From positions 1 through 64,000 of the forward strand of contig JABLXH010000014.1 in NCBI GenBank assembly GCA_013178155.1: DNA of 64,000 nt, written 5' to 3'. A program made the translations under genes and the position numbers. This DNA is from Armatimonadota bacterium (GTDB lineage Bacteria > Armatimonadota > Zipacnadia > Zipacnadales > UBA11051). Below, piece by piece: positions 1-64,000 of the stretch. The notes under the pieces are model-generated. The model saw nothing but the letters and a program-made list of their open reading frames with translations, was not told where the DNA came from and searched no databases. Positions within the stretch are counted from its first letter, which is position 1, and each line of letters opens with the position of its first letter.

Positions 1-2337
1 CGGACGGACACCTGGTACCGCGTGACGGTAGAGTGCGAACCCGACCGTGTCCGGCTGACTATCGCCGACATGGCGGGAGAGCCGGCCGCCGTCAGCGACT
101 GGCTGCCCCATGACGACCTGGCCGATCCCGGCGGAATCATGTTTGGGGCCCACAGTGGGGGCGGCCTGCGTGGCGCGGTCTTCGACAACGTCTGCCTGGA
201 GACCATGGGGGGTGTTCGGCCCCACCGCCTGGCGGCTCCGGTGGAACAGGCTCTGCTGGACGCCGTCGCCGCTGCGGAGCCCGCCCGCGCCTCGGAGCGC
301 CTCATCTTGCGTACGGGCGAGGGGCTGTATATAGAGCTGGACGGCAACGCGGCGGCCCGACGCCTGGATCTGCATGGCGAAAGCCTCCTGCCGCGCGGCC
401 CCCAGGGGCAAGGGGGCTTCTACGTCTGGGAGACCGATGGTGCGCCACGGTACGAGCGCTTTACGGGGCGGGTGGAACTGGCGCAGGGCGCTTCCTGTGA
501 CCTGCGGTGTGCGTCACTGGGTCTCCGGCTGACGGCGAGGTTCCGGGCTACGGCGGATCGGATCAGCGTCACGGGGGAGATGCGCGACACCACCGGCCGC
601 GACCGCCCCCTAGTACTGGTATGGGTGTTGCCTCTTGAGGCGACCGGCTGGACCTGGGGCGACAGCCTGCTGGGCGGAAGGCGCATCGGCGAGGCGGGGC
701 GCTACCACAGTTGCCCCACCTTCGGGCTGGGCGGCGCCAATGGCCGGCACCTGGTGGCGCCCTTCCCGTGGCAGAGCCTCAACCGTGGCAACACGGGGCT
801 CATGGTCGCTCGCCCCCTGGACGAAGCTCGCCTCATGTCCTGGTGGTATGACTACACCCCGCAGCAGCGCTTCCTGGCGGTGCGGTTGGAGCTGGGCCTT
901 TCCCCGGCGACCCGCAAGTTCCCCGGTCGAGCCGACTTCCGTCTTGACCTCACCGTCCTGCCCCGCGCGGAATGGGGGATGCGGGCCGCGGCGCAGCGTT
1001 ACTACAGCCTGTACCCGGACCTGTTCACCCGTCGGGTCAAGGCTGGACAGGAGGGGCTATGGACCCTGTGGGTGACCACCAAGGTGCCGCAGCCTGAGGA
1101 CTTCGCGCTCATCTTTCACGAACAGGAGCCTTACAGCGAGGACCGCGTGACCTTCGATGACGCCATCGGCGCGCTGTCTTTCACCTATGCCGAGCCGAAC
1201 ACACTCTGGCAGCGCTGCACGAACTGGGAGGCCGGGAAGCTGCAGTTGGATGCGTTCATGGCGGCCCTGCGCCAGCGTGCAGGCCAACCCGCCTCGGTGC
1301 CGAGCGATTACCCCTTCTATACCCAGCCCAAGCCCGTGCCGGATGCGGAGCTGGCCCAGGCGGCGCTGCAGAGCTTCGTGGGCCGCGACGGTCAGCCGAC
1401 TTCGTACTGGTCCGCCCCGCCGGATCGGATCGCCCTCAACTGCAACAGCGATCCGGAGCTGCCAGAGCCTAACCGCGCCAGTCTATGGTTCGACTACGAG
1501 GGCGTCCCGGCTCTGACCGACCCGCGAGTCGATGGGGCCTACATCGATTCGGTGGGCTGGAGTGCCTTCGACGCCGCCGAGAACTTCCGCCGTGAGCACT
1601 GGGTCACGGCCGACATCCCGCTGGTCCCCAGCTTCCATGACGGTGGAGTGGCGCAACTGGCGGGCTTTGCCCACCTCGAGTTGTACCAGGCCATCGCTGA
1701 GGCCATGCACTCCCGGGGCAAGCTGACCCTCGCCAACACCTTCCCTTACACCCACCTGTTCACGGCGCACCTGTTTGATGTGCTGGGTGCAGGGGAGGGC
1801 GCGGACATCGAGGCCTTCCACGACGCGGCGCGTCTGAGCTTCTGTCGTGCCCTGGCTTACCACAAGCCGGTGAGCCACATGAACTATGCCTACTTCCACC
1901 CTGACACGCCGCCGGAGGCGCGGGAGCGGGGACTGCAGCGCAACCTCCTGTACGGCGTCTGGCCGGGCTCGGGCAATGTGGGCGACCCGGCGCAGATCGA
2001 GCCCTTGCGACCGCTGTATCGCCGGTATATGCCGCTGTTCCGGGCGCTGGCGACGGCGGGCTGGGAGCCGATCCCGGAAGCCAGCGCGCAGCCGGAACAC
2101 ATCCTGGTGGAGCGTTTTGGGCAACTGGAGCAGGGCCCGCTATACCTGGTCGTGCACAACCCGTCCGCCGAGAGCGCGACGGCCACCGTGCGGCTCCAGG
2201 GCGCGCTGGCGAAGGGATCATGGCCGGCTGCCCTGCGGGACGAGGTGACTGGCGAGGAGCTGAGGCTTGCGCGGGGGACACTGGCGGTGAGCCTCAAGCC
2301 CTGGCAGACGGTGATGGTGGCGTTGCGGAAGCAGTGA
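1..2337 (+). CDS. Large glycoside-hydrolase-like protein, 5' end cut by window edge
   Basis: The reading frame is open from base 1, and the first residues (WYRVTVECEPDRVRLTI) look like the last strands of a LamG/DUF1080-type jelly roll. The GTG at 22 is therefore probably internal and the true start lies outside the window. A beta-rich domain follows, then from about residue 320 a TIM-barrel-like part with the segment DGAYIDSVGW (about residue 510) and a long aromatic-rich stretch, and finally a short beta-sandwich typical of the end of clan GH-D or DUF6259-like glycosidases. Function is inferred from architecture: probably an exported enzyme acting on plant or algal polysaccharide. No signal peptide can be seen because the N-terminus is missing. 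Substrate and catalytic residues are not assignable. Confidence 0.75.
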   Translation, partial: RTDTWYRVTVECEPDRVRLTIADMAGEPAAVSDWLPHDDLADPGGIMFGAHSGGGLRGAVFDNVCLETMGGVRPHRLAAPVEQALLDAVAAAEPARASERLILRTGEGLYIELDGNAAARRLDLHGESLLPRGPQGQGGFYVWETDGAPRYERFTGRVELAQGASCDLRCASLGLRLTARFRATADRISVTGEMRDTTGRDRPLVLVWVLPLEATGWTWGDSLLGGRRIGEAGRYHSCPTFGLGGANGRHLVAPFPWQSLNRGNTGLMVARPLDEARLMSWWYDYTPQQRFLAVRLELGLSPATRKFPGRADFRLDLTVLPRAEWGMRAAAQRYYSLYPDLFTRRVKAGQEGLWTLWVTTKVPQPEDFALIFHEQEPYSEDRVTFDDAIGALSFTYAEPNTLWQRCTNWEAGKLQLDAFMAALRQRAGQPASVPSDYPFYTQPKPVPDAELAQAALQSFVGRDGQPTSYWSAPPDRIALNCNSDPELPEPNRASLWFDYEGVPALTDPRVDGAYIDSVGWSAFDAAENFRREHWVTADIPLVPSFHDGGVAQLAGFAHLELYQAIAEAMHSRGKLTLANTFPYTHLFTAHLFDVLGAGEGADIEAFHDAARLSFCRALAYHKPVSHMNYAYFHPDTPPEARERGLQRNLLYGVWPGSGNVGDPAQIEPLRPLYRRYMPLFRALATAGWEPIPEASAQPEHILVERFGQLEQGPLYLVVHNPSAESATATVRLQGALAKGSWPAALRDEVTGEELRLARGTLAVSLKPWQTVMVALRKQ

Positions 2338-2346
2338 GACCCAGGC

Positions 2347-2730
2347 CTAGGCGCAGGCCGCATCGATGATGCGCAGTAGCACTTGCTCGACCTCCTCCGC
2401 AACCGGCCGCAGCGCTGGGTTGTTGAAAAGCTGCACCAGGCCCGTGGGCCGAAGTGTGCCCACACACACAGTTCCGCCCTTCTCATAGACCGCGATCCGG
2501 CAGGGGAGCATGGTGGCGAGTACGATCTCCTCCTCCAGCACCCGCTGGGCCTGGACCGGGTTGCAGACCTCGACGACCGTGCAACCGGGTGCCAGGTCCA
2601 CGCCCTTCTCCGCCAGCTTGCTCTTCAGGTCTATGGTGCCCAGGACCCCGAACTTGTGGTCCCTGGTCGCTGCCTCCACTCGGGTCACGACTTCGCCGAC
2701 GGTTCCGCGAGCTGTCCTCTCGTAGAGCAT
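2347..2730 (-). CDS. DUF302 domain protein
   Basis: A protein of 127 residues. The start is the ATG at 2728-2730, preceded by GAGGAGG about six bases upstream; longer readings have no Shine-Dalgarno. The whole protein fits the DUF302 fold: an N-terminal strand-helix, the central block VDLAPGCTVVEVCNP, then a segment that includes MLPCRIAVYE. Family members are small alpha/beta proteins of unknown function, often linked to redox or sulfur metabolism. The gene lies 11 bases downstream of the UroD-like gene on the same strand, so the two are almost certainly co-transcribed. No export signal is visible. Confidence 0.82.
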   Translation of the reverse strand: MLYERTARGTVGEVVTRVEAATRDHKFGVLGTIDLKSKLAEKGVDLAPGCTVVEVCNPVQAQRVLEEEIVLATMLPCRIAVYEKGGTVCVGTLRPTGLVQLFNNPALRPVAEEVEQVLLRIIDAACA

Positions 2731-2741
2731 GGCTTGCCTCC

Positions 2742-3815
2742 TCAGGCTCCCGCGAAGTCGTGGATTGCGCGCACGATCTGCGGGTAGCTGGTGCGCCAGA
2801 CGCCCGGCGGCACGTTCTCGGAGATCTGGATCTGCAACTGTCCCGAGGCGCCCGCCTGCTGCAGGATATCCATGGCAGTGGCGTAGATGACCTCGGGCTG
2901 CGCGAGATGGATGGAGGAAGGGAAGTTCATGAAGAGGCGCATGTAGGGCCACTGGGCCAGGGCGTCAGCCGGGCTGGTGTCGTTGTCCGGGGGGGGCGAG
3001 AAGGAGTCAATCCCCTGTAGTCCGGATTCGCCGATGGCGGCCCAGAGGGGCTTGAGGTCGCCATCCATGTGGGCGAAGACCTTCACGTCCACCTCGGCCA
3101 TCATGTCCGCCAGGCGCTGGTAGAGCGGCAGACAGTATTGCCGGAAATACCGTTCGCCGATAGTGGGGGCGGTGATGTTGTCGGGGATGTCTACGAAGTA
3201 CAGCGGCTCGTCTTTCGCCACGCGGTAGATGACCTCAAAGATCTCGAGCTCGATGCGGTTCAGCTCAGCGACCACCTCGGCCAGCAGGTCGGGATAGTCC
3301 ACGAGGTGCAGGGACAGGTCCTCGAGGCTGACCCACTGCACCCAGAGCTGCTGGTACGCCGTCCGGGCCGTGGCGACCATCGGCAAGCCATCCTCGCCCA
3401 GCTCCTGGCGGCTGCGTAAGAAGGCGTCGCGGGTCTCGGTGACCACTGTGTCCCGGAGATAGGCCAGCAGGACCTCGTAATCGGCCCGCTCCTTGACGTA
3501 GTGCGTGTGGGCGGCGGTGGTGCCATAGGTGGGCTCGTAGAGGCGCTCCTCAGTGAGCGTCCCCACCGGGGTCACCAGGGTGTTGCGTACTCCGCGCTTG
3601 CCGTTGATCTGCACCTCCTCCGAGCCGCCGCTGCAGTTGGGCGTGGCAAGCTGGTAGACATACATCCAGCGCAACAGCCCCAGGTTGTCGCGCCCGATAA
3701 GGTCCCAGACCTCCTGGTTAGGAAACATCCCATCGTATTGCACGAAGGGCACGCGGTCGAGTTCGTCCCCACGGATGACGGCGATGATGCGGTCGCGCAT
3801 ACAGGTCGGCTTCAT
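2742..3815 (-). CDS. Uroporphyrinogen decarboxylase-like (URO-D/MtaA/CmuA superfamily) protein
   Basis: A protein of 357 residues. The ATG at 3813-3815 has AAGGAAAGG nine bases upstream; the open frame continues further but without a ribosome site. The sequence has the URO-D superfamily TIM-barrel signature: an N-terminal RDRIIAVIRGDELDRVPF block, a PEVI-type C-terminal helix, and FAHMDGDLKPL where corrinoid methyltransferases carry the His-containing metal site. Genuine HemE is excluded by the lack of its conserved N-terminal substrate motif and by the context. Such diverged copies are abundant in polysaccharide-degrading Armatimonadota, Planctomycetota and Lentisphaerota, and their substrate is unknown. 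A role in methyl or demethylation chemistry is only an inference. First gene of a two-gene operon with the DUF302 gene. Confidence 0.8.
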   Translation of the reverse strand: MKPTCMRDRIIAVIRGDELDRVPFVQYDGMFPNQEVWDLIGRDNLGLLRWMYVYQLATPNCSGGSEEVQINGKRGVRNTLVTPVGTLTEERLYEPTYGTTAAHTHYVKERADYEVLLAYLRDTVVTETRDAFLRSRQELGEDGLPMVATARTAYQQLWVQWVSLEDLSLHLVDYPDLLAEVVAELNRIELEIFEVIYRVAKDEPLYFVDIPDNITAPTIGERYFRQYCLPLYQRLADMMAEVDVKVFAHMDGDLKPLWAAIGESGLQGIDSFSPPPDNDTSPADALAQWPYMRLFMNFPSSIHLAQPEVIYATAMDILQQAGASGQLQIQISENVPPGVWRTSYPQIVRAIHDFAGA

Positions 3816-3918
3816 CGGCTGCAACCTTTCCTTGCGGACCCCACCGCCCCCGGTCCGGGTCCGCCTTCTTGCGATAGCGGGACAGTACTGCCCACCTGAG
3901 CGCACGCGGGCCCTTGCC

Positions 3919-5562
3919 TCAGGGGGAGGTGGCCGGTCCCGCCACTAGCTTCACCTGGCCATAGATGCCGCCTACCCATCCCCAGTCAAAGACCCGGACC
4001 GCCACGAGGTTCCGCTGCCTCGGACGCAGGACCTCGCTGACCTCGACCAGGAAGCGGTTGCCGCGGCGGCCAACGCCGCTGACCGGAAGCTGCGTCCCGT
4101 TGACCCAGACCGTGGCCCCGTCGCTGATACCGCCGAACGCGAGGTAGAGCCGAGTGTCCGGAGGTGTTGGTGGCGGAGTGAAGCGCACGCGATACCATGC
4201 CACCCCATCTTCGGGCGCATAGCCCTGTGCCTCCCAGAAATCGCCAATGCGGATCCAGGCCCAGCGGCCATCATTGTAGCCGGGTCGCCACCATCCGGCG
4301 GCCGTTCCGCCGTCGGCGGGGTCCAGGCGGAAACGCCAGCGGCGCGGCATATCGGTGACGAGAGAGAAGGTGTCCCATAGGTCGGCAAAGGCCTTCTCCT
4401 CATCACCTCCGTCCAACTGACTGGGTGGGGGCACACTCACGATGCCGGGGGCCGAGGGCCGCGTGCGCGCCGGTGGCAGGGGTACCACTGGCTTCCGGGC
4501 GTTGTGCAGGGCTGCCAGGTACTCGGACGGTATGGGCACCCTGGTCTTCTGTCCGTCCCTGAGGACCTCGACCACGCCGCCTAGCCAGTCGAGGCTGTGC
4601 CACATCCACACGTATTCATCGGAATAGGCCAAAGCCCAGTGCAGGGCGTAGGCCAGTTCGTCAGGGGTGCGGTAGTTGGCCTGGAAATCTGACACATCGA
4701 AGGTGCGACCCTGGTCCAAGTTCACCCCGGGAGCATCCCACAGGCCAAAGGCGGCCCTGACATGGCGGCGATAGAGGTCTGGCACTGCGCTGCGGTCGCG
4801 TCCCTCGACCAGCACCTCGGCGCGACCCCGGGCGAACTGCGGCGGGATGCGGCTCCAGTAGGCCTGTTCATAGCCATCTACCAGTGTGGCCTCGCGCGGG
4901 CAGACGGATAGCATCCCGTCCACGAAGTCAGCCAGCAGTCCGCCCTGGGTGGGGCCAACCGTGAACAGGATCGTGATGTCCGGGTATTCCTCGGCCACTG
5001 CCTGCATGATCTCAGCGCCGCGGCGGCGGACCTGGGCCCGGTACTCCTCCAGGCTCTTCTCACCGGCATACCGCCGCCCCTGATAGGCGAAGGTGCCGAT
5101 GCCGGCATACTTCTCCGTGTCAAACATGATCCCCCGCAGCCCCGCCTGGCGGGCGAGGCGGGCCACCAGTCGCCAGTTGCTGATCACCCATGAGCAATCA
5201 TCGAACCAGTCGAACTGGTCCGGTTTCTCGCCCGAGAACTCGTAGACGATCCAGAAGTTGTCGGTCAGGCGCCCCCAGGGGACCTGGCGGAGCTCCGCAA
5301 CTACCGGCGCGATATCAGCCTCGCTGAGGCGCTGGTAGAAGACCATGGGCCCGCCCATGAGGAGACCGTCAATGGGCAACGACTGCCAGGAGGGCGCATG
5401 CTGGCGGGCGTATTCGGGCGAGATGGCTGCCCAAAGCAGCAGTTTCTTCCCGCGAACCGAGGGGCGGAAGTCATCCGCGGCCAGGGCAGTGCAGAGACTG
5501 ATGGCCACCAGCGACAGCGGGAGGAGCACGGACCGCGCGGGCCGACGAGTTGCTGCCAGCAT
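3919..5562 (-). CDS. Secreted TIM-barrel glycosidase-like protein with C-terminal jelly roll
   Basis: A protein of 547 residues starting at the ATG at 5560-5562, with GAGAGGAG eight bases upstream. The N-terminus is a clear Sec signal peptide (RRPARSVLLPLSLVAISLCTALA followed by ADD). The centre reads as a (beta/alpha)8 barrel (LLLWAAISPEYA, GIMFDTEKY, ILFTVGPTQGG). The last 130 residues (WYRVRFTPPPTPPDTRLYL, GATVWVNG, RNLVAVRVFDWGWVGGIYG) match the sugar-binding jelly roll of GH2-type enzymes. No family-specific catalytic pair can be named. Export and the carbohydrate-binding domain support a polysaccharide role. Confidence 0.78.
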   Translation of the reverse strand: MLAATRRPARSVLLPLSLVAISLCTALAADDFRPSVRGKKLLLWAAISPEYARQHAPSWQSLPIDGLLMGGPMVFYQRLSEADIAPVVAELRQVPWGRLTDNFWIVYEFSGEKPDQFDWFDDCSWVISNWRLVARLARQAGLRGIMFDTEKYAGIGTFAYQGRRYAGEKSLEEYRAQVRRRGAEIMQAVAEEYPDITILFTVGPTQGGLLADFVDGMLSVCPREATLVDGYEQAYWSRIPPQFARGRAEVLVEGRDRSAVPDLYRRHVRAAFGLWDAPGVNLDQGRTFDVSDFQANYRTPDELAYALHWALAYSDEYVWMWHSLDWLGGVVEVLRDGQKTRVPIPSEYLAALHNARKPVVPLPPARTRPSAPGIVSVPPPSQLDGGDEEKAFADLWDTFSLVTDMPRRWRFRLDPADGGTAAGWWRPGYNDGRWAWIRIGDFWEAQGYAPEDGVAWYRVRFTPPPTPPDTRLYLAFGGISDGATVWVNGTQLPVSGVGRRGNRFLVEVSEVLRPRQRNLVAVRVFDWGWVGGIYGQVKLVAGPATSP

Positions 5563-5666
5563 AGCGTCTGCTCCTCTCCCAGGGCACCGGGCACAGCCGG
5601 TATGTGGAGCCGGCAGTTCGCGGTAGCCCGGAGGCACTCCTCTTGGCGCTGGCCAGAATCAGCGGA

Positions 5667-5694
5667 CGCCCGCCACCGGGGCAGGCGGCGGGCG
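5667..5694 (-). terminator. GC-rich hairpin downstream of the YjbH-like gene
   Basis: CGCCCGCC (5667-5674) pairs perfectly with GGCGGGCG (5687-5694) across a 12-base loop, 29 bases past the stop codon of the minus-strand gene. There is no T-run on either side, so intrinsic termination is only possible. Confidence 0.4.
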
Positions 5695-5722
5695 CCAGGA
5701 CTTGAGGCCAGAAGAGTGAGCT

Positions 5723-6346
5723 TTAGCGCAGTACGTACTGGGCGCCCACGTACAGCTCGTCGCTGACGCTACCGACATTGAGTTTCATGCGCTCGCCAAA
5801 GGGCCAGCGGAGGGCCGCATTGACATCCTCACCGTCATACTCCACGAGTGCGCTGTAGTTCCGTCCGAGGAAGATCTCAGCCCCGGCGTAAAGACCGTCC
5901 ACCAGGGAATTGCTCTCGCCCCAGCCGGCCACGCCACGCACTTTGGTCTCGCCGACCTCGAAGTGCTTCTCGGCGCTGAAGAAGACAGTGCGATTGAACT
6001 CATCGGTCAAGTCGAAGACACCGACGCACAGGCCAAAATCCTGCTCGCCCTCGAACTCACCGAAGACCCGCCACTTGCCGGAGATGATCGCGTCCGACGG
6101 GCCGTTGTCGGGATTGACGTAGCCAGCAGACAGCTCCAGTCGGTCAATGACGCCGACGGCCATGTTGGCCGTGAACACTTCGTCGGTCACCAGATGGGCA
6201 CCAAACTCCATTCCGCCGGCATCAATCGTGTCCACCGTCGGCACTCGAAGCAGACCAGTGGGACCAAAGATGCTCAGGTCGGCAAGCGCAGGTCCGGCGG
6301 CTGCCAGAGCCACGACGACAACAGCAGTGATCACACCTGCCTTCAT
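5723..6346 (-). CDS. YjbH-like outer-membrane beta-strand protein
   Basis: A protein of 207 residues with a signal peptide (MKAGVITAVVVVALAAAGPALA). The mature start, IFGPTGLLRVPTVDTIDAGG, is the hallmark of YjbH-type proteins, and the rest alternates short amphipathic strands (FGAHLV, RLELSAGYV, ALRWPFGERM, YVGAQYVLR at the C-terminus), as expected for a small beta barrel. YjbH proteins act in the outer membrane in exopolysaccharide production, but they are much longer (about 700 residues), so this is a single short module. A GGAGG lies nine bases before the ATG. It has its own promoter (6414-6442) and a hairpin in its leader. It is one of the best hints in the window that the host is a diderm. 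Confidence 0.72.
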   Translation of the reverse strand: MKAGVITAVVVVALAAAGPALADLSIFGPTGLLRVPTVDTIDAGGMEFGAHLVTDEVFTANMAVGVIDRLELSAGYVNPDNGPSDAIISGKWRVFGEFEGEQDFGLCVGVFDLTDEFNRTVFFSAEKHFEVGETKVRGVAGWGESNSLVDGLYAGAEIFLGRNYSALVEYDGEDVNAALRWPFGERMKLNVGSVSDELYVGAQYVLR

Positions 6347-6374
6347 AGCTTGCTGCCTCCCTCCGTGTAAGCGA

Positions 6375-6392
6375 GCCCCACTTTCGTGGGGC
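6375..6392. other. Leader hairpin of the YjbH-like gene
   Basis: GCCCCAC (6375-6381) and GTGGGGC (6386-6392) form a perfect 7-bp stem with loop TTTC. It lies between the predicted transcription start of the YjbH-like gene (about 6407) and its ribosome-binding site, so it should be in the mRNA leader. It could also end read-through from the glutamate synthase operon, but no U-tract follows. Confidence 0.45.
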
Positions 6393-6413
6393 GCACGTCT
6401 TCCTCACGCGGCC

Positions 6414-6442
6414 ATTGTAGCAGCCCGCTGCCGCGACTGCAA
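6414..6442 (-). promoter_or_regulatory. Promoter of the YjbH-like gene
   Basis: On the minus strand TTGCAG (-35, 6437-6442) is separated by 17 bases from TACAAT (-10, 6414-6419). It lies between the end of the glutamate synthase operon and the YjbH-like gene. Confidence 0.5.
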
Positions 6443-6466
6443 CCTCAGATGCCCGCAGGCGGCGGT

Positions 6467-7201
6467 TCAGTAGGCGTATAGCTGCCCGTAGGGCCGTGCG
6501 GTGTGCGGCGTGATTCGGACGAACAGGCCGCCCACGATTTCGTCGAGCGGCAGGCTGAACTCGGCGCAGTAAGGCGCCAGCAGGTCACGGAGCACTTGCC
6601 GATCGTCGTCCCCGATCTCGGTCGCCGACACGCCAGGCCGCAACAGCGCCGGGTCCACCTCACCGCGCACGTACATGGTGCCGCCGTGCATTCCGGTGGC
6701 GCAGTACTTGCCCACCAGGGGCTCACCGGCGGGCTGATCGAGACCCAGGACGATGAGTTTGCCGCCGGCCAGGTACTCCCCGCAGAAGTCCCTCACCCGT
6801 CCCCCGATGATCACCACCGGCTCCTTGTCCAGGTATGACTTCATGTGGATGCCGATGCGGTAGCCCGCGTTGCCGCGCACATAGATGCAGCCACCGCGCA
6901 TCGAGTACCCCATGACATCGCCGGCGTGGCCTGGTATCACAACCAGGCCGTCATCCATGGTGTTGCCGATGCCGTCCTGGGCGTTGCCCGAGCAACGGAT
7001 ACGCGGCCCACTCATGAAGGCGCCCAGGTCGTTGCCCGGGATGCCCTCGACGCGGATGTTGACGGGCTGGTCAATGCCGCTGCCCAGGTAGCGGTGGCCG
7101 CAAACGTTGACAAGCTCAAACTCGGTCTCGCCCTCGGCCACGGCGGCCTTGATCTGCTGATTCAGCTGCCGGTAGTGCAGCCCGGAGGCATCAATTCTCA
7201 T
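6467..7201 (-). CDS. Glutamate synthase GXGXG (C-terminal alpha) subunit
   Basis: A protein of 244 residues that is entirely the right-handed beta-helix GXGXG domain, which forms the C-terminal part of classical GltB. Glycine-rich turns are visible at NVCGHRYLGSGI, GDVMGYSMRGGCIYVRGN and GGTMYVRG. In separate-subunit (archaeal-type) glutamate synthases this domain is an independent protein that packs against the FMN domain. Last gene of the operon; its ATG overlaps the stop of the oxidoreductase gene by four bases (ATGA), so translation is coupled. The related methylamine-glutamate methyltransferase (MgsB) is an alternative, but the adjacent ferredoxin and FAD proteins favour glutamate synthase. 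Confidence 0.88.
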   Translation of the reverse strand: MRIDASGLHYRQLNQQIKAAVAEGETEFELVNVCGHRYLGSGIDQPVNIRVEGIPGNDLGAFMSGPRIRCSGNAQDGIGNTMDDGLVVIPGHAGDVMGYSMRGGCIYVRGNAGYRIGIHMKSYLDKEPVVIIGGRVRDFCGEYLAGGKLIVLGLDQPAGEPLVGKYCATGMHGGTMYVRGEVDPALLRPGVSATEIGDDDRQVLRDLLAPYCAEFSLPLDEIVGGLFVRITPHTARPYGQLYAY

Positions 7202-8487
7202 ACTTCGATCCCCGGCCCCATGACGATATGCTTGCGATACTGCTTGGGCAGTGACAGCAGCCCCAGGTCGCGCTGGATGAGCTTCTCCTTGAAGCTGGAG
7301 ACATCCATCTGCGAGCGGATCAGACCAGTAATGATGCCGGCCCGGTCCACGTCGCCGACGAAGACGGCGCCGACGATGCGGTCGTTGACCAGGAACATGC
7401 GCCGGTAGCTCTTGCCGTCGGCGGAGCGATACTCCAGCACCTCGGCCCGACCCGGCGGCTCCACCAGGCCGACCGAGATGGTCGGCAGGCCGCAGACCTG
7501 GATCGAGTTCATGGCGATGCTGCCCTCGTAGGTCACGTCGGTGCCCGCCATGTTCCGCCCGGCGATCTCGCCCTGCAGGTAGGCAGCGGGCCAGATAGCC
7601 AGCGGGCGCGGCTCGCCGGTCAGCGGGTCATAGGCCTCAGCCACATCACCGGCCGCATAGATGTACGGGTCACTGGTCCGCAAGTGGTCGTCCACCAGTA
7701 CGCCGCGGTTCACACCCAGCCCCGCCTGCTGCGCCAGCTTGATGTTAGGGCGCACCCCGACCGCCATGACCACGACCTGCGCCGGGAGGCGCGATCCGCT
7801 GTCGAGGGTCACGCTCTGCACCAGGCCGTTGCTGCCGCCAAGGCTGGTGACAGCGGAGGACGTGATGACGCGAACCCGGTGGTCTTCGAGGGCTTGCTCC
7901 GCCATCTCGGAACCCGTTTCGTCCAGGGCGAGGGCCAGAACGCGGTCCCGCAACTCCACCACCGTCGTCTCCAGGCCCAGGGTCGCGAAGGCCTCCGCCA
8001 CCTTGACGCCGATCATCCCCGCCCCGACCACGACCGCCTGACGGACCTTGTGGCTGTTGATGAACTCCCGCACCCGCGCCATGTCCTCGTAGCGGGTGAA
8101 CGTGAACACACCCTGGAGGTCCACACCCGGCAGGTCCGGTACGATGGGGGTCCCGCCGGTGGCCAGCAGCAGCTTGCCATAGCGCAATTCCACGCCGTCT
8201 GCCAGGGTCACCGTATGCGCTGCCGGGTCAAGCCGCGTGGCCGCCCGGCCCAAGTAAGTGGTGACCTGCAGTTGCCGGTAGACGTCGCGGGGGCGGTAGT
8301 TCAGCCGCTCCTCGGGCACCTTGCCACAAAGCACATAGGTGATCAGCGGAGAGCAATAGCAGTGGGCCATCTGGTCCGACACGATGGCCATGCTGCCCTG
8401 CGCATCCTTCTCACGAATGGCCTCCATGGCGGCGATGGCGGCCGTGGAGTTGCCCAGGATCACGTAGTCATAGGTGTGCTCACTCAT
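7198..8487 (-). CDS. FAD/NAD(P)H-dependent oxidoreductase of the glutamate synthase operon
   Basis: A protein of 429 residues in the class of nitrite-reductase-type and rubredoxin reductases. An N-terminal FAD Rossmann motif of the GNSTAA kind is followed by the NAD(P)H Rossmann motif VVVGAGMIGVKVAE (about residues 150-163) and the FAD-contacting IYAAGDVAE near residue 270. The C-terminal 100 residues form the usual interface domain. In this operon it would move electrons from NAD(P)H, through the 4Fe-4S protein, to the FMN subunit, replacing the GltD small subunit. It overlaps the upstream ferredoxin gene by eight bases and the downstream GXGXG gene by four. Confidence 0.88.
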   Translation of the reverse strand: MSEHTYDYVILGNSTAAIAAMEAIREKDAQGSMAIVSDQMAHCYCSPLITYVLCGKVPEERLNYRPRDVYRQLQVTTYLGRAATRLDPAAHTVTLADGVELRYGKLLLATGGTPIVPDLPGVDLQGVFTFTRYEDMARVREFINSHKVRQAVVVGAGMIGVKVAEAFATLGLETTVVELRDRVLALALDETGSEMAEQALEDHRVRVITSSAVTSLGGSNGLVQSVTLDSGSRLPAQVVVMAVGVRPNIKLAQQAGLGVNRGVLVDDHLRTSDPYIYAAGDVAEAYDPLTGEPRPLAIWPAAYLQGEIAGRNMAGTDVTYEGSIAMNSIQVCGLPTISVGLVEPPGRAEVLEYRSADGKSYRRMFLVNDRIVGAVFVGDVDRAGIITGLIRSQMDVSSFKEKLIQRDLGLLSLPKQYRKHIVMGPGIEV

Positions 8488-8914
8488 AGATCAACGCCTC
8501 GTTCGGGCAGTGGGCCACACAGGCGGGGATGCCCTTGCCCTCGCACAGGTCGCACTTCGAGCCGACCTTGCCCTTTTCGTTGTCCATACGGATGGCGCCG
8601 AAGGGACAGACCATGACACAGCTCCAGCAGCCGACGCACCGCTCCTCATCGTGCTTGATCGCCCCGGTATGCGGGTCGCGGGTCATGGCCCCGGCGATGC
8701 AGGCCGCCACACATGGCGCGTCATCGCAGTGACGGCACTGCAGGGCGAAGGACATGGCGCCGTCCTCCTCGACCCGCACCGCCGGTTCCGGCAGGTTCTC
8801 CTGGTCCAGGAAGGCCTTGACCAGGGTATGGTGGCCAGAGTGCTGGAAGATGCAGTAGATCTCGCACAACCGGCAACCGATGCAGACTTCCTCTTTGGCG
8901 TATACGCGTTTCAT
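8480..8914 (-). CDS. 4Fe-4S polyferredoxin subunit (HycB/CooF-like)
   Basis: A protein of 144 residues. The ATG at 8912-8914 has GAGGAAGAG just upstream; the longer open frame has no ribosome site. It contains four cysteine clusters in the pattern of DMSO-reductase/formate-hydrogenlyase iron-sulfur subunits: CIGCRLCEIYC, CRHCDDAPCVAAC, CVGCWSCVMVCPFGAI and CDLCEGKGIPACVAHCP, enough for up to four 4Fe-4S clusters. It lies between the FMN synthase and FAD oxidoreductase genes, so it probably relays electrons between them. It is cytoplasmic (no signal). Confidence 0.88.
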   Translation of the reverse strand: MKRVYAKEEVCIGCRLCEIYCIFQHSGHHTLVKAFLDQENLPEPAVRVEEDGAMSFALQCRHCDDAPCVAACIAGAMTRDPHTGAIKHDEERCVGCWSCVMVCPFGAIRMDNEKGKVGSKCDLCEGKGIPACVAHCPNEALIYE

Positions 8915-9045
8915 TCGCTCTTCCTCGCTGACGGCACCTGGCCCCCGACCCCTCCTGAGAAAGCGCAGAGGGATGTACGTCGTGGCGCCACCGGTGTTGT
9001 TGCCCCGTCTCTCCATCCCACGGAGCGGGGGCGCAGGGGGTGAGG

Positions 9046-10551
9046 TTACCGTCCCACCGGCGCCACTTCCAGGATCTCCAGTTCTTCGGTCGTCAGGCCA
9101 ATACCACGCAGCATCTCCCGGTTGCCGCGCAGGCTGTCAATGCTGTTCATGCCCATGCCGCCCAGCATCTCCTTGATCTCCAGAGACCAGGCCCGCAGCA
9201 GGTTCGTCAGGGAGCGAGTGCCAATCTCGGGGTTCAGGCGCTTGGTCAGGTACGGATCCTGGGTGCAGATGCCCCAGGTGCACTTGCCCGTGTAGCAGCT
9301 CTGACACATGTGACAGCCCAGGGCGATGAGGGCGGAGGTGCCGATGTAGACGGCGTCGGCGCCCAGGGCGATGGCCTTGGCGATGTCGGCGCTGTTGCGG
9401 AAGCCTCCAGCCACGACCAGCGAGGCCTGGTGGCGAATACCCTCCTGGCGCAGGCGGCTGTCCACCGCAGCGAGGGCGAACTCGATGGGGATGCCCACGT
9501 TGTCGCGGATGACCGTCGGGGTGGCGCCGCTGCCGCCGCGTGTGCCGTCCATGGCCACGATGTCAGCCCCGGCCCGCACCGCGCCCACGGCGATGGGTAC
9601 CACGTAGTTGACCGCCGCGATCTTCACCGAGACGGGTTTGCTGTAGTTGGTGGCTTCCTTCAGGGCGTAGATGAGCTGCTTGAGGTCCTCGATGGAGTAG
9701 ATGTCGTGGTGCGGCGCCGGCGAGATGGCGTCCGAGCCCTCGGGGATCATGCGCGTCGCCGAGATCTCGGCACTGACCTTCTCGCCGGGGAGGTGGCCGC
9801 CAATGCCGGGTTTGGCGCCCTGACCGATCTTGATCTCCACTGCCGCCGCCGCATCCAGGTACTGCGGCGTGACCCCGAAGCGCCCCGAGGCCACCTGCAC
9901 AATGGCGTGATCCGCGTACTCATAGAGGTCACGGTGCAGACCGCCCTCACCGGTGTTGAAATACGTGCCGGCGTTCTTGGCCGCCCGCGCCAGGGAGTAA
10001 CAGGCATTGAAACTGATGGAGCCGTAAGACATGGCTGAAAACATGATGGGGGTATCGAGGGTCAGCAGAGGTCCCGCCTGGCTGACCGGATTGCCCTCGT
10101 CGTCGAACTCCACGCGTTCGGGCTTGGCGCCCAGGAAGGTCCGCAGTTCCATTGGTTCCCGCAAGGGGTCAATGGAGGGGTTGGTGACCTGCGAGGCATT
10201 GAGCACCAGGTTGTCCCAGTAGATGCGATAGTTCTTATCCGTGCCCATGCCGGTGAGCAGCATGCCACCGCTCTCGGCCTGGCGATGGATGGCACGCTGC
10301 ACCTGCAGGCTCCAGTTGGGGTGGGAGCGGCCGTGAAGCTCGCGCTCAGTGACGACCAGCGCCCCGGTGGGACAGAGGGTGACGCAGCGCTGGCACCCCA
10401 CACAGGTGCGCGGGTCACTGCTGACCCGGCCATCCTCCGGATCAATCTTCTGGGCATCATAGGAGCACTGGCGCGTACAGACCCCGCACTGGATGCACAG
10501 GTCCATGTCGCGCTTGATGATGAACTGAGGGTGAACTGTCGTCAGTGGCAC
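9046..10551 (-). CDS. gltB: Glutamate synthase large subunit, ferredoxin-FMN synthase domains
   Basis: A protein of 501 residues with a GTG start (10549-10551) and GGAGG ten bases upstream. The N-terminus carries two 4Fe-4S motifs (CIQCGVCTRQC and CVGCQRCVTLCP). From about residue 80 it is the FMN-binding glutamate synthase domain, with KIGQGAKPGIGGHLPG, the FMN-phosphate motif GTRGGSGATP and, near residue 420, the 3Fe-4S cluster signature CHMCQSCYTGKCTWGIC. It catalyses reductive transfer of the glutamine-derived ammonia to 2-oxoglutarate. The ferredoxin-fused form is typical of archaeal and anaerobic bacterial enzymes. 38 bases separate it from the upstream GATase gene. Confidence 0.92.
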   Translation of the reverse strand: MPLTTVHPQFIIKRDMDLCIQCGVCTRQCSYDAQKIDPEDGRVSSDPRTCVGCQRCVTLCPTGALVVTERELHGRSHPNWSLQVQRAIHRQAESGGMLLTGMGTDKNYRIYWDNLVLNASQVTNPSIDPLREPMELRTFLGAKPERVEFDDEGNPVSQAGPLLTLDTPIMFSAMSYGSISFNACYSLARAAKNAGTYFNTGEGGLHRDLYEYADHAIVQVASGRFGVTPQYLDAAAAVEIKIGQGAKPGIGGHLPGEKVSAEISATRMIPEGSDAISPAPHHDIYSIEDLKQLIYALKEATNYSKPVSVKIAAVNYVVPIAVGAVRAGADIVAMDGTRGGSGATPTVIRDNVGIPIEFALAAVDSRLRQEGIRHQASLVVAGGFRNSADIAKAIALGADAVYIGTSALIALGCHMCQSCYTGKCTWGICTQDPYLTKRLNPEIGTRSLTNLLRAWSLEIKEMLGGMGMNSIDSLRGNREMLRGIGLTTEELEILEVAPVGR

Positions 10552-10589
10552 TTCAGGTGCGCCTCCTACCGCTACGTGTCTGCACCAGC

Positions 10590-11693
10590 CTACGCCGCCG
10601 CTTCCTTCGCTTCGTACAGATCGAACCGCACCGGCTGCCCGGCCACGACGGGCCAGGACTTCTCTGGCTGGCCGCCGGCAGCCCAGATTGCCGCTTCCTC
10701 GCTGGCGATGTAGCCCCGTGCGCCCTTCTCCGCCGCCACCAGCGGCCGCAGCTTCAGGCGGTCGCTCAGACCCACCATGCCCCCGTCATGCCCGGCGATG
10801 ACGGCAAAGGGGCCGTTGAGCAGCGCGCCGGGATAGGTCTGACGCATAATGGTCAGCATCCGCTTGCGGGCCGGATCCGTCACACGGTCCACTTCCTCCC
10901 ACTCCGGCGGGGCCATGGCCAGGGCGGCTTGCTCGATGGTGAGCCGGTGCCGCCGGCACAGCAGGTCCAGCATGTAGCTGATGACCTCAGAATCCGTGAA
11001 CAGCGTACACTCGTAGCCGAAGGAGGCCACGTAGCGCTTGTTCACGCCGTAGGAGGACAGCTCGCCATTGTGGACGATGGACCATTGCAGCAGGCCGAAG
11101 GGATGGGCGCCGCCCCACCAGCCACCGGTATTGGTGGGAAACCGGGTGTGAGCGATCCAGCAGTGGGCGTTGTATTCCTCCAGCCGGTAGTACTCGGCGA
11201 TGGGCTCGGGGTAGCCAACCCCCTTGAAAATGCCCATGTTCTTGCCGCTGGAGGCGATATAGCAGCCCTCCACGTCGCGGTTGATCGTCATGACCACGTT
11301 GACCAGATAGTCCTCAGGGTCGCGGCCAGCCAGTTTGTCCTCACGGGGCTGGACGAACCAGCGCCACAGGATGGGCTCATCGTGGATGGTCGGCGTGGGC
11401 CGGGTCTGGATGGGCTCGTCATGGCGGATGTTGCAGACCGTCTGCAGGTAGCTGCGCAGACGCTCCCGGGCGCCGTCGTCCAGGCCCATCATGTGCAGGC
11501 AGTAGTCGTCGGCATGCTCGGGGTAGATACCGTACCCGACATAGCCGGCACCGAGGCCGTTGCCGCGCTCACGCATGTTGGCCATGCCCCGGACGATGTC
11601 TTCGGCAGGCACTGCGGCGCGGGTGCGGTCCAGGATGCCGAGGGTGCCACAGGCGGCATGGATTTTGAATGGTGGGAGGCGATGCATATCCAT
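10590..11693 (-). CDS. Glutamate synthase glutamine amidotransferase (class II) subunit
   Basis: A protein of 367 residues. The ATG at 11691-11693 has AAGGA nine bases upstream; a longer frame exists but lacks a ribosome site. Class II GATases use an N-terminal cysteine. Here ACGTLGIL places that Cys at about residue 15, so a short propeptide (MDMHRLPPFKIHAA) must be removed, as in classical GltB. Other family marks are GNGLGAGYVGYG, a VHNGELSSYG glutamine-site motif and WIAHTRFPTNTGGWW. It hydrolyses glutamine and delivers ammonia to the FMN subunit. First gene of the five-gene operon and divergent from nrpR. Confidence 0.9.
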   Translation of the reverse strand: MDMHRLPPFKIHAACGTLGILDRTRAAVPAEDIVRGMANMRERGNGLGAGYVGYGIYPEHADDYCLHMMGLDDGARERLRSYLQTVCNIRHDEPIQTRPTPTIHDEPILWRWFVQPREDKLAGRDPEDYLVNVVMTINRDVEGCYIASSGKNMGIFKGVGYPEPIAEYYRLEEYNAHCWIAHTRFPTNTGGWWGGAHPFGLLQWSIVHNGELSSYGVNKRYVASFGYECTLFTDSEVISYMLDLLCRRHRLTIEQAALAMAPPEWEEVDRVTDPARKRMLTIMRQTYPGALLNGPFAVIAGHDGGMVGLSDRLKLRPLVAAEKGARGYIASEEAAIWAAGGQPEKSWPVVAGQPVRFDLYEAKEAAA

Positions 11694-11719
11694 GTGCGAC
11701 GGTCCTTGAAGGAAATAGC

Positions 11720-11749
11720 TTGCCGGAAGTTGTTTGCCGATGCTACAAT
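11720..11749 (+). promoter_or_regulatory. Candidate nrpR promoter
   Basis: TTGCCG (11720-11725), an 18-base spacer and TACAAT (11744-11749) on the plus strand predict a transcript with a leader of about 130 bases. The -10 box overlaps the -10 box of the divergent glt promoter, so the two polymerases should exclude each other. Confidence 0.45.
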
Positions 11750-11768
11750 CGACCCAAGCGCGAGTCAA
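11740..11768 (-). promoter_or_regulatory. Glutamate synthase operon promoter
   Basis: On the minus strand TTGACT (-35, 11763-11768) is followed by 17 bases and TAGCAT (-10, 11740-11745). The reverse-orientation CGGCAA (11769-11774) abuts the -35, so a repressor bound there would block polymerase. Confidence 0.5.
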
Positions 11769-11832
11769 CGGCAATTAACGCCCCGATTGTGGGGCTTCCG
11801 CGCAACATCTCGGAAACACGAGTGCGCCGCCA

Positions 11833-11850
11833 TTGCCGGATAACCGGAAA
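11833..11850. promoter_or_regulatory. Near-palindrome, candidate NrpR operator
   Basis: TTGCCGGATAACCGGAAA is an 18-bp dyad with 7 of 9 base pairs matching (TTnCCGGnTAnCCGGnAA). It is in the nrpR leader, about 36 bases before the probable start codon. Methanogen NrpR binds GGAA-N6-TTCC-type dyads; this bacterial site differs, so the assignment rests on symmetry and position. Confidence 0.4.
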
Positions 11851-11885
11851 AATGGGCTGATTCTGCCCCCTATGAGGTGATTCGT

Positions 11886-12857
11886 TTGCCGGAAATAGGA
11901 CGGAAGGAAGCTGCTATTCTGCGCGTCTTGGGCCAATACAGCATGCCGCTGGGTGCCGCTGCCATCGCCCGGGAACTGGTCTCTTACGGCATTGACCTCA
12001 CCGAGCGTGCCGTTCGTTACCACCTGCAGAGACTGGACGATGCCGGGCTGACCGAGAGCCGGGGACGGAGCGGCCGTGTCCTGACCGACGCGGGCCGGGC
12101 CGAGTTGGACAACGCGCGCGTCACGGACAAGGTGGCCCTGGCCTTCGCTCGCCTGGAAGCGCTGGCGTACCAGACCACCTTTGACCCGGCCACGGGGCAT
12201 GGACTGGTGGTGCTCAATATCTCGCTCTTCCACCGCTCGGACTTCGACCACGCCCTCCGGGCCATGCGGCCGGTGTTCTTGTCGCGCCTGGCGACCAGCG
12301 ACCTGGTGGCGGTCTTTGACGCCGGGCAGAGCGTGGGCGACATGGTAGTGCCGCGGGGCATGGTGGGGCTGGGGACAGTGTGCAGCGCCACCATCAACGG
12401 CGTGCTGGTCCGTGCCGGGATCCCGTTGCATTCGGAGTTCGGCGGGCTGATGGAGATCATTGGACATGAACCGGCAAGGTTCACCGAGATCGTGATGTAC
12501 CGGGGCACGTCCATTGACCCGGTGGAGATGTTCATCAAGAGCCAGGCCACCTCCGTGGGCCAGGCGGCGACGACGGGGCGGGGCAAGGTCGGCGCCGGCT
12601 TCCGCACCTGCCCCTCGGTGGCGCGGGCACATGTGCTGCGGCTGCTGGACGACCTGTCGCCCTGGAGACTGCGCGGTGTGGTGGCGGTCGGCAATCCGGG
12701 CCAGTCACTGCTGGAGATGGAGGTCGGCATCGGCCGGGTGGGAATAGTGGTGTGCGCCGGGCTGAATCCGGTGGCCGCTGCCGAGGAGGCAGGAATCCCC
12801 ACGGTCAGCAAGGCCCTGGCGACGGTCTTTGAGTACACGGACCTACAGCCCGTCTGA
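11886..12857 (+). CDS. nrpR: NrpR-type nitrogen regulator (wHTH plus single NrpR/DUF128 domain)
   Basis: A protein of 323 residues. An N-terminal winged helix (RKEAAILRVLGQYSMPLGA to RGRSGRVLTDAG, about residues 5-80) is followed by one NrpR (DUF128) domain with NISLFHRSDFDHALRAM, GLGTVCSATINGVLVRAGIP, SEFGGLMEI and GKVGAGFRTCPSVAR. In methanogens NrpR is the 2-oxoglutarate-responsive repressor of nitrogen-assimilation genes; many archaeal forms have two such domains, this one has one. The start is chosen as TTG 11886 because GAGGTGA (11874-11880) sits five bases before it. The GTG at 11877 overlaps that Shine-Dalgarno and would add three residues. It is divergent from, and very probably regulates, the glutamate synthase operon. 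Confidence 0.88.
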   Translation: MPEIGRKEAAILRVLGQYSMPLGAAAIARELVSYGIDLTERAVRYHLQRLDDAGLTESRGRSGRVLTDAGRAELDNARVTDKVALAFARLEALAYQTTFDPATGHGLVVLNISLFHRSDFDHALRAMRPVFLSRLATSDLVAVFDAGQSVGDMVVPRGMVGLGTVCSATINGVLVRAGIPLHSEFGGLMEIIGHEPARFTEIVMYRGTSIDPVEMFIKSQATSVGQAATTGRGKVGAGFRTCPSVARAHVLRLLDDLSPWRLRGVVAVGNPGQSLLEMEVGIGRVGIVVCAGLNPVAAAEEAGIPTVSKALATVFEYTDLQPV

Positions 12858-12983
12858 GCGGGGATAACGGCGGAAAGCGCGGGGCGGACCACACGCCCTG
12901 ACTCTCGACCCCGAGGGCCAAGGTGACATCCCGCCGGCCGGCGAACGACGTCCTGTTGCGCGTGTCTCGCGGGGAGGCTGAAG

Positions 12984-13838
12984 ATGCTGTTTCGCATTCT
13001 GGGCAGTGCTGCCGCCGAGGGCTGGCCTGCCCCGTTCTGTGTGTGTGATGCTTGTCGTCTGGCGCGGCAGCGCGGGGGCAAAGACATCCGCCGCCGCACG
13101 AGCTACCAGCTTGGCGACCAGGTTCACGTGGACTGGGGTCCGGACTCCTACCATAGCATGATCGCACTGGGCCTGGACTACGCGCCCCTGCGGCACCTCC
13201 TGGTGACACACTCCCATCAGGATCACTGGTGCCCGCAGGAGTTGTACTGGCGGCGGAAGGGCTTCTCGCAGATCCCGGCAGGAAGCTGGTTGACGGTGCA
13301 TGGCAACGCCCAGGTGGGCCAGCTCCTGGGCGGGGAGCACGACAGCATCTCAGCACTGGCGCTGGACTTCCACCTCATCGAACCCTTTGTCGAGGTGCCG
13401 CTGGAGGGCACCGGGGTCAGTGCTGTCGGCTTCCCGGCCAGCCATGCCAGCGATGATGAGATGGCGCTGAACTACCTGCTGACGGTCGGTGGGCGGACGG
13501 TGCTTGTGGGCAACGATACGGGGTGGTGGGAGGACGCAGTCTGGGACTTCCTGGGTGACTGGGAGCTGCACGTGGTGGTGATGGACTCGACCTCGGGTCC
13601 GCTGGACCGGCCGGCCACTGGTGGTGCCAACTCCTGGATCGGGACCCACCACTTCAGTTGCCGGGGGGTAGTCGCCGTGCGCGACGAGCTGGCCAAGCGC
13701 GGCGCACTGGCTCCCGACTGCCGCTTCGTCGCCAACCATTTCTCCCACAACGGCGGGTGGCTCCACGACGACCTGGAGGCGTTCTTCGGCCCCGAAGGCA
13801 TCCTGGTGGGGTATGACGGCATGGCCATCGAGGTGTGA
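12984..13838 (+). CDS. Metallo-beta-lactamase-fold hydrolase (PhnP-like)
   Basis: A protein of 284 residues preceded by GGGGAGG. The metal-binding motif THSHQDHW (about residue 75) is the HxHxDH signature. Further ligands are likely at GFPASHAS (about 155), GNDTGWW and the C-terminal NHFSHNGG. Near the N-terminus CVCDACR resembles the CxxC segment of PhnP/PQQ-B-type phosphodiesterases, which can bind a structural zinc. These proteins usually cleave cyclic phosphodiesters or lactone-like bonds; the substrate here is unknown. It follows nrpR by 126 bases and may be co-transcribed with it, though no functional link is evident. Cytoplasmic. Confidence 0.82.
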   Translation: MLFRILGSAAAEGWPAPFCVCDACRLARQRGGKDIRRRTSYQLGDQVHVDWGPDSYHSMIALGLDYAPLRHLLVTHSHQDHWCPQELYWRRKGFSQIPAGSWLTVHGNAQVGQLLGGEHDSISALALDFHLIEPFVEVPLEGTGVSAVGFPASHASDDEMALNYLLTVGGRTVLVGNDTGWWEDAVWDFLGDWELHVVVMDSTSGPLDRPATGGANSWIGTHHFSCRGVVAVRDELAKRGALAPDCRFVANHFSHNGGWLHDDLEAFFGPEGILVGYDGMAIEV

Positions 13839-13931
13839 CGCTCCGCGCTGACCACATGCTGGCCGGTGGCATTGTGACCTTGAGCCATGGCCCCCCAGAA
13901 CGACCATACGCACGCAAGGAAGTGGTGCTTC

Positions 13932-16727
13932 GTGTCCAGGACGATCCTGCCGGCCGCGGTCGCCTTCGCGGCTCTCGCCAGCCACAGCCTCGCGGCTGCA
14001 GCCACGCTCTACGTATCGCCGGAGGGGCGCGACACCTGGTCGGGCAGTCTCGCGGCGCCGAGTGCAGCCCGGGACGACGGGCCCCTGGCCTCGGTGCACG
14101 CCGCCCGTGATGCGGCCCGCAAGCTGCGTGCGGCGGGTGTGGTGGATGACATCGAGATCGTGCTGCGCGGCGGTGTGTACGCGCTGGCGGCGCCGCTGGT
14201 GCTAGCGCCGCAGGACTCTCGCCTCACCTTTGCGGCCTACACCGGCGAACGCCCGGTGCTCAGCGGCGGGGTGACCGTCACCGGCTGGCGGGCCGAGGCC
14301 GATGGGACCTGGTCAGCGCCTACGCCAAGGGACGCAGACGGGGAGCCGCTGGCATTCAACCAGCTATTCGTAAACGGCCAGCGTCGGACGCTGGCGCGGA
14401 CACCCAACTACGTTCCGCCGGGCCCTCAGACCCCGCTGGGCAGCACTGAAGGCTACTTCACGGTTCAGGGCAAGGCTCCGCCGCTGCGTGATGAGGCCAC
14501 CGGACGAGAGACAGACCGGCAGAACCTGGGGTTCATCTACGAGCCGGGCAGCATCAGGCGGTGGGATGACCTGAGCGAGGTGCGCGTGGTCCTGTACCAC
14601 TCCTGGGAGAACTCCCGCCACCCCATCGCCGACGTGGACGAGACCAATCGGATCGTCACCTTTACCGGGCCCTGCGTCTGGAACATCTTCTACTTCGGTC
14701 AGCCCCAGCGCTACTACATCGAGAACGCGCCCGACGCCCTGGATGCGCCGGGGGAGTGGTATCTCGATAGACGGCGGGGGATCGTCCGTTACATCCCGCT
14801 GCCGGGCGAAGACCTCACCACGGCCCAGGTGGTCGTGCCGCGGTTGACCAACCTCGTGACGCTGACGGGTGACAGCAATCTGGGCTTGTGGGTCGAGGGC
14901 ATCACCTTCCGGGGCCTGAGCTTTCACTACGATGACTGGATCATGGAGCCGAAGGGCCACAGCGACCCCCAGGCCGTGCATACGGCGCCCGCCGCGATCA
15001 TGGCCGATGGAGCCCGGGGCTGCGTGTTTGAGAAGTGCGAGATCGCGCATGTGGGGGATTACGCCCTGTGGCTGCGCGAGGGCTGCAAGGATAACCGCGT
15101 GGTGCAGTGCCGCATCCATGACCTGGGCGTAGGTGGCCCACGCATCGGTGTGCATTACTACCCGACGAGCGACGCGGTTACCTCCTCGGGCAACGAGATC
15201 AGCAACTGCCACATCTACGACGGCGGCCATGTCTACGCCGGGGGCGTAGGCCTGCTGTTGGGACAGACCTACGGCAACCTCATCAGCCACAACGAGATCC
15301 ACGACTTCAGCTACACTGGCATCTCCGTGGGTTGGACATGGGGCGATGACCAGACGCGGTGTCGTGACAACATCATTGAGTACAACCATGTGCACCATGT
15401 CATGCGCCGGGCACTGAACGACGGCGGGGCCATCTACACGCTGGGCAACTCCCCCGGCAGCGTTATCCGGGGTAACTGGTTCCATGACGTGTGGCCGTGG
15501 AGCGCTATCGGCTGGGGCATCTACCTGGATGCGACGACCAATGGCTACCTGGTCGAGGATAATCTCGTCTACCACACGCTGGCCGGGGGCTGGATGGGGG
15601 CCAACGGCAACCACGAGAATGTGATCCGCAATAACATTTTCGCGCTCTTCGGCCAGTACGGGCTCTGGCCGTACTGGGAGCGCCGCCCCAACACCTTTAC
15701 CCACAACATCGTCTATCTGGACCGCGGGCAGCTACTCTGGGAGCACTCGGAGCGGTTCCTGCGGGAACGGCTGGCGGCCGGCGACCCACTGGGCGAGTGG
15801 GACCATAACGTCTACTGGCACACGGCCCTGGGCGCGCCCGACGACGGGGCGCCGCCCTTCGATCTGCGCTTCTACCAGCTCACTTTTCCCGAATGGCAGG
15901 CGCTGGGCCTGGACGTCCACTCGGTGGTTGCCGATCCGGAGTTTGTGGACGTTGCCGCGCTGGACTTCCGTCTGCGCCCCACCTCGCCGGCCCTGAAGCG
16001 GGGCTTCGTCCCCTTCGACTACACGCAGGCGGGTCTTCGGGGCGACCCTGACTGGGTGGCGGAGGCCCGGGCAGTGCAGCACCCCCCCACGACCTTCCCT
16101 CCGCCCGCCCCACCCCCGCCCCCGCAGCCTGTGGACGACGGCTTCGAGGTGCCGACAGTGGGCGGCTCGCCCGAGCGGGCCATCGTCAGCGGCGAGGGCC
16201 TCGGCGCCTCCATCCGCGTGACGGACGAGACCGCGGCAGCCGGCATGCATAGCCTCAAGGTGACTGATGCTCCCGGACTGGAGCAGCCATGGCAGCCGCA
16301 CTTCTTCTACCAGCCGCATTTCACCGCCGGCGTCCTGCGGCAGAGCTTTGACCTGCGCCTGGAGCCGGGCGCGCTGATGTACACGGAGTGGCGCGATGAG
16401 GGATCGTATCCGGACAACATCGGGCCGAGCGTCGCTTTCGACGCTCAGCAGGGGCAGACGGCACGCGTCGCGGTAGCGGGACAGGTGCTGGCGGAGTTGC
16501 CGGTGAGCCAGTGGGTGCATGTGGAGATTGAGGCAGAGCTGGGGACAAGGACTGCGCGAACGTGGCAGTTGACGTTGCAGACTCCGGGAGCAGAGCCACG
16601 GGTCATCCCGGGGCTGCCGTTCTCAGGCAAGGCATTCGCCGAGCTGCACTGGCTGGGCTTCGTCAGCACGGCGACTGAGACAGCGGTGTTCTATCTGGAC
16701 AATGTGAGACTACGACCCGTCGAGTAG
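13932..16727 (+). CDS. Secreted right-handed beta-helix enzyme (GH141/polysaccharide-lyase-like)
   Basis: A protein of 931 residues. The GTG at 13932 is preferred because AAGGAAG lies nine bases upstream and it gives a compact signal peptide (SRTILPAAVAFAALASHSLA). The in-frame ATG at 13887 has no ribosome site. The mature N-terminus TLYVSPEGRDTWSG...PLASVHAARDAAR is the typical opening of GH141-like and DUF1565 beta-helix proteins. Parallel-beta-helix repeats run to about residue 600 (NRVVQCRIHDLGVGG, GNEISNCHIYDGG, NLISHNEIHDFSYTGIS, NIIEYNHVHHVM). A proline-rich linker (PPAPPPPPQP) leads to a C-terminal concanavalin-like module. It probably acts on extracellular polysaccharide such as pectin. 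Confidence 0.8.
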   Translation: MSRTILPAAVAFAALASHSLAAAATLYVSPEGRDTWSGSLAAPSAARDDGPLASVHAARDAARKLRAAGVVDDIEIVLRGGVYALAAPLVLAPQDSRLTFAAYTGERPVLSGGVTVTGWRAEADGTWSAPTPRDADGEPLAFNQLFVNGQRRTLARTPNYVPPGPQTPLGSTEGYFTVQGKAPPLRDEATGRETDRQNLGFIYEPGSIRRWDDLSEVRVVLYHSWENSRHPIADVDETNRIVTFTGPCVWNIFYFGQPQRYYIENAPDALDAPGEWYLDRRRGIVRYIPLPGEDLTTAQVVVPRLTNLVTLTGDSNLGLWVEGITFRGLSFHYDDWIMEPKGHSDPQAVHTAPAAIMADGARGCVFEKCEIAHVGDYALWLREGCKDNRVVQCRIHDLGVGGPRIGVHYYPTSDAVTSSGNEISNCHIYDGGHVYAGGVGLLLGQTYGNLISHNEIHDFSYTGISVGWTWGDDQTRCRDNIIEYNHVHHVMRRALNDGGAIYTLGNSPGSVIRGNWFHDVWPWSAIGWGIYLDATTNGYLVEDNLVYHTLAGGWMGANGNHENVIRNNIFALFGQYGLWPYWERRPNTFTHNIVYLDRGQLLWEHSERFLRERLAAGDPLGEWDHNVYWHTALGAPDDGAPPFDLRFYQLTFPEWQALGLDVHSVVADPEFVDVAALDFRLRPTSPALKRGFVPFDYTQAGLRGDPDWVAEARAVQHPPTTFPPPAPPPPPQPVDDGFEVPTVGGSPERAIVSGEGLGASIRVTDETAAAGMHSLKVTDAPGLEQPWQPHFFYQPHFTAGVLRQSFDLRLEPGALMYTEWRDEGSYPDNIGPSVAFDAQQGQTARVAVAGQVLAELPVSQWVHVEIEAELGTRTARTWQLTLQTPGAEPRVIPGLPFSGKAFAELHWLGFVSTATETAVFYLDNVRLRPVE

Positions 16728-16743
16728 CGGGTGAGCCGCCGCT

Positions 16744-17556
16744 TCAGGCCTCGCCCTTGTCGAGAGACGACAGGAACTCGGCCAGCAGGTCGGCAAGGCT
16801 GTCGGCGGGCCGGGGGGGTGCCGGCGGCTCGGCGGCGTACTCCGGCAAGAGACGGCCGGGAGTGACGGGCGAGATGTCCTTGACCACCTCGGCCACTTCG
16901 CGCTGCAGGGTGTCGAAGGTCTCCTCGATGCTGCGGCTTGCGTCTACCACGGTGAAGCCGAACTCCTCTGTCATGTGGTCGAACTGGCGCAGCAGTGCGG
17001 TCTGGTGCTGGACGAAGCATTCATAGAGATCGCTGGCCGCGATGTAATCGGCCCCCGCCTCCCAGTAATCGAAGCCGCCGCTGGCCAGAACTCGCGGCAC
17101 CAACTGGGGCACACTGATCTTCAGATAGTAGATCGCTGAGGGGCGGATGGCGAAGCCGTAGACCTTGCGGAGCCACTCCCCACTCATGCCGCGTACCGTC
17201 GCCCGGGCGATGAGCGAGTAGACGTACCGGTCGGTGAGCACCACGTAGCCGGCCCGCAGGGCGGGGATCATCTCGTTCTCCAGCCGATCGGCAAAGTCGG
17301 TGGCGTAGTAGAGGGCCTGGGTCATGCGGCCCATGGTGTGGCCTTCGCGGGCCTGGCGCAGGTGCCGCCCAGCCAGCACGGAGCGTGAGAGGCCGGTGTC
17401 AAAGACGGCGATGCCACTGCTTTCCAGCCAGCGTTTGAGGAGGCGGATCTGCGTGGACCGGCCGACGCCGTCGGTGCCTTCCAGGACGATCAGACGTCCC
17501 GGGTAGTCGTCAGTCTGCAGGTTGGGCAGCGGATGCCAGTAGCTTTCGATGCGCAT
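16744..17556 (-). CDS. Thymidylate kinase-like protein, Walker A Lys replaced by Arg
   Basis: A protein of 270 residues with a thymidylate-kinase core. The P-loop is EGTDGVGRST (residues 26-35), so the invariant Walker A lysine is Arg33. The TMPK DRY motif is present in VLTDRYVYSL, and the LID region contains DYWEAGADYIAASDLYECF. About 45 acidic, proline-rich residues are added at the C-terminus (PPAPPRPADS...DKGEA) compared with ordinary Tmk. Lysine normally contacts the ATP beta- and gamma-phosphates; whether Arg can replace it here is unknown. It lies immediately downstream of an orthodox paralogue on the same strand. Confidence 0.8.
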   Translation of the reverse strand: MRIESYWHPLPNLQTDDYPGRLIVLEGTDGVGRSTQIRLLKRWLESSGIAVFDTGLSRSVLAGRHLRQAREGHTMGRMTQALYYATDFADRLENEMIPALRAGYVVLTDRYVYSLIARATVRGMSGEWLRKVYGFAIRPSAIYYLKISVPQLVPRVLASGGFDYWEAGADYIAASDLYECFVQHQTALLRQFDHMTEEFGFTVVDASRSIEETFDTLQREVAEVVKDISPVTPGRLLPEYAAEPPAPPRPADSLADLLAEFLSSLDKGEA

Positions 17557-17664
17557 GGCCAGGGTCCTTGTGAGTGACTGGTGGGCGCCACACCAACCCC
17601 GGTGGCTGCCGCTGGCTGGCAGAGTGACCGCGGCTGGCAGCGGCGTCTCCCACAGGAGAAGCGT

Positions 17665-18348
17665 TCAGAAACCCCGCCGGTCCGGACTGCGCAGCAGCTT
17701 GTCCAGGTGTGGTCGGACAATCTCCCGCACCTGCTCCTGCTGGTCCGGAATGGGCAGGGTGGCATCAATCACGGTGAAATGAAACTCGTCAACCATCTTC
17801 TCGTACTCCTCCAGGATCTTGCCCTGGAAGATACGGAAGGACTCATAGGGGTCATCGCTCCAGCCCATGTCCAGGCCGGCCTCGTAGTACTTCAGCTCCG
17901 GCCGACCCACCATGATGCGGCTCAGGGCCACTTCCAGCGGAACACGGAAGTAGAAGGCGACCGTGGGTTCGACCGCGATGTCGTACAGCTCACGCACCCA
18001 TTCGGGGTGGCAGCCCCGCGCGACGTCGCGTGCAAAGGCGGTGAAGGCATAGCGGTCGGCAAGGACCGCCGCTCCTGCCTTGAGCGGCGGTACGATGTTG
18101 CGCTCCGTTCGGTCGGCAAAGTCGGTGGCATGGATAAGGCTAAAGGTGGTGGGCGTCAGCAGGTGGCGGTCCTTGCCGCGCTTCGTGGTACGCTTGACCA
18201 GCTCGGAGGAGTTCCACTCGCTGAAGAAGGCGCTGTAGCCCTGGCTCTGCAGCCACGAAAACAGCAGATGCATCTGGGTGCTCTTGCCGGATCCATCTAT
18301 GCCCTCAACCACAAACAGCTTTCCCGGAAGATCACTGATCGGCCGCAT
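17665..18348 (-). CDS. tmk: Thymidylate kinase
   Basis: A protein of 227 residues starting at the ATG at 18346-18348 behind GAGGTCC. The Walker A motif EGIDGSGKST is intact (Lys22). The dNMP-binding DRY is present in VLADRYAFTAFARD, and the LID segment RPELKYYEAGLD is shared in outline with the neighbouring paralogue. It phosphorylates dTMP to dTDP for DNA synthesis in the cytoplasm. It has its own promoter (18409-18438) and is followed, 108 bases on, by the Arg-type paralogue, so both may be on one message. This copy is the more likely housekeeping enzyme. Confidence 0.87.
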   Translation of the reverse strand: MRPISDLPGKLFVVEGIDGSGKSTQMHLLFSWLQSQGYSAFFSEWNSSELVKRTTKRGKDRHLLTPTTFSLIHATDFADRTERNIVPPLKAGAAVLADRYAFTAFARDVARGCHPEWVRELYDIAVEPTVAFYFRVPLEVALSRIMVGRPELKYYEAGLDMGWSDDPYESFRIFQGKILEEYEKMVDEFHFTVIDATLPIPDQQEQVREIVRPHLDKLLRSPDRRGF

Positions 18349-18408
18349 GGGCTCGGACCTCGTACGTGCGAACTCGGCGGCATTCTGACTGCCCCTGGCG
18401 GGGCGTCC

Positions 18409-18438
18409 AGTATACCATGAAGTCGGGAAGAAGGACAA
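18409..18438 (-). promoter_or_regulatory. Promoter of the tmk pair
   Basis: On the minus strand TTGTCC (-35, 18433-18438), an 18-base spacer and TATACT (-10, 18409-18414). It lies just after the aminotransferase gene and about 60 bases before tmk. Confidence 0.55.
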
Positions 18439-18459
18439 ACTCGCTTTCCGTGCTTTCGG

Positions 18460-19602
18460 TTAAGGCCTGATGAAGGTTCGCAGGGTCTCCAGGGCTCGAT
18501 CCGCGTCAGCCTGGTCGTTGTAGAAATGCGGCGAGAAACGGACATTACCGGCGCGGCTGGCGCAGGCCACGCCAGCGGCATTCAGACCGGCCGCCAGCTC
18601 GTCGGCGGAGAGGCCAGGCGCCCGGAAAGTGACGATGCCAGAGCACTCCCCTTCGCCGCGCGGGGAGGTTACCTCCATACCCAGCCGCAGCAACCCCTCA
18701 ACCAGATAGTCGGTCAGCCCCAGCACAGCCCGCTCAATCTCCCGTGGACCGGCTTCCAGCAGCAGGCTCACGGAAGCGCCCAGGGCGTGGATACCGACCA
18801 TGTTGCGGGTACCCTCCTCGAAACGCCGAGCGCGGGGCACGAGGGTGAGGTCGTAGTTCAGGTAGTCGTCGGGCCTCTGAACGCTCAACCAGCCCACGTT
18901 GGCGGGCACCAGGTCGTCCAGGATCTGGCGCCGCACGTATAGCACGCCACAGCCTTCCGGGGCCAGCAGCCACTTGTGGCCATCGGCACAGAGAAAGTCC
19001 ACGGCATACCGGCTCAGGTCCAGCTCCAGGGCCCCGAGGCCCTGGATGGCATCAACAACCAGGAAAGCGTCGCGTTCGCGGCACAACGCCGAGAGCTTGC
19101 CCAGGTCCACGCGGAAGCCACTGGTGAACTGCACCCAGCTCAGAGTGACAGCGCGGGTCCGCCGGTCCATGGCCGCGGCGATATCATCCAGTGTCACGCG
19201 GCCCTGCCTGGCGCCGACGAAACGGGTCTCAACGCCACGGCGTTCCAGGGCCAGCCAGGGGTAGACGTTGGCCGGGAACTCGATGGCGCAGGTCACCACG
19301 TTGTCGCCTTCGCGCCAGGGAATGCTCTCGGCGGCGATGATCAGCCCGTGAGTGGTGTTCTTGGCGAAGGCGATCTCATCGGTACCGGTGTGCAGCAGGT
19401 CGGCCAGGGACTGACGGGCTCGTCGGACGCCCTTCTCCCAGACCTCGTACTCGGCGCCGCCATGGGCCAACTGCCGCGCCAGCACCTCTTGCGCGGCCTG
19501 CGCGGTGCGCCGCGGTATAGGCGCTACGGCGGCGTGGTTGAAGTAAACGAGGTTCTCTTTGACCGGGAACTCGTCGGCATAACGGTCAGCCAAGGTGCTC
19601 AT
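18460..19602 (-). CDS. Class V PLP-dependent aminotransferase (cysteine desulfurase/epimerase-like)
   Basis: A protein of 380 residues. The fold-type I signature is plain: NTTHGLIIAAES near residue 80, the PLP-ring aspartate in VDAIQGLGA, and the Schiff-base lysine in DGHKWLLAPEG (about residue 215). It resembles isopenicillin-N epimerase-like and SufS-like enzymes, but lacks a recognisable mobile-loop active-site cysteine near the C-terminus. A true desulfurase role is therefore not supported and the substrate stays open. Its ATG overlaps the stop of the EamA transporter gene (ATGA), and it is the last gene of the dut operon. Confidence 0.82.
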   Translation of the reverse strand: MSTLADRYADEFPVKENLVYFNHAAVAPIPRRTAQAAQEVLARQLAHGGAEYEVWEKGVRRARQSLADLLHTGTDEIAFAKNTTHGLIIAAESIPWREGDNVVTCAIEFPANVYPWLALERRGVETRFVGARQGRVTLDDIAAAMDRRTRAVTLSWVQFTSGFRVDLGKLSALCRERDAFLVVDAIQGLGALELDLSRYAVDFLCADGHKWLLAPEGCGVLYVRRQILDDLVPANVGWLSVQRPDDYLNYDLTLVPRARRFEEGTRNMVGIHALGASVSLLLEAGPREIERAVLGLTDYLVEGLLRLGMEVTSPRGEGECSGIVTFRAPGLSADELAAGLNAAGVACASRAGNVRFSPHFYNDQADADRALETLRTFIRP

Positions 19603-20528
19603 GAGTGTACTCCTTCAGCCACTGCCGCGGCCGGCGTCTCGGCGATGATGACCAGCGCCGAACCCGCCGTTACGAGTACCAGTCCCAGGAGCTGGCCGCC
19701 ACTGATGGCGGACCGGAGCCAGAAGTAGTCAGCCAGCAGGGCCGCAGCGGGGGTAACCAGTCCCAGCAGGCGCACTGTCCACATGGGGACACGCTTCATG
19801 GCATAGTAGTAAGTGGTCAGCATCCAGGTGACGATGAAGCCTCCAAGACCCAGAAGGACGGCGGTGCGCGGTGAGGTCAGCGCCTCGCCCAGGCCAGTGA
19901 GCTGCCCTCCGAGCACGATGAGCGGGCCCAAGACCATAACCTGACAGGTGACATTGGCCAGGGCGGTGAGGCTGTTGCTGACGCCACCGAGTCGAAGTTT
20001 GATGATGACCGCATTGGCGGCGATGCCGAACGCCGCCGCCACCAGCGCCGCGAGCCCCAGGGGGCGAAGGACGAGGCCGCCGGCTGGGAGGTCCAGGGCC
20101 GCCAGCATGCCGACCACCAGGAGGCCAGCCCCCACCCAGCCCCACGGCGACGGTCTCTCACGCAGGAAGAGGTAGCTGTAGACGAACACCAGTCCGACTT
20201 CCAGTCTCACGACCAGGGCTCCGGTCGTCGCACTGGTCAGGGCGATGCCGGTAGTGCGCATGTAAAAGAGCATGACGGCAGTCAGGCCAAACAGCAGCAG
20301 CCAGCCCCAGGGGGTCTGCCGCGGCAAGGCCTGCCCGCGCGCCCGCCACAGATAGCCCGGAACCAGCAGAGCGCAGGCTACAGCCGCCTCGAGGAACGTG
20401 ATCTGAGCTGGAGTGAGTTCTGTCGTCAGTGCCTTGTTGACGGCGTACAACAGCCCTGCCAGGATGCCGGTGAAGACAGACATGGCATAGCCGAGGATCC
20501 GTGCCCGCTGTGACGGGCTGGCAGTCAT
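19599..20528 (-). CDS. EamA/DMT-superfamily transporter
   Basis: A protein of 309 residues, starting at the ATG at 20526-20528, which overlaps the stop of the upstream polyferredoxin gene by four bases. Ten hydrophobic segments fall in two repeats of the EamA type (first AMSVFTGILAGLLYAVNKA, second LGLAALVAAAFGIAANAVII). Members export amino acids, nucleosides or other small metabolites across the inner membrane. Translational coupling to the aminotransferase suggests that the exported or imported compound may be that enzyme's substrate or product, but this is inference. Confidence 0.85.
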   Translation of the reverse strand: MTASPSQRARILGYAMSVFTGILAGLLYAVNKALTTELTPAQITFLEAAVACALLVPGYLWRARGQALPRQTPWGWLLLFGLTAVMLFYMRTTGIALTSATTGALVVRLEVGLVFVYSYLFLRERPSPWGWVGAGLLVVGMLAALDLPAGGLVLRPLGLAALVAAAFGIAANAVIIKLRLGGVSNSLTALANVTCQVMVLGPLIVLGGQLTGLGEALTSPRTAVLLGLGGFIVTWMLTTYYYAMKRVPMWTVRLLGLVTPAAALLADYFWLRSAISGGQLLGLVLVTAGSALVIIAETPAAAVAEGVHS

Positions 20529-22036
20529 CGGCTGTTCACCCGATTGTAGACAATGATGGCCCGATCCGGTTCGCGCACAGGACAGGCGTTCTCGCAGATG
20601 CCGCAGCCGGTGCAACGGCCGCGTCGCACGACCGGCCGAAGTTGCCCCTGGTCGGACACCAGGTCAATCGCCCCGTAGGAGCAGTACTCCTTGCAGATGG
20701 TGCACTGGGCGTAGTCACCGCCGGTGCGCCACGACAGGCAGCGGTCGCGATGGATCTCCGCCAGCCCGATCTGGATGCGGCGCTTCTCTTCGATGGCAAA
20801 GGGCGCGAGAGCGCCACTGGGGCAGGCGGAGCCACAGGCATTGCAGTTCTGCTCGCACCAGCCCACCTGGGGCACCAGGCGGGGCGTGTAGAAGCCGTCG
20901 AGGCCTGCCTCGACCACGCAGGGCTGCAGACCGCCGGTGGGACAGGCCTTCAGGCACTGCCCGCAGCGCAAGCAGCGGGCGCGAAACTCACTCTCAGTCA
21001 TCAGGCGAGAGAGGGCGCCGGAGCCGTCGCGGACCACGGCGCCCGGCGGCCGGATCAGGCGGTCAGGATGCGGCCGGCGGATGACACCGACAGCGGTCAG
21101 GAGACCGTACGTGGCGCCGAGGCCGGTGGCCGCGAGGAACTGCCGGCGGCCGAGGCTCACCTCGGGGTCCAGCCCCTCGGAGCCGCTGCTCAGCCTGATG
21201 TCTGTGGCAGCAGGACGGCAGCAGTCCAGGCAGTCGTAGCACTGGATGCATTCGGCCTGGCGGGTGGTGCAGGGGGCATCAGCGGGAATGGCTCCCATCT
21301 TGCATTCTGTCGCGCAACGGCGGCAGGCGGTGCAGCTCTCGCCGCCGGTGACACGCCGCCACAGTCCGTGGGCTCCTGCGAAGCCGAGCAGCGCGCCTAG
21401 CGGGCAGAGGTTTCGGCACCAGTACCGGCGACTGATGAGCCCCAGACCCAGGATTCCCAGGAACATGAGGCCAGAGGTCACCCCAAGACGGAAGAGGTGC
21501 ACGGGCACCGGGTCCAAGCGCCAGCCGAGGGGCGAGCGCAGGGGCTCACTGGCCAGGGCGAGGCCGTTGTAGCCCAGGCCCAGGGCCGGGTGTATGGCGG
21601 TCCCCAGAGTGCGCGTAGCCAGACAGAGGGGGTCCAGGAACAGCAGGAGCGGCACGCCGAAGAGGGCAGCGGCGAGGGTGGTCACCAGCAGGGCGTACTT
21701 GAGCCAGCGCAGACCCGGGCCGGCTGTGGGCCGCCGCCGCCAGCGCTTCAGCAGACGGTCGCCGATGTCTATGCAGGTCCCCAGGGGGCAAAGCCAGCCG
21801 CAGAAGAACCGGCCCAGCGCGACGGTGGCGCCCAGCAGGACCAGGGCAGGCCAGAAGAGCCCCAATGTCTGCCAGGAGCGAGCCGGGGAGACCGCCACGG
21901 CAAGACCCGCCAGCGGATCCAGGCGTAGGAAGAGGGAGACCGGCACTTGCGTGCTGAGCGGCCAAGTCGTGCTCCAGACAAGGCCGACAAAGAGCGCTAG
22001 CGCGAGCAGTTGGACAGTCTGGCGGACGCGGCGCAT
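20525..22036 (-). CDS. Membrane polyferredoxin, NapH-NapG (MauN/MauM)-type fusion
   Basis: A protein of 503 residues. The N-terminal half is NapH/MauN-like: four or five membrane helices (about residues 8-28, 60-80, 112-134, 183-202), the motifs CGWLCPLGTC (79-88) and CRNLCPLGAL (207-216), then ferredoxin clusters at 235-245 and 263-273. A twin-arginine segment LGRRQFLAATGLGATYG begins at residue 295, inside the chain, followed by four more cysteine groups (355-365, 394-406, 445-452, 475-486) as in NapG/MauM. It probably moves electrons between the quinone pool or cytoplasm and the periplasm. Upstream is a TlpA-type thioredoxin lipoprotein. Confidence 0.87.
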   Translation of the reverse strand: MRRVRQTVQLLALALFVGLVWSTTWPLSTQVPVSLFLRLDPLAGLAVAVSPARSWQTLGLFWPALVLLGATVALGRFFCGWLCPLGTCIDIGDRLLKRWRRRPTAGPGLRWLKYALLVTTLAAALFGVPLLLFLDPLCLATRTLGTAIHPALGLGYNGLALASEPLRSPLGWRLDPVPVHLFRLGVTSGLMFLGILGLGLISRRYWCRNLCPLGALLGFAGAHGLWRRVTGGESCTACRRCATECKMGAIPADAPCTTRQAECIQCYDCLDCCRPAATDIRLSSGSEGLDPEVSLGRRQFLAATGLGATYGLLTAVGVIRRPHPDRLIRPPGAVVRDGSGALSRLMTESEFRARCLRCGQCLKACPTGGLQPCVVEAGLDGFYTPRLVPQVGWCEQNCNACGSACPSGALAPFAIEEKRRIQIGLAEIHRDRCLSWRTGGDYAQCTICKEYCSYGAIDLVSDQGQLRPVVRRGRCTGCGICENACPVREPDRAIIVYNRVNSR

Positions 22037-22108
22037 GGATGCCTGCGGTCTCCCGGGGAATGGCGGCCGGGGACCTTCTGATAGCCCCCGACAGGCGCGG
22101 CTCAGGCG

Positions 22109-22741
22109 CTACTTCTGTTCCGCGATGAGGGCCTTGATGGCATTCTCCACCGCGGCGACTTCGTCGTCGGGACCGAAGGAGTATCTGATGACCCCCTTGC
22201 GGTCCACTATCCGCACCTGTGGGATGGTCACGAACTGCACCGGCCCGAAGAACGCTTCGCGAGTGGCATCATCCATGCGGGCCAGAGGGATGGTTACTGA
22301 GGTCTCCTCGCGCCACCCCTTGATGACATCATCGCTGGTATCGCTGGAAAGCGCCAGGAAGTCCACATTATTGCTCTTATTGGCCTGGTAGATGGACTCG
22401 TATTCGCGCAACTTCTTGACGCAGGGCTTGCAGTAAGTGGCCCAGAAGTCCACCACGAGAATCTTGCCCTTATAGTCCTTGAGACTGCGCACGTTGCCAT
22501 CTACGTCGGTCACCGTGAAGTCAGGCGCTGGCTGGCCGACGGCCGCGGGTTCGCCACTGGCGGTGGTGCCGGTGGTCTCACTGCCTGCGCCTGCGTCAGA
22601 CCCTGCCGGCGGCGTGGCGGCCGTATCGGGCGTGGTTGTGGCCGGTGCGGTGCCGCGGCACCCCGAGACGAGCAGGGCGGCGGCAAGAGTCAGCATCGCC
22701 AGTGCCAGGAGACGGCTGGTCCGAGTAGTGGCTGATTTCAT
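22109..22741 (-). CDS. TlpA/ResA-type thioredoxin lipoprotein
   Basis: A protein of 210 residues. A lipoprotein signal (LLALAMLTLAAALLVSGC, lipobox VSGC) is followed by a Thr/Ala/Gly-rich linker and a thioredoxin fold of the AhpC-TSA/TlpA class. The active site is WATYCKPC, and the cis-proline is in VTIPQVRIVD. Such proteins reduce disulfides on the outer face of the membrane, for example during cytochrome c maturation. The neighbouring polyferredoxin could supply electrons, but no CcdA is seen nearby. It lies between dut and the polyferredoxin gene in one operon. Confidence 0.88.
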   Translation of the reverse strand: MKSATTRTSRLLALAMLTLAAALLVSGCRGTAPATTTPDTAATPPAGSDAGAGSETTGTTASGEPAAVGQPAPDFTVTDVDGNVRSLKDYKGKILVVDFWATYCKPCVKKLREYESIYQANKSNNVDFLALSSDTSDDVIKGWREETSVTIPLARMDDATREAFFGPVQFVTIPQVRIVDRKGVIRYSFGPDDEVAAVENAIKALIAEQK

Positions 22742-22779
22742 GCTTGATCACCCATTCTCTCAGCGATCCGCATCGGGGG

Positions 22780-23235
22780 TCAGTCCCGGCCGGTGTGACC
22801 GAAGCCACCGCTGCCCCGCACGGTGTCTGAGAGTACATTGACGACTTCCCATTCCGCCCGGTTCACCGGCGCGATGACCATCTGCGCGATGCGGTCGCCG
22901 CGACGGATGGTGTGCGCCTCCCGCGACAGGTTGATGAGCCCCACGGACACGATGCCGCGGTAGTCGGCGTCGATGGTCCCCGGGGCGTTGACGATGGTGA
23001 TGCCGTGACGGATCGCCAGGCCGCTGCGAGGTCGTATCTGAGCTTCGTAGCCTTCCGGCAACTCGATACGCAGACCGGTCGGCACCAGGCAGATCTGGCC
23101 AGGCTGCAGCACGAGGTCGGCGTCGAGGGCGGCCCGCAGGTCCATTCCTGCAGACAGCGCGGTCTCGTACTGCGGCAGGGGGAGGTCCTGGGCCTCAGGC
23201 TCCTGCAGAACACGAATGCGGACAGTCTGGCTCAT
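22780..23235 (-). CDS. dut: dUTP diphosphatase
   Basis: A protein of 151 residues starting at the ATG at 23233-23235 behind GAGGTGG. All five trimeric dUTPase motifs are present: [33 protein letters not shown] (catalytic Asp), [11 protein letters not shown] and the C-terminal [10 protein letters not shown]. It hydrolyses dUTP to dUMP and pyrophosphate in the cytoplasm, keeping uracil out of DNA and feeding dTMP synthesis, a logical partner for the thymidylate kinases 4.5 kb away. First gene of the operon, under the promoter at 23254-23283. Confidence 0.95.
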
Positions 23236-23253
23236 CGCCCACCTCGTAACCTG

Positions 23254-23283
23254 ATTATAGCAAGGTTGGCTGCAGGGCGGCAA
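23254..23283 (-). promoter_or_regulatory. Promoter of the dut operon
   Basis: On the minus strand TTGCCG (-35, 23278-23283), an 18-base spacer and a perfect TATAAT (-10, 23254-23259). Transcription would start about 12 bases before the Shine-Dalgarno region of dut. Confidence 0.65.
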
Positions 23284-23409
23284 CCGCGGGGAGACCGGAG
23301 GGGCGCATTGCCATGCAGCCTGAGGGAGGGGCAGGTGCCATGAGGGCCGGCCCGGAAACTGTCGGTCAGTCCGCTTGTGAGTTCATGCCTTTGGCAGGAG
23401 GGCTATGCC

Positions 23410-26169
23410 ATGGGATGCCGTTGTTCTCTGGTCATGCTGCTGGCGGGGGCGTTGGTGACCACTGCAGTTGCTGCAGAGCCCGTGATCCTGAAGGAGTGGC
23501 GGTTTGACACGCCGGGCGACCCCGAAGGCTGGAATAAGACCAACCACATCTCGGGCCTGACGGTTGCCGACGGCGCGCTGCAGGGCCAGATAGATGACTG
23601 GGACCCGTTTCTTGTCGGACCCCAGTTCGACCTGCCAGCAACGCCTTGGCAAGTGGTGGAGGTACGCCTGAAGACCGACGATGGTGGCAGTGGCGAGCTG
23701 TTTTGGACCAACACCACCGAGACCGAGTATGGCGGCTTCTCCCCTGGCAAGGAGACCGCCTTTCGCGTCATCGGCGATGGCCAGTGGCACGAGTACCGCA
23801 TCTACCCTTACTGGCAGGCGGAGGGCCGGATCATCATGATTCGGCTGGACTTCCCACGGGTGGAAGCGCCCGGCAGGACGTTCGCGGTGGACTGGGTGCG
23901 CATCGTGGACCTGGGGGCACAGGCGGTGACTACGACAACATCCTGGGACTTCAGCGAGGGCCCCGGGGGCTGGACGACACGCGGTCAGGGCACCATCGAG
24001 GCCACGGCGGACGGGCTGCGGTATCGCGCCCTGGGTGATGATTTCCAAATCGTCAGCCCGCCCCTGCAGGTGAGCCTGGAGGAGCAGATGTGCTTGTTCG
24101 CTCGGTTACGAGTGGCCAATGCCCCCCGTGGCGTGGCCCTGTGGGCGTCGGATGAGCACCCCGGTATCCGGCAGATGCGGTTCCGGCTCCGCGACGACAG
24201 CCGCTGGCATTGCTACAACCTCGACATGGCCGCTGATGGCTCCTGGTCGGGCAACGGAATGCTCGTGGGGCTATCGTTTCCGGCGGGCAGTAACGGGACG
24301 CTGAGGGCGCTGGCTATCGCGGACCGGCCCCAGGGGCCAGCGGATGTGGAGTTGGTGCATCTGGTTCCGGAGAACGCTCTCAACCGCGTCGGCCGGGACG
24401 TGCCGCTGGTGCTGGACCTGCAGAACCACGGTGGCGAGGCGGCCCGGGGCCTACACCTTGCGCGGGTTGAGGTGCCGAATGGAGTACGGGTGAGCAATCC
24501 GGGCGAAGCGTCTGAGGAGATCGAGCTGCCCGGGGGACAGAGTGGCAGCTACCGCCTGGTACTGCGGGCTGACCGTCCGGTCAGCGGGAGGGTGGCGGTG
24601 AGTCTCAGCGGGCCTGGTGCGCCGGACGGGCCTATCAGTTGTGAGCTGAATATAACCCCCGCGCTGAATCTGCCGCCCGCCGAGTATGTGCCGGAGCCGC
24701 AGCCGGTGCAGTCCGACTATGAGATCGGGGCCTTTTACTTCCCGGGCTGGCACTCGCCGGCGAGCTGGGAGCCTATCCGCCGGGTGGCGCCCATCCGCAA
24801 GCCGGTTCTCGGCTGGTATGACGAGAGCAATCCCGAGTGCGTGGACTGGCAGATCAAGTGGGCGGTGGAGAACGGCATTCAGGTCTTCTATGTGGACTGG
24901 TACTGGTCGGCCGGGGGCCAGAGCCTGGACCACTGGGTGAAAGCCTACATGCGAGCGCGTTACCGTCGCTACCTCAAGTGGTGTGTGATGTGGGCGAACC
25001 ACAACGCGCCCAACACCCACTCCGAGGCCGACCAGCGGGCCGTGACGCAGTGGTGGATAGACAACTACTTCAGCATGCCGGAGTACTACCGCATAGACGA
25101 CAAGCCGGTGGTCATCATGTGGGCGCCAGGGAACCTGGAGCGCGACATGGGCGGGCCGGAGGGCGCTAAGCGTCTGCTGGACATCTCGCAGGAGATGGCC
25201 AGAACGGCGGGCTACAAGGGCATCTACTTCGTGGCGATGTGCGGGGATAATGCTGAGTCCATCCAGCGGATGAAGGAACAGGGCTATGAGATGACCAGCA
25301 TCTACCACTACATGGGCGACGGCGGCAAGGCCAGGGACCCCCAGCATTTCACCTTCGACCTGGTGGCAGAGAGCAACTACGACTACTGGCGCAGCCTGCA
25401 GCGCATCGGCATCCTGCCGTTCCTGCCGAACCTGTCCACGGGCTGGGACTCCACACCGTGGCATGGCGATGCGGCGACGGCGATCACCGGCCGCACGGTG
25501 CCACTGTTCCGGCGCATCTGCGAGGACGCCAAGCGCTTCGCGGACGAGACCGGCATCCGGCGCCTGGCGCTGGCGCCGCTGAACGAATGGGGCGAGGGCT
25601 CCTATGCGGAGCCCAACCTGGAGTTTGGCTTCGGCATGTATGAGACCGTGCGCGAGGTCTTCTGCCGGAAACCGGCGGGAGGCTGGCCGCTGAACTACGG
25701 CCCTCAGGATGTGGGTCTTGGGCCATATGACTATCCGGCCATGACCGAGGGGCCGCGGACCTCATGGGACTTTAGCGATGGTGCTCAGGGCTGGGGGCCG
25801 AGCATGGGCATCAGTGACTTCCGCGCGGCTGATGGCGCGATCCATTTCACGACGGCCAGCGCGGACCCGGCCCTTGGCCTGGCGGGCTTCTCATTGAACG
25901 CCTGGAACCTGAAGCGGCTGACGCTGCGCATGAGGTTGGCGGGTTTGCCGGACAAAGCCGATTCCGCGCAGCTATTCTGGACCAGCGGGACGAACTACAC
26001 GGAGGCTCTCAGCGTGCGCTTCCCCCTGTTCCGCGACGGGCAGTGGCATAACTACGTGGTAGACCTGGGGGCCAACAAGCGCTGGCGGGGGATAGTGCGC
26101 GGCTTCCGGTTCGATCCGTGCAGCGCCCAGGGTGTGCGGGTGAGTGTGGATGAGGTGCGCTTTGACTGA
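23410..26169 (+). CDS. Secreted GH99/WbsX-like glycosidase with repeated carbohydrate-binding modules
   Basis: A protein of 919 residues. The ATG at 23410 has GGAGGG seven bases upstream and opens a signal peptide (SLVMLLAGALVTTAVA). Two related beta-sandwich modules of about 140 residues begin with WRFDTPGDPEGW and SWDFSEGPGGW, and a third copy (SWDFSDGAQGW) ends the protein. Between them, from about residue 440, is the WbsX/GH99-like barrel (GAFYFPGWHSPASW, FYVDWYW, CVMWANHNAP, PVVIMWAPGN, APLNEWGEGSYAEP). WbsX-type domains occur in polysaccharide-processing loci, and the GH99/GH71 clan acts on alpha-mannans and alpha-glucans. First gene of a three-gene operon with two BNR propellers. Confidence 0.82.
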   Translation: MGCRCSLVMLLAGALVTTAVAAEPVILKEWRFDTPGDPEGWNKTNHISGLTVADGALQGQIDDWDPFLVGPQFDLPATPWQVVEVRLKTDDGGSGELFWTNTTETEYGGFSPGKETAFRVIGDGQWHEYRIYPYWQAEGRIIMIRLDFPRVEAPGRTFAVDWVRIVDLGAQAVTTTTSWDFSEGPGGWTTRGQGTIEATADGLRYRALGDDFQIVSPPLQVSLEEQMCLFARLRVANAPRGVALWASDEHPGIRQMRFRLRDDSRWHCYNLDMAADGSWSGNGMLVGLSFPAGSNGTLRALAIADRPQGPADVELVHLVPENALNRVGRDVPLVLDLQNHGGEAARGLHLARVEVPNGVRVSNPGEASEEIELPGGQSGSYRLVLRADRPVSGRVAVSLSGPGAPDGPISCELNITPALNLPPAEYVPEPQPVQSDYEIGAFYFPGWHSPASWEPIRRVAPIRKPVLGWYDESNPECVDWQIKWAVENGIQVFYVDWYWSAGGQSLDHWVKAYMRARYRRYLKWCVMWANHNAPNTHSEADQRAVTQWWIDNYFSMPEYYRIDDKPVVIMWAPGNLERDMGGPEGAKRLLDISQEMARTAGYKGIYFVAMCGDNAESIQRMKEQGYEMTSIYHYMGDGGKARDPQHFTFDLVAESNYDYWRSLQRIGILPFLPNLSTGWDSTPWHGDAATAITGRTVPLFRRICEDAKRFADETGIRRLALAPLNEWGEGSYAEPNLEFGFGMYETVREVFCRKPAGGWPLNYGPQDVGLGPYDYPAMTEGPRTSWDFSDGAQGWGPSMGISDFRAADGAIHFTTASADPALGLAGFSLNAWNLKRLTLRMRLAGLPDKADSAQLFWTSGTNYTEALSVRFPLFRDGQWHNYVVDLGANKRWRGIVRGFRFDPCSAQGVRVSVDEVRFD

Positions 26170-26208
26170 ACTATCCGGACGCGCCGACAGTGCGTAAGGA
26201 GGGTAGCC

Positions 26209-27111
26209 ATGCTTGAAGTTTGCCGTATCTGGGACGCCGCGCCGCACAATGCCTTCACGGACCTGCTCTGGCATGACGGATGCTGGTGGTGTGTGTTTCG
26301 GGAGGGACAGGACCACGTTTCAGACGACGGCGCGCTGCGAGTCATCACGTCGGACGACGGCGGGGTCTGGGAGTCTGCGGCACTGCTGACGTGGGAGGGC
26401 GGCGATCTGCGTGATGCCAAGATCTGCGTGACGCCCAGCGGAGAGTTGATGCTGGGTGGAGCCGTGCGGTTTGGCCAGGAGCCTCCGTGGACCTTTCAGT
26501 CGGTGGCATACTTCTCGCAGGACGGCCGCTCATGGAGCGAGCCGGTCTTCATCGGCGATGAGCAGTTCTGGCTGTGGCGCACCACCTGGCATCAGGGCAT
26601 CGCCTATACCTTCGGCTATGGCTGTGCAGAGGACAACCGGTTCCTGCGGCTGTACTGCAGCCGTGATGGAAGGAGCTTCGACACGCTGGTCGAGCGGATC
26701 GAGCTCGGAAGCTACCCCAACGAGACGCAGATTGTTTTCGGGCCGGACAGCACCGCCTACTGCCTGCTGCGCCGCGATCCCGAGCACGGCATGATCGGGG
26801 TGGCGAGCGCACCCTATACGGACTGGGAATGGCTGGACCTGGGGGTGCGGATCGGCGGCCCGGCGCTGGCCATGCTACCCGATGGGCGTCTGGTGGCTTG
26901 CGTGCGGCGGTACTACGACCCCGAATACCGGACGGCGCTGGGGTGGGTGGATCCCGAAGCGGGCACCTACGAGGAGTTCCTGGAACTGCCATCGGGCGGA
27001 GACACGAGCTACGCGGGGCTGGTCTATCGCGAGGAGCGGCTCTGGGTCAGCTACTACTCGTCTCACGAGGAGAAGACGTGTATCTACCTGGCAAAGGTGG
27101 AGCTGCCTTGA
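26209..27111 (+). CDS. Sialidase-like BNR six-bladed propeller protein
   Basis: A protein of 300 residues, preceded by AAGGAGGG. Asp-box-like repeats are spaced about 50-70 residues apart (SDDGGVWESA, SQDGRSWSEP, SRDGRSFDTL), with PNETQIVFG and RIGGPALAMLPDGRLVAC filling later blades, which fits a sialidase-fold beta propeller. There is no obvious signal peptide, so it may act in the cytoplasm on imported glycans. True sialidase activity is not shown: the arginine triad cannot be identified with certainty. The next gene begins within its stop codon. Confidence 0.78.
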   Translation: MLEVCRIWDAAPHNAFTDLLWHDGCWWCVFREGQDHVSDDGALRVITSDDGGVWESAALLTWEGGDLRDAKICVTPSGELMLGGAVRFGQEPPWTFQSVAYFSQDGRSWSEPVFIGDEQFWLWRTTWHQGIAYTFGYGCAEDNRFLRLYCSRDGRSFDTLVERIELGSYPNETQIVFGPDSTAYCLLRRDPEHGMIGVASAPYTDWEWLDLGVRIGGPALAMLPDGRLVACVRRYYDPEYRTALGWVDPEAGTYEEFLELPSGGDTSYAGLVYREERLWVSYYSSHEEKTCIYLAKVELP

Positions 27112-28331
27112 GGGTGGCGCCCATGGGCGCTGTGGCCGCGCTGTTGGCGGCTTGCGCACTCAGCAGCGCGGAGGAGCGGCCTGTGAGCGAGATCATCACC
27201 CACACGGGTGTGCCCGAGACCGGCCATACCTGGGGTTACAGCTCGCCCAAGGCGCTCTACGACGGCGAGCGGGTCTATGCGGTCTCGCTGCACGGGCCGG
27301 ACATGTATAACGCCCATATGCAACTGCACTGGCGCGACGCGGCAGGCTGGCATGAGGGGGCAAAGCTGGAGCCCGTCTACCAGCCGGCGACGATGCTGTT
27401 GGACGGTGCGGGGCACATCAACGTCTTCTGCACGGGACCGGGCACCCGGGCCTACCACTGGCGCAGCGTGCGGCCGCATGACGTGACGGCCTTTGTTGAG
27501 GTCGAGTTGCCGCAGCCGGAGTTGTTCCGCTTTGGCTACCTGGGAGTAGGCACCGACAGCCGGCAGATGGCCCTGGCGGGGCTCGACGGGGGCTACAACC
27601 TGTGGCTGGTTACCAGGGCGTCGCCGGACGCGGCGTGGAGTGAGGCCTGCCGACTGGCCGAGGGCAAGACCGGGCTGCCCACGGGCAACGATGCGGCCTG
27701 CTATCCGATTGTCATGCCCGCGGGCGAACAGGTGCACCTCGTCTACAGCATGTGCCCCGACGGTAGCGTGCACAACACCTACAACCGGGTCATCTATGCC
27801 TGTTTCGACCCACGGGAGAGACGCATTGTCCGGCAGGACATGATCGCCGAGAGCCCGGCGGGCATCGTCACCTATGGCCTGGACGCCCTGCGCGCCCCGG
27901 ATGGCACGGTGTATGCGCTGTATATGGGGCACATCCACGCCTACGGCGACAAGCCCGAGGGCGAGGACGCGCTAAAGGGGCTCTATCTGGCCACGCTGCC
28001 GCCGGGCGGGCAATGGACCACGGTGCGGGTGACGGACAGCACCGGGACGGCGCAACTCTTCCTGGCGCCGGATGGCAGGCTGCACGTGATCGAGAGTCGC
28101 TACGAGGGGGCGCGGGACCATGTCAGCAACGATGGCGGGCAGACCTTCCGGCTCGTAGAGGGGCCCATCGGCCCGGGGCCGGCGGGCTTTCTCTATGTCA
28201 TCAAGGGCAACTCCGGCAGTGTGGTGGACGGGGTGGTGCGGGCGGTGCAATCAGCGGCGAACATAGTCGATGGCAAGCTCGTGGACTACCGGCTGGAATA
28301 CCTCGAATGGAGGCCACGAAGTGACGGGTGA
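27108..28331 (+). CDS. BNR-4 repeat propeller lipoprotein
   Basis: A protein of 407 residues if TTG 27108 is the start. That codon overlaps the previous stop (TTGA) and has AGGTGGAG five bases upstream, giving MRVAPMGAVAALLAAC with a lipobox (LAAC). The ATG at 27123, with GAGGGTGG before it, is the alternative and removes the only positive charge of the signal. The body matches BNR-repeat family 4: TWGYSSPKALYDGERVY, HLVYSMCPDG, DALRAPDGTVYALYMGH and YEGARDHVSNDGG. Such proteins accompany ulvan, pectin and other polysaccharide lyases. Last gene of the GH99-like operon. Confidence 0.8.
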   Translation: MRVAPMGAVAALLAACALSSAEERPVSEIITHTGVPETGHTWGYSSPKALYDGERVYAVSLHGPDMYNAHMQLHWRDAAGWHEGAKLEPVYQPATMLLDGAGHINVFCTGPGTRAYHWRSVRPHDVTAFVEVELPQPELFRFGYLGVGTDSRQMALAGLDGGYNLWLVTRASPDAAWSEACRLAEGKTGLPTGNDAACYPIVMPAGEQVHLVYSMCPDGSVHNTYNRVIYACFDPRERRIVRQDMIAESPAGIVTYGLDALRAPDGTVYALYMGHIHAYGDKPEGEDALKGLYLATLPPGGQWTTVRVTDSTGTAQLFLAPDGRLHVIESRYEGARDHVSNDGGQTFRLVEGPIGPGPAGFLYVIKGNSGSVVDGVVRAVQSAANIVDGKLVDYRLEYLEWRPRSDG

Positions 28332-28474
28332 CAGGACCCACGGCCCGCAGTCAAGGAGCAGCTTTGACCAACGCTTAACGTGGGCTCAGCGTCTCTTTAG
28401 TCGTGACGCGCTTGAATGGCGAGCGATGACGCAACATTTGCACTCGACAACACAGCAACTACTGGCGCTTTGTC

Positions 28475-29233
28475 ATGGGGATCACCTCTCGAGCAGTGCT
28501 CTCGCTGGTTACAACGCTATGTGCGGCCGCCGCCCTGGCGCAACCCCTCGTGGATGCGGAGCCGGTTGCAGCTTCCACCCTTGACCCAAGTACCATTGCA
28601 GCCACGGATCGCTGGTTCGCCCAGTACATGACCCACGCCAAACCCCTGGGGGAGACGGGTGCCGACCTGGGCAACTTCATTGGTGGGACGTGGGGTCATG
28701 TACTCATCTGCGCTGCCGTGTGGCAGGGTAGGGAACACATCTCACCGGACTTCAATCGCCAAGCGGGGCGGGCTCTGCTGACCAACGCCGTGCTGACCGG
28801 CAGCATCAAGCGACTGGTTGGTCGGCGCCGTCCCGACAACAGCACCGATACCTCATGGCCTTCCGGGCACACCAGCAGCACCGTTGCCGCGCTGACGGTT
28901 CTGGAAGCCCACCTGGGCCACGGCGCGTTGAAACGTTTGCCTCTGATGGCTGTCGGAGCCACGGTCGCCTTGTCAAGAATCCAGCACAACCGGCACTGGC
29001 TCTCCGATACCCTGGCCGGAGCGGCCCTGGGCTATGCCTGCGGGCGAGCAGCATGCGGCAAGATCAGCGACGAGACCCTGGCACTGACCGGCGGGATGGT
29101 GTTGGCCCTGGGGGCTCTGGTACAGGACGCCGAGGCCCATCCCAACCGCAAGAGCCAGTCCGGGCCCAGGCTACTTTTCTCGGGTTCACCCTCGCCGGCC
29201 AAGAGCCTGACCCTCTGGCACACCGATTTCTGA
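28475..29233 (+). CDS. PAP2-family phosphatase
   Basis: A protein of 252 residues with a signal peptide (SRAVLSLVTTLCAAAALA). The three phosphatase motifs are complete: K112-x6-RP (KRLVGRRRP), PSGH (129-132) and SRx5HxxxD (167-178, SRIQHNRHWLSD). PAP2 enzymes dephosphorylate lipids such as undecaprenyl pyrophosphate or phosphatidic acid in the outer leaflet of the inner membrane. The coding sequence and its leader look less GC-biased than the flanking genes. The ATG has no strong ribosome site, so the start is less sure than the domain call. Confidence 0.85.
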   Translation: MGITSRAVLSLVTTLCAAAALAQPLVDAEPVAASTLDPSTIAATDRWFAQYMTHAKPLGETGADLGNFIGGTWGHVLICAAVWQGREHISPDFNRQAGRALLTNAVLTGSIKRLVGRRRPDNSTDTSWPSGHTSSTVAALTVLEAHLGHGALKRLPLMAVGATVALSRIQHNRHWLSDTLAGAALGYACGRAACGKISDETLALTGGMVLALGALVQDAEAHPNRKSQSGPRLLFSGSPSPAKSLTLWHTDF

Positions 29234-29344
29234 ACCTCTTCGCCCTCACTGCAGGCCCCTGACCCTGGCCTGGCGAAGTCCCTCGAGACGTGGCGCTCCA
29301 TGGTGCCACATCTGTGCGCGTGACCCCCGGAGAAGGTGAGTGCT

Positions 29345-30313
29345 ATGCCCGGCGACTGCACGACCAACTGGGCCGCGACCCACGGCGAGCCCTGCGTGAG
29401 CTTGCGGCCGTATCATCTTCTGTGTCTGTTCTGCCTCAAGGGCGGGGGCGAACCACCGGACCGGATCGAATGGCGGATGGATGACATCCTGCGGCTCATC
29501 GAGCAGGACCGCAATCTGCTGATTACCCTGGAGACGGCCTTCAACTGCATGGGTGGGCCGACGAACCAGCCAGTGCTCTACGATCCGGCGACCCGCCGCA
29601 AGGACTTGCAGGTGCTGCAACGGCTGAATCTGGCGCCCGGTGATACGCGCCCGGCGCACTGGATGCTGCGGGATTATATCCCGCGGTACGTGCCAGACCT
29701 CCGGGGCATCTGCGACCTGGGTGGCGAGACCGGTCCGGCGTGGCGGGAGTGTCCCGTCTGTCGGACCGGAGCCTACCAGCGAGGGCTGGCCGCAGGGGTT
29801 GTGCCCCTGCATGACCCGGAGCTCATGGCCTGCCGCAAGGCCGAGTCCTGCGCCGTCATCGAGAGCGCGGAACGGTTGCGCATCCGGCCGCACCATCTGC
29901 TCTGCATCACCTGCTTCTGGGGCACCGGCACTGATGCGCCGATTGCGGCCGACAACCTGTGGGAGCCGCTGGTGCGGATGCGTGACAACCCGGACATCGA
30001 GGTGGAGCTGGTAGAGGGCGCCTGCATGGTCTGTCCGCCCTGCCACGGGTGGGATCCGGAGCGTGACATCTGCGATACTCTTTGTGGGCTGCGGGACCGC
30101 CTGAAGGACCTCAATGTGTTGCAGGCACTGGGGCTGGCGCCCGGGGATGTGCGCACCGCACGGGAGCTTTATGACCTCATCTGGGAGCGCATCACTGACA
30201 TACGGGCCATCTGCGGCAACATGAACCCGGATGTGCTGGAGTGGAGCGACTGTGCCGGGACCCGGGACGGCCGGCTGGCGAAGGCCCGCGAGCGGGGTCG
30301 TTTCTGCGGCTGA
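29345..30313 (+). CDS. Tandem DUF1284-like cysteine-rich protein
   Basis: A protein of 322 residues; the ATG at 29345 follows GGAGAAGG. The signature RPxHLLC of DUF1284 occurs twice, LRPYHLLCLFC (about residue 20) and IRPHHLLCITC (about residue 180). Each copy is followed by a similar layout: a run of acidic helix, then CPxC-type cysteines, then LKDLNVLQALGLAPGD, which matches LQVLQRLNLAPGD in the first copy. The protein is thus an internal duplication. DUF1284 members are possible iron-sulfur or metal-binding proteins of unknown function. Eighteen cysteines in a cytoplasmic protein support metal binding. It lies 21 bases upstream of the DUF6259-like gene. Confidence 0.75.
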   Translation: MPGDCTTNWAATHGEPCVSLRPYHLLCLFCLKGGGEPPDRIEWRMDDILRLIEQDRNLLITLETAFNCMGGPTNQPVLYDPATRRKDLQVLQRLNLAPGDTRPAHWMLRDYIPRYVPDLRGICDLGGETGPAWRECPVCRTGAYQRGLAAGVVPLHDPELMACRKAESCAVIESAERLRIRPHHLLCITCFWGTGTDAPIAADNLWEPLVRMRDNPDIEVELVEGACMVCPPCHGWDPERDICDTLCGLRDRLKDLNVLQALGLAPGDVRTARELYDLIWERITDIRAICGNMNPDVLEWSDCAGTRDGRLAKARERGRFCG

Positions 30314-30334
30314 ACGGGGAGGGGACACGGACCG

Positions 30335-33145
30335 ATGAGAGCGCTGCTGGCGGGTGTTGTCCTGCTGGTGCTGGGAGGCGGTCCTCCCGTCTGGGGCGCG
30401 GTGACGGTCAGTGGCAGCGGGGCCCAGGTCGTCCTCCGCGACGAGGACCTCGTGGTGCGGTTGGACAATGGTGCTGGCTGTCACGTGACCCAGGTCTCGG
30501 TGGGTGACCTGGCCCTCCTGCGCGGAGCGCGGGTGCTGTGGAGCGCGGAACTGCGCGACCGCCAGGGGCACCGGGCGCAGACCGACAGTGGAGCCGCGGC
30601 GGCCGAGGTTGCCGCGGATGGCGACACGGCGGAGCTACTTTGGTCAGGACTGCGCCTGTCCGGCGACGCGACGCTCGGTGTCAGGGTGCGTCTTCTGTTT
30701 GTGCCCGAGGAGCGGCGGATCGAGTGGACCATCGAGTTCATCGGACTTGCCCCCGGCTGGAGCCTCTATCGCTATGTGTTCCCCTGTCTGAGCCTGGCGG
30801 CCGAGAAGGGCAATGACTGCGCGCTGCTGGAGCCCTGTGACTGGGGCACCCTCACCCGTGACCCCCTGCGCCAGCTCAACACGAACTACTGGCGCGTCTA
30901 CCCGCGCTGCAGCCTGAACATGCAGGTGCACGGGTTGCAGCGGGGCGACCGAATGGTCTACCTGGGCTGCCATGATCCGCGGGCGCGAACGAAGGAGTTT
31001 GTGTTGGAGGCAGATGCCGGAGCAGAGGCCCTGGAATACGCCGTCCTGCAGGGCACGCGGCTGCAATACGGTGGCGACTATGCTCAGGAGTACCCCTTTG
31101 TGCTGCAAGTGCTGGCAGGGGACTGGTATGATGCGGCGCAGGTCTACCGGCGGTGGGCGCTGACGGCGCCATGGACCTGGCGTGGCCCGCTCAGCGCCGG
31201 AACCAAGACGCCGCGCCGGTTCCTGGAGACACCGCTCGTGCTCATGCGCCTGGGCGAGGAGTCCATCAACCCGGGGTTTCTGGCGGATTGGATGATCCGC
31301 ACCCGGGACTGGCTCGGCGCTCCGGCGGTGTGCCATTACTACAACTGGCACCAGAACTTCGGCGAGATGACCATTGCCGCCTATCCCGAGTACTTCCCGG
31401 CCGTGCCGGGGTTCCGTCAGGCGGTAGAGCGGATGGAGCGGGCGGGTATCGTGGTGATGCCCTATCTCAATGCCCGACTGTGGCGTACGGACTTCGCCAG
31501 TTGGCGGGAGCTGGGGCAGCGGGCAGCGGTGAAGGACGCCTATGGTCAGCGCCATGACGAAGTGTATGTGGGCATACCGACAGCCGTAATGAACCCTGCC
31601 AGCCGGCTGTGGCAGTGGGTACTGGGTGAACTGGCGCTGCGGATCGTGGACACGGGCTGTGGCGCGGTGTACCTGGACCAGTTGGCCGAGACGCAGCCCT
31701 ATGCCAGCTTCGACCCGGACCACCCTCACGCTCCGGGGGAGAGTGGGGCCTGGGTGCAAGGGTACTGGCAGATCCTGGAACGGATCCGGGGTGAAGGGAG
31801 AGCGATCAGGCCGGAGCTGGTCATCACGGCGGAGGGCAACGCGGAACCCTATATCGCCGGCGTGGACGGCTTTCTGACGGGCAATCTCAATGCGCCCAAC
31901 AGCGTGCCGCTGTATACGGCGGTGTACCATGACTACGTGACCTGTTTCGGGCGCTATGTCATGGCCGAGGACTTCCCGCTGCCAGGCGCGATGCTGGCCA
32001 AGTTCGGCGAGCAGTTCGTCTTTGGGGCGCAGTTTGGCTGGTCCAACGGCTTCCTGGAGCAGGTGCTGAAGGAGGACAATCCCGACGCCTTATGCCTAAG
32101 AGAGATGGCAAGACTGCGGGCTTCCCATGCGGACTTGCTGGCGCTGGGAAGAATGCTGCGGCCGCTGGACCTGAAGGGGCAGGTGCCGACGGTTGAGCGG
32201 CAGTGGATCGCCTGGGATCATCCGGTGACGGTGCAGCTCCCGGAGGTGCTCAACAGCGTGTGGCAGGGGCCCGACGGCACCGTTGGAGTGCTGCTGCTGA
32301 ACCTGGGGTCACAGCCACACACGTTGCGGATCGCGTTGCCGCCGGGCGAGTATCCGGTGGCGGCCGGTGCGGGACAGTGGGAGGTGACGGTGCCGGCCCT
32401 GTCGCCTCGCCTGCTGACCTGCCAGGGCGTTGTGCCGGCCACCGTGGCGCCGCCAGCGCCGCCGGTGTATGACCTGCTGGGCTACGACCGGACTGATCCC
32501 GCAATGCGAAGCACGTGGCCCTTCGCCATCCCGACGGACCTGGCCGATTCGGCCTCGTCCAGCGGTTTTCCCTATCGTTACGAGGGAGACGAGTTGCCGG
32601 GGAAGGCACGGCCGAGCTGGCTGGCCCTGGGGCCGGGCGCGGATGAACCCGAGCGGGTGACGGCGGTCAGGGGAGGTGTGCTGCACTTTGACACTCTTAG
32701 TGCACCGCTGCCTGGAGCGACGCTCTTGCGGATTCCGCGGGGGCCGTACTGGCAGGTGGACCGCCAGTTGGGCTATACCGTGGAGGCCCGGCTGCGAGTT
32801 GTGGCCACCAGTGGTGACCCACACTTTGGTTTCTGGCTGGAGGCGCACAACGAGCAGACCATGATCACGCTGCAGGTGCACCCGGACCGGATTGAGGCGG
32901 CCGGCAATCCTGACCTGGCAGCGGACATGGCGACGGCGCTGCGGACACTGCGATTGGTCGCGTTACCGGGCGGGCGAGGGTTTCGCGTCTACCTTGACGG
33001 GGAGGCACAAAGCCCGGACCTGCAGGGCGTTGGAGGACTACCCTACAACTCCGGGATCGCGTTTGGCACCGGAGCCAGCGCCGGGAGGGTGAGGGCGGAG
33101 GTGGACTACATACGGTTCCACCCCGGAGCGGCGCTGGCTCCCTGA
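30335..33145 (+). CDS. Secreted DUF6259-like TIM-barrel glycosidase
   Basis: A protein of 936 residues with a signal peptide (RALLAGVVLLVLGGGPPVWG) and GGGGAGGGG before the ATG. Residues 25-280 are a beta-sandwich supersandwich. A TIM barrel follows: YYNWHQNFGEMTIAAYPEYFP, RAGIVVMPYLNARLW, GCGAVYLDQLAE and ELVITAEGNAEPYI. The last is a candidate catalytic Glu and YLDQ a candidate Asp. A small beta domain and a C-terminal lectin-like sandwich end the protein. Members are common in polysaccharide-degrading uncultured bacteria, and their substrate is unknown. The architecture is similar in outline to the truncated gene at the left edge. Confidence 0.78.
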   Translation: MRALLAGVVLLVLGGGPPVWGAVTVSGSGAQVVLRDEDLVVRLDNGAGCHVTQVSVGDLALLRGARVLWSAELRDRQGHRAQTDSGAAAAEVAADGDTAELLWSGLRLSGDATLGVRVRLLFVPEERRIEWTIEFIGLAPGWSLYRYVFPCLSLAAEKGNDCALLEPCDWGTLTRDPLRQLNTNYWRVYPRCSLNMQVHGLQRGDRMVYLGCHDPRARTKEFVLEADAGAEALEYAVLQGTRLQYGGDYAQEYPFVLQVLAGDWYDAAQVYRRWALTAPWTWRGPLSAGTKTPRRFLETPLVLMRLGEESINPGFLADWMIRTRDWLGAPAVCHYYNWHQNFGEMTIAAYPEYFPAVPGFRQAVERMERAGIVVMPYLNARLWRTDFASWRELGQRAAVKDAYGQRHDEVYVGIPTAVMNPASRLWQWVLGELALRIVDTGCGAVYLDQLAETQPYASFDPDHPHAPGESGAWVQGYWQILERIRGEGRAIRPELVITAEGNAEPYIAGVDGFLTGNLNAPNSVPLYTAVYHDYVTCFGRYVMAEDFPLPGAMLAKFGEQFVFGAQFGWSNGFLEQVLKEDNPDALCLREMARLRASHADLLALGRMLRPLDLKGQVPTVERQWIAWDHPVTVQLPEVLNSVWQGPDGTVGVLLLNLGSQPHTLRIALPPGEYPVAAGAGQWEVTVPALSPRLLTCQGVVPATVAPPAPPVYDLLGYDRTDPAMRSTWPFAIPTDLADSASSSGFPYRYEGDELPGKARPSWLALGPGADEPERVTAVRGGVLHFDTLSAPLPGATLLRIPRGPYWQVDRQLGYTVEARLRVVATSGDPHFGFWLEAHNEQTMITLQVHPDRIEAAGNPDLAADMATALRTLRLVALPGGRGFRVYLDGEAQSPDLQGVGGLPYNSGIAFGTGASAGRVRAEVDYIRFHPGAALAP

Positions 33146-33198
33146 CCGCGGGTCATGACGACAACCACGGAGCAGCCCTTCGCCATGCGGCTGACAGG

Positions 33199-33960
33199 CT
33201 AGTCGCGGGCCAGCAGTACAACCCAGGCTTCCGGACCTCGCGGCTGGTCCTTGCTGTCCAGTTCAACCACGCGGACGACGTAGCGCAGTTTCCCCGCTAT
33301 GCTTTCCTTGGGTCGCGGAGTGGCGATGCGCATCCTGTACTTGCCGGTGCTGGTGGTGCGGTCGCGGTGCCCGGGCACGCTGGCCCATAGCCGTCCGTCC
33401 GCATAGACATCGGTCACGATGTTGATGACTCCCTGGCGACTGGAGCCGGTGCGGCCGGCCACCGTGACGTTGGGACCCACTGGCTCGCCACTGGTCGGGG
33501 CGTGGATGATGGGACGGTTGGCTTCGCTGACACCCTCGGGCTCAAACAGCAGCAGAAACCGGCCATCGGCGTCCTTGAGCACGAGGCGGTAGGCCGAGGC
33601 CTCGAAGCCGACGACCTTCTCGAGGGCCTGGAAATACAGCGACTCCTGGACCATCAGGTCCGGGTCCCCCGCCATCTTGGTGGAGCCGATGCCGGAGACA
33701 GCAAGCTTGCCATCCTGCAGTGTGTAGGAGCCAAAGAAGGTGTTGATGCCGCCGCGCCCGCCAATCCGGCCGTTCTCAAAGCGGACAGTCAACTCGCCTT
33801 TGGGGATGCGGAAGTCGGGGCTATGGGCCTTGAGGACCCAGGTCCGACCTTGCAACCCGGTGTTGGTCCCGGCACAGGGAGCCAGGCTGGTGGCAGCGAT
33901 GGCCAGCCCGCTGATGAGCGCCAGAACGAGGGTGCGTGTCTGCTGTGGATATGTGGTCAT
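33199..33960 (-). CDS. Secreted META-domain (HslJ-like) protein
   Basis: A protein of 253 residues. The N-terminus is a hydrophobic export signal (TLVLALISGLAIAATSLA). Residues about 35-125 match the META/HslJ domain: GRTWVLKAH, GRIGGRGGINTFFGSYTLQDGKLAVSGIGSTKMAG and a closing RLVLKDADGRFLLLFE. The C-terminal half is an Ig-like beta-sandwich (PTSGEPVGPNVTVAGRTG). META domains are found in lipoproteins and in heat- or novobiocin-related HslJ; here the Ig extension suggests an extracytoplasmic structural or binding role. GGGAGG precedes the ATG. It reads convergently toward the DUF6259-like gene. Confidence 0.75.
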   Translation of the reverse strand: MTTYPQQTRTLVLALISGLAIAATSLAPCAGTNTGLQGRTWVLKAHSPDFRIPKGELTVRFENGRIGGRGGINTFFGSYTLQDGKLAVSGIGSTKMAGDPDLMVQESLYFQALEKVVGFEASAYRLVLKDADGRFLLLFEPEGVSEANRPIIHAPTSGEPVGPNVTVAGRTGSSRQGVINIVTDVYADGRLWASVPGHRDRTTSTGKYRMRIATPRPKESIAGKLRYVVRVVELDSKDQPRGPEAWVVLLARD

Positions 33961-34103
33961 GCGGTTTCCTCCCGTGTGCGCCAGTGTGGGGGCAGCTTAG
34001 CTATAGCAGGTACATGACGCAGTCTAGCCGGCAGGCCAAGCAGCGAAACATAGGCTCAACCCATGTGGGGAATGGTGTCTCGTTGCCCGTCCGCCGATAG
34101 AGA

Positions 34104-34133
34104 AGCGCCTTCCCTCCGGGGAGGGAAGGCGCT
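34104..34133 (-). terminator. Strong perfect hairpin after the Met/Gly-rich lipoprotein gene
   Basis: AGCGCCTTCCCTCC (34104-34117) is exactly complementary to GGAGGGAAGGCGCT (34120-34133), giving a stem of at least 13 bp with a tetraloop. It lies 43 bases past the stop of the lipoprotein gene. No T-run follows, so it may act as a processing or pause structure rather than a classical intrinsic terminator. Confidence 0.6.
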
Positions 34134-34176
34134 GAGGCAGTCTTTGAGCCAGTTTCGGGCGGTCAGTTGGCTTCGG

Positions 34177-34515
34177 CTAGCGGCCGCCCTGCGGCTGACC
34201 GGGACCCATGCCTTGACCCGGAGCCATACCCTTGCCCGGTCCCATCATGCCCCCACCCTGTCCCATGCCCGGGCCGCCGCCGGACGGAGCCATGCTCGGG
34301 CTGGGGCCCTTCATGCCGCCCATGCCCGCGCCCTGACCTCCGGCGCCGGGGGCCATGCTGGGCCCGGGGGCCATGCCCTGGCCGGGGCCACTGGGCAGTT
34401 TGCCCTGCTCGGCTGTCTTCTTCTTGCCGCCACACCCCGCCAAGGCCGTACCGAGCAAGGCCATCACCAGGATCATTGCCACCAGCAGAAAGAGCGTCGA
34501 GCCACGTCGTACCAC
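34177..34515 (-). CDS. Met/Gly/Pro-rich small lipoprotein
   Basis: A protein of 112 residues. The GTG at 34513-34515 is chosen because GGGAGGTG is six bases upstream; the in-frame ATG further out would put that ribosome site inside the gene. A signal peptide (TLFLLVAMILVMALLGTALAGC) ends in the lipobox LAGC, followed by GGKKK. The remaining 75 residues are low complexity: imperfect repeats of G/P-x-M (GPGQGMAPG, PSMAPG, GMGGMKGP, GPGMGQGGGMMGPGKGMAPG) with about a dozen methionines and no aromatics. Methionine-rich extracytoplasmic tails can bind Cu(I) or Ag(I); this is inference only. It has its own strong promoter and hairpin. Confidence 0.7.
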   Translation of the reverse strand: MVRRGSTLFLLVAMILVMALLGTALAGCGGKKKTAEQGKLPSGPGQGMAPGPSMAPGAGGQGAGMGGMKGPSPSMAPSGGGPGMGQGGGMMGPGKGMAPGQGMGPGQPQGGR

Positions 34516-34620
34516 AGCAAACACCTCCCTTTGATACAGCCAGTCCCGCACAGGGGCACTGGCACGGCCTCAATACCCGGCGTCCGACAACGCGGTCGCC
34601 GGTACCGGAGGCCCCAGTCC

Positions 34621-34650
34621 ATTATCGGCAGTGAGAGTGCGTCCTGTCAA
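34621..34650 (-). promoter_or_regulatory. Promoter of the Met/Gly-rich lipoprotein gene
   Basis: On the minus strand a perfect TTGACA (-35, 34645-34650), an 18-base spacer and GATAAT (-10, 34621-34626): the best -35 box among the promoters found in this window. It predicts a leader of about 100 bases. Confidence 0.65.
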
Positions 34651-34704
34651 TAGCTGACTTGGCGACGCGGTGCGCAACGGGAGCCGGGCATCCCCAGTGC
34701 AACG

Positions 34705-35235
34705 TCACTGGCCGGACCAGAGGGCCAGGCCGAGGAGACCCGAGGCCAGGACGACGAGACTGGTGTCAATCTTCTCGGTCAGCACCAGGGCGCCCAGGCA
34801 CAGGATCCCCAGGACGATGGGCCCGGGGGCTGTCAGGTGCTGCTGGGCGAGCATGATGCCGGCGGCGACGATCAGGCCGACGACGGCAGGGCGGGCTCCC
34901 CACAGGAAGCGCTTGACCCAGCGGTGTCCCTGCAACCGCTGCAGCCTGTTGGAGCAGAACAGGGTTAGCAGGAACGTGGGCAGGAACATGCTGATGGAGG
35001 CCAGGATAGCGCCGGGGAAGCCGCTGAGCTTATAGCCGATGAGCGTGACGGTCACCAGTACGGGGCCGGGCGTCATCTGGCCCAGAGCGAGGGCATCCAG
35101 GAACTGCTGTTGGGTGAGCCACTGATACCGCTCGACAACATCGTACTGCAGCAGCGGGACCATGACCAGCCCGCCGCCGAACACCAGGAGGCTGGTGCGG
35201 GCACAAAGCAGGCAAAACTGCAGCAGGTCGCTCAT
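34705..35235 (-). CDS. chrA: Chromate transporter, second half-subunit
   Basis: A protein of 176 residues, a single ChrA domain of the short-chain (two-gene) type. It has about five or six membrane helices, the N-terminal FGGGLVMVPLLQYDVVE and the conserved GQMTPGPVLVTVTLIGYKLSGFPGA. Short ChrA proteins work as pairs with opposite topology and export chromate or a similar oxyanion such as sulfate by proton coupling. Its ATG overlaps the stop of the first ChrA gene by four bases, consistent with stoichiometric production. Confidence 0.88.
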   Translation of the reverse strand: MSDLLQFCLLCARTSLLVFGGGLVMVPLLQYDVVERYQWLTQQQFLDALALGQMTPGPVLVTVTLIGYKLSGFPGAILASISMFLPTFLLTLFCSNRLQRLQGHRWVKRFLWGARPAVVGLIVAAGIMLAQQHLTAPGPIVLGILCLGALVLTEKIDTSLVVLASGLLGLALWSGQ

Positions 35236-35771
35236 GACGAGGCCTCCTGCCTGGGGGTAGGAGCCAGGAGCATACCCAGCAGCCCGCCGCCGATGACGAG
35301 TATCGCCGGGTGCAGCTTGAGCAGTGCAGCCACCAGTACGGCGGCGGCGACGATGGCTCCCCGGTAGCTGGTGATGCTCTTGCGGCCCATCCGCCAGCCG
35401 GTGGCGATGATGATGGCGATGACGGCGGGCCCGACCCCCTTGAAGAAGCCGCCCACCTGAGGGACGGTACCGTAGTGCAGGTAGAGCGGCGACAGCACCA
35501 GCATCAGCGCGAAGGGCGGGAGGAGCAGGGCTCCGGCCGAGACGGTTGCGCCGAGGGCGCCGCGGAGCTTGTAGCCCAGATACGTGGCACAGCCCAAGGC
35601 CACCGGGCCCGGGAGCATCTGCCCCAGGGCTACCCCCTCGGAGAAAGTCTCCTCGCTTACCTCACCTGTCTCGACCAGATCACGGTGCATCATGCCGATG
35701 AGGGCCATTGGGCCGCCGAAGCCGGTGGCTCCGATCTTGAGGAACTTCAGGGCCAGGGTTCGCAAGCGCAT
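35232..35771 (-). CDS. chrA: Chromate transporter, first half-subunit
   Basis: A protein of 179 residues, a single short-chain ChrA domain: GATGFGGPMALIGMMHRDLVE at the N-terminus, then GQMLPGPVALGCATYLGYKLRGALGA and hydrophobic segments to the C-terminus. GAGGTC lies eight bases before the ATG. It is translationally coupled to the second ChrA gene and together they should form the transporter. No ChrB or other chromate-specific regulator is nearby, so a housekeeping anion role is possible. Confidence 0.88.
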   Translation of the reverse strand: MRLRTLALKFLKIGATGFGGPMALIGMMHRDLVETGEVSEETFSEGVALGQMLPGPVALGCATYLGYKLRGALGATVSAGALLLPPFALMLVLSPLYLHYGTVPQVGGFFKGVGPAVIAIIIATGWRMGRKSITSYRGAIVAAAVLVAALLKLHPAILVIGGGLLGMLLAPTPRQEASS

Positions 35772-35919
35772 GGCATCGTGACCTCGAAGTCTGAATCATG
35801 GGGGTCTGGTTCGCCTCCACGCGGGGGACCTCCTGCCCGCGGGCGCGAGGCAGGTGCGCTGCTCCCGCAGAGGAATCATGCGGAGAACCACGGGGAGCCA
35901 CAGAGAGGGGTGTGTGTAT

Positions 35920-37896
35920 ATGTTCCGCCACGTGATGGACGCGGTGATACGGGAGCAGAATATCGGTCGGGTGCGTCGGGACATCGCCAACCACTGGGCC
36001 TGTCGCCCGACGGTACCGGGGCCTGGGATGCACGAGGCGGCGGCGCTGCTGGTGAAACGTTACCGGGAAAACGGGGTTGAGGCCGTCAACATTGAGTACC
36101 CGGCCGATGACACCACCTCGTTCCTGGGTGGGCATACCGGCCTGGAATGGCGGCCCTACGGCGCGAGACTGGAGATCGTGGCACCGCAGGCCTTGACGCT
36201 CTGCCGGTACGATGATGAGCCCCTGTGCCTGGTCTGTTACAGCGATCCGACGCCAGCCGAGGGGGTCGAGGCGGAGGTCGTGGTGTGCAATGGAGCACTG
36301 GCAGAGGAGGGGGTGCAGGTCGGTCAATGGGCTGGGAAGATGCTTCTCACTGACCAGCCCCCGGCCGTCGTGGAAGCGGCGGCCCGGAAGGCGGGAGCAG
36401 TCGGGGTGGTCTCGGACTGCGTCTGCCCGCCCTGGCTGGCTTCACATCCGCCGGTCCGGGAGCCGGAGGATGCGCCGGACCTGGTGATGTGGACCATCTT
36501 CTCGGGGGTCAGGCACGAGACCCCGCTCTTTGGCTTCAACCTGTCGGGGCGGCAGGGGCGGCGACTGCGTAAGCTCATCGCCGCGGGTCATGAGCCGGTG
36601 CGGTTGCGGGCCACAGTGGCGGCAGAGACGCTGGTGGGCGTGTCGGACCTGGTCAATGCGTGGATTCCGGGCACGGACCTGGCCGAGGAGGAGATCTGGG
36701 TGCTCGCGCATCTGTCGGAGCCAGGGGCGAGGGACAATGCGTCGGGGTGCTGCCTGGCACTGGAGATGGCGCGGGTACTGGCGAAGCTGACGGCCGACGG
36801 GACCCTGCCCCGGCTGCGACGAACGGTGCGCTTCCTGCACGCGACCGAGGTCAGTGGCTTTCTGCCCTACCTGGGGGCGCGGCAAGAGGAGTGGCCAAGC
36901 GTGTTGGCGGGGCTGTGTCTGGACTCCTGTGGGCAGGACTTCTCGATCTCGGGCGGTGAAGTGGTGCTCTGGCAGTCGCCGGAGCACAATGCCTCTTTCG
37001 TGGACGGGCTGATGGAGACACTGGTCCGGGCGGCGGTGGCGGAGCCGGTGGAGCGATTCACGACGCAGAACTATGACATCTTTCCGTGGCACACCGAGCC
37101 GTTCTGGGGCAATGATGCCTTTGTGTCCGACGGCTTCTTCGATATACCGACCCCCCACCTGGGCTGCTGGCCCGACCGGTACTATCACAGTTCGGCGGAT
37201 ACGCCGGATCAGATGAACGATAACACGCTGGGGCGCTTTGGGGCGATTGATACGACCTTCCTGTACTTGCTGGCGACGGCCGGAGCGCGGGAGGCGCGGT
37301 GGTTTGGGCACCTGGCGGCAGCCGACTGGAAGCGACGCATCGCGCGTTTCACGGAGGAGCGGCTGACAGCGGCACTCAGCGGCAATCCGTCGCGAAAGCA
37401 GGGGCGAGAGCTGGCGGTGCAGATTGGGCACCTGGCCCTTCAAGGCGTGGACGCCATCGAGCAGGCCCTGCGCTTTGCGCCACAGGATCCCGCCTTGCGT
37501 CAGGACCTGTACGCGCTGATGGACCAGTTCCGGCTGGCGATGGCGGTAGAGGCCTCATACGCGGCGGGAGCGCTGGGGGCGGTGTTTGGGAGCCCGGAGG
37601 AGGTGTTCCCGGAGCGCCAAGTGGAGGAGGTCGCGACGGTCTACGCACGACGGGTGTGGCACCTGCCGGCCGATAGCACACTGTCGCCGCGGGGACAGAA
37701 GCGGCTGGCAGGGCTGCGCAAGCGGGCCGGGGCGAAAGCCAACCTCGACCGCATCTGGCCGTGGGTCAGCGGACGGCGCAGTGTGACCGAGATATGGGCC
37801 CGTCTGCGGGCAGGCGGCGAGATCAAGTTGCCCGTCATTGCCGCCTATCTGGCGCTGTTGGCGGAAGAGGGCCTGGTGGCCGAGGTGGGGCGCTAG
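35920..37896 (+). CDS. M28-like metallopeptidase-fold protein with PA-type insert, possible missing base
   Basis: A protein of 658 residues. The ATG at 35920 is nine bases after GAGGGG. A protease-associated-like insert covers about residues 60-215 (CNGALAEEGVQVGQWAGKMLL). The peptidase core then shows AHLSEPGARDNASGC (His and bridging Asp, near residue 271), HATEVSGFLPYLG (near 306), CLDSCG (Asp ligand) and YHSSADTPDQMN (final His, near 427). Against Aeromonas aminopeptidase AEEVGLRGS, the catalytic base Glu appears as Thr while the ligand Glu remains. About 200 helical residues are added at the C-terminus. There is no signal peptide. It may be a cytoplasmic aminopeptidase or a non-hydrolytic homologue. 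Confidence 0.75.
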   Translation: MFRHVMDAVIREQNIGRVRRDIANHWACRPTVPGPGMHEAAALLVKRYRENGVEAVNIEYPADDTTSFLGGHTGLEWRPYGARLEIVAPQALTLCRYDDEPLCLVCYSDPTPAEGVEAEVVVCNGALAEEGVQVGQWAGKMLLTDQPPAVVEAAARKAGAVGVVSDCVCPPWLASHPPVREPEDAPDLVMWTIFSGVRHETPLFGFNLSGRQGRRLRKLIAAGHEPVRLRATVAAETLVGVSDLVNAWIPGTDLAEEEIWVLAHLSEPGARDNASGCCLALEMARVLAKLTADGTLPRLRRTVRFLHATEVSGFLPYLGARQEEWPSVLAGLCLDSCGQDFSISGGEVVLWQSPEHNASFVDGLMETLVRAAVAEPVERFTTQNYDIFPWHTEPFWGNDAFVSDGFFDIPTPHLGCWPDRYYHSSADTPDQMNDNTLGRFGAIDTTFLYLLATAGAREARWFGHLAAADWKRRIARFTEERLTAALSGNPSRKQGRELAVQIGHLALQGVDAIEQALRFAPQDPALRQDLYALMDQFRLAMAVEASYAAGALGAVFGSPEEVFPERQVEEVATVYARRVWHLPADSTLSPRGQKRLAGLRKRAGAKANLDRIWPWVSGRRSVTEIWARLRAGGEIKLPVIAAYLALLAEEGLVAEVGR

Positions 37897-37906
37897 CCAG
37901 GCGGCG

Positions 37907-40399
37907 TCAGGGGCGAACCAAGTAGACCGGGTCCTGGGTGAGGCGCAGGCGTCCACCGGGGGTCGCCACAGCGCGGCCCCACATCGAAAGGCAGCGGTCA
38001 CGCGGGTCTACGGGTACGGCCACCGGGTCACCCATGCGCCAGAGCATGCGGACCGTGGCGCCGCGCCCGGCGAAGGTGAGGTCCACCAGGCCTTCGCACT
38101 CCGGGTGCGGTGTCTGGCGCACGAAGCGCCGGCCTTCCAGCAGCGAGTTCGCCACGGCCAGGGGCACCACGCCGAGGCGCACGGTCTGGTTGAGGTCGCA
38201 CAGGAACAGGCCCGCGCCGCCGTCGCCGGCATGAGTCTTCTCGTGGCCGGAGTAGTACAGGACGTGCGCGAGGCCAGCGGCCCTGGCGGCAGCCAGTGAC
38301 TTCGGGAACATCCGCGCCGCCTCCAGCGGTGAGGAGTCTCCGCCGTAGAGCCGGAACTTGGTGAAGTTGCCCTGCACACTGGGGCCGCACTCGGTGTCCC
38401 AGATGGGGGTGTCCGGCGTCCCTGCCGCCCGCAGTCCCTCACGGATCGTCTTGACCACTGTCAGTAGCCGCTCGGGACCCGTTACCGTGCTCCAGATGGT
38501 GGCGCCATAGCCGTGGACGCTGATGGCGTCACAGTAGTGGCTGGCGCCGAGCTTCAGGCACTCCAGCAGCCAGGGGTCGCTGGGGCCGCAGCCGCCCAGG
38601 CCGATGACCGTGGCCCCCGGGTTGCCGGCCTTGATAGCCCGGTAGGCGGACTTGAGCACCTCAACGTAAGGCCCGGGAGCGATACCGCCGTAGGGCTCGT
38701 TCATCACCTCCCAGGTATCTATGGCGCCCTTCCAGTGGGCGGCAGCGGTGCGGCAGTATTCCTCCCAGAGCGGGAAGGTCTCGGGCCGCAGGAAGATGCG
38801 CTGCTGCTGCTCGTCCTCGGCCAGAGGGCTTTGGGCCCACTGGGGGACGAGGTCAACAAGGCCCAGGATGGCGTGGCCGTAGGCGCGGTGTTGCGTGGTT
38901 TCCAGGTCGGGGAAGGTCCACTGGCCGCGCTCCTTCTCGACGTAGGTCCACTTGGTCCAGGCGGCGGTGTCGTGCAGGCGGTCCCAGCGCATGCCAAGCT
39001 TCCAGCAGGCCTCGCGGAGGGGCGGAGTGTTGGGGATGTGAGTGCCGCAAAGCCACTGGTCGAGAGGCAGACTGGGCATGGGGGGAACGACGGCCAGGAA
39101 GGTCTCGGCTTCGCTGCGGCCGGTCGTGGGGCCAAGCGGGCGGGTGACGAGCTGCCAGTAGCCCGGGGGGAGGCCGGTGAGCGCCACCTTGGCGCGGCGG
39201 TCGCGGAAGGTCAGGCCGTAGGAGCGGACAGGGACATGGCTCTCGTCGCAGATGACGAGTTTGGTAGGGCCAGGGGCGCCTGAGGCCAGGATGGTCGCGA
39301 TGACCCTCTCCCCCACGGTGGCGACGTTGTAGGGGGCGTCGGTGGTGACGGCCAGCTCGAGGGGTGCGGCAGGAGCATAGGGCTGGTCGGCAGCGCCATC
39401 GAGGTCGGCCTTGACCTCGCAGGCATCCACGAGGACCTCGGCGCCAGCGGGGCTGTCACAGAGGACCTGGAAGTAGCACTCCGCCACGCGCCCGATCTTG
39501 CCCTCGGCGGGCGGCGGGCGCCAGCGGAAGCCTACCTCTTTCCAGCCCTCCTCGCGACGCACGGTGAAGGCCTCGGACCTGGCGCTGCCGCCGCGGGGAA
39601 AGATCCAGTTGCTGAGGTACAGGCGAACGACAGCGGTGTCGCTGAGGCTCTTGACCTGGGCGCGGGCCACGTAGTCGCCCTGGAGGGAGAGAGGAAGCCA
39701 GGTGGAGCTGACGACGGCGTAGTTCTTCAGGCGTGCGGCCCAGCGGCCCTCAACGACGTCGCTGCCAGTGAAGGAGCAGCGGCCACGGAGGTACCAGCCG
39801 TCGCGCAACAACTCGAACCCGGAGTTGGGCAGGAGGTTGCCCGGGACCGGCGGATCGCCGGGAGGCAGTTCGCCGGTGACTTCCTCGATGAGGATGTTGT
39901 CTATGGTCAGGGTGGTATAGCCGTTCATCAGGAGCATGAGCAGTACGGAGGACGCGTCTTTCAGCCCGCGGCCCAGGAAGGAGACGGTGTGCATTTCCTC
40001 ATTGGTTACCTCGAGACTGGTTACGTACACGGTGTAGGGCGAGGTATCGTGGCGGAGGATGAGCGTGACATTCTGGCCGCCGCGGCTGGCGATGTCGAGA
40101 GTGACACGGTACAGGTGGCCCTGCTGCATGCTGATCTGACCGAGGATGATCTGACAGTATCCGGCTACCCGGCATTCCAGCACTCTGCCATGGCGCGGGT
40201 CACCGCTGTCCACCACGGCCATGGGGACGGTGCTGCCAGCCCAGCCGCTGTTGTCCTGGAGGGGCGGTGGAGGATCGCCGAGGGGGGCCTCCTCAAAGTC
40301 CTGGGCGAAGAGGACGCGGGTCTGGAGAGGCTGGGTGTCCTGGGCCGAGACTGCGACGGCGAGGATCAGAGCAGCCACAGACAGGGAGGCCTGGCGCAT
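37907..40399 (-). CDS. Secreted clan GH-A glycoside hydrolase (GH5/GH39-like) with binding modules
   Basis: A protein of 830 residues with a signal peptide (RQASLSVAALILAVAVSA) and AGAGGAACG before the ATG. Two jelly-roll carbohydrate-binding modules (about residues 25-175 and 190-330) and an Ig-like domain precede the barrel. The clan A acid/base motif is TWEVMNEPYGG (about residue 564), and the nucleophile is probably the Glu of IWDTECGPS (about 670), near the ends of strands 4 and 7. SVHGYGA matches the usual strand-6 His/Tyr. The substrate is probably a plant beta-glycan but cannot be named. It is transcribed away from the PD40 operon. Confidence 0.82.
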   Translation of the reverse strand: MRQASLSVAALILAVAVSAQDTQPLQTRVLFAQDFEEAPLGDPPPPLQDNSGWAGSTVPMAVVDSGDPRHGRVLECRVAGYCQIILGQISMQQGHLYRVTLDIASRGGQNVTLILRHDTSPYTVYVTSLEVTNEEMHTVSFLGRGLKDASSVLLMLLMNGYTTLTIDNILIEEVTGELPPGDPPVPGNLLPNSGFELLRDGWYLRGRCSFTGSDVVEGRWAARLKNYAVVSSTWLPLSLQGDYVARAQVKSLSDTAVVRLYLSNWIFPRGGSARSEAFTVRREEGWKEVGFRWRPPPAEGKIGRVAECYFQVLCDSPAGAEVLVDACEVKADLDGAADQPYAPAAPLELAVTTDAPYNVATVGERVIATILASGAPGPTKLVICDESHVPVRSYGLTFRDRRAKVALTGLPPGYWQLVTRPLGPTTGRSEAETFLAVVPPMPSLPLDQWLCGTHIPNTPPLREACWKLGMRWDRLHDTAAWTKWTYVEKERGQWTFPDLETTQHRAYGHAILGLVDLVPQWAQSPLAEDEQQQRIFLRPETFPLWEEYCRTAAAHWKGAIDTWEVMNEPYGGIAPGPYVEVLKSAYRAIKAGNPGATVIGLGGCGPSDPWLLECLKLGASHYCDAISVHGYGATIWSTVTGPERLLTVVKTIREGLRAAGTPDTPIWDTECGPSVQGNFTKFRLYGGDSSPLEAARMFPKSLAAARAAGLAHVLYYSGHEKTHAGDGGAGLFLCDLNQTVRLGVVPLAVANSLLEGRRFVRQTPHPECEGLVDLTFAGRGATVRMLWRMGDPVAVPVDPRDRCLSMWGRAVATPGGRLRLTQDPVYLVRP

Positions 40400-40421
40400 C
40401 GGGACGTTCCTCTGACGTATG

Positions 40422-40493
40422 GATGACCTGCAGAAGGGATAGCCTCTTCGTCATGGGGCGGCGAACGGCCTGCCAGGGGAGGGGCAGGTCATC
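40422..40493. repeat. 10-bp inverted repeat in a divergent promoter region
   Basis: GATGACCTGC (40422-40431) recurs exactly inverted as GCAGGTCATC (40484-40493). An inner CCTGCC/GGCAGG hairpin lies at 40469-40488. The pair sits between the divergent GH-A glycosidase gene and the PD40 operon and may be a shared regulator site. No regulator of this type is seen nearby. Confidence 0.4.
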
Positions 40494-40520
40494 GGCGGGC
40501 CGTGGCCGAACGAGTCGGGC

Positions 40521-41603
40521 ATGAGGCCGGTTTCCCGCCTGGTGGTAGCGATGGCCGTGGCGACGACTTGCCACGCGGAGAGTGGTAGCGACATGATCGT
40601 GTTCTCGCTGCGGCAGTGGGAGGGGGAGTACGCCACTTCGGACCGGCCTGGCGGGGTAAGCGTCACGCCCTTCACCAGCGCCATCTACGTGGTCCCGGCG
40701 GACGGGAGCGCGCCACCGCGGAAGGTGGTTGACGTGGGCGGGCGGGCCGACGCACCGGGGTACTCGCCAGACGGTCAGTGGGTGTACTTCCAGGCGCCGG
40801 TGGAGGGCGTGGGTCACATCTTTCGCTGCCGCGATGATGGTTCGGAGCTCACGAACCTGACGGCCGACCACCAGCCGCCCGGCGATCGGTACGGCCGCAG
40901 CCCGTCGGCGGATGGGTCGAAGGTGGTCTTTACCTACCATGACGGCGAAATCGGCCGCGTGGGGGTCATGGACGCTGACGGCGCCAATCCCTACCTGATC
41001 GCGCCGGACATCGGCTACCACTACATGGCGGAGATGAGCCCCGACGGCCGGAGCGTGGTCTTTGCACATACGGCGAAGGGCTACGTGCTGGCGCTCAAGC
41101 GCCTGGACACCGGGGAGTTGTTGACACTGACACGTGATCTGCCCGAGTCGTTCTGCCCGCAGTTCACGCCGGATGGGCGGACCATCGTGTTCTTCCGTCG
41201 GGACGGCGATTACTACAGTGTGTCTCCCGACGGGACGAACCTGCGGCGCTTGACGGAGGGATGCCAGCACCGGGAGTTCACGCTGTCAGCCAAGGATGAG
41301 CACGGTTCGAGTGACCCGCCGGCGCTCTCCCCGGACGGCAGGCAGATCGCCTACATTGCGCGGCGCGAGGGCATTCCGCAGGTCCACGTGATGGACCTGG
41401 ACGGTGGCAACCAGCGGCAGGTGACGTTCCGTCCGACGCCGTGCGGGCGTTTGGCCTGGAGCCCGGACGGAACGCGGCTGGCGTTCGTGTCGTGGGTGGG
41501 TGAGACCGTGCAGCTCTTTGTGGTGCCGGCGGCGGGCGGGGAGCCACAGCAGATCACAGAGGTGCGGGGGGCGGTGTACTGGGTGGACTGGAAGCCGCGA
41601 TAG
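40521..41603 (+). CDS. TolB-like PD40 beta-propeller protein
   Basis: A protein of 360 residues with a short signal peptide (RLVVAMAVATTCHA). Repeats of the PD40/WD40-like kind are plain: YSPDGQWVYFQ, PSADGSKVVFTY, MSPDGRSVVFAH, FTPDGRTIVFF, LSPDGRQIAYIA and WSPDGTRLAFVSW, making a six-bladed propeller. It resembles the C-terminal half of TolB, but the N-terminal TolB domain is absent and no pal or tol genes flank it. First gene of a five-gene operon. Role unknown; a binding scaffold in the periplasm is likely. Confidence 0.82.
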   Translation: MRPVSRLVVAMAVATTCHAESGSDMIVFSLRQWEGEYATSDRPGGVSVTPFTSAIYVVPADGSAPPRKVVDVGGRADAPGYSPDGQWVYFQAPVEGVGHIFRCRDDGSELTNLTADHQPPGDRYGRSPSADGSKVVFTYHDGEIGRVGVMDADGANPYLIAPDIGYHYMAEMSPDGRSVVFAHTAKGYVLALKRLDTGELLTLTRDLPESFCPQFTPDGRTIVFFRRDGDYYSVSPDGTNLRRLTEGCQHREFTLSAKDEHGSSDPPALSPDGRQIAYIARREGIPQVHVMDLDGGNQRQVTFRPTPCGRLAWSPDGTRLAFVSWVGETVQLFVVPAAGGEPQQITEVRGAVYWVDWKPR

Positions 41604-41625
41604 GCAACGCAGGGAGGTGGTGCGG

Positions 41626-43002
41626 ATGTGGACCGTGTGGGTGGCGCTGATGGGCACTCTGGCGGTGGCCATGGTGCAGGCGGCGGGGCTGCCGGTGCCG
41701 GAGCCGAGAATCATCGCGTTGGAGGTGGAGCCGCCACGGCCGGGCGATCTGGAGAGCGCAGGGAGCCTCATTGCGGCCGATGTGGACAACGATGGGGCGA
41801 TGGAACTGCTGGTCACGGCGCCCGGGTACCTGGGGGCATACCGCACCGACGGGCGCCGCCTGTGGTCGCTGCGGACGGATATCCGGGTCGGGGGGCAGTC
41901 GGAGTCACAGGGCCTGCCGGGCCACCACGGTCCGGGCGTGGCGGCGGGCGACGTGGACGGTGACGGGGCGACCGAGGTCATCTTCTTGACGCAACACAGC
42001 CGGGTGCATGTGGTGGCAGGGGCGACGGGGGAGGAGGAATGGTCGGCGGCGCCGCCGGTACCGGAGGGAGCGCAACGCTGGGAGCAGGTCATGGTGGCCA
42101 CGTTCCGGGGGGTGGCGGACCAGGACCTGCTGCTGGAGGCGACCAACCGCGACGGCTACCGGATGGGTCGCTACCTGGCTGCCTACGCGGCCGAAGCGCT
42201 GCGGGGGGGCGGGGAGGCGCTGTGGTCCACGGCAGACTTCGTGTCGTGCGCGCACAATGGGGCGCGGCTGGCGGACCTGGATGCCGACGGGCGTGACGAG
42301 GTGCTGGGCGCGACCATGCTGGGACCCGACGGCAAGCTGCTGGTGGAGATCCCGCTGCGGGGCCATGTGGACTCGGTGTTCGTCGGCGATGTGGTGCCGG
42401 AGCGGCCCGGGCTGGAGGTGGTGATGCTGGAGGAGGGCGGGGAGGACGGCAACCGTGTGTTCGTCGTTGCCCGTGATGCGGTGCTGGTGGAGACGCACCA
42501 CGAGCATCGGGAGCCGCAGAACGCGGCCCTGGGACGGTTTGACCTGAGCCGGCCAGGGCTGCAGCTATGGTGCCGCAGCCGGGACAATGAGCATCAGAAG
42601 CCCTTCGTGTTCGGCAATACGGGCGAGCTGATTGCCCGGTATGAGATGGACGACGTGGCGCCGGGAGGTTGGACGGTGCGCGGGGTCGAGGTAATCTGGA
42701 CCATTGACTGGACCGGCGAGCCGCAGCAGTTGGCGGCGGCCAAGGAGCGGCACGAGGCGGGCGACGTCTGCCTGTTCGACCCGATCAGCGGCGAGTTTCG
42801 GCTGCGGCTTCCGGAGCAGGCGGCGCGGCTGTATGTGGCCGATGTCACCGGGGATTGGCGCGAGGAGCTGGTGGTGTGGAACGGGGCGGAGCTGCACATT
42901 TACGAGAACCCGGCGCCGAACCCGGACCCCGGCCGGGCGCGGCTGTGGGGCGAGCAGCGCTACCGTCGGGCGAAGGCGGTGTGGAACTACTACAGCCCTT
43001 GA
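41626..43002 (+). CDS. Secreted FG-GAP/VCBS-repeat propeller protein
   Basis: A protein of 458 residues. The ATG at 41626 has GGGAGGTGG six bases upstream and opens a signal peptide (WVALMGTLAVAMVQA). Calcium-binding FG-GAP motifs recur: ADVDNDGAMELLV, GDVDGDGATEVIF, ADLDADGRDEVLG, FVGDVVPERPGLEVVM and VADVTGDWREELVVW. The last two are the arrangement seen in rhamnogalacturonan-lyase-like and cell-surface propellers. No catalytic site is evident. It follows the PD40 gene by 22 bases and precedes the zinc-ribbon gene by 13, so co-transcription is almost certain. Confidence 0.82.
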   Translation: MWTVWVALMGTLAVAMVQAAGLPVPEPRIIALEVEPPRPGDLESAGSLIAADVDNDGAMELLVTAPGYLGAYRTDGRRLWSLRTDIRVGGQSESQGLPGHHGPGVAAGDVDGDGATEVIFLTQHSRVHVVAGATGEEEWSAAPPVPEGAQRWEQVMVATFRGVADQDLLLEATNRDGYRMGRYLAAYAAEALRGGGEALWSTADFVSCAHNGARLADLDADGRDEVLGATMLGPDGKLLVEIPLRGHVDSVFVGDVVPERPGLEVVMLEEGGEDGNRVFVVARDAVLVETHHEHREPQNAALGRFDLSRPGLQLWCRSRDNEHQKPFVFGNTGELIARYEMDDVAPGGWTVRGVEVIWTIDWTGEPQQLAAAKERHEAGDVCLFDPISGEFRLRLPEQAARLYVADVTGDWREELVVWNGAELHIYENPAPNPDPGRARLWGEQRYRRAKAVWNYYSP

Positions 43003-43015
43003 GGGGAGGCCGGGT

Positions 43016-43609
43016 GTGACCGACGACCGCAAGCGTTGTACGTTCTGCGGGGCTGAGAACCTACCGGCTGCCGCCTTCTGTGGGCAGTGCGGGCGGGGCT
43101 TTGGCGCGCCGGCACCTTCGCGGGCCACCCTGGTGGTGGGTATCTTCCTGGCGCTGATCGCCGGGGCGGCGGCATGCTTCCTGGTGATGCGGGCGGTGGA
43201 CGCGCCGGCGGGGCCGGCCAGCAAGGTACAGGCGGGTGTTGCCTTGCCGGCACCGGAGCCGCCGTCCGGAGCGCAGGCGGAGGGCGAGCCTGCCGAGGCA
43301 GAGGCGCCCCAGGAGGAGCAGGCAGTGGCCGCAGTTGAGGAAGGCGAGGCCGTCGGGTCGGCGGAGGCGGCGACCGACCTCGTCATGCAGCAGCCGGAGG
43401 TGCAGGAGTGGCTACGGCTCATTGAGGAAGCCCAGGCCGAGGGGAAGCAGCGGCGGGCACTGGTGGAGGTGACGGAGGAGACCGAAACGGCCTACATCGT
43501 CCGTGTGTTTGAGTCGGTGGAGGACGAGGAGCCGGGGCATGTGGCGACCTTTGGCTGGTACAACGTCAGCAAGACGGATGGCGCGATCAGTGACGCCAAC
43601 CCGCCCTAG
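43016..43609 (+). CDS. Zinc-ribbon single-pass membrane protein with periplasmic domain
   Basis: A protein of 197 residues with a GTG start at 43016, seven bases after GGGGAGG. An N-terminal zinc ribbon (CTFCGAENLPAAAFCGQCG, residues 8-26) should be cytoplasmic. One membrane helix (LVVGIFLALIAGAAACFLVM) follows, then a Glu/Ala/Pro-rich linker of about 60 residues and a folded C-terminal domain of about 80 (QEWLRLIEEAQAEGK, AYIVRVFESVEDEEPGHVATFGWYNV). The C-terminal domain resembles small lipoprotein or PepSY-like binding domains, but no name can be given. Zinc-ribbon anchors of this type are common near housekeeping genes in this lineage. Function unknown. Confidence 0.78.
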   Translation: MTDDRKRCTFCGAENLPAAAFCGQCGRGFGAPAPSRATLVVGIFLALIAGAAACFLVMRAVDAPAGPASKVQAGVALPAPEPPSGAQAEGEPAEAEAPQEEQAVAAVEEGEAVGSAEAATDLVMQQPEVQEWLRLIEEAQAEGKQRRALVEVTEETETAYIVRVFESVEDEEPGHVATFGWYNVSKTDGAISDANPP

Positions 43610-43621
43610 GAGGGCGCAGGG

Positions 43622-44134
43622 GTGAGCGAGACGATGGCGATGCGGTTTGCAGACCGTGACCTGGTGGAGATGCTGCGGCGTTCGTATGCGGCGGTGGATG
43701 GGCTGTGGTTCGTGATATGCGAGGAGGAGTTTGGCTTCGAGCGGGCGATGGCGCTGGATGAGCGCGTGTGGCGCGTGATGCCGAAGCTGCAGGCGCGAAA
43801 GGCACGGGAGCTGCTGGGGCTGACGGGCCACACACCGGCCGAGCTGGCGCGGGCGTTGGGGCTGAAGCTGACTGCGGAAGGACACAGGTTTCAGGCGACG
43901 GTCCATGGGGGCGGGGTAAGCATCGTCATCGAGGCGTGCCCGTGGCGGGCGGCGCTGGAGAAGTCGGGGCGTCTGCATATCGCCGCCGAGGTCGGCCGGC
44001 GCATCTGCACGGTGGAGGGCGAGGGCTGGGCGGCGGAGTTCGGGGGGGAGTTTGACTTTCGTATGGCGGAGTGCCTGTGTGACCAGGGCGAGCAGTGCTG
44101 CTTTGAGTTCACGGCACGGAAACAGCTTGCGTGA
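43622..44134 (+). CDS. DUF6125/ATC-hydrolase-like protein
   Basis: A protein of 170 residues with a GTG start and AGGAGGG overlapping the upstream stop. The pattern LRRSYAAVDGLWFVICEEEFGFERAMALDERVW near the N-terminus and the C-terminal EGEGWAAEFGG and CDQGEQCCFEFTARK match DUF6125 and the related L-2-amino-thiazoline-4-carboxylate hydrolase family. Members are small cytoplasmic proteins of unknown activity, some with a four-cysteine or heme/corrinoid-like sensing role proposed. It lies between a zinc-ribbon membrane protein and an APC permease in one operon. The family call is from pattern recognition and moderately sure. Confidence 0.65.
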   Translation: MSETMAMRFADRDLVEMLRRSYAAVDGLWFVICEEEFGFERAMALDERVWRVMPKLQARKARELLGLTGHTPAELARALGLKLTAEGHRFQATVHGGGVSIVIEACPWRAALEKSGRLHIAAEVGRRICTVEGEGWAAEFGGEFDFRMAECLCDQGEQCCFEFTARKQLA

Positions 44135-44146
44135 GGAAGACTGCCC

Positions 44147-45523
44147 ATGAGTGACAGCCAAGCGCCGGCGAGGAGCCCGGCTCAGGAGCCCGTGGTGACC
44201 CTGGCCCGTCACATGGGCCTGTGGGCCCTGGTCATCTATGGCGTGGGTGACATGCTGGGATCGGGCATCTACGCCCTGATCGGGAAGGCGGCGGGCATTG
44301 CGGGGAGCGCCATCTGGCTGGCGTTCCTGGTCAGCATGGTGGCGGCGCTGCTGACGGCGCTTTCCTATGCGTCACTGGGTTCGCGCTATCCCCGGGCGGC
44401 GGGGGCGGCGTATGTGACGCACCGGGCCTTCGGGAAGCCGCTGCTGTCGTACCTGATTGGTCTGGCGGTGATGGCCTCGGGGCTGACCTCGATGGGGACG
44501 CAGTCGCGGGCCTTTGCGGGGTACTTCGAGGGGCTGGCGCCGGGGGTCCCGCCGACGGTGATCGTGCTGGGCTTCATCGTCCTGCTGACGGCGGTGAACC
44601 TGTGGGGGATACGGGAGGCCACCTGGCTCAATGTGGTCTGCACCACGGTGGAGGTGTCGGGGTTGGTGCTGGTTATTGCGGTGGGGCTGCGGTACTGGGG
44701 CTCGGCGAGCTACCTGGAGGCGCCGCCGGTCAACGGCATGCCAGGGGTGCTGGGCCCCTCGCTGATCCTGCAGGGAGCGGTGCTGACCTTCTACTCGTTC
44801 ATCGGCTTTGAGGACATGATCAACGTGGTTGAGGAGGTGAAGGACCCGCGGCGGACGTTCCCGCGGGCGGTGGTGCTGGCGCTGGGGGTCGCGACGCTGA
44901 TCTACATGGCGGTCAGCGTCACGGCGGTGTCGGTGGTGCCGTGGTCGGAGTTGGCGGCGTCCAAGCAGCCGCTGGTGGATGTAGTGGTGCGCGCCGTGCC
45001 AGCATTTCCTCCCATCGTGTTCTCTGGTATTGCCCTGTTTGCCATCACCAACACCGCGCTGCTGAACTACATCATGGGTTCACGGCTGGCCTATGGCATG
45101 GCGCGGCAGGGCCTGCTGCCTGCTTATCTGGGGACGGTGCACCCGGTGCGGCGGACACCGCATCTGGCGATCCTGACGCTGATGGCGATCGTGCTGGCAC
45201 TGGGCCTGGGCTTTGACATCACACCGCTGGCGAAGGCGACCAGCGTGCTGTTGATGATGGTCTTCATCGTGATCAACTCCGCGCTGCTGGTGCTGCAGCG
45301 GCGGCCGGGGGAGCCGAAGGGGGCTTTCGAGGTGCCGAGGGTGGTGCCCGCCGGTGGGATTGTGGTGTCGGCCCTGCTGGTGGCCCATGCCAAGCCGCAG
45401 GAGCTGGTCGTGGCGATGGCGCTGCTGGTGGCGATCGTCGGGTTGTACTTCATCATGCGTCCGCGTGAGGTGACCGAGGACACCTTCATCGAGGCAGCGG
45501 AGGAGGCAGAGGCGACCCCGTAG
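44147..45523 (+). CDS. APC-superfamily amino acid permease
   Basis: A protein of 458 residues with about twelve hydrophobic helices. The first carries the APC substrate-gate motif VGDMLGSGIYALIGKAAG. The helix-6 region includes FYSFIGFEDMINVVEEVKDPRRTFPRA, the classic FxxFIGFD/E...EExKxPxR signature. The C-terminal ten residues are acidic (EEAEATP). It should import or exchange amino acids across the inner membrane by proton coupling. GAGGAAG lies eight bases before the ATG. Last gene of the operon, closed by the terminator at 45575-45604. Confidence 0.92.
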   Translation: MSDSQAPARSPAQEPVVTLARHMGLWALVIYGVGDMLGSGIYALIGKAAGIAGSAIWLAFLVSMVAALLTALSYASLGSRYPRAAGAAYVTHRAFGKPLLSYLIGLAVMASGLTSMGTQSRAFAGYFEGLAPGVPPTVIVLGFIVLLTAVNLWGIREATWLNVVCTTVEVSGLVLVIAVGLRYWGSASYLEAPPVNGMPGVLGPSLILQGAVLTFYSFIGFEDMINVVEEVKDPRRTFPRAVVLALGVATLIYMAVSVTAVSVVPWSELAASKQPLVDVVVRAVPAFPPIVFSGIALFAITNTALLNYIMGSRLAYGMARQGLLPAYLGTVHPVRRTPHLAILTLMAIVLALGLGFDITPLAKATSVLLMMVFIVINSALLVLQRRPGEPKGAFEVPRVVPAGGIVVSALLVAHAKPQELVVAMALLVAIVGLYFIMRPREVTEDTFIEAAEEAEATP

Positions 45524-45574
45524 GGCGTCAGACAGCAGGCGAAGAGTGCTTCCTGGGGCCGTATGGCCGTCCCG

Positions 45575-45604
45575 AACCCTCCGGCAACGGAGGGTTTCTC
45601 GTTT
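45575..45604 (+). terminator. Rho-independent terminator after the APC permease gene
   Basis: AACCCTCCG (45575-45583), tetraloop GCAA and CGGAGGGTT (45588-45596) form a perfect 9-bp stem with a GNRA loop, followed by TCTCGTTT. It is the clearest intrinsic terminator of the window and ends the five-gene operon before the holin cassette. Confidence 0.85.
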
Positions 45605-45695
45605 GGGGGTGCACCTGGAAGATTGGGCTTCGGAGTGTGCATCCTTCTTGGAGGACGTTGACAAGCGGGGTTTGGGTAGCGCGTGAGGAGGGCTT

Positions 45696-46253
45696 ATGTT
45701 GGCTGGCAACAAGACGTGTCGCATGGTGGGTCACGACTGCGGTCTGCGGGAGCAGGCCCAGTACGGAGGAGCGGTGCTGGTCGCCCTGGTGGACTCTCCG
45801 TGGAAAGTGGTGAGTGCCTTTGGTGCGGCAATGGTGACGGCGTTGACAGGGTTGTGGGACGGCACGCCCGTGCAGGTGCAGAAGCTGGTGGTGGCAGCGG
45901 GGGTGCTGTGGCTGCTGGACGTGGCGATGGGTGTCTTGCGGGCGTGGCGGCGGCCAGAGGAGGGCATCAGCTCGAACCGATTCGGATGCTCGGTCACGAA
46001 GGCGGCGGTCTACGGCCTGAGCATGGTGGCGGCCGAGGCAGTGGATGAGGGACTGGGGCTGGGCAATGCGGCACTGACGGCGCTGGCGACACTGATCGTC
46101 ATCCGCGAGGCGACATCGTTCGTGGAGAACTCGGCTCTGCTGGGGTTCCCGTGGCCCAAGGCGATCGCTGATCGGTTGGCAGCGATCCGGAGGGCTGCCG
46201 GGGAGGAGACGCCGTGTGATCCGGGTGGGGGCAGTGGGCCCCAGGGAGGGTAG
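45696..46253 (+). CDS. Phage-type holin (Phage_holin_4-like)
   Basis: A protein of 185 residues with GAGGAGGG before the ATG. Three or four hydrophobic segments start at about residue 27. The family signature is visible: LLDVAMGVLRAWRRPEEGISSNRFG (the LDxxTGxxkA...SS block) and LATLIVIREATSFVENSALLGFPWPKAI (the NE.lSilEN...G.P.P block). Holins of this class form inner-membrane lesions that let an endolysin reach the wall. It is followed within five bases by an amidase and then by a lysozyme-like gene. No phage head, tail or integrase gene is in the window. Confidence 0.75.
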   Translation: MLAGNKTCRMVGHDCGLREQAQYGGAVLVALVDSPWKVVSAFGAAMVTALTGLWDGTPVQVQKLVVAAGVLWLLDVAMGVLRAWRRPEEGISSNRFGCSVTKAAVYGLSMVAAEAVDEGLGLGNAALTALATLIVIREATSFVENSALLGFPWPKAIADRLAAIRRAAGEETPCDPGGGSGPQGG

Positions 46254-46257
46254 GAGG

Positions 46258-47028
46258 ATGGAGCTGAGTACCCTGACGCCCGTGGACCCATCGTCGGAGG
46301 AGCTTGTGGCCTGGCTGACGCGGACGGGCTACCGCCGGCCCCTGGCGACGGTGTTGCACCACACATGGAAGCCGACCGCGGCCAGCTTCCAGGGCCGGCG
46401 TACCTTGGAGGCCATTCGGCGAGCGCACCGCCAGAGCGTGTCGGACATCATGGCGAACCTGTACGCAGCCCCTGATGGCAAGGTGTACACGGCACGGCCG
46501 CTGAGCCGGGCGAACTGGGCGCATGCGCTGATCCGGCGGCGGCCGGCGGAGGCGGAGACGTGGGCGCTGGCTGGAGGTGATCCGCAGTGGTTCAACTGCT
46601 ACGCCCTGGGGCTGGAGGTGGTGGCGGACTTTGACCGGGAGGACCCGCTGGGTGGAGGCCCGGCGGGGCGAGCGTTTGAGACGGCGATGATGGCGCTGAC
46701 GACAGTGCACCGGACCTTTGACCTGCCGGCGGGACGGCTGTTCTTTCACCGGGATGTGGAGTACAAGACCTGTCCGGGGAGGCTACTGGACCGGGCGGAG
46801 GTGCGGGTCGAACTGGCGCGGCGATTGGAGGCGGAGATGGGAGAGGCTATCAAGGTTCACTTGCTGCCGGATGATCGGCTCATTGACTGCCGGGCCGAGC
46901 TCAGGGGCGAGACGGTGCGCTGTGACCTCAGGCCGCTGGCAGAGGCGCTGGGGACAAGGGTCAGCTATCGGCCGGACCATGGGAAGGTGTACGTGCGACG
47001 GACAGAGGCGATAGCGGGCCCTCGGTGA
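46258..47028 (+). CDS. N-acetylmuramoyl-L-alanine amidase with C-terminal copper-amine-oxidase-N-like domain
   Basis: A protein of 256 residues. The ATG at 46258 directly follows GGAGGGTAGGAGG, and the holin stop is five bases upstream. The amidase_2 (T7-lysozyme/PGRP) fold spans residues 30-190: VLHHTWKPT gives the first zinc His, WALAGGDPQWFN the middle strand, and FHRDVEYKTCPG the second His and zinc Cys. No signal peptide is present, as expected for a holin-released endolysin. Residues 200-250 (VHLLPDDRLIDCRAELRGET to VSYRPDHGKVYVRR) match the copper-amine-oxidase N-terminal domain, a likely wall-binding module. Four-base overlap with the next gene. Confidence 0.86.
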   Translation: MELSTLTPVDPSSEELVAWLTRTGYRRPLATVLHHTWKPTAASFQGRRTLEAIRRAHRQSVSDIMANLYAAPDGKVYTARPLSRANWAHALIRRRPAEAETWALAGGDPQWFNCYALGLEVVADFDREDPLGGGPAGRAFETAMMALTTVHRTFDLPAGRLFFHRDVEYKTCPGRLLDRAEVRVELARRLEAEMGEAIKVHLLPDDRLIDCRAELRGETVRCDLRPLAEALGTRVSYRPDHGKVYVRRTEAIAGPR

Positions 47029-47621
47029 GCCCTCCGGATGAACCGGAGGGCGCTCTGGAAGTGGTGCCGCAGGTGTGGGTTGAGCGCTACGCGTCGTTGC
47101 CTGCCGGATGGTGGGGTCAGCACGCCCCAGCGCTGGTAAGGAAGGTCCCTGAACTGCCCGATCGCCTGGATGGCTTGTGTCGGTTGCACCATGTGGACCC
47201 TCGCCTCCTGCTTGTGCGGATGCAAGTGGAGCAGTCGGCGCTGACGTATGCCTGGGATGAGTCGGCATGGGACTACGCGGGGGGAGACACGGAGAAGCTG
47301 AGGTATCTGTGCGGGGCGGATCGGACGGATGGCGGTGACCGACCTGGCGGATGGTTCGGGTGGGAGCGGCAGTTGCAGGCCGTCGTGGGGCGGTTCCGGT
47401 ACTGGTACCGGGGACGCGGTGGACCGGGGCTGCTCAATTGGCTCGGGCTCTCGGAAGACCCCCGGTTCCGGCCGGGTCAGCCCTGCCGGGTCGCCGGCGG
47501 TGTGATCGTCCCCGCCAACCAGGCCAGCGCGGACTGCCTGCGTTACACGCCGCACCGCAGAGCAGCGGAGTTGGTGAGGAGTACAGGGAGACGGTACTTT
47601 GGGACGGACTATGACGGTTGA
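47025..47621 (+). CDS. Putative lysozyme-like peptidoglycan hydrolase
   Basis: A protein of 198 residues with a GTG start that overlaps the amidase stop (GTGA). Features of lytic transglycosylase/lysozyme-like proteins are recognisable: LLLVRMQVEQSALTYAWDES, where Glu would be the catalytic acid, LCGADRTDGGDRPGGWFGWERQLQAVVGRFRYWY and NQASADCLRYTPHRRAAELV, which matches the common N.ATAALYxYTPH end motif. No signal peptide. In the cassette it would be a second wall-cutting enzyme beside the amidase. The family call is from motif layout only; the catalytic assignment is tentative. Confidence 0.6.
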   Translation: MSPPDEPEGALEVVPQVWVERYASLPAGWWGQHAPALVRKVPELPDRLDGLCRLHHVDPRLLLVRMQVEQSALTYAWDESAWDYAGGDTEKLRYLCGADRTDGGDRPGGWFGWERQLQAVVGRFRYWYRGRGGPGLLNWLGLSEDPRFRPGQPCRVAGGVIVPANQASADCLRYTPHRRAAELVRSTGRRYFGTDYDG

Positions 47622-47728
47622 TGGGGTGGCCGCCGAGAGGAGTGTCTGCGCCAGCGGAGGTGAGGGGAGGGTGGCGCCGGAACCGGGAGGGCGTGACGTA
47701 TGACGCTTGTTACGGAGGCCTGCTAACG

Positions 47729-50380
47729 ATGGGACTAGCGCCGGTTACGGCGGCCGTGTTGGCGGTATTGCTGCTGGTTGCGCCTGTTTGCGGTGAGGAA
47801 GGCGGCTGGCTGCATCCGGCTGGCCTGGTGAATCGCGAGAACGTCCGGACCATGCGTGAGAAGGTGCGGCGGTACCAGTGGGCGCGGGAGGTGCAAGAGG
47901 GGCTGGTGGCCGGGACGCGGCGGTGGATGGAGGTGCCGGTAGAGCGGCTGCGAGAGCTTACCCCGACGCGACGAGGTAACGTGTACCACAACTTCACGTG
48001 TCCGGCGGACAATGCGCGACTGACGTTTGACCCCTTCGAGGACAAGACGTTCTCCTGTCCGGCCTGCGGCAAGACGTACGCGGCTGACCAGGAGTCCACA
48101 GTGTACCCCGAGGGTGAAGCTTACCATGGGACGCTCTACGACGGCTGGAGCTGTCTGTACTTCATCGCGATCGCGCACGCCTGCTGGCACATGGGGCTGG
48201 TGTATCAACTCACCGGCGATGAGGCTTACGCGCGGCGGGCGAGAGACATCCTGCTGATCTATGCCGATAACACCCCGAAGATGGCTCGCGAGGAGGTCGG
48301 GGGCTCGAAAGTCATCTTCACGTACAATCGCGAGGGCGAGACGCGGATCCTGGAGTTCGCGGGGGCCTATGACCTGATCCGGGACAGTGGGGTTCTGAGC
48401 GACGAACAGAAGGCGCACATCGAGGGCGACTTCCTCAAGCCGTTCTGTGAGGACGTGTTCATGGACCCCGAGATGCGGATGGACTGGAACAACGTGTTCT
48501 GGTGGCAACTGGCGATCGCGCAGGTGGGGGTAGCGCTGGAGGATCGGCGGTACCTGGACTACGCCTTCGGGCTAGGCGACTACTCGCCGGCGAAGCGGCC
48601 CCAACATCGGAGTTTGGCGTATTCGGCGACCCATCATTTCCGACCGGATGGAGCGCACTTCGGACTGAACACGGGGTATCAGCTCTACCCGCTGACCGCG
48701 CTGCTGCAGACCATCGCCCTGGGGGCGAACCTGGCCCAGCAGGAGCCCAAGCGGTTCCCGCCGGCGGAGTTTGACTTGCGCGACCCGCAGAACCCGGTGG
48801 GCGATGTGGCGCGGCGGGCGGTGTACTGGTATCTGGCGTTGGCGCTGCCGGACTACACCATGGCAACTGTGGGTGACTCAATGCTGTCACGGGACAGCCT
48901 GAAGGCCTATGACCCGATCGCCGAGCTGGCCTATCAGTACTTCGGGGTCAACGAGGTGGCATACTACCCGCAGATGAACACGACGCGGGGGCTGTGGGGG
49001 CTGCTATGGGGGGCTCCGGAGGTGGTGCGGCGGCCGGTACGCTTTGAGAGTGCGCGGTTGAGCAGCGGCTTCACGGCGCTGCGGAAGGAGTATGGGGGGA
49101 AGCGGCTCTACGTGGGTCTGAACCATCTGCAACCCGGCGACGGTCACCAGCATGCAGACCGGCTGGGGATCATCACCTATGCCTGCGACCGGCTGCTGGG
49201 TCTGGAAAAGGGGACACCGTACAACGACTATGCGGTGCGGGAAGTGGCTCGGGCGTCCTATGGTCACAATACCGTCACCGTGGACCGTCGGTCACAGCCC
49301 AACGGCAGCCAGTTACGCGGCGAGCAGGTCCCCCAGGTGAAGTGGTTCGTGTCGGACCCGGAGGTGGAGTTCGCGGAGGTATGGGGCGACCGTATCTACG
49401 GCCAGACGGAGCGGTACCGCCGGGCTGTGGCGATAGTGGATGACCTGGTGGTGGATGTTTTCGATGTAGTGGGCGGGGCGACAAGGGACTGGTTGTACCA
49501 CTGCCAGGGCAACCTGGACATCGGCTTACCGCTGGAGGCGGAGGAGGAGTTTGACACGCCGGCGTACGTGGTGGGAGGGACCGCGCATTGCGAACGGGCG
49601 GAGACTGATGGCAACTGGCAAGCGAGATGGACGCTGCCGGCGAGCTCCGGTGCGCCGTACGCGGGTCGGCGGAGGCCGGTGCGCCACCAGGTCACGATGC
49701 TGGGAGCGGAAGGTACGGAGGTCTTTCGGTTGGGCACGTACCCGGTTCAGCCTGCGGCGGATGGAGAGAGCTTTGCGGAGATCCTGACGGGTGGGCAAGG
49801 GGCCGCGGAGGGGGCTACCTGCAAGGGTCTGACGCAGACGCTCCTGGCAAGACGCAAGTCGGGCCAGGCCCCCTTTGTGGCGGTGTATGACACGTACCAT
49901 GTGCGGCCCAGCTTGCGGGGGCTGGAGATGGTGGGGACGTCTGCGCCGGGGGCGGTTGTGGTGCGTCTGCAGGGGCGAGGCAGCGAGCGGTGGGTGGTGT
50001 ACAACCCGAACGCGGTCCAGGGAGTGCGGTTTGGAGGGCCGTGGGGAGGGGCGCGCTTTGAGGGGCACTTTGCGGTCATCAGAATGGAGCCAAGTGGCGA
50101 GGTGTCGGGGCTGAGCCTCGTCGGAGCGAAGTTGTTGAGGCTAGGCAGTCTGTCGGTTGAGCTGGCCGAGGCGGGGAACGTCTTCATGACGCGCCGAAAG
50201 GACGGGCGCTTTGCGGCGCGGACATGGGCGGACCTGGCCTATGAGACGGTTGCGGGGGAGAACGTCGTGGCGCCCTGTCCAGCGAGGCGGGTGAGGGTGC
50301 GGACCGGGGCCGAGAGCTATGAGGTGCTGGCGCGGGAGGGGGGTGGCCGGCTGCGCTCACGGGCTGCGACGAGTGGATAG
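47729..50380 (+). CDS. Secreted heparinase II/III-family polysaccharide lyase
   Basis: A protein of 883 residues. The ATG at 47729 has GGAGG ten bases upstream and opens a signal peptide (VTAAVLAVLLLVAPVCG). An unusual small zinc-ribbon-like insert follows (FTCPADNARLTF...FSCPACGKTY, about residues 90-120). An (alpha/alpha) toroid covers about 130-440, and the anti-parallel beta-sandwich of heparinase II/III carries GDGHQHADRLGI (catalytic His region) and GHNTVTVDRRSQ. Related lyases cleave heparin, chondroitin, alginate or other uronates. Its 3' end overlaps the convergent response-regulator gene by 24 bases. No partner transporter is nearby. Confidence 0.88.
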   Translation: MGLAPVTAAVLAVLLLVAPVCGEEGGWLHPAGLVNRENVRTMREKVRRYQWAREVQEGLVAGTRRWMEVPVERLRELTPTRRGNVYHNFTCPADNARLTFDPFEDKTFSCPACGKTYAADQESTVYPEGEAYHGTLYDGWSCLYFIAIAHACWHMGLVYQLTGDEAYARRARDILLIYADNTPKMAREEVGGSKVIFTYNREGETRILEFAGAYDLIRDSGVLSDEQKAHIEGDFLKPFCEDVFMDPEMRMDWNNVFWWQLAIAQVGVALEDRRYLDYAFGLGDYSPAKRPQHRSLAYSATHHFRPDGAHFGLNTGYQLYPLTALLQTIALGANLAQQEPKRFPPAEFDLRDPQNPVGDVARRAVYWYLALALPDYTMATVGDSMLSRDSLKAYDPIAELAYQYFGVNEVAYYPQMNTTRGLWGLLWGAPEVVRRPVRFESARLSSGFTALRKEYGGKRLYVGLNHLQPGDGHQHADRLGIITYACDRLLGLEKGTPYNDYAVREVARASYGHNTVTVDRRSQPNGSQLRGEQVPQVKWFVSDPEVEFAEVWGDRIYGQTERYRRAVAIVDDLVVDVFDVVGGATRDWLYHCQGNLDIGLPLEAEEEFDTPAYVVGGTAHCERAETDGNWQARWTLPASSGAPYAGRRRPVRHQVTMLGAEGTEVFRLGTYPVQPAADGESFAEILTGGQGAAEGATCKGLTQTLLARRKSGQAPFVAVYDTYHVRPSLRGLEMVGTSAPGAVVVRLQGRGSERWVVYNPNAVQGVRFGGPWGGARFEGHFAVIRMEPSGEVSGLSLVGAKLLRLGSLSVELAEAGNVFMTRRKDGRFAARTWADLAYETVAGENVVAPCPARRVRVRTGAESYEVLAREGGGRLRSRAATSG

Positions 50381-51382
50381 AAGGTCCTGCAGGTCCACGA
50401 ACTCGTCGCTCGGTCGGGGCGCGAGAGGAGCGGGCCCGAGAAGGGCGGTCTGAACCATGACCTGTCCCGCCTGGGCCGCCAGCACCTTCAGCAGGGCGGC
50501 CTGGCGGTCGGTGAAGGGCTGCAGCGGGTCGAAGAGCAGCATGGCGCCGGCGGTGCCTGTGGTGGACTGAAGTGGTATAGCCATGGCGGAGGCCAGCCCC
50601 AGTAAGGCGAAGGGGCCCGAGGCGGTGTCGGGATCGGCGAGGAGTTCGGGGGCGATGACAGGGCTGCCGGTGTCAAGGCAGCGTTTGAGGAGCGGGTCGG
50701 AGGCCGGGACACTCAGGCCAGCAAGGTCGTGGGCAGCCTCTCCCTCGGCAGTGATGAAGCGGAAATCGGAAGTGCCGGCGGGCGAAGGTGGCAGGCGGCG
50801 GCCGAGGGCGGCCGTGCGGGCGGTTGTCAACTGCATTGAGGCCCGCAGGACTTCTGCCAGCACGGGCAAGGGGCCGTCGGCGAGGGTGAGCTTGCGGCCG
50901 AGGTTGAGGAAGGCAGTGAGCTCCTCGGTGACCACCTCGACCTGTCGCCGCAGTTCCTGGTTCATGGAGTCGAGCTGCTGCACGAGTTCACGGTTCTGGA
51001 CTGACAACTGGCGTTGCTCAAGCCCCCGGGCGACGACGCGGGTCAGATCCTGAACACTGAAGGGCTTGCGCAGGAAGTCATAGGCGCCGCGGCGCACGGC
51101 CTCGATGGCGGCCTCAAGGGAGGCATGGCCGGTCATCAGTACAAGAAGCACATCGGGATCAGCTTCGCGCAGGGCGGACATGATGGTCAGGCCATCCATG
51201 TCGGGCAGGACCAGGTCGAGTACGGCAGCATCAAAGGGCTGATGGGCGAAACACTGCAAGGCGTCGGTGGCGGTGACGGCAGGGGTGACCTGGTAGCCGG
51301 CTTGCTGCAAGGCCTCGGCGCAAGCCTGTCTCAGGGCGTCGTCGTCATCCACCAGCAGTATGCGAGCGGGTGCAGTGGCCAT
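50357..51382 (-). CDS. Response regulator with REC, coiled-coil and GAF-like domains
   Basis: A protein of 341 residues. The receiver domain (1-120) is complete: LLVDDDDALR acidic pocket, phospho-acceptor Asp in AVLDLVLPDMDG (about residue 56), LMTGHAS and DFLRKPF. A coiled coil (VARGLEQRQLSVQNRELVQQLDSMNQELRRQVEVV) leads to a GAF-like domain (AAHDLAGLSVPASDPLLKRCLD, GLASAMAIPLQSTTGTAGAMLLF). There is no DNA-binding or enzymatic output domain, and no histidine kinase is adjacent. It may relay a signal by protein-protein contact. It is downstream of the acylphosphatase gene and probably in the same operon. Confidence 0.88.
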   Translation of the reverse strand: MATAPARILLVDDDDALRQACAEALQQAGYQVTPAVTATDALQCFAHQPFDAAVLDLVLPDMDGLTIMSALREADPDVLLVLMTGHASLEAAIEAVRRGAYDFLRKPFSVQDLTRVVARGLEQRQLSVQNRELVQQLDSMNQELRRQVEVVTEELTAFLNLGRKLTLADGPLPVLAEVLRASMQLTTARTAALGRRLPPSPAGTSDFRFITAEGEAAHDLAGLSVPASDPLLKRCLDTGSPVIAPELLADPDTASGPFALLGLASAMAIPLQSTTGTAGAMLLFDPLQPFTDRQAALLKVLAAQAGQVMVQTALLGPAPLAPRPSDEFVDLQDLLSTRRSP

Positions 51383-51423
51383 GGCGTGTAGATCTCCGGA
51401 GCCAGATGGAGAGTGACGGGGGC

Positions 51424-51708
51424 CTAGTAGGAGGTGCCGCGGACGGTGAAACTGGCGAATTCTCCTGTAGGCTCAGCCCAAGACACCTGAACGTTGGTCA
51501 CACGGGCGGCGCGGGGACCTGCCTCCAGGACCTGCAGCAGATTGCGCAGGTCGTGTTCTTCTCCCTCGGCGACCACCTCGACTTCGCCCCCCATGAGGTT
51601 GCGCACATAGCCTCGCAGTCGAAGGCGCTGGGCGCGCAGCGCGACGAATCCCCGGAAGCCGACTCCCTGCACATGCCCGCTGACCCGTGCCTGCAGCCGC
51701 CTGACCAA
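51424..51708 (-). CDS. acyP: Acylphosphatase
   Basis: A protein of 94 residues. The start is TTG 51708: AAGGTGA lies just upstream, and the competing GTG is in another frame. Both active-site parts are present: GHVQGVGFRGFV, with the catalytic Arg, and GYVRNLMGGEVEVVAEG, with the catalytic Asn. It hydrolyses acyl phosphates such as carbamoyl and acetyl phosphate in the cytoplasm. It follows the small membrane protein by 22 bases and precedes the response regulator by 41, suggesting an operon. A link between acyl phosphate and REC phosphorylation is possible, but only inferred. Confidence 0.93.
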   Translation of the reverse strand: MVRRLQARVSGHVQGVGFRGFVALRAQRLRLRGYVRNLMGGEVEVVAEGEEHDLRNLLQVLEAGPRAARVTNVQVSWAEPTGEFASFTVRGTSY

Positions 51709-51730
51709 AGCGTCACCTTCCCCTGCATCT

Positions 51731-52111
51731 TCATTCCCGCGTGACGACTTGCCGCGTCATGGCGGCACCCTTTCCAGCGACGATGCCGGCCAACCAGCCC
51801 AGAACCAGGAGCGCGATGAGCTTGGCCACAAAGGTGGCGAGAAGCACCGCCAGTGAAGGCGAGCGCTCCGGGGAGGTCTTGATGCTGCCTGCGGGGGGTG
51901 TGAAGGCGGGAGTGGCGCCGGACACCGTTACCTGCTGGCTGGCGGGCTGGGCGCCGAAGGTCTCGCTGCTGATGCTGAGGTAGAGATGGTAGGCCGAATA
52001 GAAGACAAAGATGAGCATGGCAACGCCGGCCAGGAAAACGATGATTCCCAGGACCTGGTTGACCATCTGGGTGCTGGTTGGCCGCTCCGCGGGCGCTTCG
52101 CCCAATCCCAT
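51731..52111 (-). CDS. Small two-helix membrane protein
   Basis: A protein of 126 residues, with AAAGGAGAG immediately before the ATG. It has two hydrophobic helices (VLGIIVFLAGVAMLIFVFYSAYHLYL and LLATFVAKLIALLVLGWLAGIVAG) joined by a Ser/Thr/Pro-rich, probably periplasmic, loop (GAQPASQQVTVSGATPAF). No recognisable family; function unknown. It is the first gene under the strong promoter 52132-52161 and lies upstream of the acylphosphatase and response-regulator genes. Confidence 0.72.
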   Translation of the reverse strand: MGLGEAPAERPTSTQMVNQVLGIIVFLAGVAMLIFVFYSAYHLYLSISSETFGAQPASQQVTVSGATPAFTPPAGSIKTSPERSPSLAVLLATFVAKLIALLVLGWLAGIVAGKGAAMTRQVVTRE

Positions 52112-52131
52112 CTCTCCTTTGCAGGACCTGG

Positions 52132-52161
52132 ATTATAGCACAGCGCCAGAATCCGGGGCAA
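52132..52161 (-). promoter_or_regulatory. Promoter of the membrane protein-acylphosphatase-response regulator operon
   Basis: On the minus strand TTGCCC (-35, 52156-52161), an 18-base spacer and a perfect TATAAT (-10, 52132-52137). It lies at the very 3' end of the carboxypeptidase coding sequence, whose stop is at 52133-52135. Confidence 0.65.
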
Positions 52162-53137
52162 CCCGGGCACGGGCGCTGAGGACGTCGGTCAGCGTGGCCA
52201 CAATGGCGGCCTCACAGAGCTGCTGCTGGACGGGAGGCGGGGTGAGAAGGCTGTTGTTCTGGACTTCCGAGGTGAGGATGGCCGTGTCAGCATAGATGTC
52301 GCCGAAGGTGTTGACGAAGTACTGGCGCTCCTGGCCGGTGTAGCCCAGAGGCGCGAACTCGGGGATTGGTCGCGCACCGGGGACATCGTTCCAGGCAGCG
52401 ATGAGAGCTTCCGCCCATCGCTGCTCGATCACCCTGAGTGGTTCGGGTTGGTCATTATAGAGCGTGGGGAGAATGACCATGGCGTTGTGGGTGGAGCCCA
52501 CAAACTCGGTCTGATGGAGATCGAGCATCCGATCCCAGTGGCGTCGCGCACGCAACTCACGAAGCCAGCCCATGAGGGTGGAGCGATGATGACGGTTAGG
52601 CTCGACGTACTCGTGCTCTGAGACTTGCTCGTAGACGATACCGCAGCGCAGAGGCAGGTTCTCCTCACGGGTATCGTCCCAGAGGTCTACCCGCTTCCAC
52701 ATCAGCCCCGTGTCCGGGTCCACCCCGCGCATCCAGGTCCAGAACTCTTCGTTCGTGTATTGGCTGCCATCCCAGGCCTCCACGGGGGCGGCAGCCGTCC
52801 CGGTGGGGTTGGCGTCAGGCAGGAAGCAGATGACGGCCTCGGCCAGCCACTGGTCCCGGGGCAGGCTTGTGGGGTCGCCGGCCAGCGTGCGGCCGGTCAG
52901 GAGCTGGCACAGGACGTTCATCTGTGCCGCAATGGGCGCCGGCTCATGAGCATGGGGCTTGAAGCAAAGCACACCGCTTCTGCTCTCACCCACACCCGGG
53001 CCCGTGACAGTCAACGCCCAGACATCGCGGCCGGTGTACTGGCGGCGGCTCTCGACGGTCAACAGGTCAGGATGCTCGGCGCGCCAGCGAGCAACAAGAG
53101 CGTCAACGTCATCGGGGCGAGATAACCAGTTGGACAT
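52133..53137 (-). CDS. M14-family zinc carboxypeptidase
   Basis: A protein of 334 residues; AGAAGG precedes the ATG. The zinc ligands fit M14: HxxE in KPHAHEPAP (about residues 62-65) and the third His in LDLHQTEF (about 200). The catalytic Glu is probably in AILTSEVQNN near residue 300, and PDANPTG follows the first metal site as in other M14 enzymes. There is no signal peptide, so it is probably an intracellular enzyme of the uncharacterised M14 branch. It could remove C-terminal residues of peptides or act on gamma-glutamyl or amide bonds. The promoter of the next operon lies over its stop codon. Confidence 0.85.
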   Translation of the reverse strand: MSNWLSRPDDVDALVARWRAEHPDLLTVESRRQYTGRDVWALTVTGPGVGESRSGVLCFKPHAHEPAPIAAQMNVLCQLLTGRTLAGDPTSLPRDQWLAEAVICFLPDANPTGTAAAPVEAWDGSQYTNEEFWTWMRGVDPDTGLMWKRVDLWDDTREENLPLRCGIVYEQVSEHEYVEPNRHHRSTLMGWLRELRARRHWDRMLDLHQTEFVGSTHNAMVILPTLYNDQPEPLRVIEQRWAEALIAAWNDVPGARPIPEFAPLGYTGQERQYFVNTFGDIYADTAILTSEVQNNSLLTPPPVQQQLCEAAIVATLTDVLSARARVAPDSGAVL

Positions 53138-53504
53138 GAGGGACCTTCTGCTCTCTGTAGGGCTAGTGACCGCGTATTGCGGGGCTGTCTGCTGCCACGT
53201 GCCAGGTTGTGGGTGATGTGGCAGTAACAGGTAGACGATGTGGAAACTCCTGCGCCGCGTCGTGGGCCGAGAGTAAAAGTTTGGCCGTGATAACTTGATC
53301 AGACCAGTACAGAAAAGGAGGCTGGTTTCATGATTGCTGTGTTACCTACTGTTGGTTTCCACAGCGTTTTCCACAGGTCACATCGCCTCAGCCAAGCGTT
53401 TTTCGCACCGACACGAGGAATGGTCCACCCGCACGGCAGGAACAGAGACGGCAACAGCGAATTCCTAGTTCGTATGGCTCAATTCTTCTGTCCGGAGGGG
53501 TCCC
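53138..53504. other. Less GC-rich 367-base region with DnaA-box-like sequences
   Basis: This stretch has no secure gene and is visibly richer in A/T from about 53260 to 53420. It contains TTTTCCACA (53367-53375, one mismatch to TTATCCACA) and GTTTCCACA at 53355-53363 and, inverted, 53239-53247. A strong Shine-Dalgarno (AAAAGGAGG) precedes ATG 53330. It might be a promoter region, an origin fragment, or the leader of the beta-helix gene. No clear -35/-10 pair was found. Confidence 0.35.
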
Positions 53505-53572
53505 ATGATTCGCCAGACCTGCTGGCTCTGCCTGCTTTCCGGCTGCATAGCCTTGCTCGTCGTACCCCTTAG
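53330..53572 (+). CDS. Possible small ORF (80 codons) with strong ribosome site
   Basis: The ATG at 53330 follows AAAAGGAGG by eight bases, one of the best ribosome sites in the window. The predicted product (IAVLPTVGFHSVFHRSHRL...) has no recognisable domain, is not GC-biased at third positions like its neighbours, and overlaps the beta-helix gene by 68 bases in another frame. It may be a leader peptide or not a gene at all. Confidence 0.2.
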   Translation: MIAVLPTVGFHSVFHRSHRLSQAFFAPTRGMVHPHGRNRDGNSEFLVRMAQFFCPEGSHDSPDLLALPAFRLHSLARRTP

Positions 53573-55787
53573 CGCCGCAACTATCAACGTGCCCTTGGGC
53601 AGCTCGATCCAAACAGCCATTGATGGCGCCAAGACCGGTGATGTCATCCAGCTTGCCGCGGGCACCTACACCCAGCGCATTGACTTCAAGGGCAAGGCCG
53701 TCAAGGTCCGCGGCACCACGACGTTGATGATGCTGAAGACCACCCTCGACGGTAACAGCACGACCCAACCGACCGTGAGCTTCGTCTCCGGCGAGACCCG
53801 CAGCGCGATCCTGGAAGATCTCATCGTGACTGGCGGCGACCGTGGCATCAAGGTGGTGTCATCTGCTGGCGGCACTGCCAGTAGCCCTACCATCCGCCGC
53901 TGCCGGGTTACCGGCAACACGACCAAGCTCAACGGCGCTGGCCTCTATGCCGAAGAGTCAGCTCTGCTTGTGGATAGCTGCACCTTCAGCAACAACAGCA
54001 CTGACATCAATGGCGGGGGTGTCTGTCTGGCTTCCTGTGACGGAGCGGAGGTCCTGGACTGCGTCCTGAGTGGCAACGTCGCCGGCGCTCGCGGCGGCGG
54101 CCTCGTCACCTACACAACTCATGCTGCCACTGTCAACGGCTGCGTCGTCTACGACAACATCGCCGGCTCCGACGGCGGAGGCCTCTGCCTTCTCGAGAAC
54201 GGATTCCAGGTCACTGGCTGCGTGGTTCACAGCAACGCCGCGACCGGCGACGGCGGCGGCATCTGGGCCACGAGCGGCTACGGCACAACTCGCCTCAGCG
54301 ACAACCAGGTCTTCGGCAACAGCGCGGGGGGCAACGGCGGCGGTGTGTGCCTGGACAACTACGTCACCACCAGCGACCGCAACCTCGTCTATGGCAACGA
54401 GGCGACGGGTGCGGGCGGCGGGGCCTTCGTGGACAACAATGCGCTCATGAGTGGCTGGATCATCGCCGGCAACCAGGCGGCGACGGCCGGCGGCCTGGCG
54501 ATCCATAGTGCAAACCCGCGCTTTCGCAACGGCATCGTCGCCTTCAACGGGCCCGGCGGCGGTATTGACGGTAGCGGCACGCCGGCCAGCGCTTTCGCCT
54601 ACTGCTGCATCTTCGGCAACACCCCTGCTGACCTGAGCAACCTCACGGGGGTCATCGGCAGCAACGGCAACATCTCAGGCGACCCGCGCTTCGCCAATGC
54701 TGATGACGGCGATTTCCGCCTTAAGTCCTGCAACGGCCGTTGGAACCCGCTAAGCGGCGCCTGGGTCTACGACAACGTCACCAGCCCCTGCATCAGCACC
54801 GGCGACCCGGCCCTGGCCTATGCCAGTGAGCCCGCGCCCAACGGTGGCCGGATCAACATGGGCGTCCACGGCAACACGGCCGAGGCCTCCAAGGACAGCA
54901 TCGTCTTCACTCGGCGACCCGGGTGGCAGTTGACCGACGTGCCGCCCATGCAGCCGATCTTCCTGCGCTTCCGCAAGCAAGTCGTCGAGGGCAGCGTGGA
55001 GCAGCGCCTTTCGGTCACGCCCGAGGGAGGCACGGCTCTGGCTGGTACTTTCACCTGGACGCAGCCCTTCCTGGAGGTGGAGTGGCGGCCAGACGGCCCG
55101 CTGCCCCAGGGGACCAAGCTCACGGCGAGCCTGGCCACGGGCATTCGCGCCCGCGATGGGCAGACCTACGACTGGAGCGAGACCTGGGATTTCACGACGG
55201 GCAACCAGCCAGGTATCATCGCCCACCTGCCCACAGGCGCCGACGTGGCCACCAACTCGCGGGTGAAGATCACCTTCGATATGCCCATGCATCGCGTGTC
55301 GTGTCAAACCAACTTCCGCATCACGCCGGAGGTCGCCGGCACCTTCGCGTGGTCCGGCAACCAGCTCATCTTCCGGCCCGACGGGCCCCTGGCGCCCAGT
55401 ACCACCTACACCGTCAAGGAGTACCGCAAGGCACGCAGCAACTCCGGCGTGGAAATGGGTTGGCCTTTCTCCTGGAGCTTCACTACCGGTACGGGCACGG
55501 CGGGCCTGGCTCTGAGTGCCAGCGCCGCGACAACCGGTTCGAGGGCAGCGGCCATCACCGTGAGGCTCTCGTCGGCCGCCACCGTGCAGGCCAGCATCAT
55601 GAATCTGGCAGGGCGGGAGGTGGCGGTGCTCCCGGGGCGAGAGTGCGCGGCGGGCGTAACCACTGTGCTATGGGATGGCCGTTCGCGCAGCGGCACGGCG
55701 ACCCCAGCCGGACGCTATCTGGTGCGTGTGGTGGCCCTGGGGCCAAATGGCACCAGGACCAGTTGCCTGGCGCTGCTGCAGCGCTGA
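53505..55787 (+). CDS. Secreted beta-helix protein with SbsA-Ig and FlgD-Ig-like C-terminal domains
   Basis: A protein of 760 residues with a signal peptide (WLCLLSGCIALLVVPLSA) and GGAGGGG before the ATG. Residues 25-460 are a right-handed parallel beta helix with regular GGG-L/V turns (DINGGGVCLAS, ARGGGLVTY, SDGGGLCLL, GDGGGIWAT, GNGGGVCLD, GAGGGAFVD). Two SbsA-type Ig-like domains follow (FTRRPGWQLTDVPPMQPIFLRF and IIAHLPTGADVATNSRVKITF). The last 90 residues are FlgD-Ig-like (VQASIMNLAGREVAVLPG...GTATPAGRYLVRVVA). FlgD-Ig or sorting-type tails often anchor or export surface proteins. Probably cell-surface polymer binding. Confidence 0.83.
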   Translation: MIRQTCWLCLLSGCIALLVVPLSAATINVPLGSSIQTAIDGAKTGDVIQLAAGTYTQRIDFKGKAVKVRGTTTLMMLKTTLDGNSTTQPTVSFVSGETRSAILEDLIVTGGDRGIKVVSSAGGTASSPTIRRCRVTGNTTKLNGAGLYAEESALLVDSCTFSNNSTDINGGGVCLASCDGAEVLDCVLSGNVAGARGGGLVTYTTHAATVNGCVVYDNIAGSDGGGLCLLENGFQVTGCVVHSNAATGDGGGIWATSGYGTTRLSDNQVFGNSAGGNGGGVCLDNYVTTSDRNLVYGNEATGAGGGAFVDNNALMSGWIIAGNQAATAGGLAIHSANPRFRNGIVAFNGPGGGIDGSGTPASAFAYCCIFGNTPADLSNLTGVIGSNGNISGDPRFANADDGDFRLKSCNGRWNPLSGAWVYDNVTSPCISTGDPALAYASEPAPNGGRINMGVHGNTAEASKDSIVFTRRPGWQLTDVPPMQPIFLRFRKQVVEGSVEQRLSVTPEGGTALAGTFTWTQPFLEVEWRPDGPLPQGTKLTASLATGIRARDGQTYDWSETWDFTTGNQPGIIAHLPTGADVATNSRVKITFDMPMHRVSCQTNFRITPEVAGTFAWSGNQLIFRPDGPLAPSTTYTVKEYRKARSNSGVEMGWPFSWSFTTGTGTAGLALSASAATTGSRAAAITVRLSSAATVQASIMNLAGREVAVLPGRECAAGVTTVLWDGRSRSGTATPAGRYLVRVVALGPNGTRTSCLALLQR

Positions 55788-55854
55788 CCGGTTGTCAGCG
55801 GGGCATGCTTCGTGTAGGATGGAGGCCATCCTTCTCTCTGTGAAGTGGGCCTCC

Positions 55855-56883
55855 ATGGAGTTTCTTGGCGCGATTGTCCTGACTCTTATCGCGCTGGCGG
55901 TCATTCTCGCCGGATGCGAGCTGTTCACCAATGGCATCGAGTGGGTCGGCTGCAAGCTCAACCTGTCCACCGGAGCGGTGGGCAGTGTGCTGGCAGCGGT
56001 AGGTACGGCCTTGCCCGAGACGCTGGTGCCGATAGTGGCGCTGCTGGTGGTGCGCGGCGAGGCCTCCGAGGAGATTGGCATCGGCGCCATTCTGGGCGCT
56101 CCGTTCATGCTTTCGACCCTGGCCTTCCTGATGACCGGGGCCGCGGCGATCGTCTACCACCGTCGCGGCCGACGAGGTCTGGACCTCGTTGTCCACACCG
56201 ATACCCTTGGCCAGGACCTGGCGTACTTCATCGCGGTCTACGTGCTGGCCATAGGCGCCTCCTTCTTGCCGGGGCGGCCCTACAAGCTGGCCGTGGGCGC
56301 GGTGCTGATAGCGGCCTATTGCTACTACGTATACAGCCATTTCCGGCGCGAAGAGGAGAACGGTGCCGAGGACCTGCACCCACTGTACCTGCAGCGCAAC
56401 TGTGACGTGCCTCGGCTCCGCTATGTCCTGGTCCAGGTGGTCACCGCGCTGGCGGCTATCTTCCTGGGCGCGCACATTTTCGTCAGTAACCTCGAGAAGA
56501 TCTCAACGGTCCTGGCATCGGGTCTGCTGCACTGGGATGCCAAGACAATTGCTCTGGTGCTTTCCTTGACCATAACCCCGGTAGCCACGGAGCTTCCTGA
56601 GAAGTTCAACAGCATCATCTGGGTAGGCCGCGGCAAGGATACGCTGGCCCTGGGCAACATCACGGGCGCAATGGTGTTCCAGAGCTGTGTCCCTGTGGCC
56701 ATCGGCATCCTGCTGACCCCGTGGGAGCTGGAGACTCGGGCCGTGGCCTCGGCGGTGATCGCTCTGCTGTCAGGTGTTACCGTCTTTGTGGTCATGCGGG
56801 CGCAGCATCGGCTGTCACCTTACCTCCTCCTGATCGGAGCACCCCTCTATGCGGCCTGGCTGGTATACGCACTGCGTCACTGA
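55855..56883 (+). CDS. Sodium/calcium exchanger-family antiporter
   Basis: A protein of 342 residues with about ten membrane helices in two inverted halves. The alpha-repeat motifs of the CaCA superfamily are present: AVGSVLAAVGTALPETLVPIVALL (first) and SLTITPVATELPEKFNSII (second), each with the ion-binding Glu. A hydrophilic loop (HFRREEENGAEDLHPLYLQRN) separates the halves. It exchanges Na+ or H+ for Ca2+ across the inner membrane. The ATG at 55855 (MEFLGAIVLTLIAL) fits the family start, although an in-frame ATG at 55819 is possible. Neither has a good ribosome site. Confidence 0.87.
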   Translation: MEFLGAIVLTLIALAVILAGCELFTNGIEWVGCKLNLSTGAVGSVLAAVGTALPETLVPIVALLVVRGEASEEIGIGAILGAPFMLSTLAFLMTGAAAIVYHRRGRRGLDLVVHTDTLGQDLAYFIAVYVLAIGASFLPGRPYKLAVGAVLIAAYCYYVYSHFRREEENGAEDLHPLYLQRNCDVPRLRYVLVQVVTALAAIFLGAHIFVSNLEKISTVLASGLLHWDAKTIALVLSLTITPVATELPEKFNSIIWVGRGKDTLALGNITGAMVFQSCVPVAIGILLTPWELETRAVASAVIALLSGVTVFVVMRAQHRLSPYLLLIGAPLYAAWLVYALRH

Positions 56884-56904
56884 GGCCCATGGAGCGGGTG
56901 ACAG

Positions 56905-56933
56905 TTGCGCTGTGGCGCTCCCTTTGGCATAAT
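56905..56933 (+). promoter_or_regulatory. serS promoter
   Basis: TTGCGC (56905-56910), 17-base spacer, CATAAT (56928-56933). Transcription would begin near 56940, giving a leader of about 75 bases that holds the hairpin at 56958-56981. Confidence 0.6.
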
Positions 56934-56957
56934 AAGGTCAGTGAGTATCGCTGTACT

Positions 56958-56981
56958 GGGCCGGGCCTGCGTGCTCGGCCC
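56958..56981 (+). other. Leader hairpin of serS
   Basis: GGGCCG (56958-56963) pairs with CGGCCC (56976-56981). There is no T-box sequence or specifier loop and no U-run, so this is a simple leader stem. Confidence 0.4.
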
Positions 56982-57013
56982 GCGTTGTACGCCATGACAG
57001 GAGGCGCGTTGCC

Positions 57014-58291
57014 ATGATTGACCGGAGGATCATCCGCGAGGAGCCGGAGCTCATCCGCGAGGCGATCCGTCGGCGGCGCTCGGATTTCGATGTGGACGAG
57101 CTGATTGCGCTGGATGAGCGCCGACGTGAACTCCTGCAGGTGGAGCAGCTCAAGGCCGAGCGCAATGACCTCTCCAAGCAGATTGGCGAGGCCATGAAGC
57201 AGGGCGCCGACGTGGAGGCGCTGAAGGCGCGCGTGTCAGAGTTGAAGGGCCAGATCGCGGCGATGGAGGAGGAGCTCACAGAAATCGAACATAGGTTCGA
57301 ACAGCGAATGCTTGAGCTGCCCAACATACCGCTGCCGCAAGTGCCCGACGGCGATGGCGAAGAAGACAATGTCGTGCTGCACGAACGGGGTACCAAACCG
57401 ACCTTTGATTTCACCCCTCTCCCCCATTGGGAGATAGGTGAAGCCCTGGGCATCCTGGATTTCGGCAAGGCGGCCCGGATGGCGGGGGCGCGCTTTGTCA
57501 CCGACATTGGCGCGGCGGCAGCGATCGAGCGGGCACTGATCAACTTCATGCTTGATACACACACGCGCCGGCATGGCTACACTGAAATCTTTCCCCCACT
57601 CCTGGCCAATGAGCGTTCCCTCATCGGCACGGCAACGTTGCCAAAGTTTGATGCGGACCTGTTCAAAACCCGTGAGGGTTACTATCTGGTACCGACCGCC
57701 GAAGTACCGCTCACAAACATGCACCAGGGCGAGATCCTCGACGCAGGCATGTTGCCCCGACGGTACTGTGCCTATACGCCTTGCTTCCGCAGTGAGGCCG
57801 GGGCGGCCGGTCGAGAGTCGCGGGGTCTGATTCGGCTGCATCAGTTCAACAAGGTCGAGTTGATGAAATTCACCACACCCGAGCAGGCTTCGGAAGAGCA
57901 TGAGCAGTTGACGCGTGATGCCGAGGCGATCTTGGAGGCGCTAGGGCTTGCTTACCGGCGCGTCGCGCTCTGCACGGGCGACCTCGGCTTCCAGCCTGTG
58001 CAGACCTACGACCTGGAGGTCTGGATGCCGGGGATGGACCGCTGGGTCGAGATCTCCTCGTGCAGCCAGTATGGCGAGTTCCAGGCCCGGCGTTGCGAGA
58101 CACGCTACCGCCCGGCGGCGGACGCTCGGCCCGTCTACGTCCACACCATGAATGGCTCTGGCCTGGCCGTGGGCCGGACGCTTGCTGCCATTCTCGAGAA
58201 CTACCAGACCTCACAGGGAACCGTGGTGGTACCCGAGGTTCTCCGAGGGTACCTGGGCGGCCTGGTGGAGATACTGCCGGCACTGCCCTGA
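57014..58291 (+). CDS. serS: Seryl-tRNA synthetase
   Basis: A protein of 425 residues, the normal bacterial length, with GGAGG before the ATG. The N-terminal coiled-coil arm that holds tRNA-Ser covers about residues 30-105 (LQVEQLKAERNDLSKQIGEAMK). The class II catalytic core shows TAEVPLTNMH, motif 2 FRSEAGAAGRESRGLIRLHQFNK and motif 3 NGSGLAVGRTLAAILENYQ. It charges serine on tRNA-Ser and, in selenocysteine users, on tRNA-Sec. It has its own promoter (56905-56933) and is followed by two envelope-protein genes transcribed in the same direction. Confidence 0.97.
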   Translation: MIDRRIIREEPELIREAIRRRRSDFDVDELIALDERRRELLQVEQLKAERNDLSKQIGEAMKQGADVEALKARVSELKGQIAAMEEELTEIEHRFEQRMLELPNIPLPQVPDGDGEEDNVVLHERGTKPTFDFTPLPHWEIGEALGILDFGKAARMAGARFVTDIGAAAAIERALINFMLDTHTRRHGYTEIFPPLLANERSLIGTATLPKFDADLFKTREGYYLVPTAEVPLTNMHQGEILDAGMLPRRYCAYTPCFRSEAGAAGRESRGLIRLHQFNKVELMKFTTPEQASEEHEQLTRDAEAILEALGLAYRRVALCTGDLGFQPVQTYDLEVWMPGMDRWVEISSCSQYGEFQARRCETRYRPAADARPVYVHTMNGSGLAVGRTLAAILENYQTSQGTVVVPEVLRGYLGGLVEILPALP

Positions 58292-58316
58292 GCCTACCTC
58301 CGACCGGGACATCGCC

Positions 58317-59423
58317 ATGCTGCCTCCCGGAGCCTTCGCAGTCGTTCTCTTGGTCAACGGGCTGCAGGTGTTGTTGCCTGCTCCGGCCTTTGTGATGGAC
58401 GGGCGGGTCTGGGCACCTGCGCGCCCTGTCCTGGAACGCCTCGGCTTCGAGGTTCGCTGGGACGCAGAGACGGGGCTGCTCTCAGCGCTCTCTCCTGCTG
58501 GCACACGCTCCTGGCCTGTGGTGGCGGCCGATCTGCCGCCTGCCGTGCCACCAGATGGCCCCTTCGTGGGCTGGCGCCATGTCTCCACGGTCTACCTTCC
58601 GCTTGCGAGCTTGCGGTCAGACCAGTTGGCTGTCAGTTACGACCCCGCCGCACGTGTGGCTGAGGTGCGGCTTAACGGTGTTGTTGCCACTGACGTCTCA
58701 CTCGCGGCTCTTCTGGCCGATCCGGTGGCATGGGTCGGAAGGCGCGTTCGTCTCTGCGGCGAATATCTTGGCTGGTCCCCCTACCGTCATTCGTATGCCA
58801 CCGTGGACCGTAATGGGCTTCCCGCAGGGTGCTTCGTGCTTCGCAACGATACAGGGGCAATCTTCTGTGACCCGGGGGGAGTCTCGTCCCCGGTGCGCGC
58901 ATCGCTGGCAACGACCACAGGCGAAATGCCCCCTCTCACCCCGTACGCCCCATTGGGGCGCAGGATCGCGGCTGTCGGGGCACTACGAATGAGGGCCGAT
59001 GGTCGTCCCATCTTTGCGGTGAGCGCACTGGAGACGCTGACCGGCGTACAGGGTCTGACGTGTCTCCTGCACCTGGACCGCAGAGTCTACGCGCCGGGCG
59101 AAAGAGCTACCGGGGTGCTGGTCATTGTCAACCCCGGCGCTGGGCCGGTGGAAGTTCCGCTTCAGCCGGGGGGACCTACGCTGACCGTGGCCAGCCCTGA
59201 CCAGACGGCTACCGTTATCGGCGTGTCCAGTCCCGACATGACCGTCTCTGAGGGCCGCCTTGCTTTGGCTGCCGGCGAACAGCTCCTGATTCCTTTCGCC
59301 TGGAGCATTCCGACGGGCGCGGTCACAGGCGTCTACTGGGTCTCAGCCCACGTGGGAGATGGACTGGCAGCATATCCGGCTCCCGTGGAAGTGGCGGCGC
59401 CACTGGGAAGTCCCGATGCGTGA
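58317..59423 (+). CDS. Copper-amine-oxidase-N-domain protein with OB-like and Ig-like domains
   Basis: A protein of 368 residues. The ATG at 58317 gives a short hydrophobic N-terminus (AFAVVLLVNGLQVLLPA), probably a signal. Residues about 20-115 match the copper-amine-oxidase N-terminal (stalk) domain: PAFVMDGRVWAPARPVLERLGFEVRWDAETGLLSAL. The middle (ADPVAWVGRRVRLCGEYLGWSPY...AIFCDPGG) looks like a small OB-type barrel. The C-terminal 110 residues are Ig-like (HLDRRVYAPGERATGVLVIVNPG). The stalk domain without the oxidase is common in secreted wall-binding proteins. The next gene begins inside its last codons. Confidence 0.7.
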   Translation: MLPPGAFAVVLLVNGLQVLLPAPAFVMDGRVWAPARPVLERLGFEVRWDAETGLLSALSPAGTRSWPVVAADLPPAVPPDGPFVGWRHVSTVYLPLASLRSDQLAVSYDPAARVAEVRLNGVVATDVSLAALLADPVAWVGRRVRLCGEYLGWSPYRHSYATVDRNGLPAGCFVLRNDTGAIFCDPGGVSSPVRASLATTTGEMPPLTPYAPLGRRIAAVGALRMRADGRPIFAVSALETLTGVQGLTCLLHLDRRVYAPGERATGVLVIVNPGAGPVEVPLQPGGPTLTVASPDQTATVIGVSSPDMTVSEGRLALAAGEQLLIPFAWSIPTGAVTGVYWVSAHVGDGLAAYPAPVEVAAPLGSPDA

Positions 59424-60324
59424 CCCCGCGACGCAGCCCACGAGGCAGCGTGCCATTCTGGGGCATGGTCGTTTGCCCCAGCTCGTGCTCTGGGGCGGTG
59501 CGTTCTTGCTGCTGGGGGCGATGGTGGGTGGCACGCTGAGTTGGCTGCTCTATGGCGGCCTGGTCAGTTCGTCCATCAGGACGATAGGTGGCCTGCGCCC
59601 GCCTGACTTGCCCGACGAAGCGATTCGCCCATCGCCCATCGTCTTTGACACGACACCGCGCCGCCCGCGCACTACCCCTTCCCTACTCCCCGCCGGTGTG
59701 CCATTGGTGTACTTGTTCTACGACCTGACCGACCAGGCATCATCTGCCCCATCCAGCGTGAGTTGGCTGCGGAACGGGGTCCAGTTGGGACGTGTAGCGA
59801 ACTCCGATATTCGCCCTGACCCTGGGAACCCAGGCCATGGCATGGTCCTGCTACGCGCACCCAATGGGTCGCTGCCACCTGGACTCTATGAGGTGCGACT
59901 GACTGTGGCTGGAGAGCGGTTGCTGGCCAGCTTTCAGGTCGCCTGGGGTGCTCAGGATATCCTGCAGCAGCCGATCCCCCCCGCCGTTGAGTTGCAGGTG
60001 CGGCAAGTCACCTTGGCGCGGGGAGTCAAGCCCGACGGCAGACCGCACAGCCCCGTCGAGGCGGTCAGCCCGGACTGCGGGAGGCTGTATTTCGTGTTCC
60101 GTTACGAGCAAGCCGAACCGGGGCTTGCCGTGAGCGTTCGATGGTTTATGGCGACCCAGGAGCTTGAGACAGCACGTCGCGAGGTCGTGTTGCCGTCCAC
60201 GGCGGGGTGGGCTCATGCGTGGGTCGAACCCGAGGGCGACTGGCCCAGCGGCCCATGGCGCGTAGCCGCCTACGTTTCTGGCGATACGCAGGAGATTGCC
60301 TCGGCAACACTGAACGTGCGGTGA
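59416..60324 (+). CDS. Single-pass membrane protein with extracytoplasmic beta domains
   Basis: A protein of 302 residues starting at the ATG at 59416, which overlaps the previous stop by eight bases. After a basic cytoplasmic stretch (PTRQRAILGHGRLPQ) comes one membrane helix (LVLWGGAFLLLGAMVGGTLSWLLYG), then a Pro/Thr-rich linker. Two beta-rich segments follow (VPLVYLFYDLTDQASSAPSSVSW and RLYFVFRYEQAEPGLAVSVRWFM) that resemble Ig-like or CARDB-type domains. No enzymatic motif is visible. It is coupled to the upstream copper-amine-oxidase-N protein, so the two may form an envelope complex. Function unknown. Confidence 0.7.
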   Translation: MRDPATQPTRQRAILGHGRLPQLVLWGGAFLLLGAMVGGTLSWLLYGGLVSSSIRTIGGLRPPDLPDEAIRPSPIVFDTTPRRPRTTPSLLPAGVPLVYLFYDLTDQASSAPSSVSWLRNGVQLGRVANSDIRPDPGNPGHGMVLLRAPNGSLPPGLYEVRLTVAGERLLASFQVAWGAQDILQQPIPPAVELQVRQVTLARGVKPDGRPHSPVEAVSPDCGRLYFVFRYEQAEPGLAVSVRWFMATQELETARREVVLPSTAGWAHAWVEPEGDWPSGPWRVAAYVSGDTQEIASATLNVR

Positions 60325-60338
60325 CCGCCAACCGGCGG
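60325..60338. terminator. Small hairpin between convergent genes
   Basis: CCGCC-AACC-GGCGG starts right after the stop of the plus-strand membrane-protein gene and is about 25 bases from the parB stop on the other strand. It is short and has no T-run, so only a weak terminator call. Confidence 0.3.
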
Positions 60339-60362
60339 GGCCTATGGGGTGTTGCGACCCTC

Positions 60363-61268
60363 TTAGTCGCTTGGTTCGGCTAAGGCTCCGAGCGATTCCA
60401 CTATCCGTTCCAGATCATTGCTGTCGTAGTAGCGAATATGGATCACGCCACCGCGCTTGGCGCTGGGGCGGATGACAACCTTCGCTGCCAAAGCGGTCTG
60501 CAGCCGCTGTTCTGCAGCCGCGATGTGCGGATCTCGCACGATGTCTCCGGTCGCGCGGCGGGTCACAGCAACGGCTTCCTCTTCAGTCGCCGATTCCGCA
60601 TCCCTTGGCGCTATCGCCTCCCGCACCAGCCGTTCTGTTTCGCGCACACTGCAGCCCTCTTCGACGATGCGCTGCAGGAGGGCGGCCATGTCTTCGGTCC
60701 GACCTGCGAGCGCCAATAGAGCGCGGGCATGGCCCTCGGAGATCTCCCCAGCCCGCAGCCGCCCCTGGACTTCATCGGGCAGGTCGAGTAGGCGAAGCGT
60801 ATTGGCGATCGCGGACCGGCTCTTGCCCACCTTCTGAGCAATCTCATCCTGGGTGAGGCCGAAATCGTCCATGAGCAGCCGGTACCCTCGGGCCGCTTCC
60901 AGCGGGTTCAGATCATCTCGCTGGAGGTTCTCCACCATGGCGAGTTCCAGTGCTTGGGCGTCCCCAGCATCCTGAACCAGACACGGGATGGTGGTCAGGC
61001 CTGCCCGACGGGCGGCCCGCCAGCGCCGTTCCCCAGCCACGATCTGGTAGCCAGCCCCGACACGCCGGACCAGGATCGGCTGCAGGACACCATGGTTCTC
61101 GATGGAGACCGTGAGGTCTTCAAGGCCGTCTTCGTCCATCGCCTGGCGGGGCTGGAAGGGGTTTGGTTCAAGTTCATCCAGAGCGATCTCGATGACGGCT
61201 CGACTCTGGGTCAGCGATTCTCCGGAGAGCAGATCACTCAACCCACGGCCAAGGGTGCGCTTACGCAT
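60363..61268 (-). CDS. parB: Chromosome partitioning protein ParB
   Basis: A protein of 301 residues. The ATG at 61266-61268 has AAGGAGGTC just upstream, and its first codons overlap the parA stop by eight bases. The CTPase/ParB-nuclease domain shows LEPNPFQPRQ, GVLQPILVRR and the GERRWRAARRAG motif (near residue 80). The helix-turn-helix GLTQDEIAQKVGKSRSAIANTLRLL (about 135-160) recognises parS. The C-terminus is the dimerisation domain. It loads at parS and spreads, forming the segregation complex moved by ParA. A matching parS lies 1.5 kb away. Confidence 0.96.
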   Translation of the reverse strand: MRKRTLGRGLSDLLSGESLTQSRAVIEIALDELEPNPFQPRQAMDEDGLEDLTVSIENHGVLQPILVRRVGAGYQIVAGERRWRAARRAGLTTIPCLVQDAGDAQALELAMVENLQRDDLNPLEAARGYRLLMDDFGLTQDEIAQKVGKSRSAIANTLRLLDLPDEVQGRLRAGEISEGHARALLALAGRTEDMAALLQRIVEEGCSVRETERLVREAIAPRDAESATEEEAVAVTRRATGDIVRDPHIAAAEQRLQTALAAKVVIRPSAKRGGVIHIRYYDSNDLERIVESLGALAEPSD

Positions 61269-62040
61269 TGTCGAAGACCTCCTTGTAGAGCATCCAGTAA
61301 CGCTTCGACCCCGAGCTATTACGGTCGAAGGTGACCACAGGCTGGCCATGGCTCGGTGCAACCGCCAGTTTGACGTTTCTCGGTATCACGGTATCGTATA
61401 CGCGGCCGCGGAAGTTGGTGCGGACCTCCTGGGCGACCTCTGCTGACAGGTTCACGCGGCCGTCGTACATGGTGAGAACAACCCCAGCAATCCGCAGTGA
61501 CGGGTTCACCTGGGTCTGCACAAGCCTCACAACATCGAGTAGCTGCGTCAGGCCTTCCAGTGCGTAGTACTCACACTGGATTGGAATCAGGCACTTCTGG
61601 GCGGCGGCCAGGCTGTTGAACGTGAGTATGCCCAGGGAGGGGGCCGTGTCGATGATGATGATGTCGTATCTGGACTGGACTGGCACCAGAGCGTGCCGAA
61701 GGCGCGTCTCCCGGGCCAGAGCGCTGGCCAAGGTGATGTCTGCCGCCGCAAGGTCTATTGTGGCCGGAAGAACGTCGAGGCCTTCGACGCAGGATGGCAC
61801 AATCACCTCAGAAGCGGGGGCTGGCGGGCCACCGGTCATATCAGCCGTGAGCACGTCATACAGGCAGAGGTCGAGTTTGCGCCGGTTGATACCCAGCCCA
61901 CTGGTGGCATTTCCCTGCGGGTCTGCGTCAACGAGAAGTACTCGTCGGCCGTCGATGGCAGCCCAGGCAGCCAGGTTGACGGCGGTCGTCGTCTTCCCCA
62001 CTCCGCCCTTTTGGTTGATGATGGCAAAGGTCTGTGGCAT
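61261..62040 (-). CDS. parA: Chromosome partitioning ATPase ParA/Soj
   Basis: A protein of 259 residues. The deviant Walker A KGGVGKTT (residues 11-18) with the signature first Lys, Walker A' DADPQGNAT and Walker B IIIDTAPSLG define a ParA/Soj ATPase of the chromosomal type. It uses an ATP-driven gradient on the nucleoid to move ParB-parS complexes. It has the typical small-ParA length with no N-terminal DNA-binding extension. It follows rsmG by 20 bases and overlaps parB by eight, as in the conserved rsmG-parA-parB order near many bacterial origins. Confidence 0.96.
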   Translation of the reverse strand: MPQTFAIINQKGGVGKTTTAVNLAAWAAIDGRRVLLVDADPQGNATSGLGINRRKLDLCLYDVLTADMTGGPPAPASEVIVPSCVEGLDVLPATIDLAAADITLASALARETRLRHALVPVQSRYDIIIIDTAPSLGILTFNSLAAAQKCLIPIQCEYYALEGLTQLLDVVRLVQTQVNPSLRIAGVVLTMYDGRVNLSAEVAQEVRTNFRGRVYDTVIPRNVKLAVAPSHGQPVVTFDRNSSGSKRYWMLYKEVFDNA

Positions 62041-62060
62041 ACCCGCAACCTCCTGCGCGG

Positions 62061-62738
62061 CTAGCCAATGCTTTGACTTCCCTCTGAAGCTTCAGCATCG
62101 GGCCGGTATACGGAGAGCTGGAGATCGGAGACCGTTGTCTCCGAGGTGTGTACCAACTCCAGACCACATGACATCGGTGGCGGTGGGCGATGCCACAGTG
62201 CAATAGAGCCGCCGCTGGCCGTCCAGGGGATGGCCATCCCGAGAGCATGGTTCGTTGGTGCAAACGCCCTTAGCAGTACGAGCGCGTAGCGTTCGTCGCC
62301 AGGGGTCGGCGGCAGAGCGAGTTCCCTGACATAAGCCTCAGCATTGTCAATGCCGAAACGCGCACAGGCGAGCTCCATGAAGTGCACCGCGCGCTGACGT
62401 CGGTCAGCAAGAGTGACCCGCACGGCGGGCCACAGCAGGGCCACAGTGATACCCAGCGCCCCACTTCCCGCCCCGAAATCAAGTACGGGGGTGCGAACTG
62501 CGTGCCGAAGCTCAGGCCGGAAAAGGGCCAACGTCGGTGCGACCAGCCCGCGAGCGAACTCGGTCGCTTCAGCATAGCGGGTCAGCCCAAGTCGTGAGGC
62601 GTGCGGGCTTGCCCATTCCACGAAGTCGGCGAGGCGGTGGACGGTTTCGCTGTCGGCCTCACCGCACCAGTGCTCCAAGGTCGAATGCAAGATGTGGAAT
62701 GTCACTCCGCGTCCCGTGGAATGTTTCACGTGAAACAC
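62061..62738 (-). CDS. rsmG: 16S rRNA 7-methylguanosine methyltransferase RsmG, divergent
   Basis: A protein of 225 residues from GTG 62738, which reads VFHVKH across parS, a layout seen in many rsmG genes. GTG 62705 is an alternative start 11 codons in; neither has a strong Shine-Dalgarno. The SAM-binding motif PVLDFGAGSGALGITVAL (about residue 85) and the motif VTLADRRQRAVHFMELACARFG are clear. The usual N-terminal NLT and HxxDSL motifs of RsmG are not recognisable, so the assignment leans on synteny with parA-parB. RsmG methylates G527 of 16S rRNA and its loss gives low-level streptomycin resistance. Confidence 0.8.
   Translation of the reverse strand: MFHVKHSTGRGVTFHILHSTLEHWCGEADSETVHRLADFVEWASPHASRLGLTRYAEATEFARGLVAPTLALFRPELRHAVRTPVLDFGAGSGALGITVALLWPAVRVTLADRRQRAVHFMELACARFGIDNAEAYVRELALPPTPGDERYALVLLRAFAPTNHALGMAIPWTASGGSIALWHRPPPPMSCGLELVHTSETTVSDLQLSVYRPDAEASEGSQSIG
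62722..62737. other. parS: parS site (perfect consensus)
   Basis: TGTTTCACGTGAAACA is a perfect 16-bp palindrome and an exact match to the bacterial chromosomal parS consensus bound by ParB. It lies inside the first codons of rsmG, about 1.5 kb from parB. Confidence 0.97.
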
Positions 62739-62765
62739 TCTCTGTGCAGTGTCGGGAACACCGTG

Positions 62766-62794
62766 ACTATACCACACGACGCGCTGCCGTGCAA
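62766..62794 (-). promoter_or_regulatory. Promoter of rsmG-parA-parB
   Basis: On the minus strand TTGCAC (-35, 62789-62794), 17-base spacer, TATAGT (-10, 62766-62771). The predicted start is about 20 bases before rsmG GTG 62738, and ParB bound at the adjacent parS could repress it. Confidence 0.6.
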
Positions 62795-62839
62795 GCCCCG
62801 CATGCTGGACGTCAGGCCGACGGGAAGATGGAAGTGGTG

Positions 62840-63805
62840 TTACTTCAGGGGCGTTAGAGTCTTCAGTATCTGCGTGGCGGGGTCATTGGCAGGGTCGTTG
62901 ATCAGGGCTCTCTGAGCTTCCTCACCCGCAACCCTCAACCAGGCCATAGCAGCATCGATCTGGTCAGCACCGAGCGCTGCCGCATACCGCATAAGAGCAG
63001 TGAGCGCCAGTGATGCATGGCAGTAAGCCTGCAGCCGGACAGGCGTGTTGATGCGCTCGTCAATCAGACGCACGCCGGGATCAAGGCGCTGCGCCACCTC
63101 AATGGCGTACCGGAACCACCGGTCGGCCTGGTCCAGGGCCTCTGTTCGTCCCCACATCGCCTCTTCCGTGAGCTTCTGCATAGATGAGGAGGTACCAGGG
63201 GTCCCCAACCCGAGATAGGTGGTCCCTATCGCGAAGGCCGCGAGAGCCATTGTTGGGTCCAGCTCCAGGCATTCGCGGTAGCGTTCGCGCGCTCCGGCGA
63301 AGTCACCCGCCAGTTGCAGTCTGAGACCAGCGCGATACAGTGCTCGTGATCGGTATTGTGGCGACGAAGCGACCCATACTGCGGTCAGTGTCCCCGCGGC
63401 GATGGCCAAGGCGATGATCAGGACGGGAATTGCCCGGGACCGCGAACCCCGGGGCGCGGGGGTTGGCGGTAAGGTGGGGGAGGCCGCAGAATGCTCCGCC
63501 GGACCTGTTGACACAGGAGCCGGAAACGAGGCTGGCGCGGACCCCAGGGCACGGCAACGCGGACAGGTCTCCTCCAGCGGGCGAAGGGCATATCCACATC
63601 GCTCGCATACGCCGGCGCGGATCATCGGGAGTTTGCTCGCAGCAATCGGCTCCGGCGGCACTGCCCTCGTGCGAGGGTCATGGCGCACGGGCGCCGGTTC
63701 GGGATCCAGGACAATGTCCAGGGTCTCGGAGTCCTCGTCGGCATCCCCGGGGCTATCGAGGTTGACCTCCAGAGGGCGATCGTGTCGAGAATCTGGCTGC
63801 TCCAT
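62840..63805 (-). CDS. Zinc-ribbon, single-pass membrane TPR protein
   Basis: A protein of 321 residues. The ATG at 63803-63805 follows GGGAAGTGGG. An acidic N-terminal region leads to a zinc ribbon (CERCGYALRPLEETCPRC, near residue 68). A proline-rich linker and one membrane helix (AIPVLIIALAIAAGTLTAVWVA) follow, then a TPR-like extracytoplasmic part (LYRAGLRLQLAGDFAGARERYRECLELDPTMALAAFAIG, and ALDQADRWFRYAIEVAQ). Probably a scaffold linking inner-membrane and periplasmic partners. It recalls the zinc-ribbon membrane protein at 43 kb in plan, but not in its C-terminal domain. Function unknown. Confidence 0.75.
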   Translation of the reverse strand: MEQPDSRHDRPLEVNLDSPGDADEDSETLDIVLDPEPAPVRHDPRTRAVPPEPIAASKLPMIRAGVCERCGYALRPLEETCPRCRALGSAPASFPAPVSTGPAEHSAASPTLPPTPAPRGSRSRAIPVLIIALAIAAGTLTAVWVASSPQYRSRALYRAGLRLQLAGDFAGARERYRECLELDPTMALAAFAIGTTYLGLGTPGTSSSMQKLTEEAMWGRTEALDQADRWFRYAIEVAQRLDPGVRLIDERINTPVRLQAYCHASLALTALMRYAAALGADQIDAAMAWLRVAGEEAQRALINDPANDPATQILKTLTPLK

Positions 63806-63864
63806 GGGTCCCACTTCCCGCTCGCTCCACGTGCCCCGCGGTCTCCTGTCAAAGTCAGCCCTTG

Positions 63865-64000
63865 TCAGACGTAGACAGCCTCTTCGGCGAAGGCCTCCAA
63901 GTCTGCCGCCTGGTCCTGAGCAGCATACACCGCACACACGGGGAGCCTGCGCACGTCGCCGTCGATCCATCCGAAGACACTGAGACTGACACGTATGGGA
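63865..64000 (-). CDS. C-terminus of an unidentified gene, cut by window edge
   Basis: Reading the minus strand inward from the window edge gives an uninterrupted 44-residue C-terminal end (PIRVSLSVFGWIDGDVRRL ... DQAADLEAFAEEAVYV) with a TGA at 63865-63867. It has the codon bias of real genes here and is 59 bases upstream of the zinc-ribbon/TPR gene on the same strand. No family can be named from this fragment. Confidence 0.55.
   Translation of the reverse strand, partial: PIRVSLSVFGWIDGDVRRLPVCAVYAAQDQAADLEAFAEEAVYV

Follow-up and report, generated by a model that had tools for sequence, protein, structure and literature searches.

The window analyzed here, a stretch of 64,000 nucleotides from an Armatimonadota bacterium, carries a gene for the nitrogen regulator NrpR divergent from a glutamate synthase (glt) operon, which raises the question of whether the region between them holds an operator through which NrpR could control both. 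NrpR has been characterized in methanogens; that of Methanococcus maripaludis is a 2-oxoglutarate-responsive repressor of nif and glnA, and the targets of methanogen-type NrpR are glnA and glnK-amtB. Its presence in “certain Bacteria” has been mentioned (PMC2723118), and we found no report of a bacterial NrpR operator or target in the open literature. Here, the exact operator, the target operon and the divergent promoter are predicted for a bacterial NrpR.

The divergent gene pair

Judged by its domains, the gene on the plus strand encodes a bacterial NrpR, 323 aa long from the TTG at 11886. The predicted protein harbors the domains that define the family, an N-terminal winged-helix DNA-binding domain (Pfam HTH_12, E 2.6e-18, residues 13-77) and an NRD regulatory domain (Pfam NRD1_2, E 8.3e-76, residues 89-324), and it matches MJ0159, the solved M. 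jannaschii protein (PDB 3nek, E 6.7e-20). It is the single NRD1_2 protein found in this genome. The minus-strand operon divergent from it codes for a split, archaeal-type glutamate synthase, with five subunit genes identified by Pfam (Table 1). Elsewhere in the window, two neighboring minus-strand genes (17556-16744 and 18438-17665, together 16744-18438) resemble thymidylate-kinase paralogues by eye.

Table 1. Genes and predicted control elements of the nrpR-glt locus, in window coordinates
Feature	Position	Strand	Details
GXGXG subunit of glutamate synthase	6467..7201	-	Pfam GXGXG, E 1e-32
Pyridine-nucleotide oxidoreductase subunit of glt operon	7198..8487	-	Pfam Pyr_redox_2
4Fe-4S subunit of glt operon	8480..9016	-	Pfam Fer4_11
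Glutamate synthase FMN/Fe-S subunit	9046..10551	-	Pfam Glu_synthase, E 1.2e-140
Glutamate synthase amidotransferase subunit, first glt operon gene	10590..11693	-	Pfam GATase_2
Operator A2, GGAAATAGCTTGCC (GGAA-N6-TKCC)	11711..11724	.	GGAA and TGCC invariant in 6 aligned loci
Predicted nrpR promoter, TTGCCG-18-TACAAT	11720..11749	+	-10 at 11744-11749; promoter scan
Operator A1, GGAAGTTGTTTGCC (GGAA-N6-TKCC)	11725..11738	.	abuts A2; alignment and position
Predicted glt promoter, TTGACT-17-TAGCAT	11740..11768	-	-35 at 11768-11763, -10 at 11745-11740
CGGCA half-site by the glt -35 (inverted copy of the initial annotation)	11769..11773	.	alignment; role tentative
GlnR-like box, GCAAC-N6-GAAAC	11802..11817	+	centered ~76 bp upstream of predicted glt start
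Site B, TTGCCGGATAACCGGAA (outward-facing half-sites, TKCC-N8-GGAA)	11833..11849	.	nrpR leader
nrpR Shine-Dalgarno, GAGGTG	11874-11879	+	six bases 5' of TTG start codon; sequence
nrpR	11886..12857	+	winged helix and one NRD domain; TTG start, M-P-E-I-G-R-K

A predicted tandem operator over two overlapping promoters

The initial annotation had singled out five copies of the hexamer TTGCCG in the intergenic region. All are present, on the plus strand at 11720, 11734 (placed one base too early, at 11733, in that annotation, whose other three plus-strand positions stand), 11833 and 11886, and inverted at 11769-11774; as described, three of them (11720, 11833 and 11886) extend to TTGCCGGA. The density of the hexamer peaks here, with 5 copies in 172 bp and at most 3 elsewhere in the window. 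A chance cluster in a hexamer-rich sequence would agree with its enrichment across the whole window (90 copies, 41 expected) and with the fact that one of the five copies (11886) is accounted for by coding. However, when the window was simulated 200 times with a fifth-order Markov model, only 2 runs (1%) reached five copies, both the phylogenetic footprint and the spacer statistics given below oppose chance, and for site A it is already refuted by conservation in relatives, so that we consider this explanation extremely improbable.

We aligned the window with five relatives that have the divergent nrpR-glt pair (L003, L004, L005, L006 and L008). The conserved element, site A, consists of two abutting 14-bp palindromes, GGAA-N6-TGCC followed directly by GGAA-N6-TGCC. 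The blocks GGAA and TTGCCGGAA are invariant across the six loci, and the TKCC half-site of the second palindrome reads TACC or TGGC in three of them. Absence of the repeat from relatives keeping the gene pair had been proposed as a check on the initial idea; the footprint is present in all five, and the idea survived. Across the 5.5-Mb genome the tandem pattern is matched once, by A1 and A2 together. Neither TTGCCG nor TTGCCGGA was retained as a functional unit, as each corresponds to the junction of two GGMA-N6-TKCC palindromes. The half-site beside the glt -35 is aligned as CGGAA in 4 of the 5 relatives.

The overlapping divergent promoters described near these copies are also recovered, their -10 elements having two bases in common, and RNA polymerase could therefore not occupy both at once. 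Two divergent promoters of sigma-70 type were found against an average of 0.1 in shuffled sequences, and by eye the overlapping layout is retained in the alignment for glt at 6/6 loci and for nrpR at 5/6. Transcription is predicted to start at about 11733 (minus strand) for glt and about 11756 (plus strand) for nrpR. A1 extends across this glt start and the spacer of the nrpR promoter. A2 occupies +9 to +22 relative to the glt start, overlapping the nrpR -35, and seven genomes have an operator at this position (+9/+10).

The fifth TTGCCG, first counted as a separate operator copy, is explained most simply by translation: TTG CCG GAA at 11886 is the start codon of nrpR followed by Pro and Glu codons (M-P-E), and we assign it this role because homologues begin with M-P-E, encoded by (A/T)TG-CCG-GAA in 15 loci, and GAGGTG stands six bases upstream.

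Spread of the operator across genomes

Across 17 glt upstream regions we counted 19 instances of the pattern GGMA-N6-TKCC, which fall in 13 genomes, against 0.5 expected, and 17 instances are left without the window's own genome; the loci and genomes of one order are kin, so these counts are not independent, and unlinked and distant cases weigh more. In the same 17 upstream regions, spacers other than six (GGMA-Nk-TKCC) give at most 8 occurrences each, and the maximum over 1000 shuffles was 3 at k=6. The tandem pattern has 7 matches in the 41 genomes of the order, 5 of them upstream of glt, and its reversed control none. A search of the window's genome for the single operator CGGMA-N6-TKCCG was set aside as too degenerate to define a regulon (77 sites versus 33 in the control).

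The operator is retained at glt operons that do not adjoin nrpR (among them L113, L117-L119, L124 and L128). It is found at such operons in G004 and G024 (tandem in both), G013, G028, G019 and G029, and in one-mismatch form in G035. The form AGTCGGCA-N6-TGCCGACT is found in G019 and G029 and in the nrpR-linked G031. In G004, whose nrpR is carried by a different contig, the glt contig (L113, 1200-1500) nevertheless keeps sites A and B and the start-codon-like core TTGCCGGAA with unchanged spacings of 112 and 53 bp, and no nrpR was detected after that core. This reads as a rearrangement in which the control region stayed behind. As TTGCCGGAA is thus retained where no nrpR was detected beside glt, the core at 11886 may have an additional operator role besides that of start codon.

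Among more distant cases, AGTAGGTAACCTATTACCTACT lies in the region separating nrpR from the glt-type operon of a MAG labelled Actinomycetes (L032). In Dehalococcoidia, the promoter of a cluster that includes nrpR and a gene with a glutamate-synthase domain carries ATACGGTA-N6-TGCCGTAT (L033), L034 has a site identical to it, and L041 has GGTA-N6-TGCC 5' of glt. The L033 cluster (2007-8966, one strand) comprises genes for a PPDK-type ATP-binding protein and a glutamate-synthase-domain protein, hisH-like and hisF-like genes, and nrpR.

Relative to the predicted glt start, seven genomes have the operator at -5 and/or +9, and in another eight loci it falls within -5 to +15; the 15 loci with an operator in that range include three Dehalococcoidia contigs and the MAG labelled Actinomycetes. 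This is a repressor position, as transcription would be blocked by a protein bound there. In G013, G024 and G028 the operator lies upstream of the predicted -35, unlike simple start-site blocking.

The operator is present in 14/17 genomes with glt and intact nrpR and in 0/3 with glt but without intact nrpR (G012, G017 and G018; p=0.018), a comparison to be read with the incompleteness of several genomes in mind (G012 and G017 are ~84% complete), as the “absence” of nrpR may be a gap. No operator was found near the amidotransferase gene in G009, G015 and G022, which have both nrpR and glt. The initial annotation had also proposed to look for the motif at glnA and amtB, where it was not found: none of 28 glnA/amtB upstream regions carries the operator. 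The methanogen-type targets are thus missing, which concerns the regulon and not the membership of the protein in the family.

In the sister family f3, nrpR is divergent from a glutamate dehydrogenase (gdh) gene (L014, L016, L018 and L020) or from a GMP-synthase-like ATPase gene (L009-L012). Two genomes have CGGAA-N6-TTCCG between nrpR and gdh, a third has AGGAA-N6-TTCCG there, and the operator is absent upstream of gdh genes unlinked to nrpR (G000, G001, G004 and family f6). Direct CGGAA-N6-CGGMA repeats are seen upstream of nrpR in most of these eight f3 loci.

Site B and auxiliary half-sites

Site B is found in 7/7 loci, 53-54 bp from the start-codon core and at a fixed distance of 111-113 bp from the site-A core. 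As it lies in the nrpR leader, it could instead act as an RNA hairpin, and by eye a 6-bp stem, CUUCCG/CGGAAG, could form in the alignment for L004, L005 and L008. But a T-to-G change in the window and L003 breaks this stem (G opposite A) and agrees with the operator half-site, which tolerates T or G; the fixed A-B distance also speaks for a DNA operator, and an Rfam search gave no match to any family. We therefore consider the hairpin unlikely.

CGGMA/TKCCG half-sites are ~6-fold enriched upstream of nrpR and favor an 11-bp period in several orientations, with 15 pairs in the nrpR-glt set (0.08 expected) and 12 in family f3 (0.04 expected). Together with site B, these auxiliary half-sites suggest more NrpR contacts or looping.

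A possible second input

The window has a GlnR-like box between the glt promoter and site B. The GlnR box of actinomycetes is gTnAc-n6-GaAAc (PMC10704036); likewise, GAAAC-N6-GAAAC direct repeats occur here at glnA and amtB, with a variant upstream of glt, and this box and the NrpR operator are distinct motifs. The repeats are found upstream of 14/28 glnA/amtB genes (7/8 for amtB), and the window's genome has 8 occurrences, of which 5 lie at glnA or amtB. Loci that carry them include L052, L053, L055, L051, L049, L054 and L056 for amtB and L060-L065 for glnA. Up to four successive GAAAC units with an 11-bp period precede amtB in this genome. Contigs C61 and C202 of genome G000 carry the same glnA region with equal scores (L063 and L069), probably through assembly redundancy.

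A GlnR-like activator acting on glt is plausible on these grounds. NrpR would then repress locally, and a putative GlnR-like activator of glnA and amtB would also activate glt through the box at 11802-11817, an arrangement that adds to the NrpR explanation and does not exclude it. It is favored by the frequency of the repeat at glnA and amtB, by its rarity elsewhere in the genome and by the boxes lying between nrpR and glt, a variant one in the window and exact GAAAC-N6-GAAAC in L004 and L006, but the window copy is a variant and none was found in that region of L003, L005 and L008. We regard this two-input switch as possible, at somewhat below even chances.

Proposed mechanism

The suggestion of the initial annotation that one regulator, NrpR, could switch both genes is borne out as a possibility, a conserved operator sequence straddling both promoters and the regulator being a bacterial NrpR by Pfam. 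In our reading the region is probably a bacterial NrpR operator, at which NrpR would repress glt and its own gene and be released by 2-oxoglutarate. The sequences directly give the operator, how it is conserved and placed, and the fact that it co-occurs with nrpR, and from these we infer NrpR binding, repression and the inducer, the release by 2-oxoglutarate being inferred from methanogens. The tandem operator (11711-11738) would cover the glt start and, in the divergent nrpR promoter, both the -35 and the spacer. With nitrogen plentiful, NrpR would sit on it and block both promoters; with nitrogen short, 2-oxoglutarate would bind the NRD domain, NrpR would be released, and glutamate synthase and NrpR would be made.

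Instead of NrpR, some other regulator that happens to control both genes might use the predicted operators, since the genome encodes further regulators and the assignment to NrpR comes from sequence comparison. However, the motif fits the known NrpR consensus, tracks glt and gdh in nrpR genomes and is missing where nrpR is missing, which makes another regulator quite improbable. Returning to NrpR, a wider proposal, which we consider rather doubtful, is that it may be a widespread bacterial repressor of ammonia assimilation that kept the archaeal operator geometry in different bacterial lineages, its target switching between glutamate synthase and glutamate dehydrogenase. It would contact CGGMA half-sites spaced one turn (11 bp) apart, whether inverted, direct or outward-facing, and the fixed spacings of 112 and 53 bp would reflect a looped complex over the control region of nrpR and glt.

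Comparison with known NrpR systems

The operator had been thought unlike that of methanogens, whose consensus is GGAAN6TTCC (PMC2723118). The tandem GGAA-N6-TKCC contradicts this, since its 6-bp spacer is that of the consensus and its half-sites depart from it at one position. More broadly, a GGNA-N6-TNCC operator, as characterizes the NrpR family, is found at promoters of nitrogen-assimilation genes.

The predicted system resembles that of M. maripaludis in the NRD and winged-helix domains of the regulator, the half-sites and 6-bp spacer of the operator, its location at the promoter and a target in nitrogen assimilation. It differs in its bacterial host with promoters of sigma-70 type, in a target that is glutamate synthase (or glutamate dehydrogenase) and not nif, glnA or amtB, in the one NRD domain of the window protein, and in the two operators abutting at 14 bp, with T or G tolerated at one half-site position. 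The methanogen nitrogen switch thus appears to work in bacteria on ordinary bacterial promoters.

The NrpR operator of M. mazei is GGTA-N6-TACC (PMC3177094). GGTA-type half-sites with N6 at the promoter of a glt or nrpR operon, as for NrpRI of M. mazei, are found in L032, L033, L034 and L041, which differ in being bacterial contigs; the half-sites of the window are GGAA/GGCA. Taken together, these comparisons suggest that an archaeal-type repressor, along with its DNA code, survives on the promoters of bacteria and is directed there at glutamate synthesis instead of glutamine synthetase.
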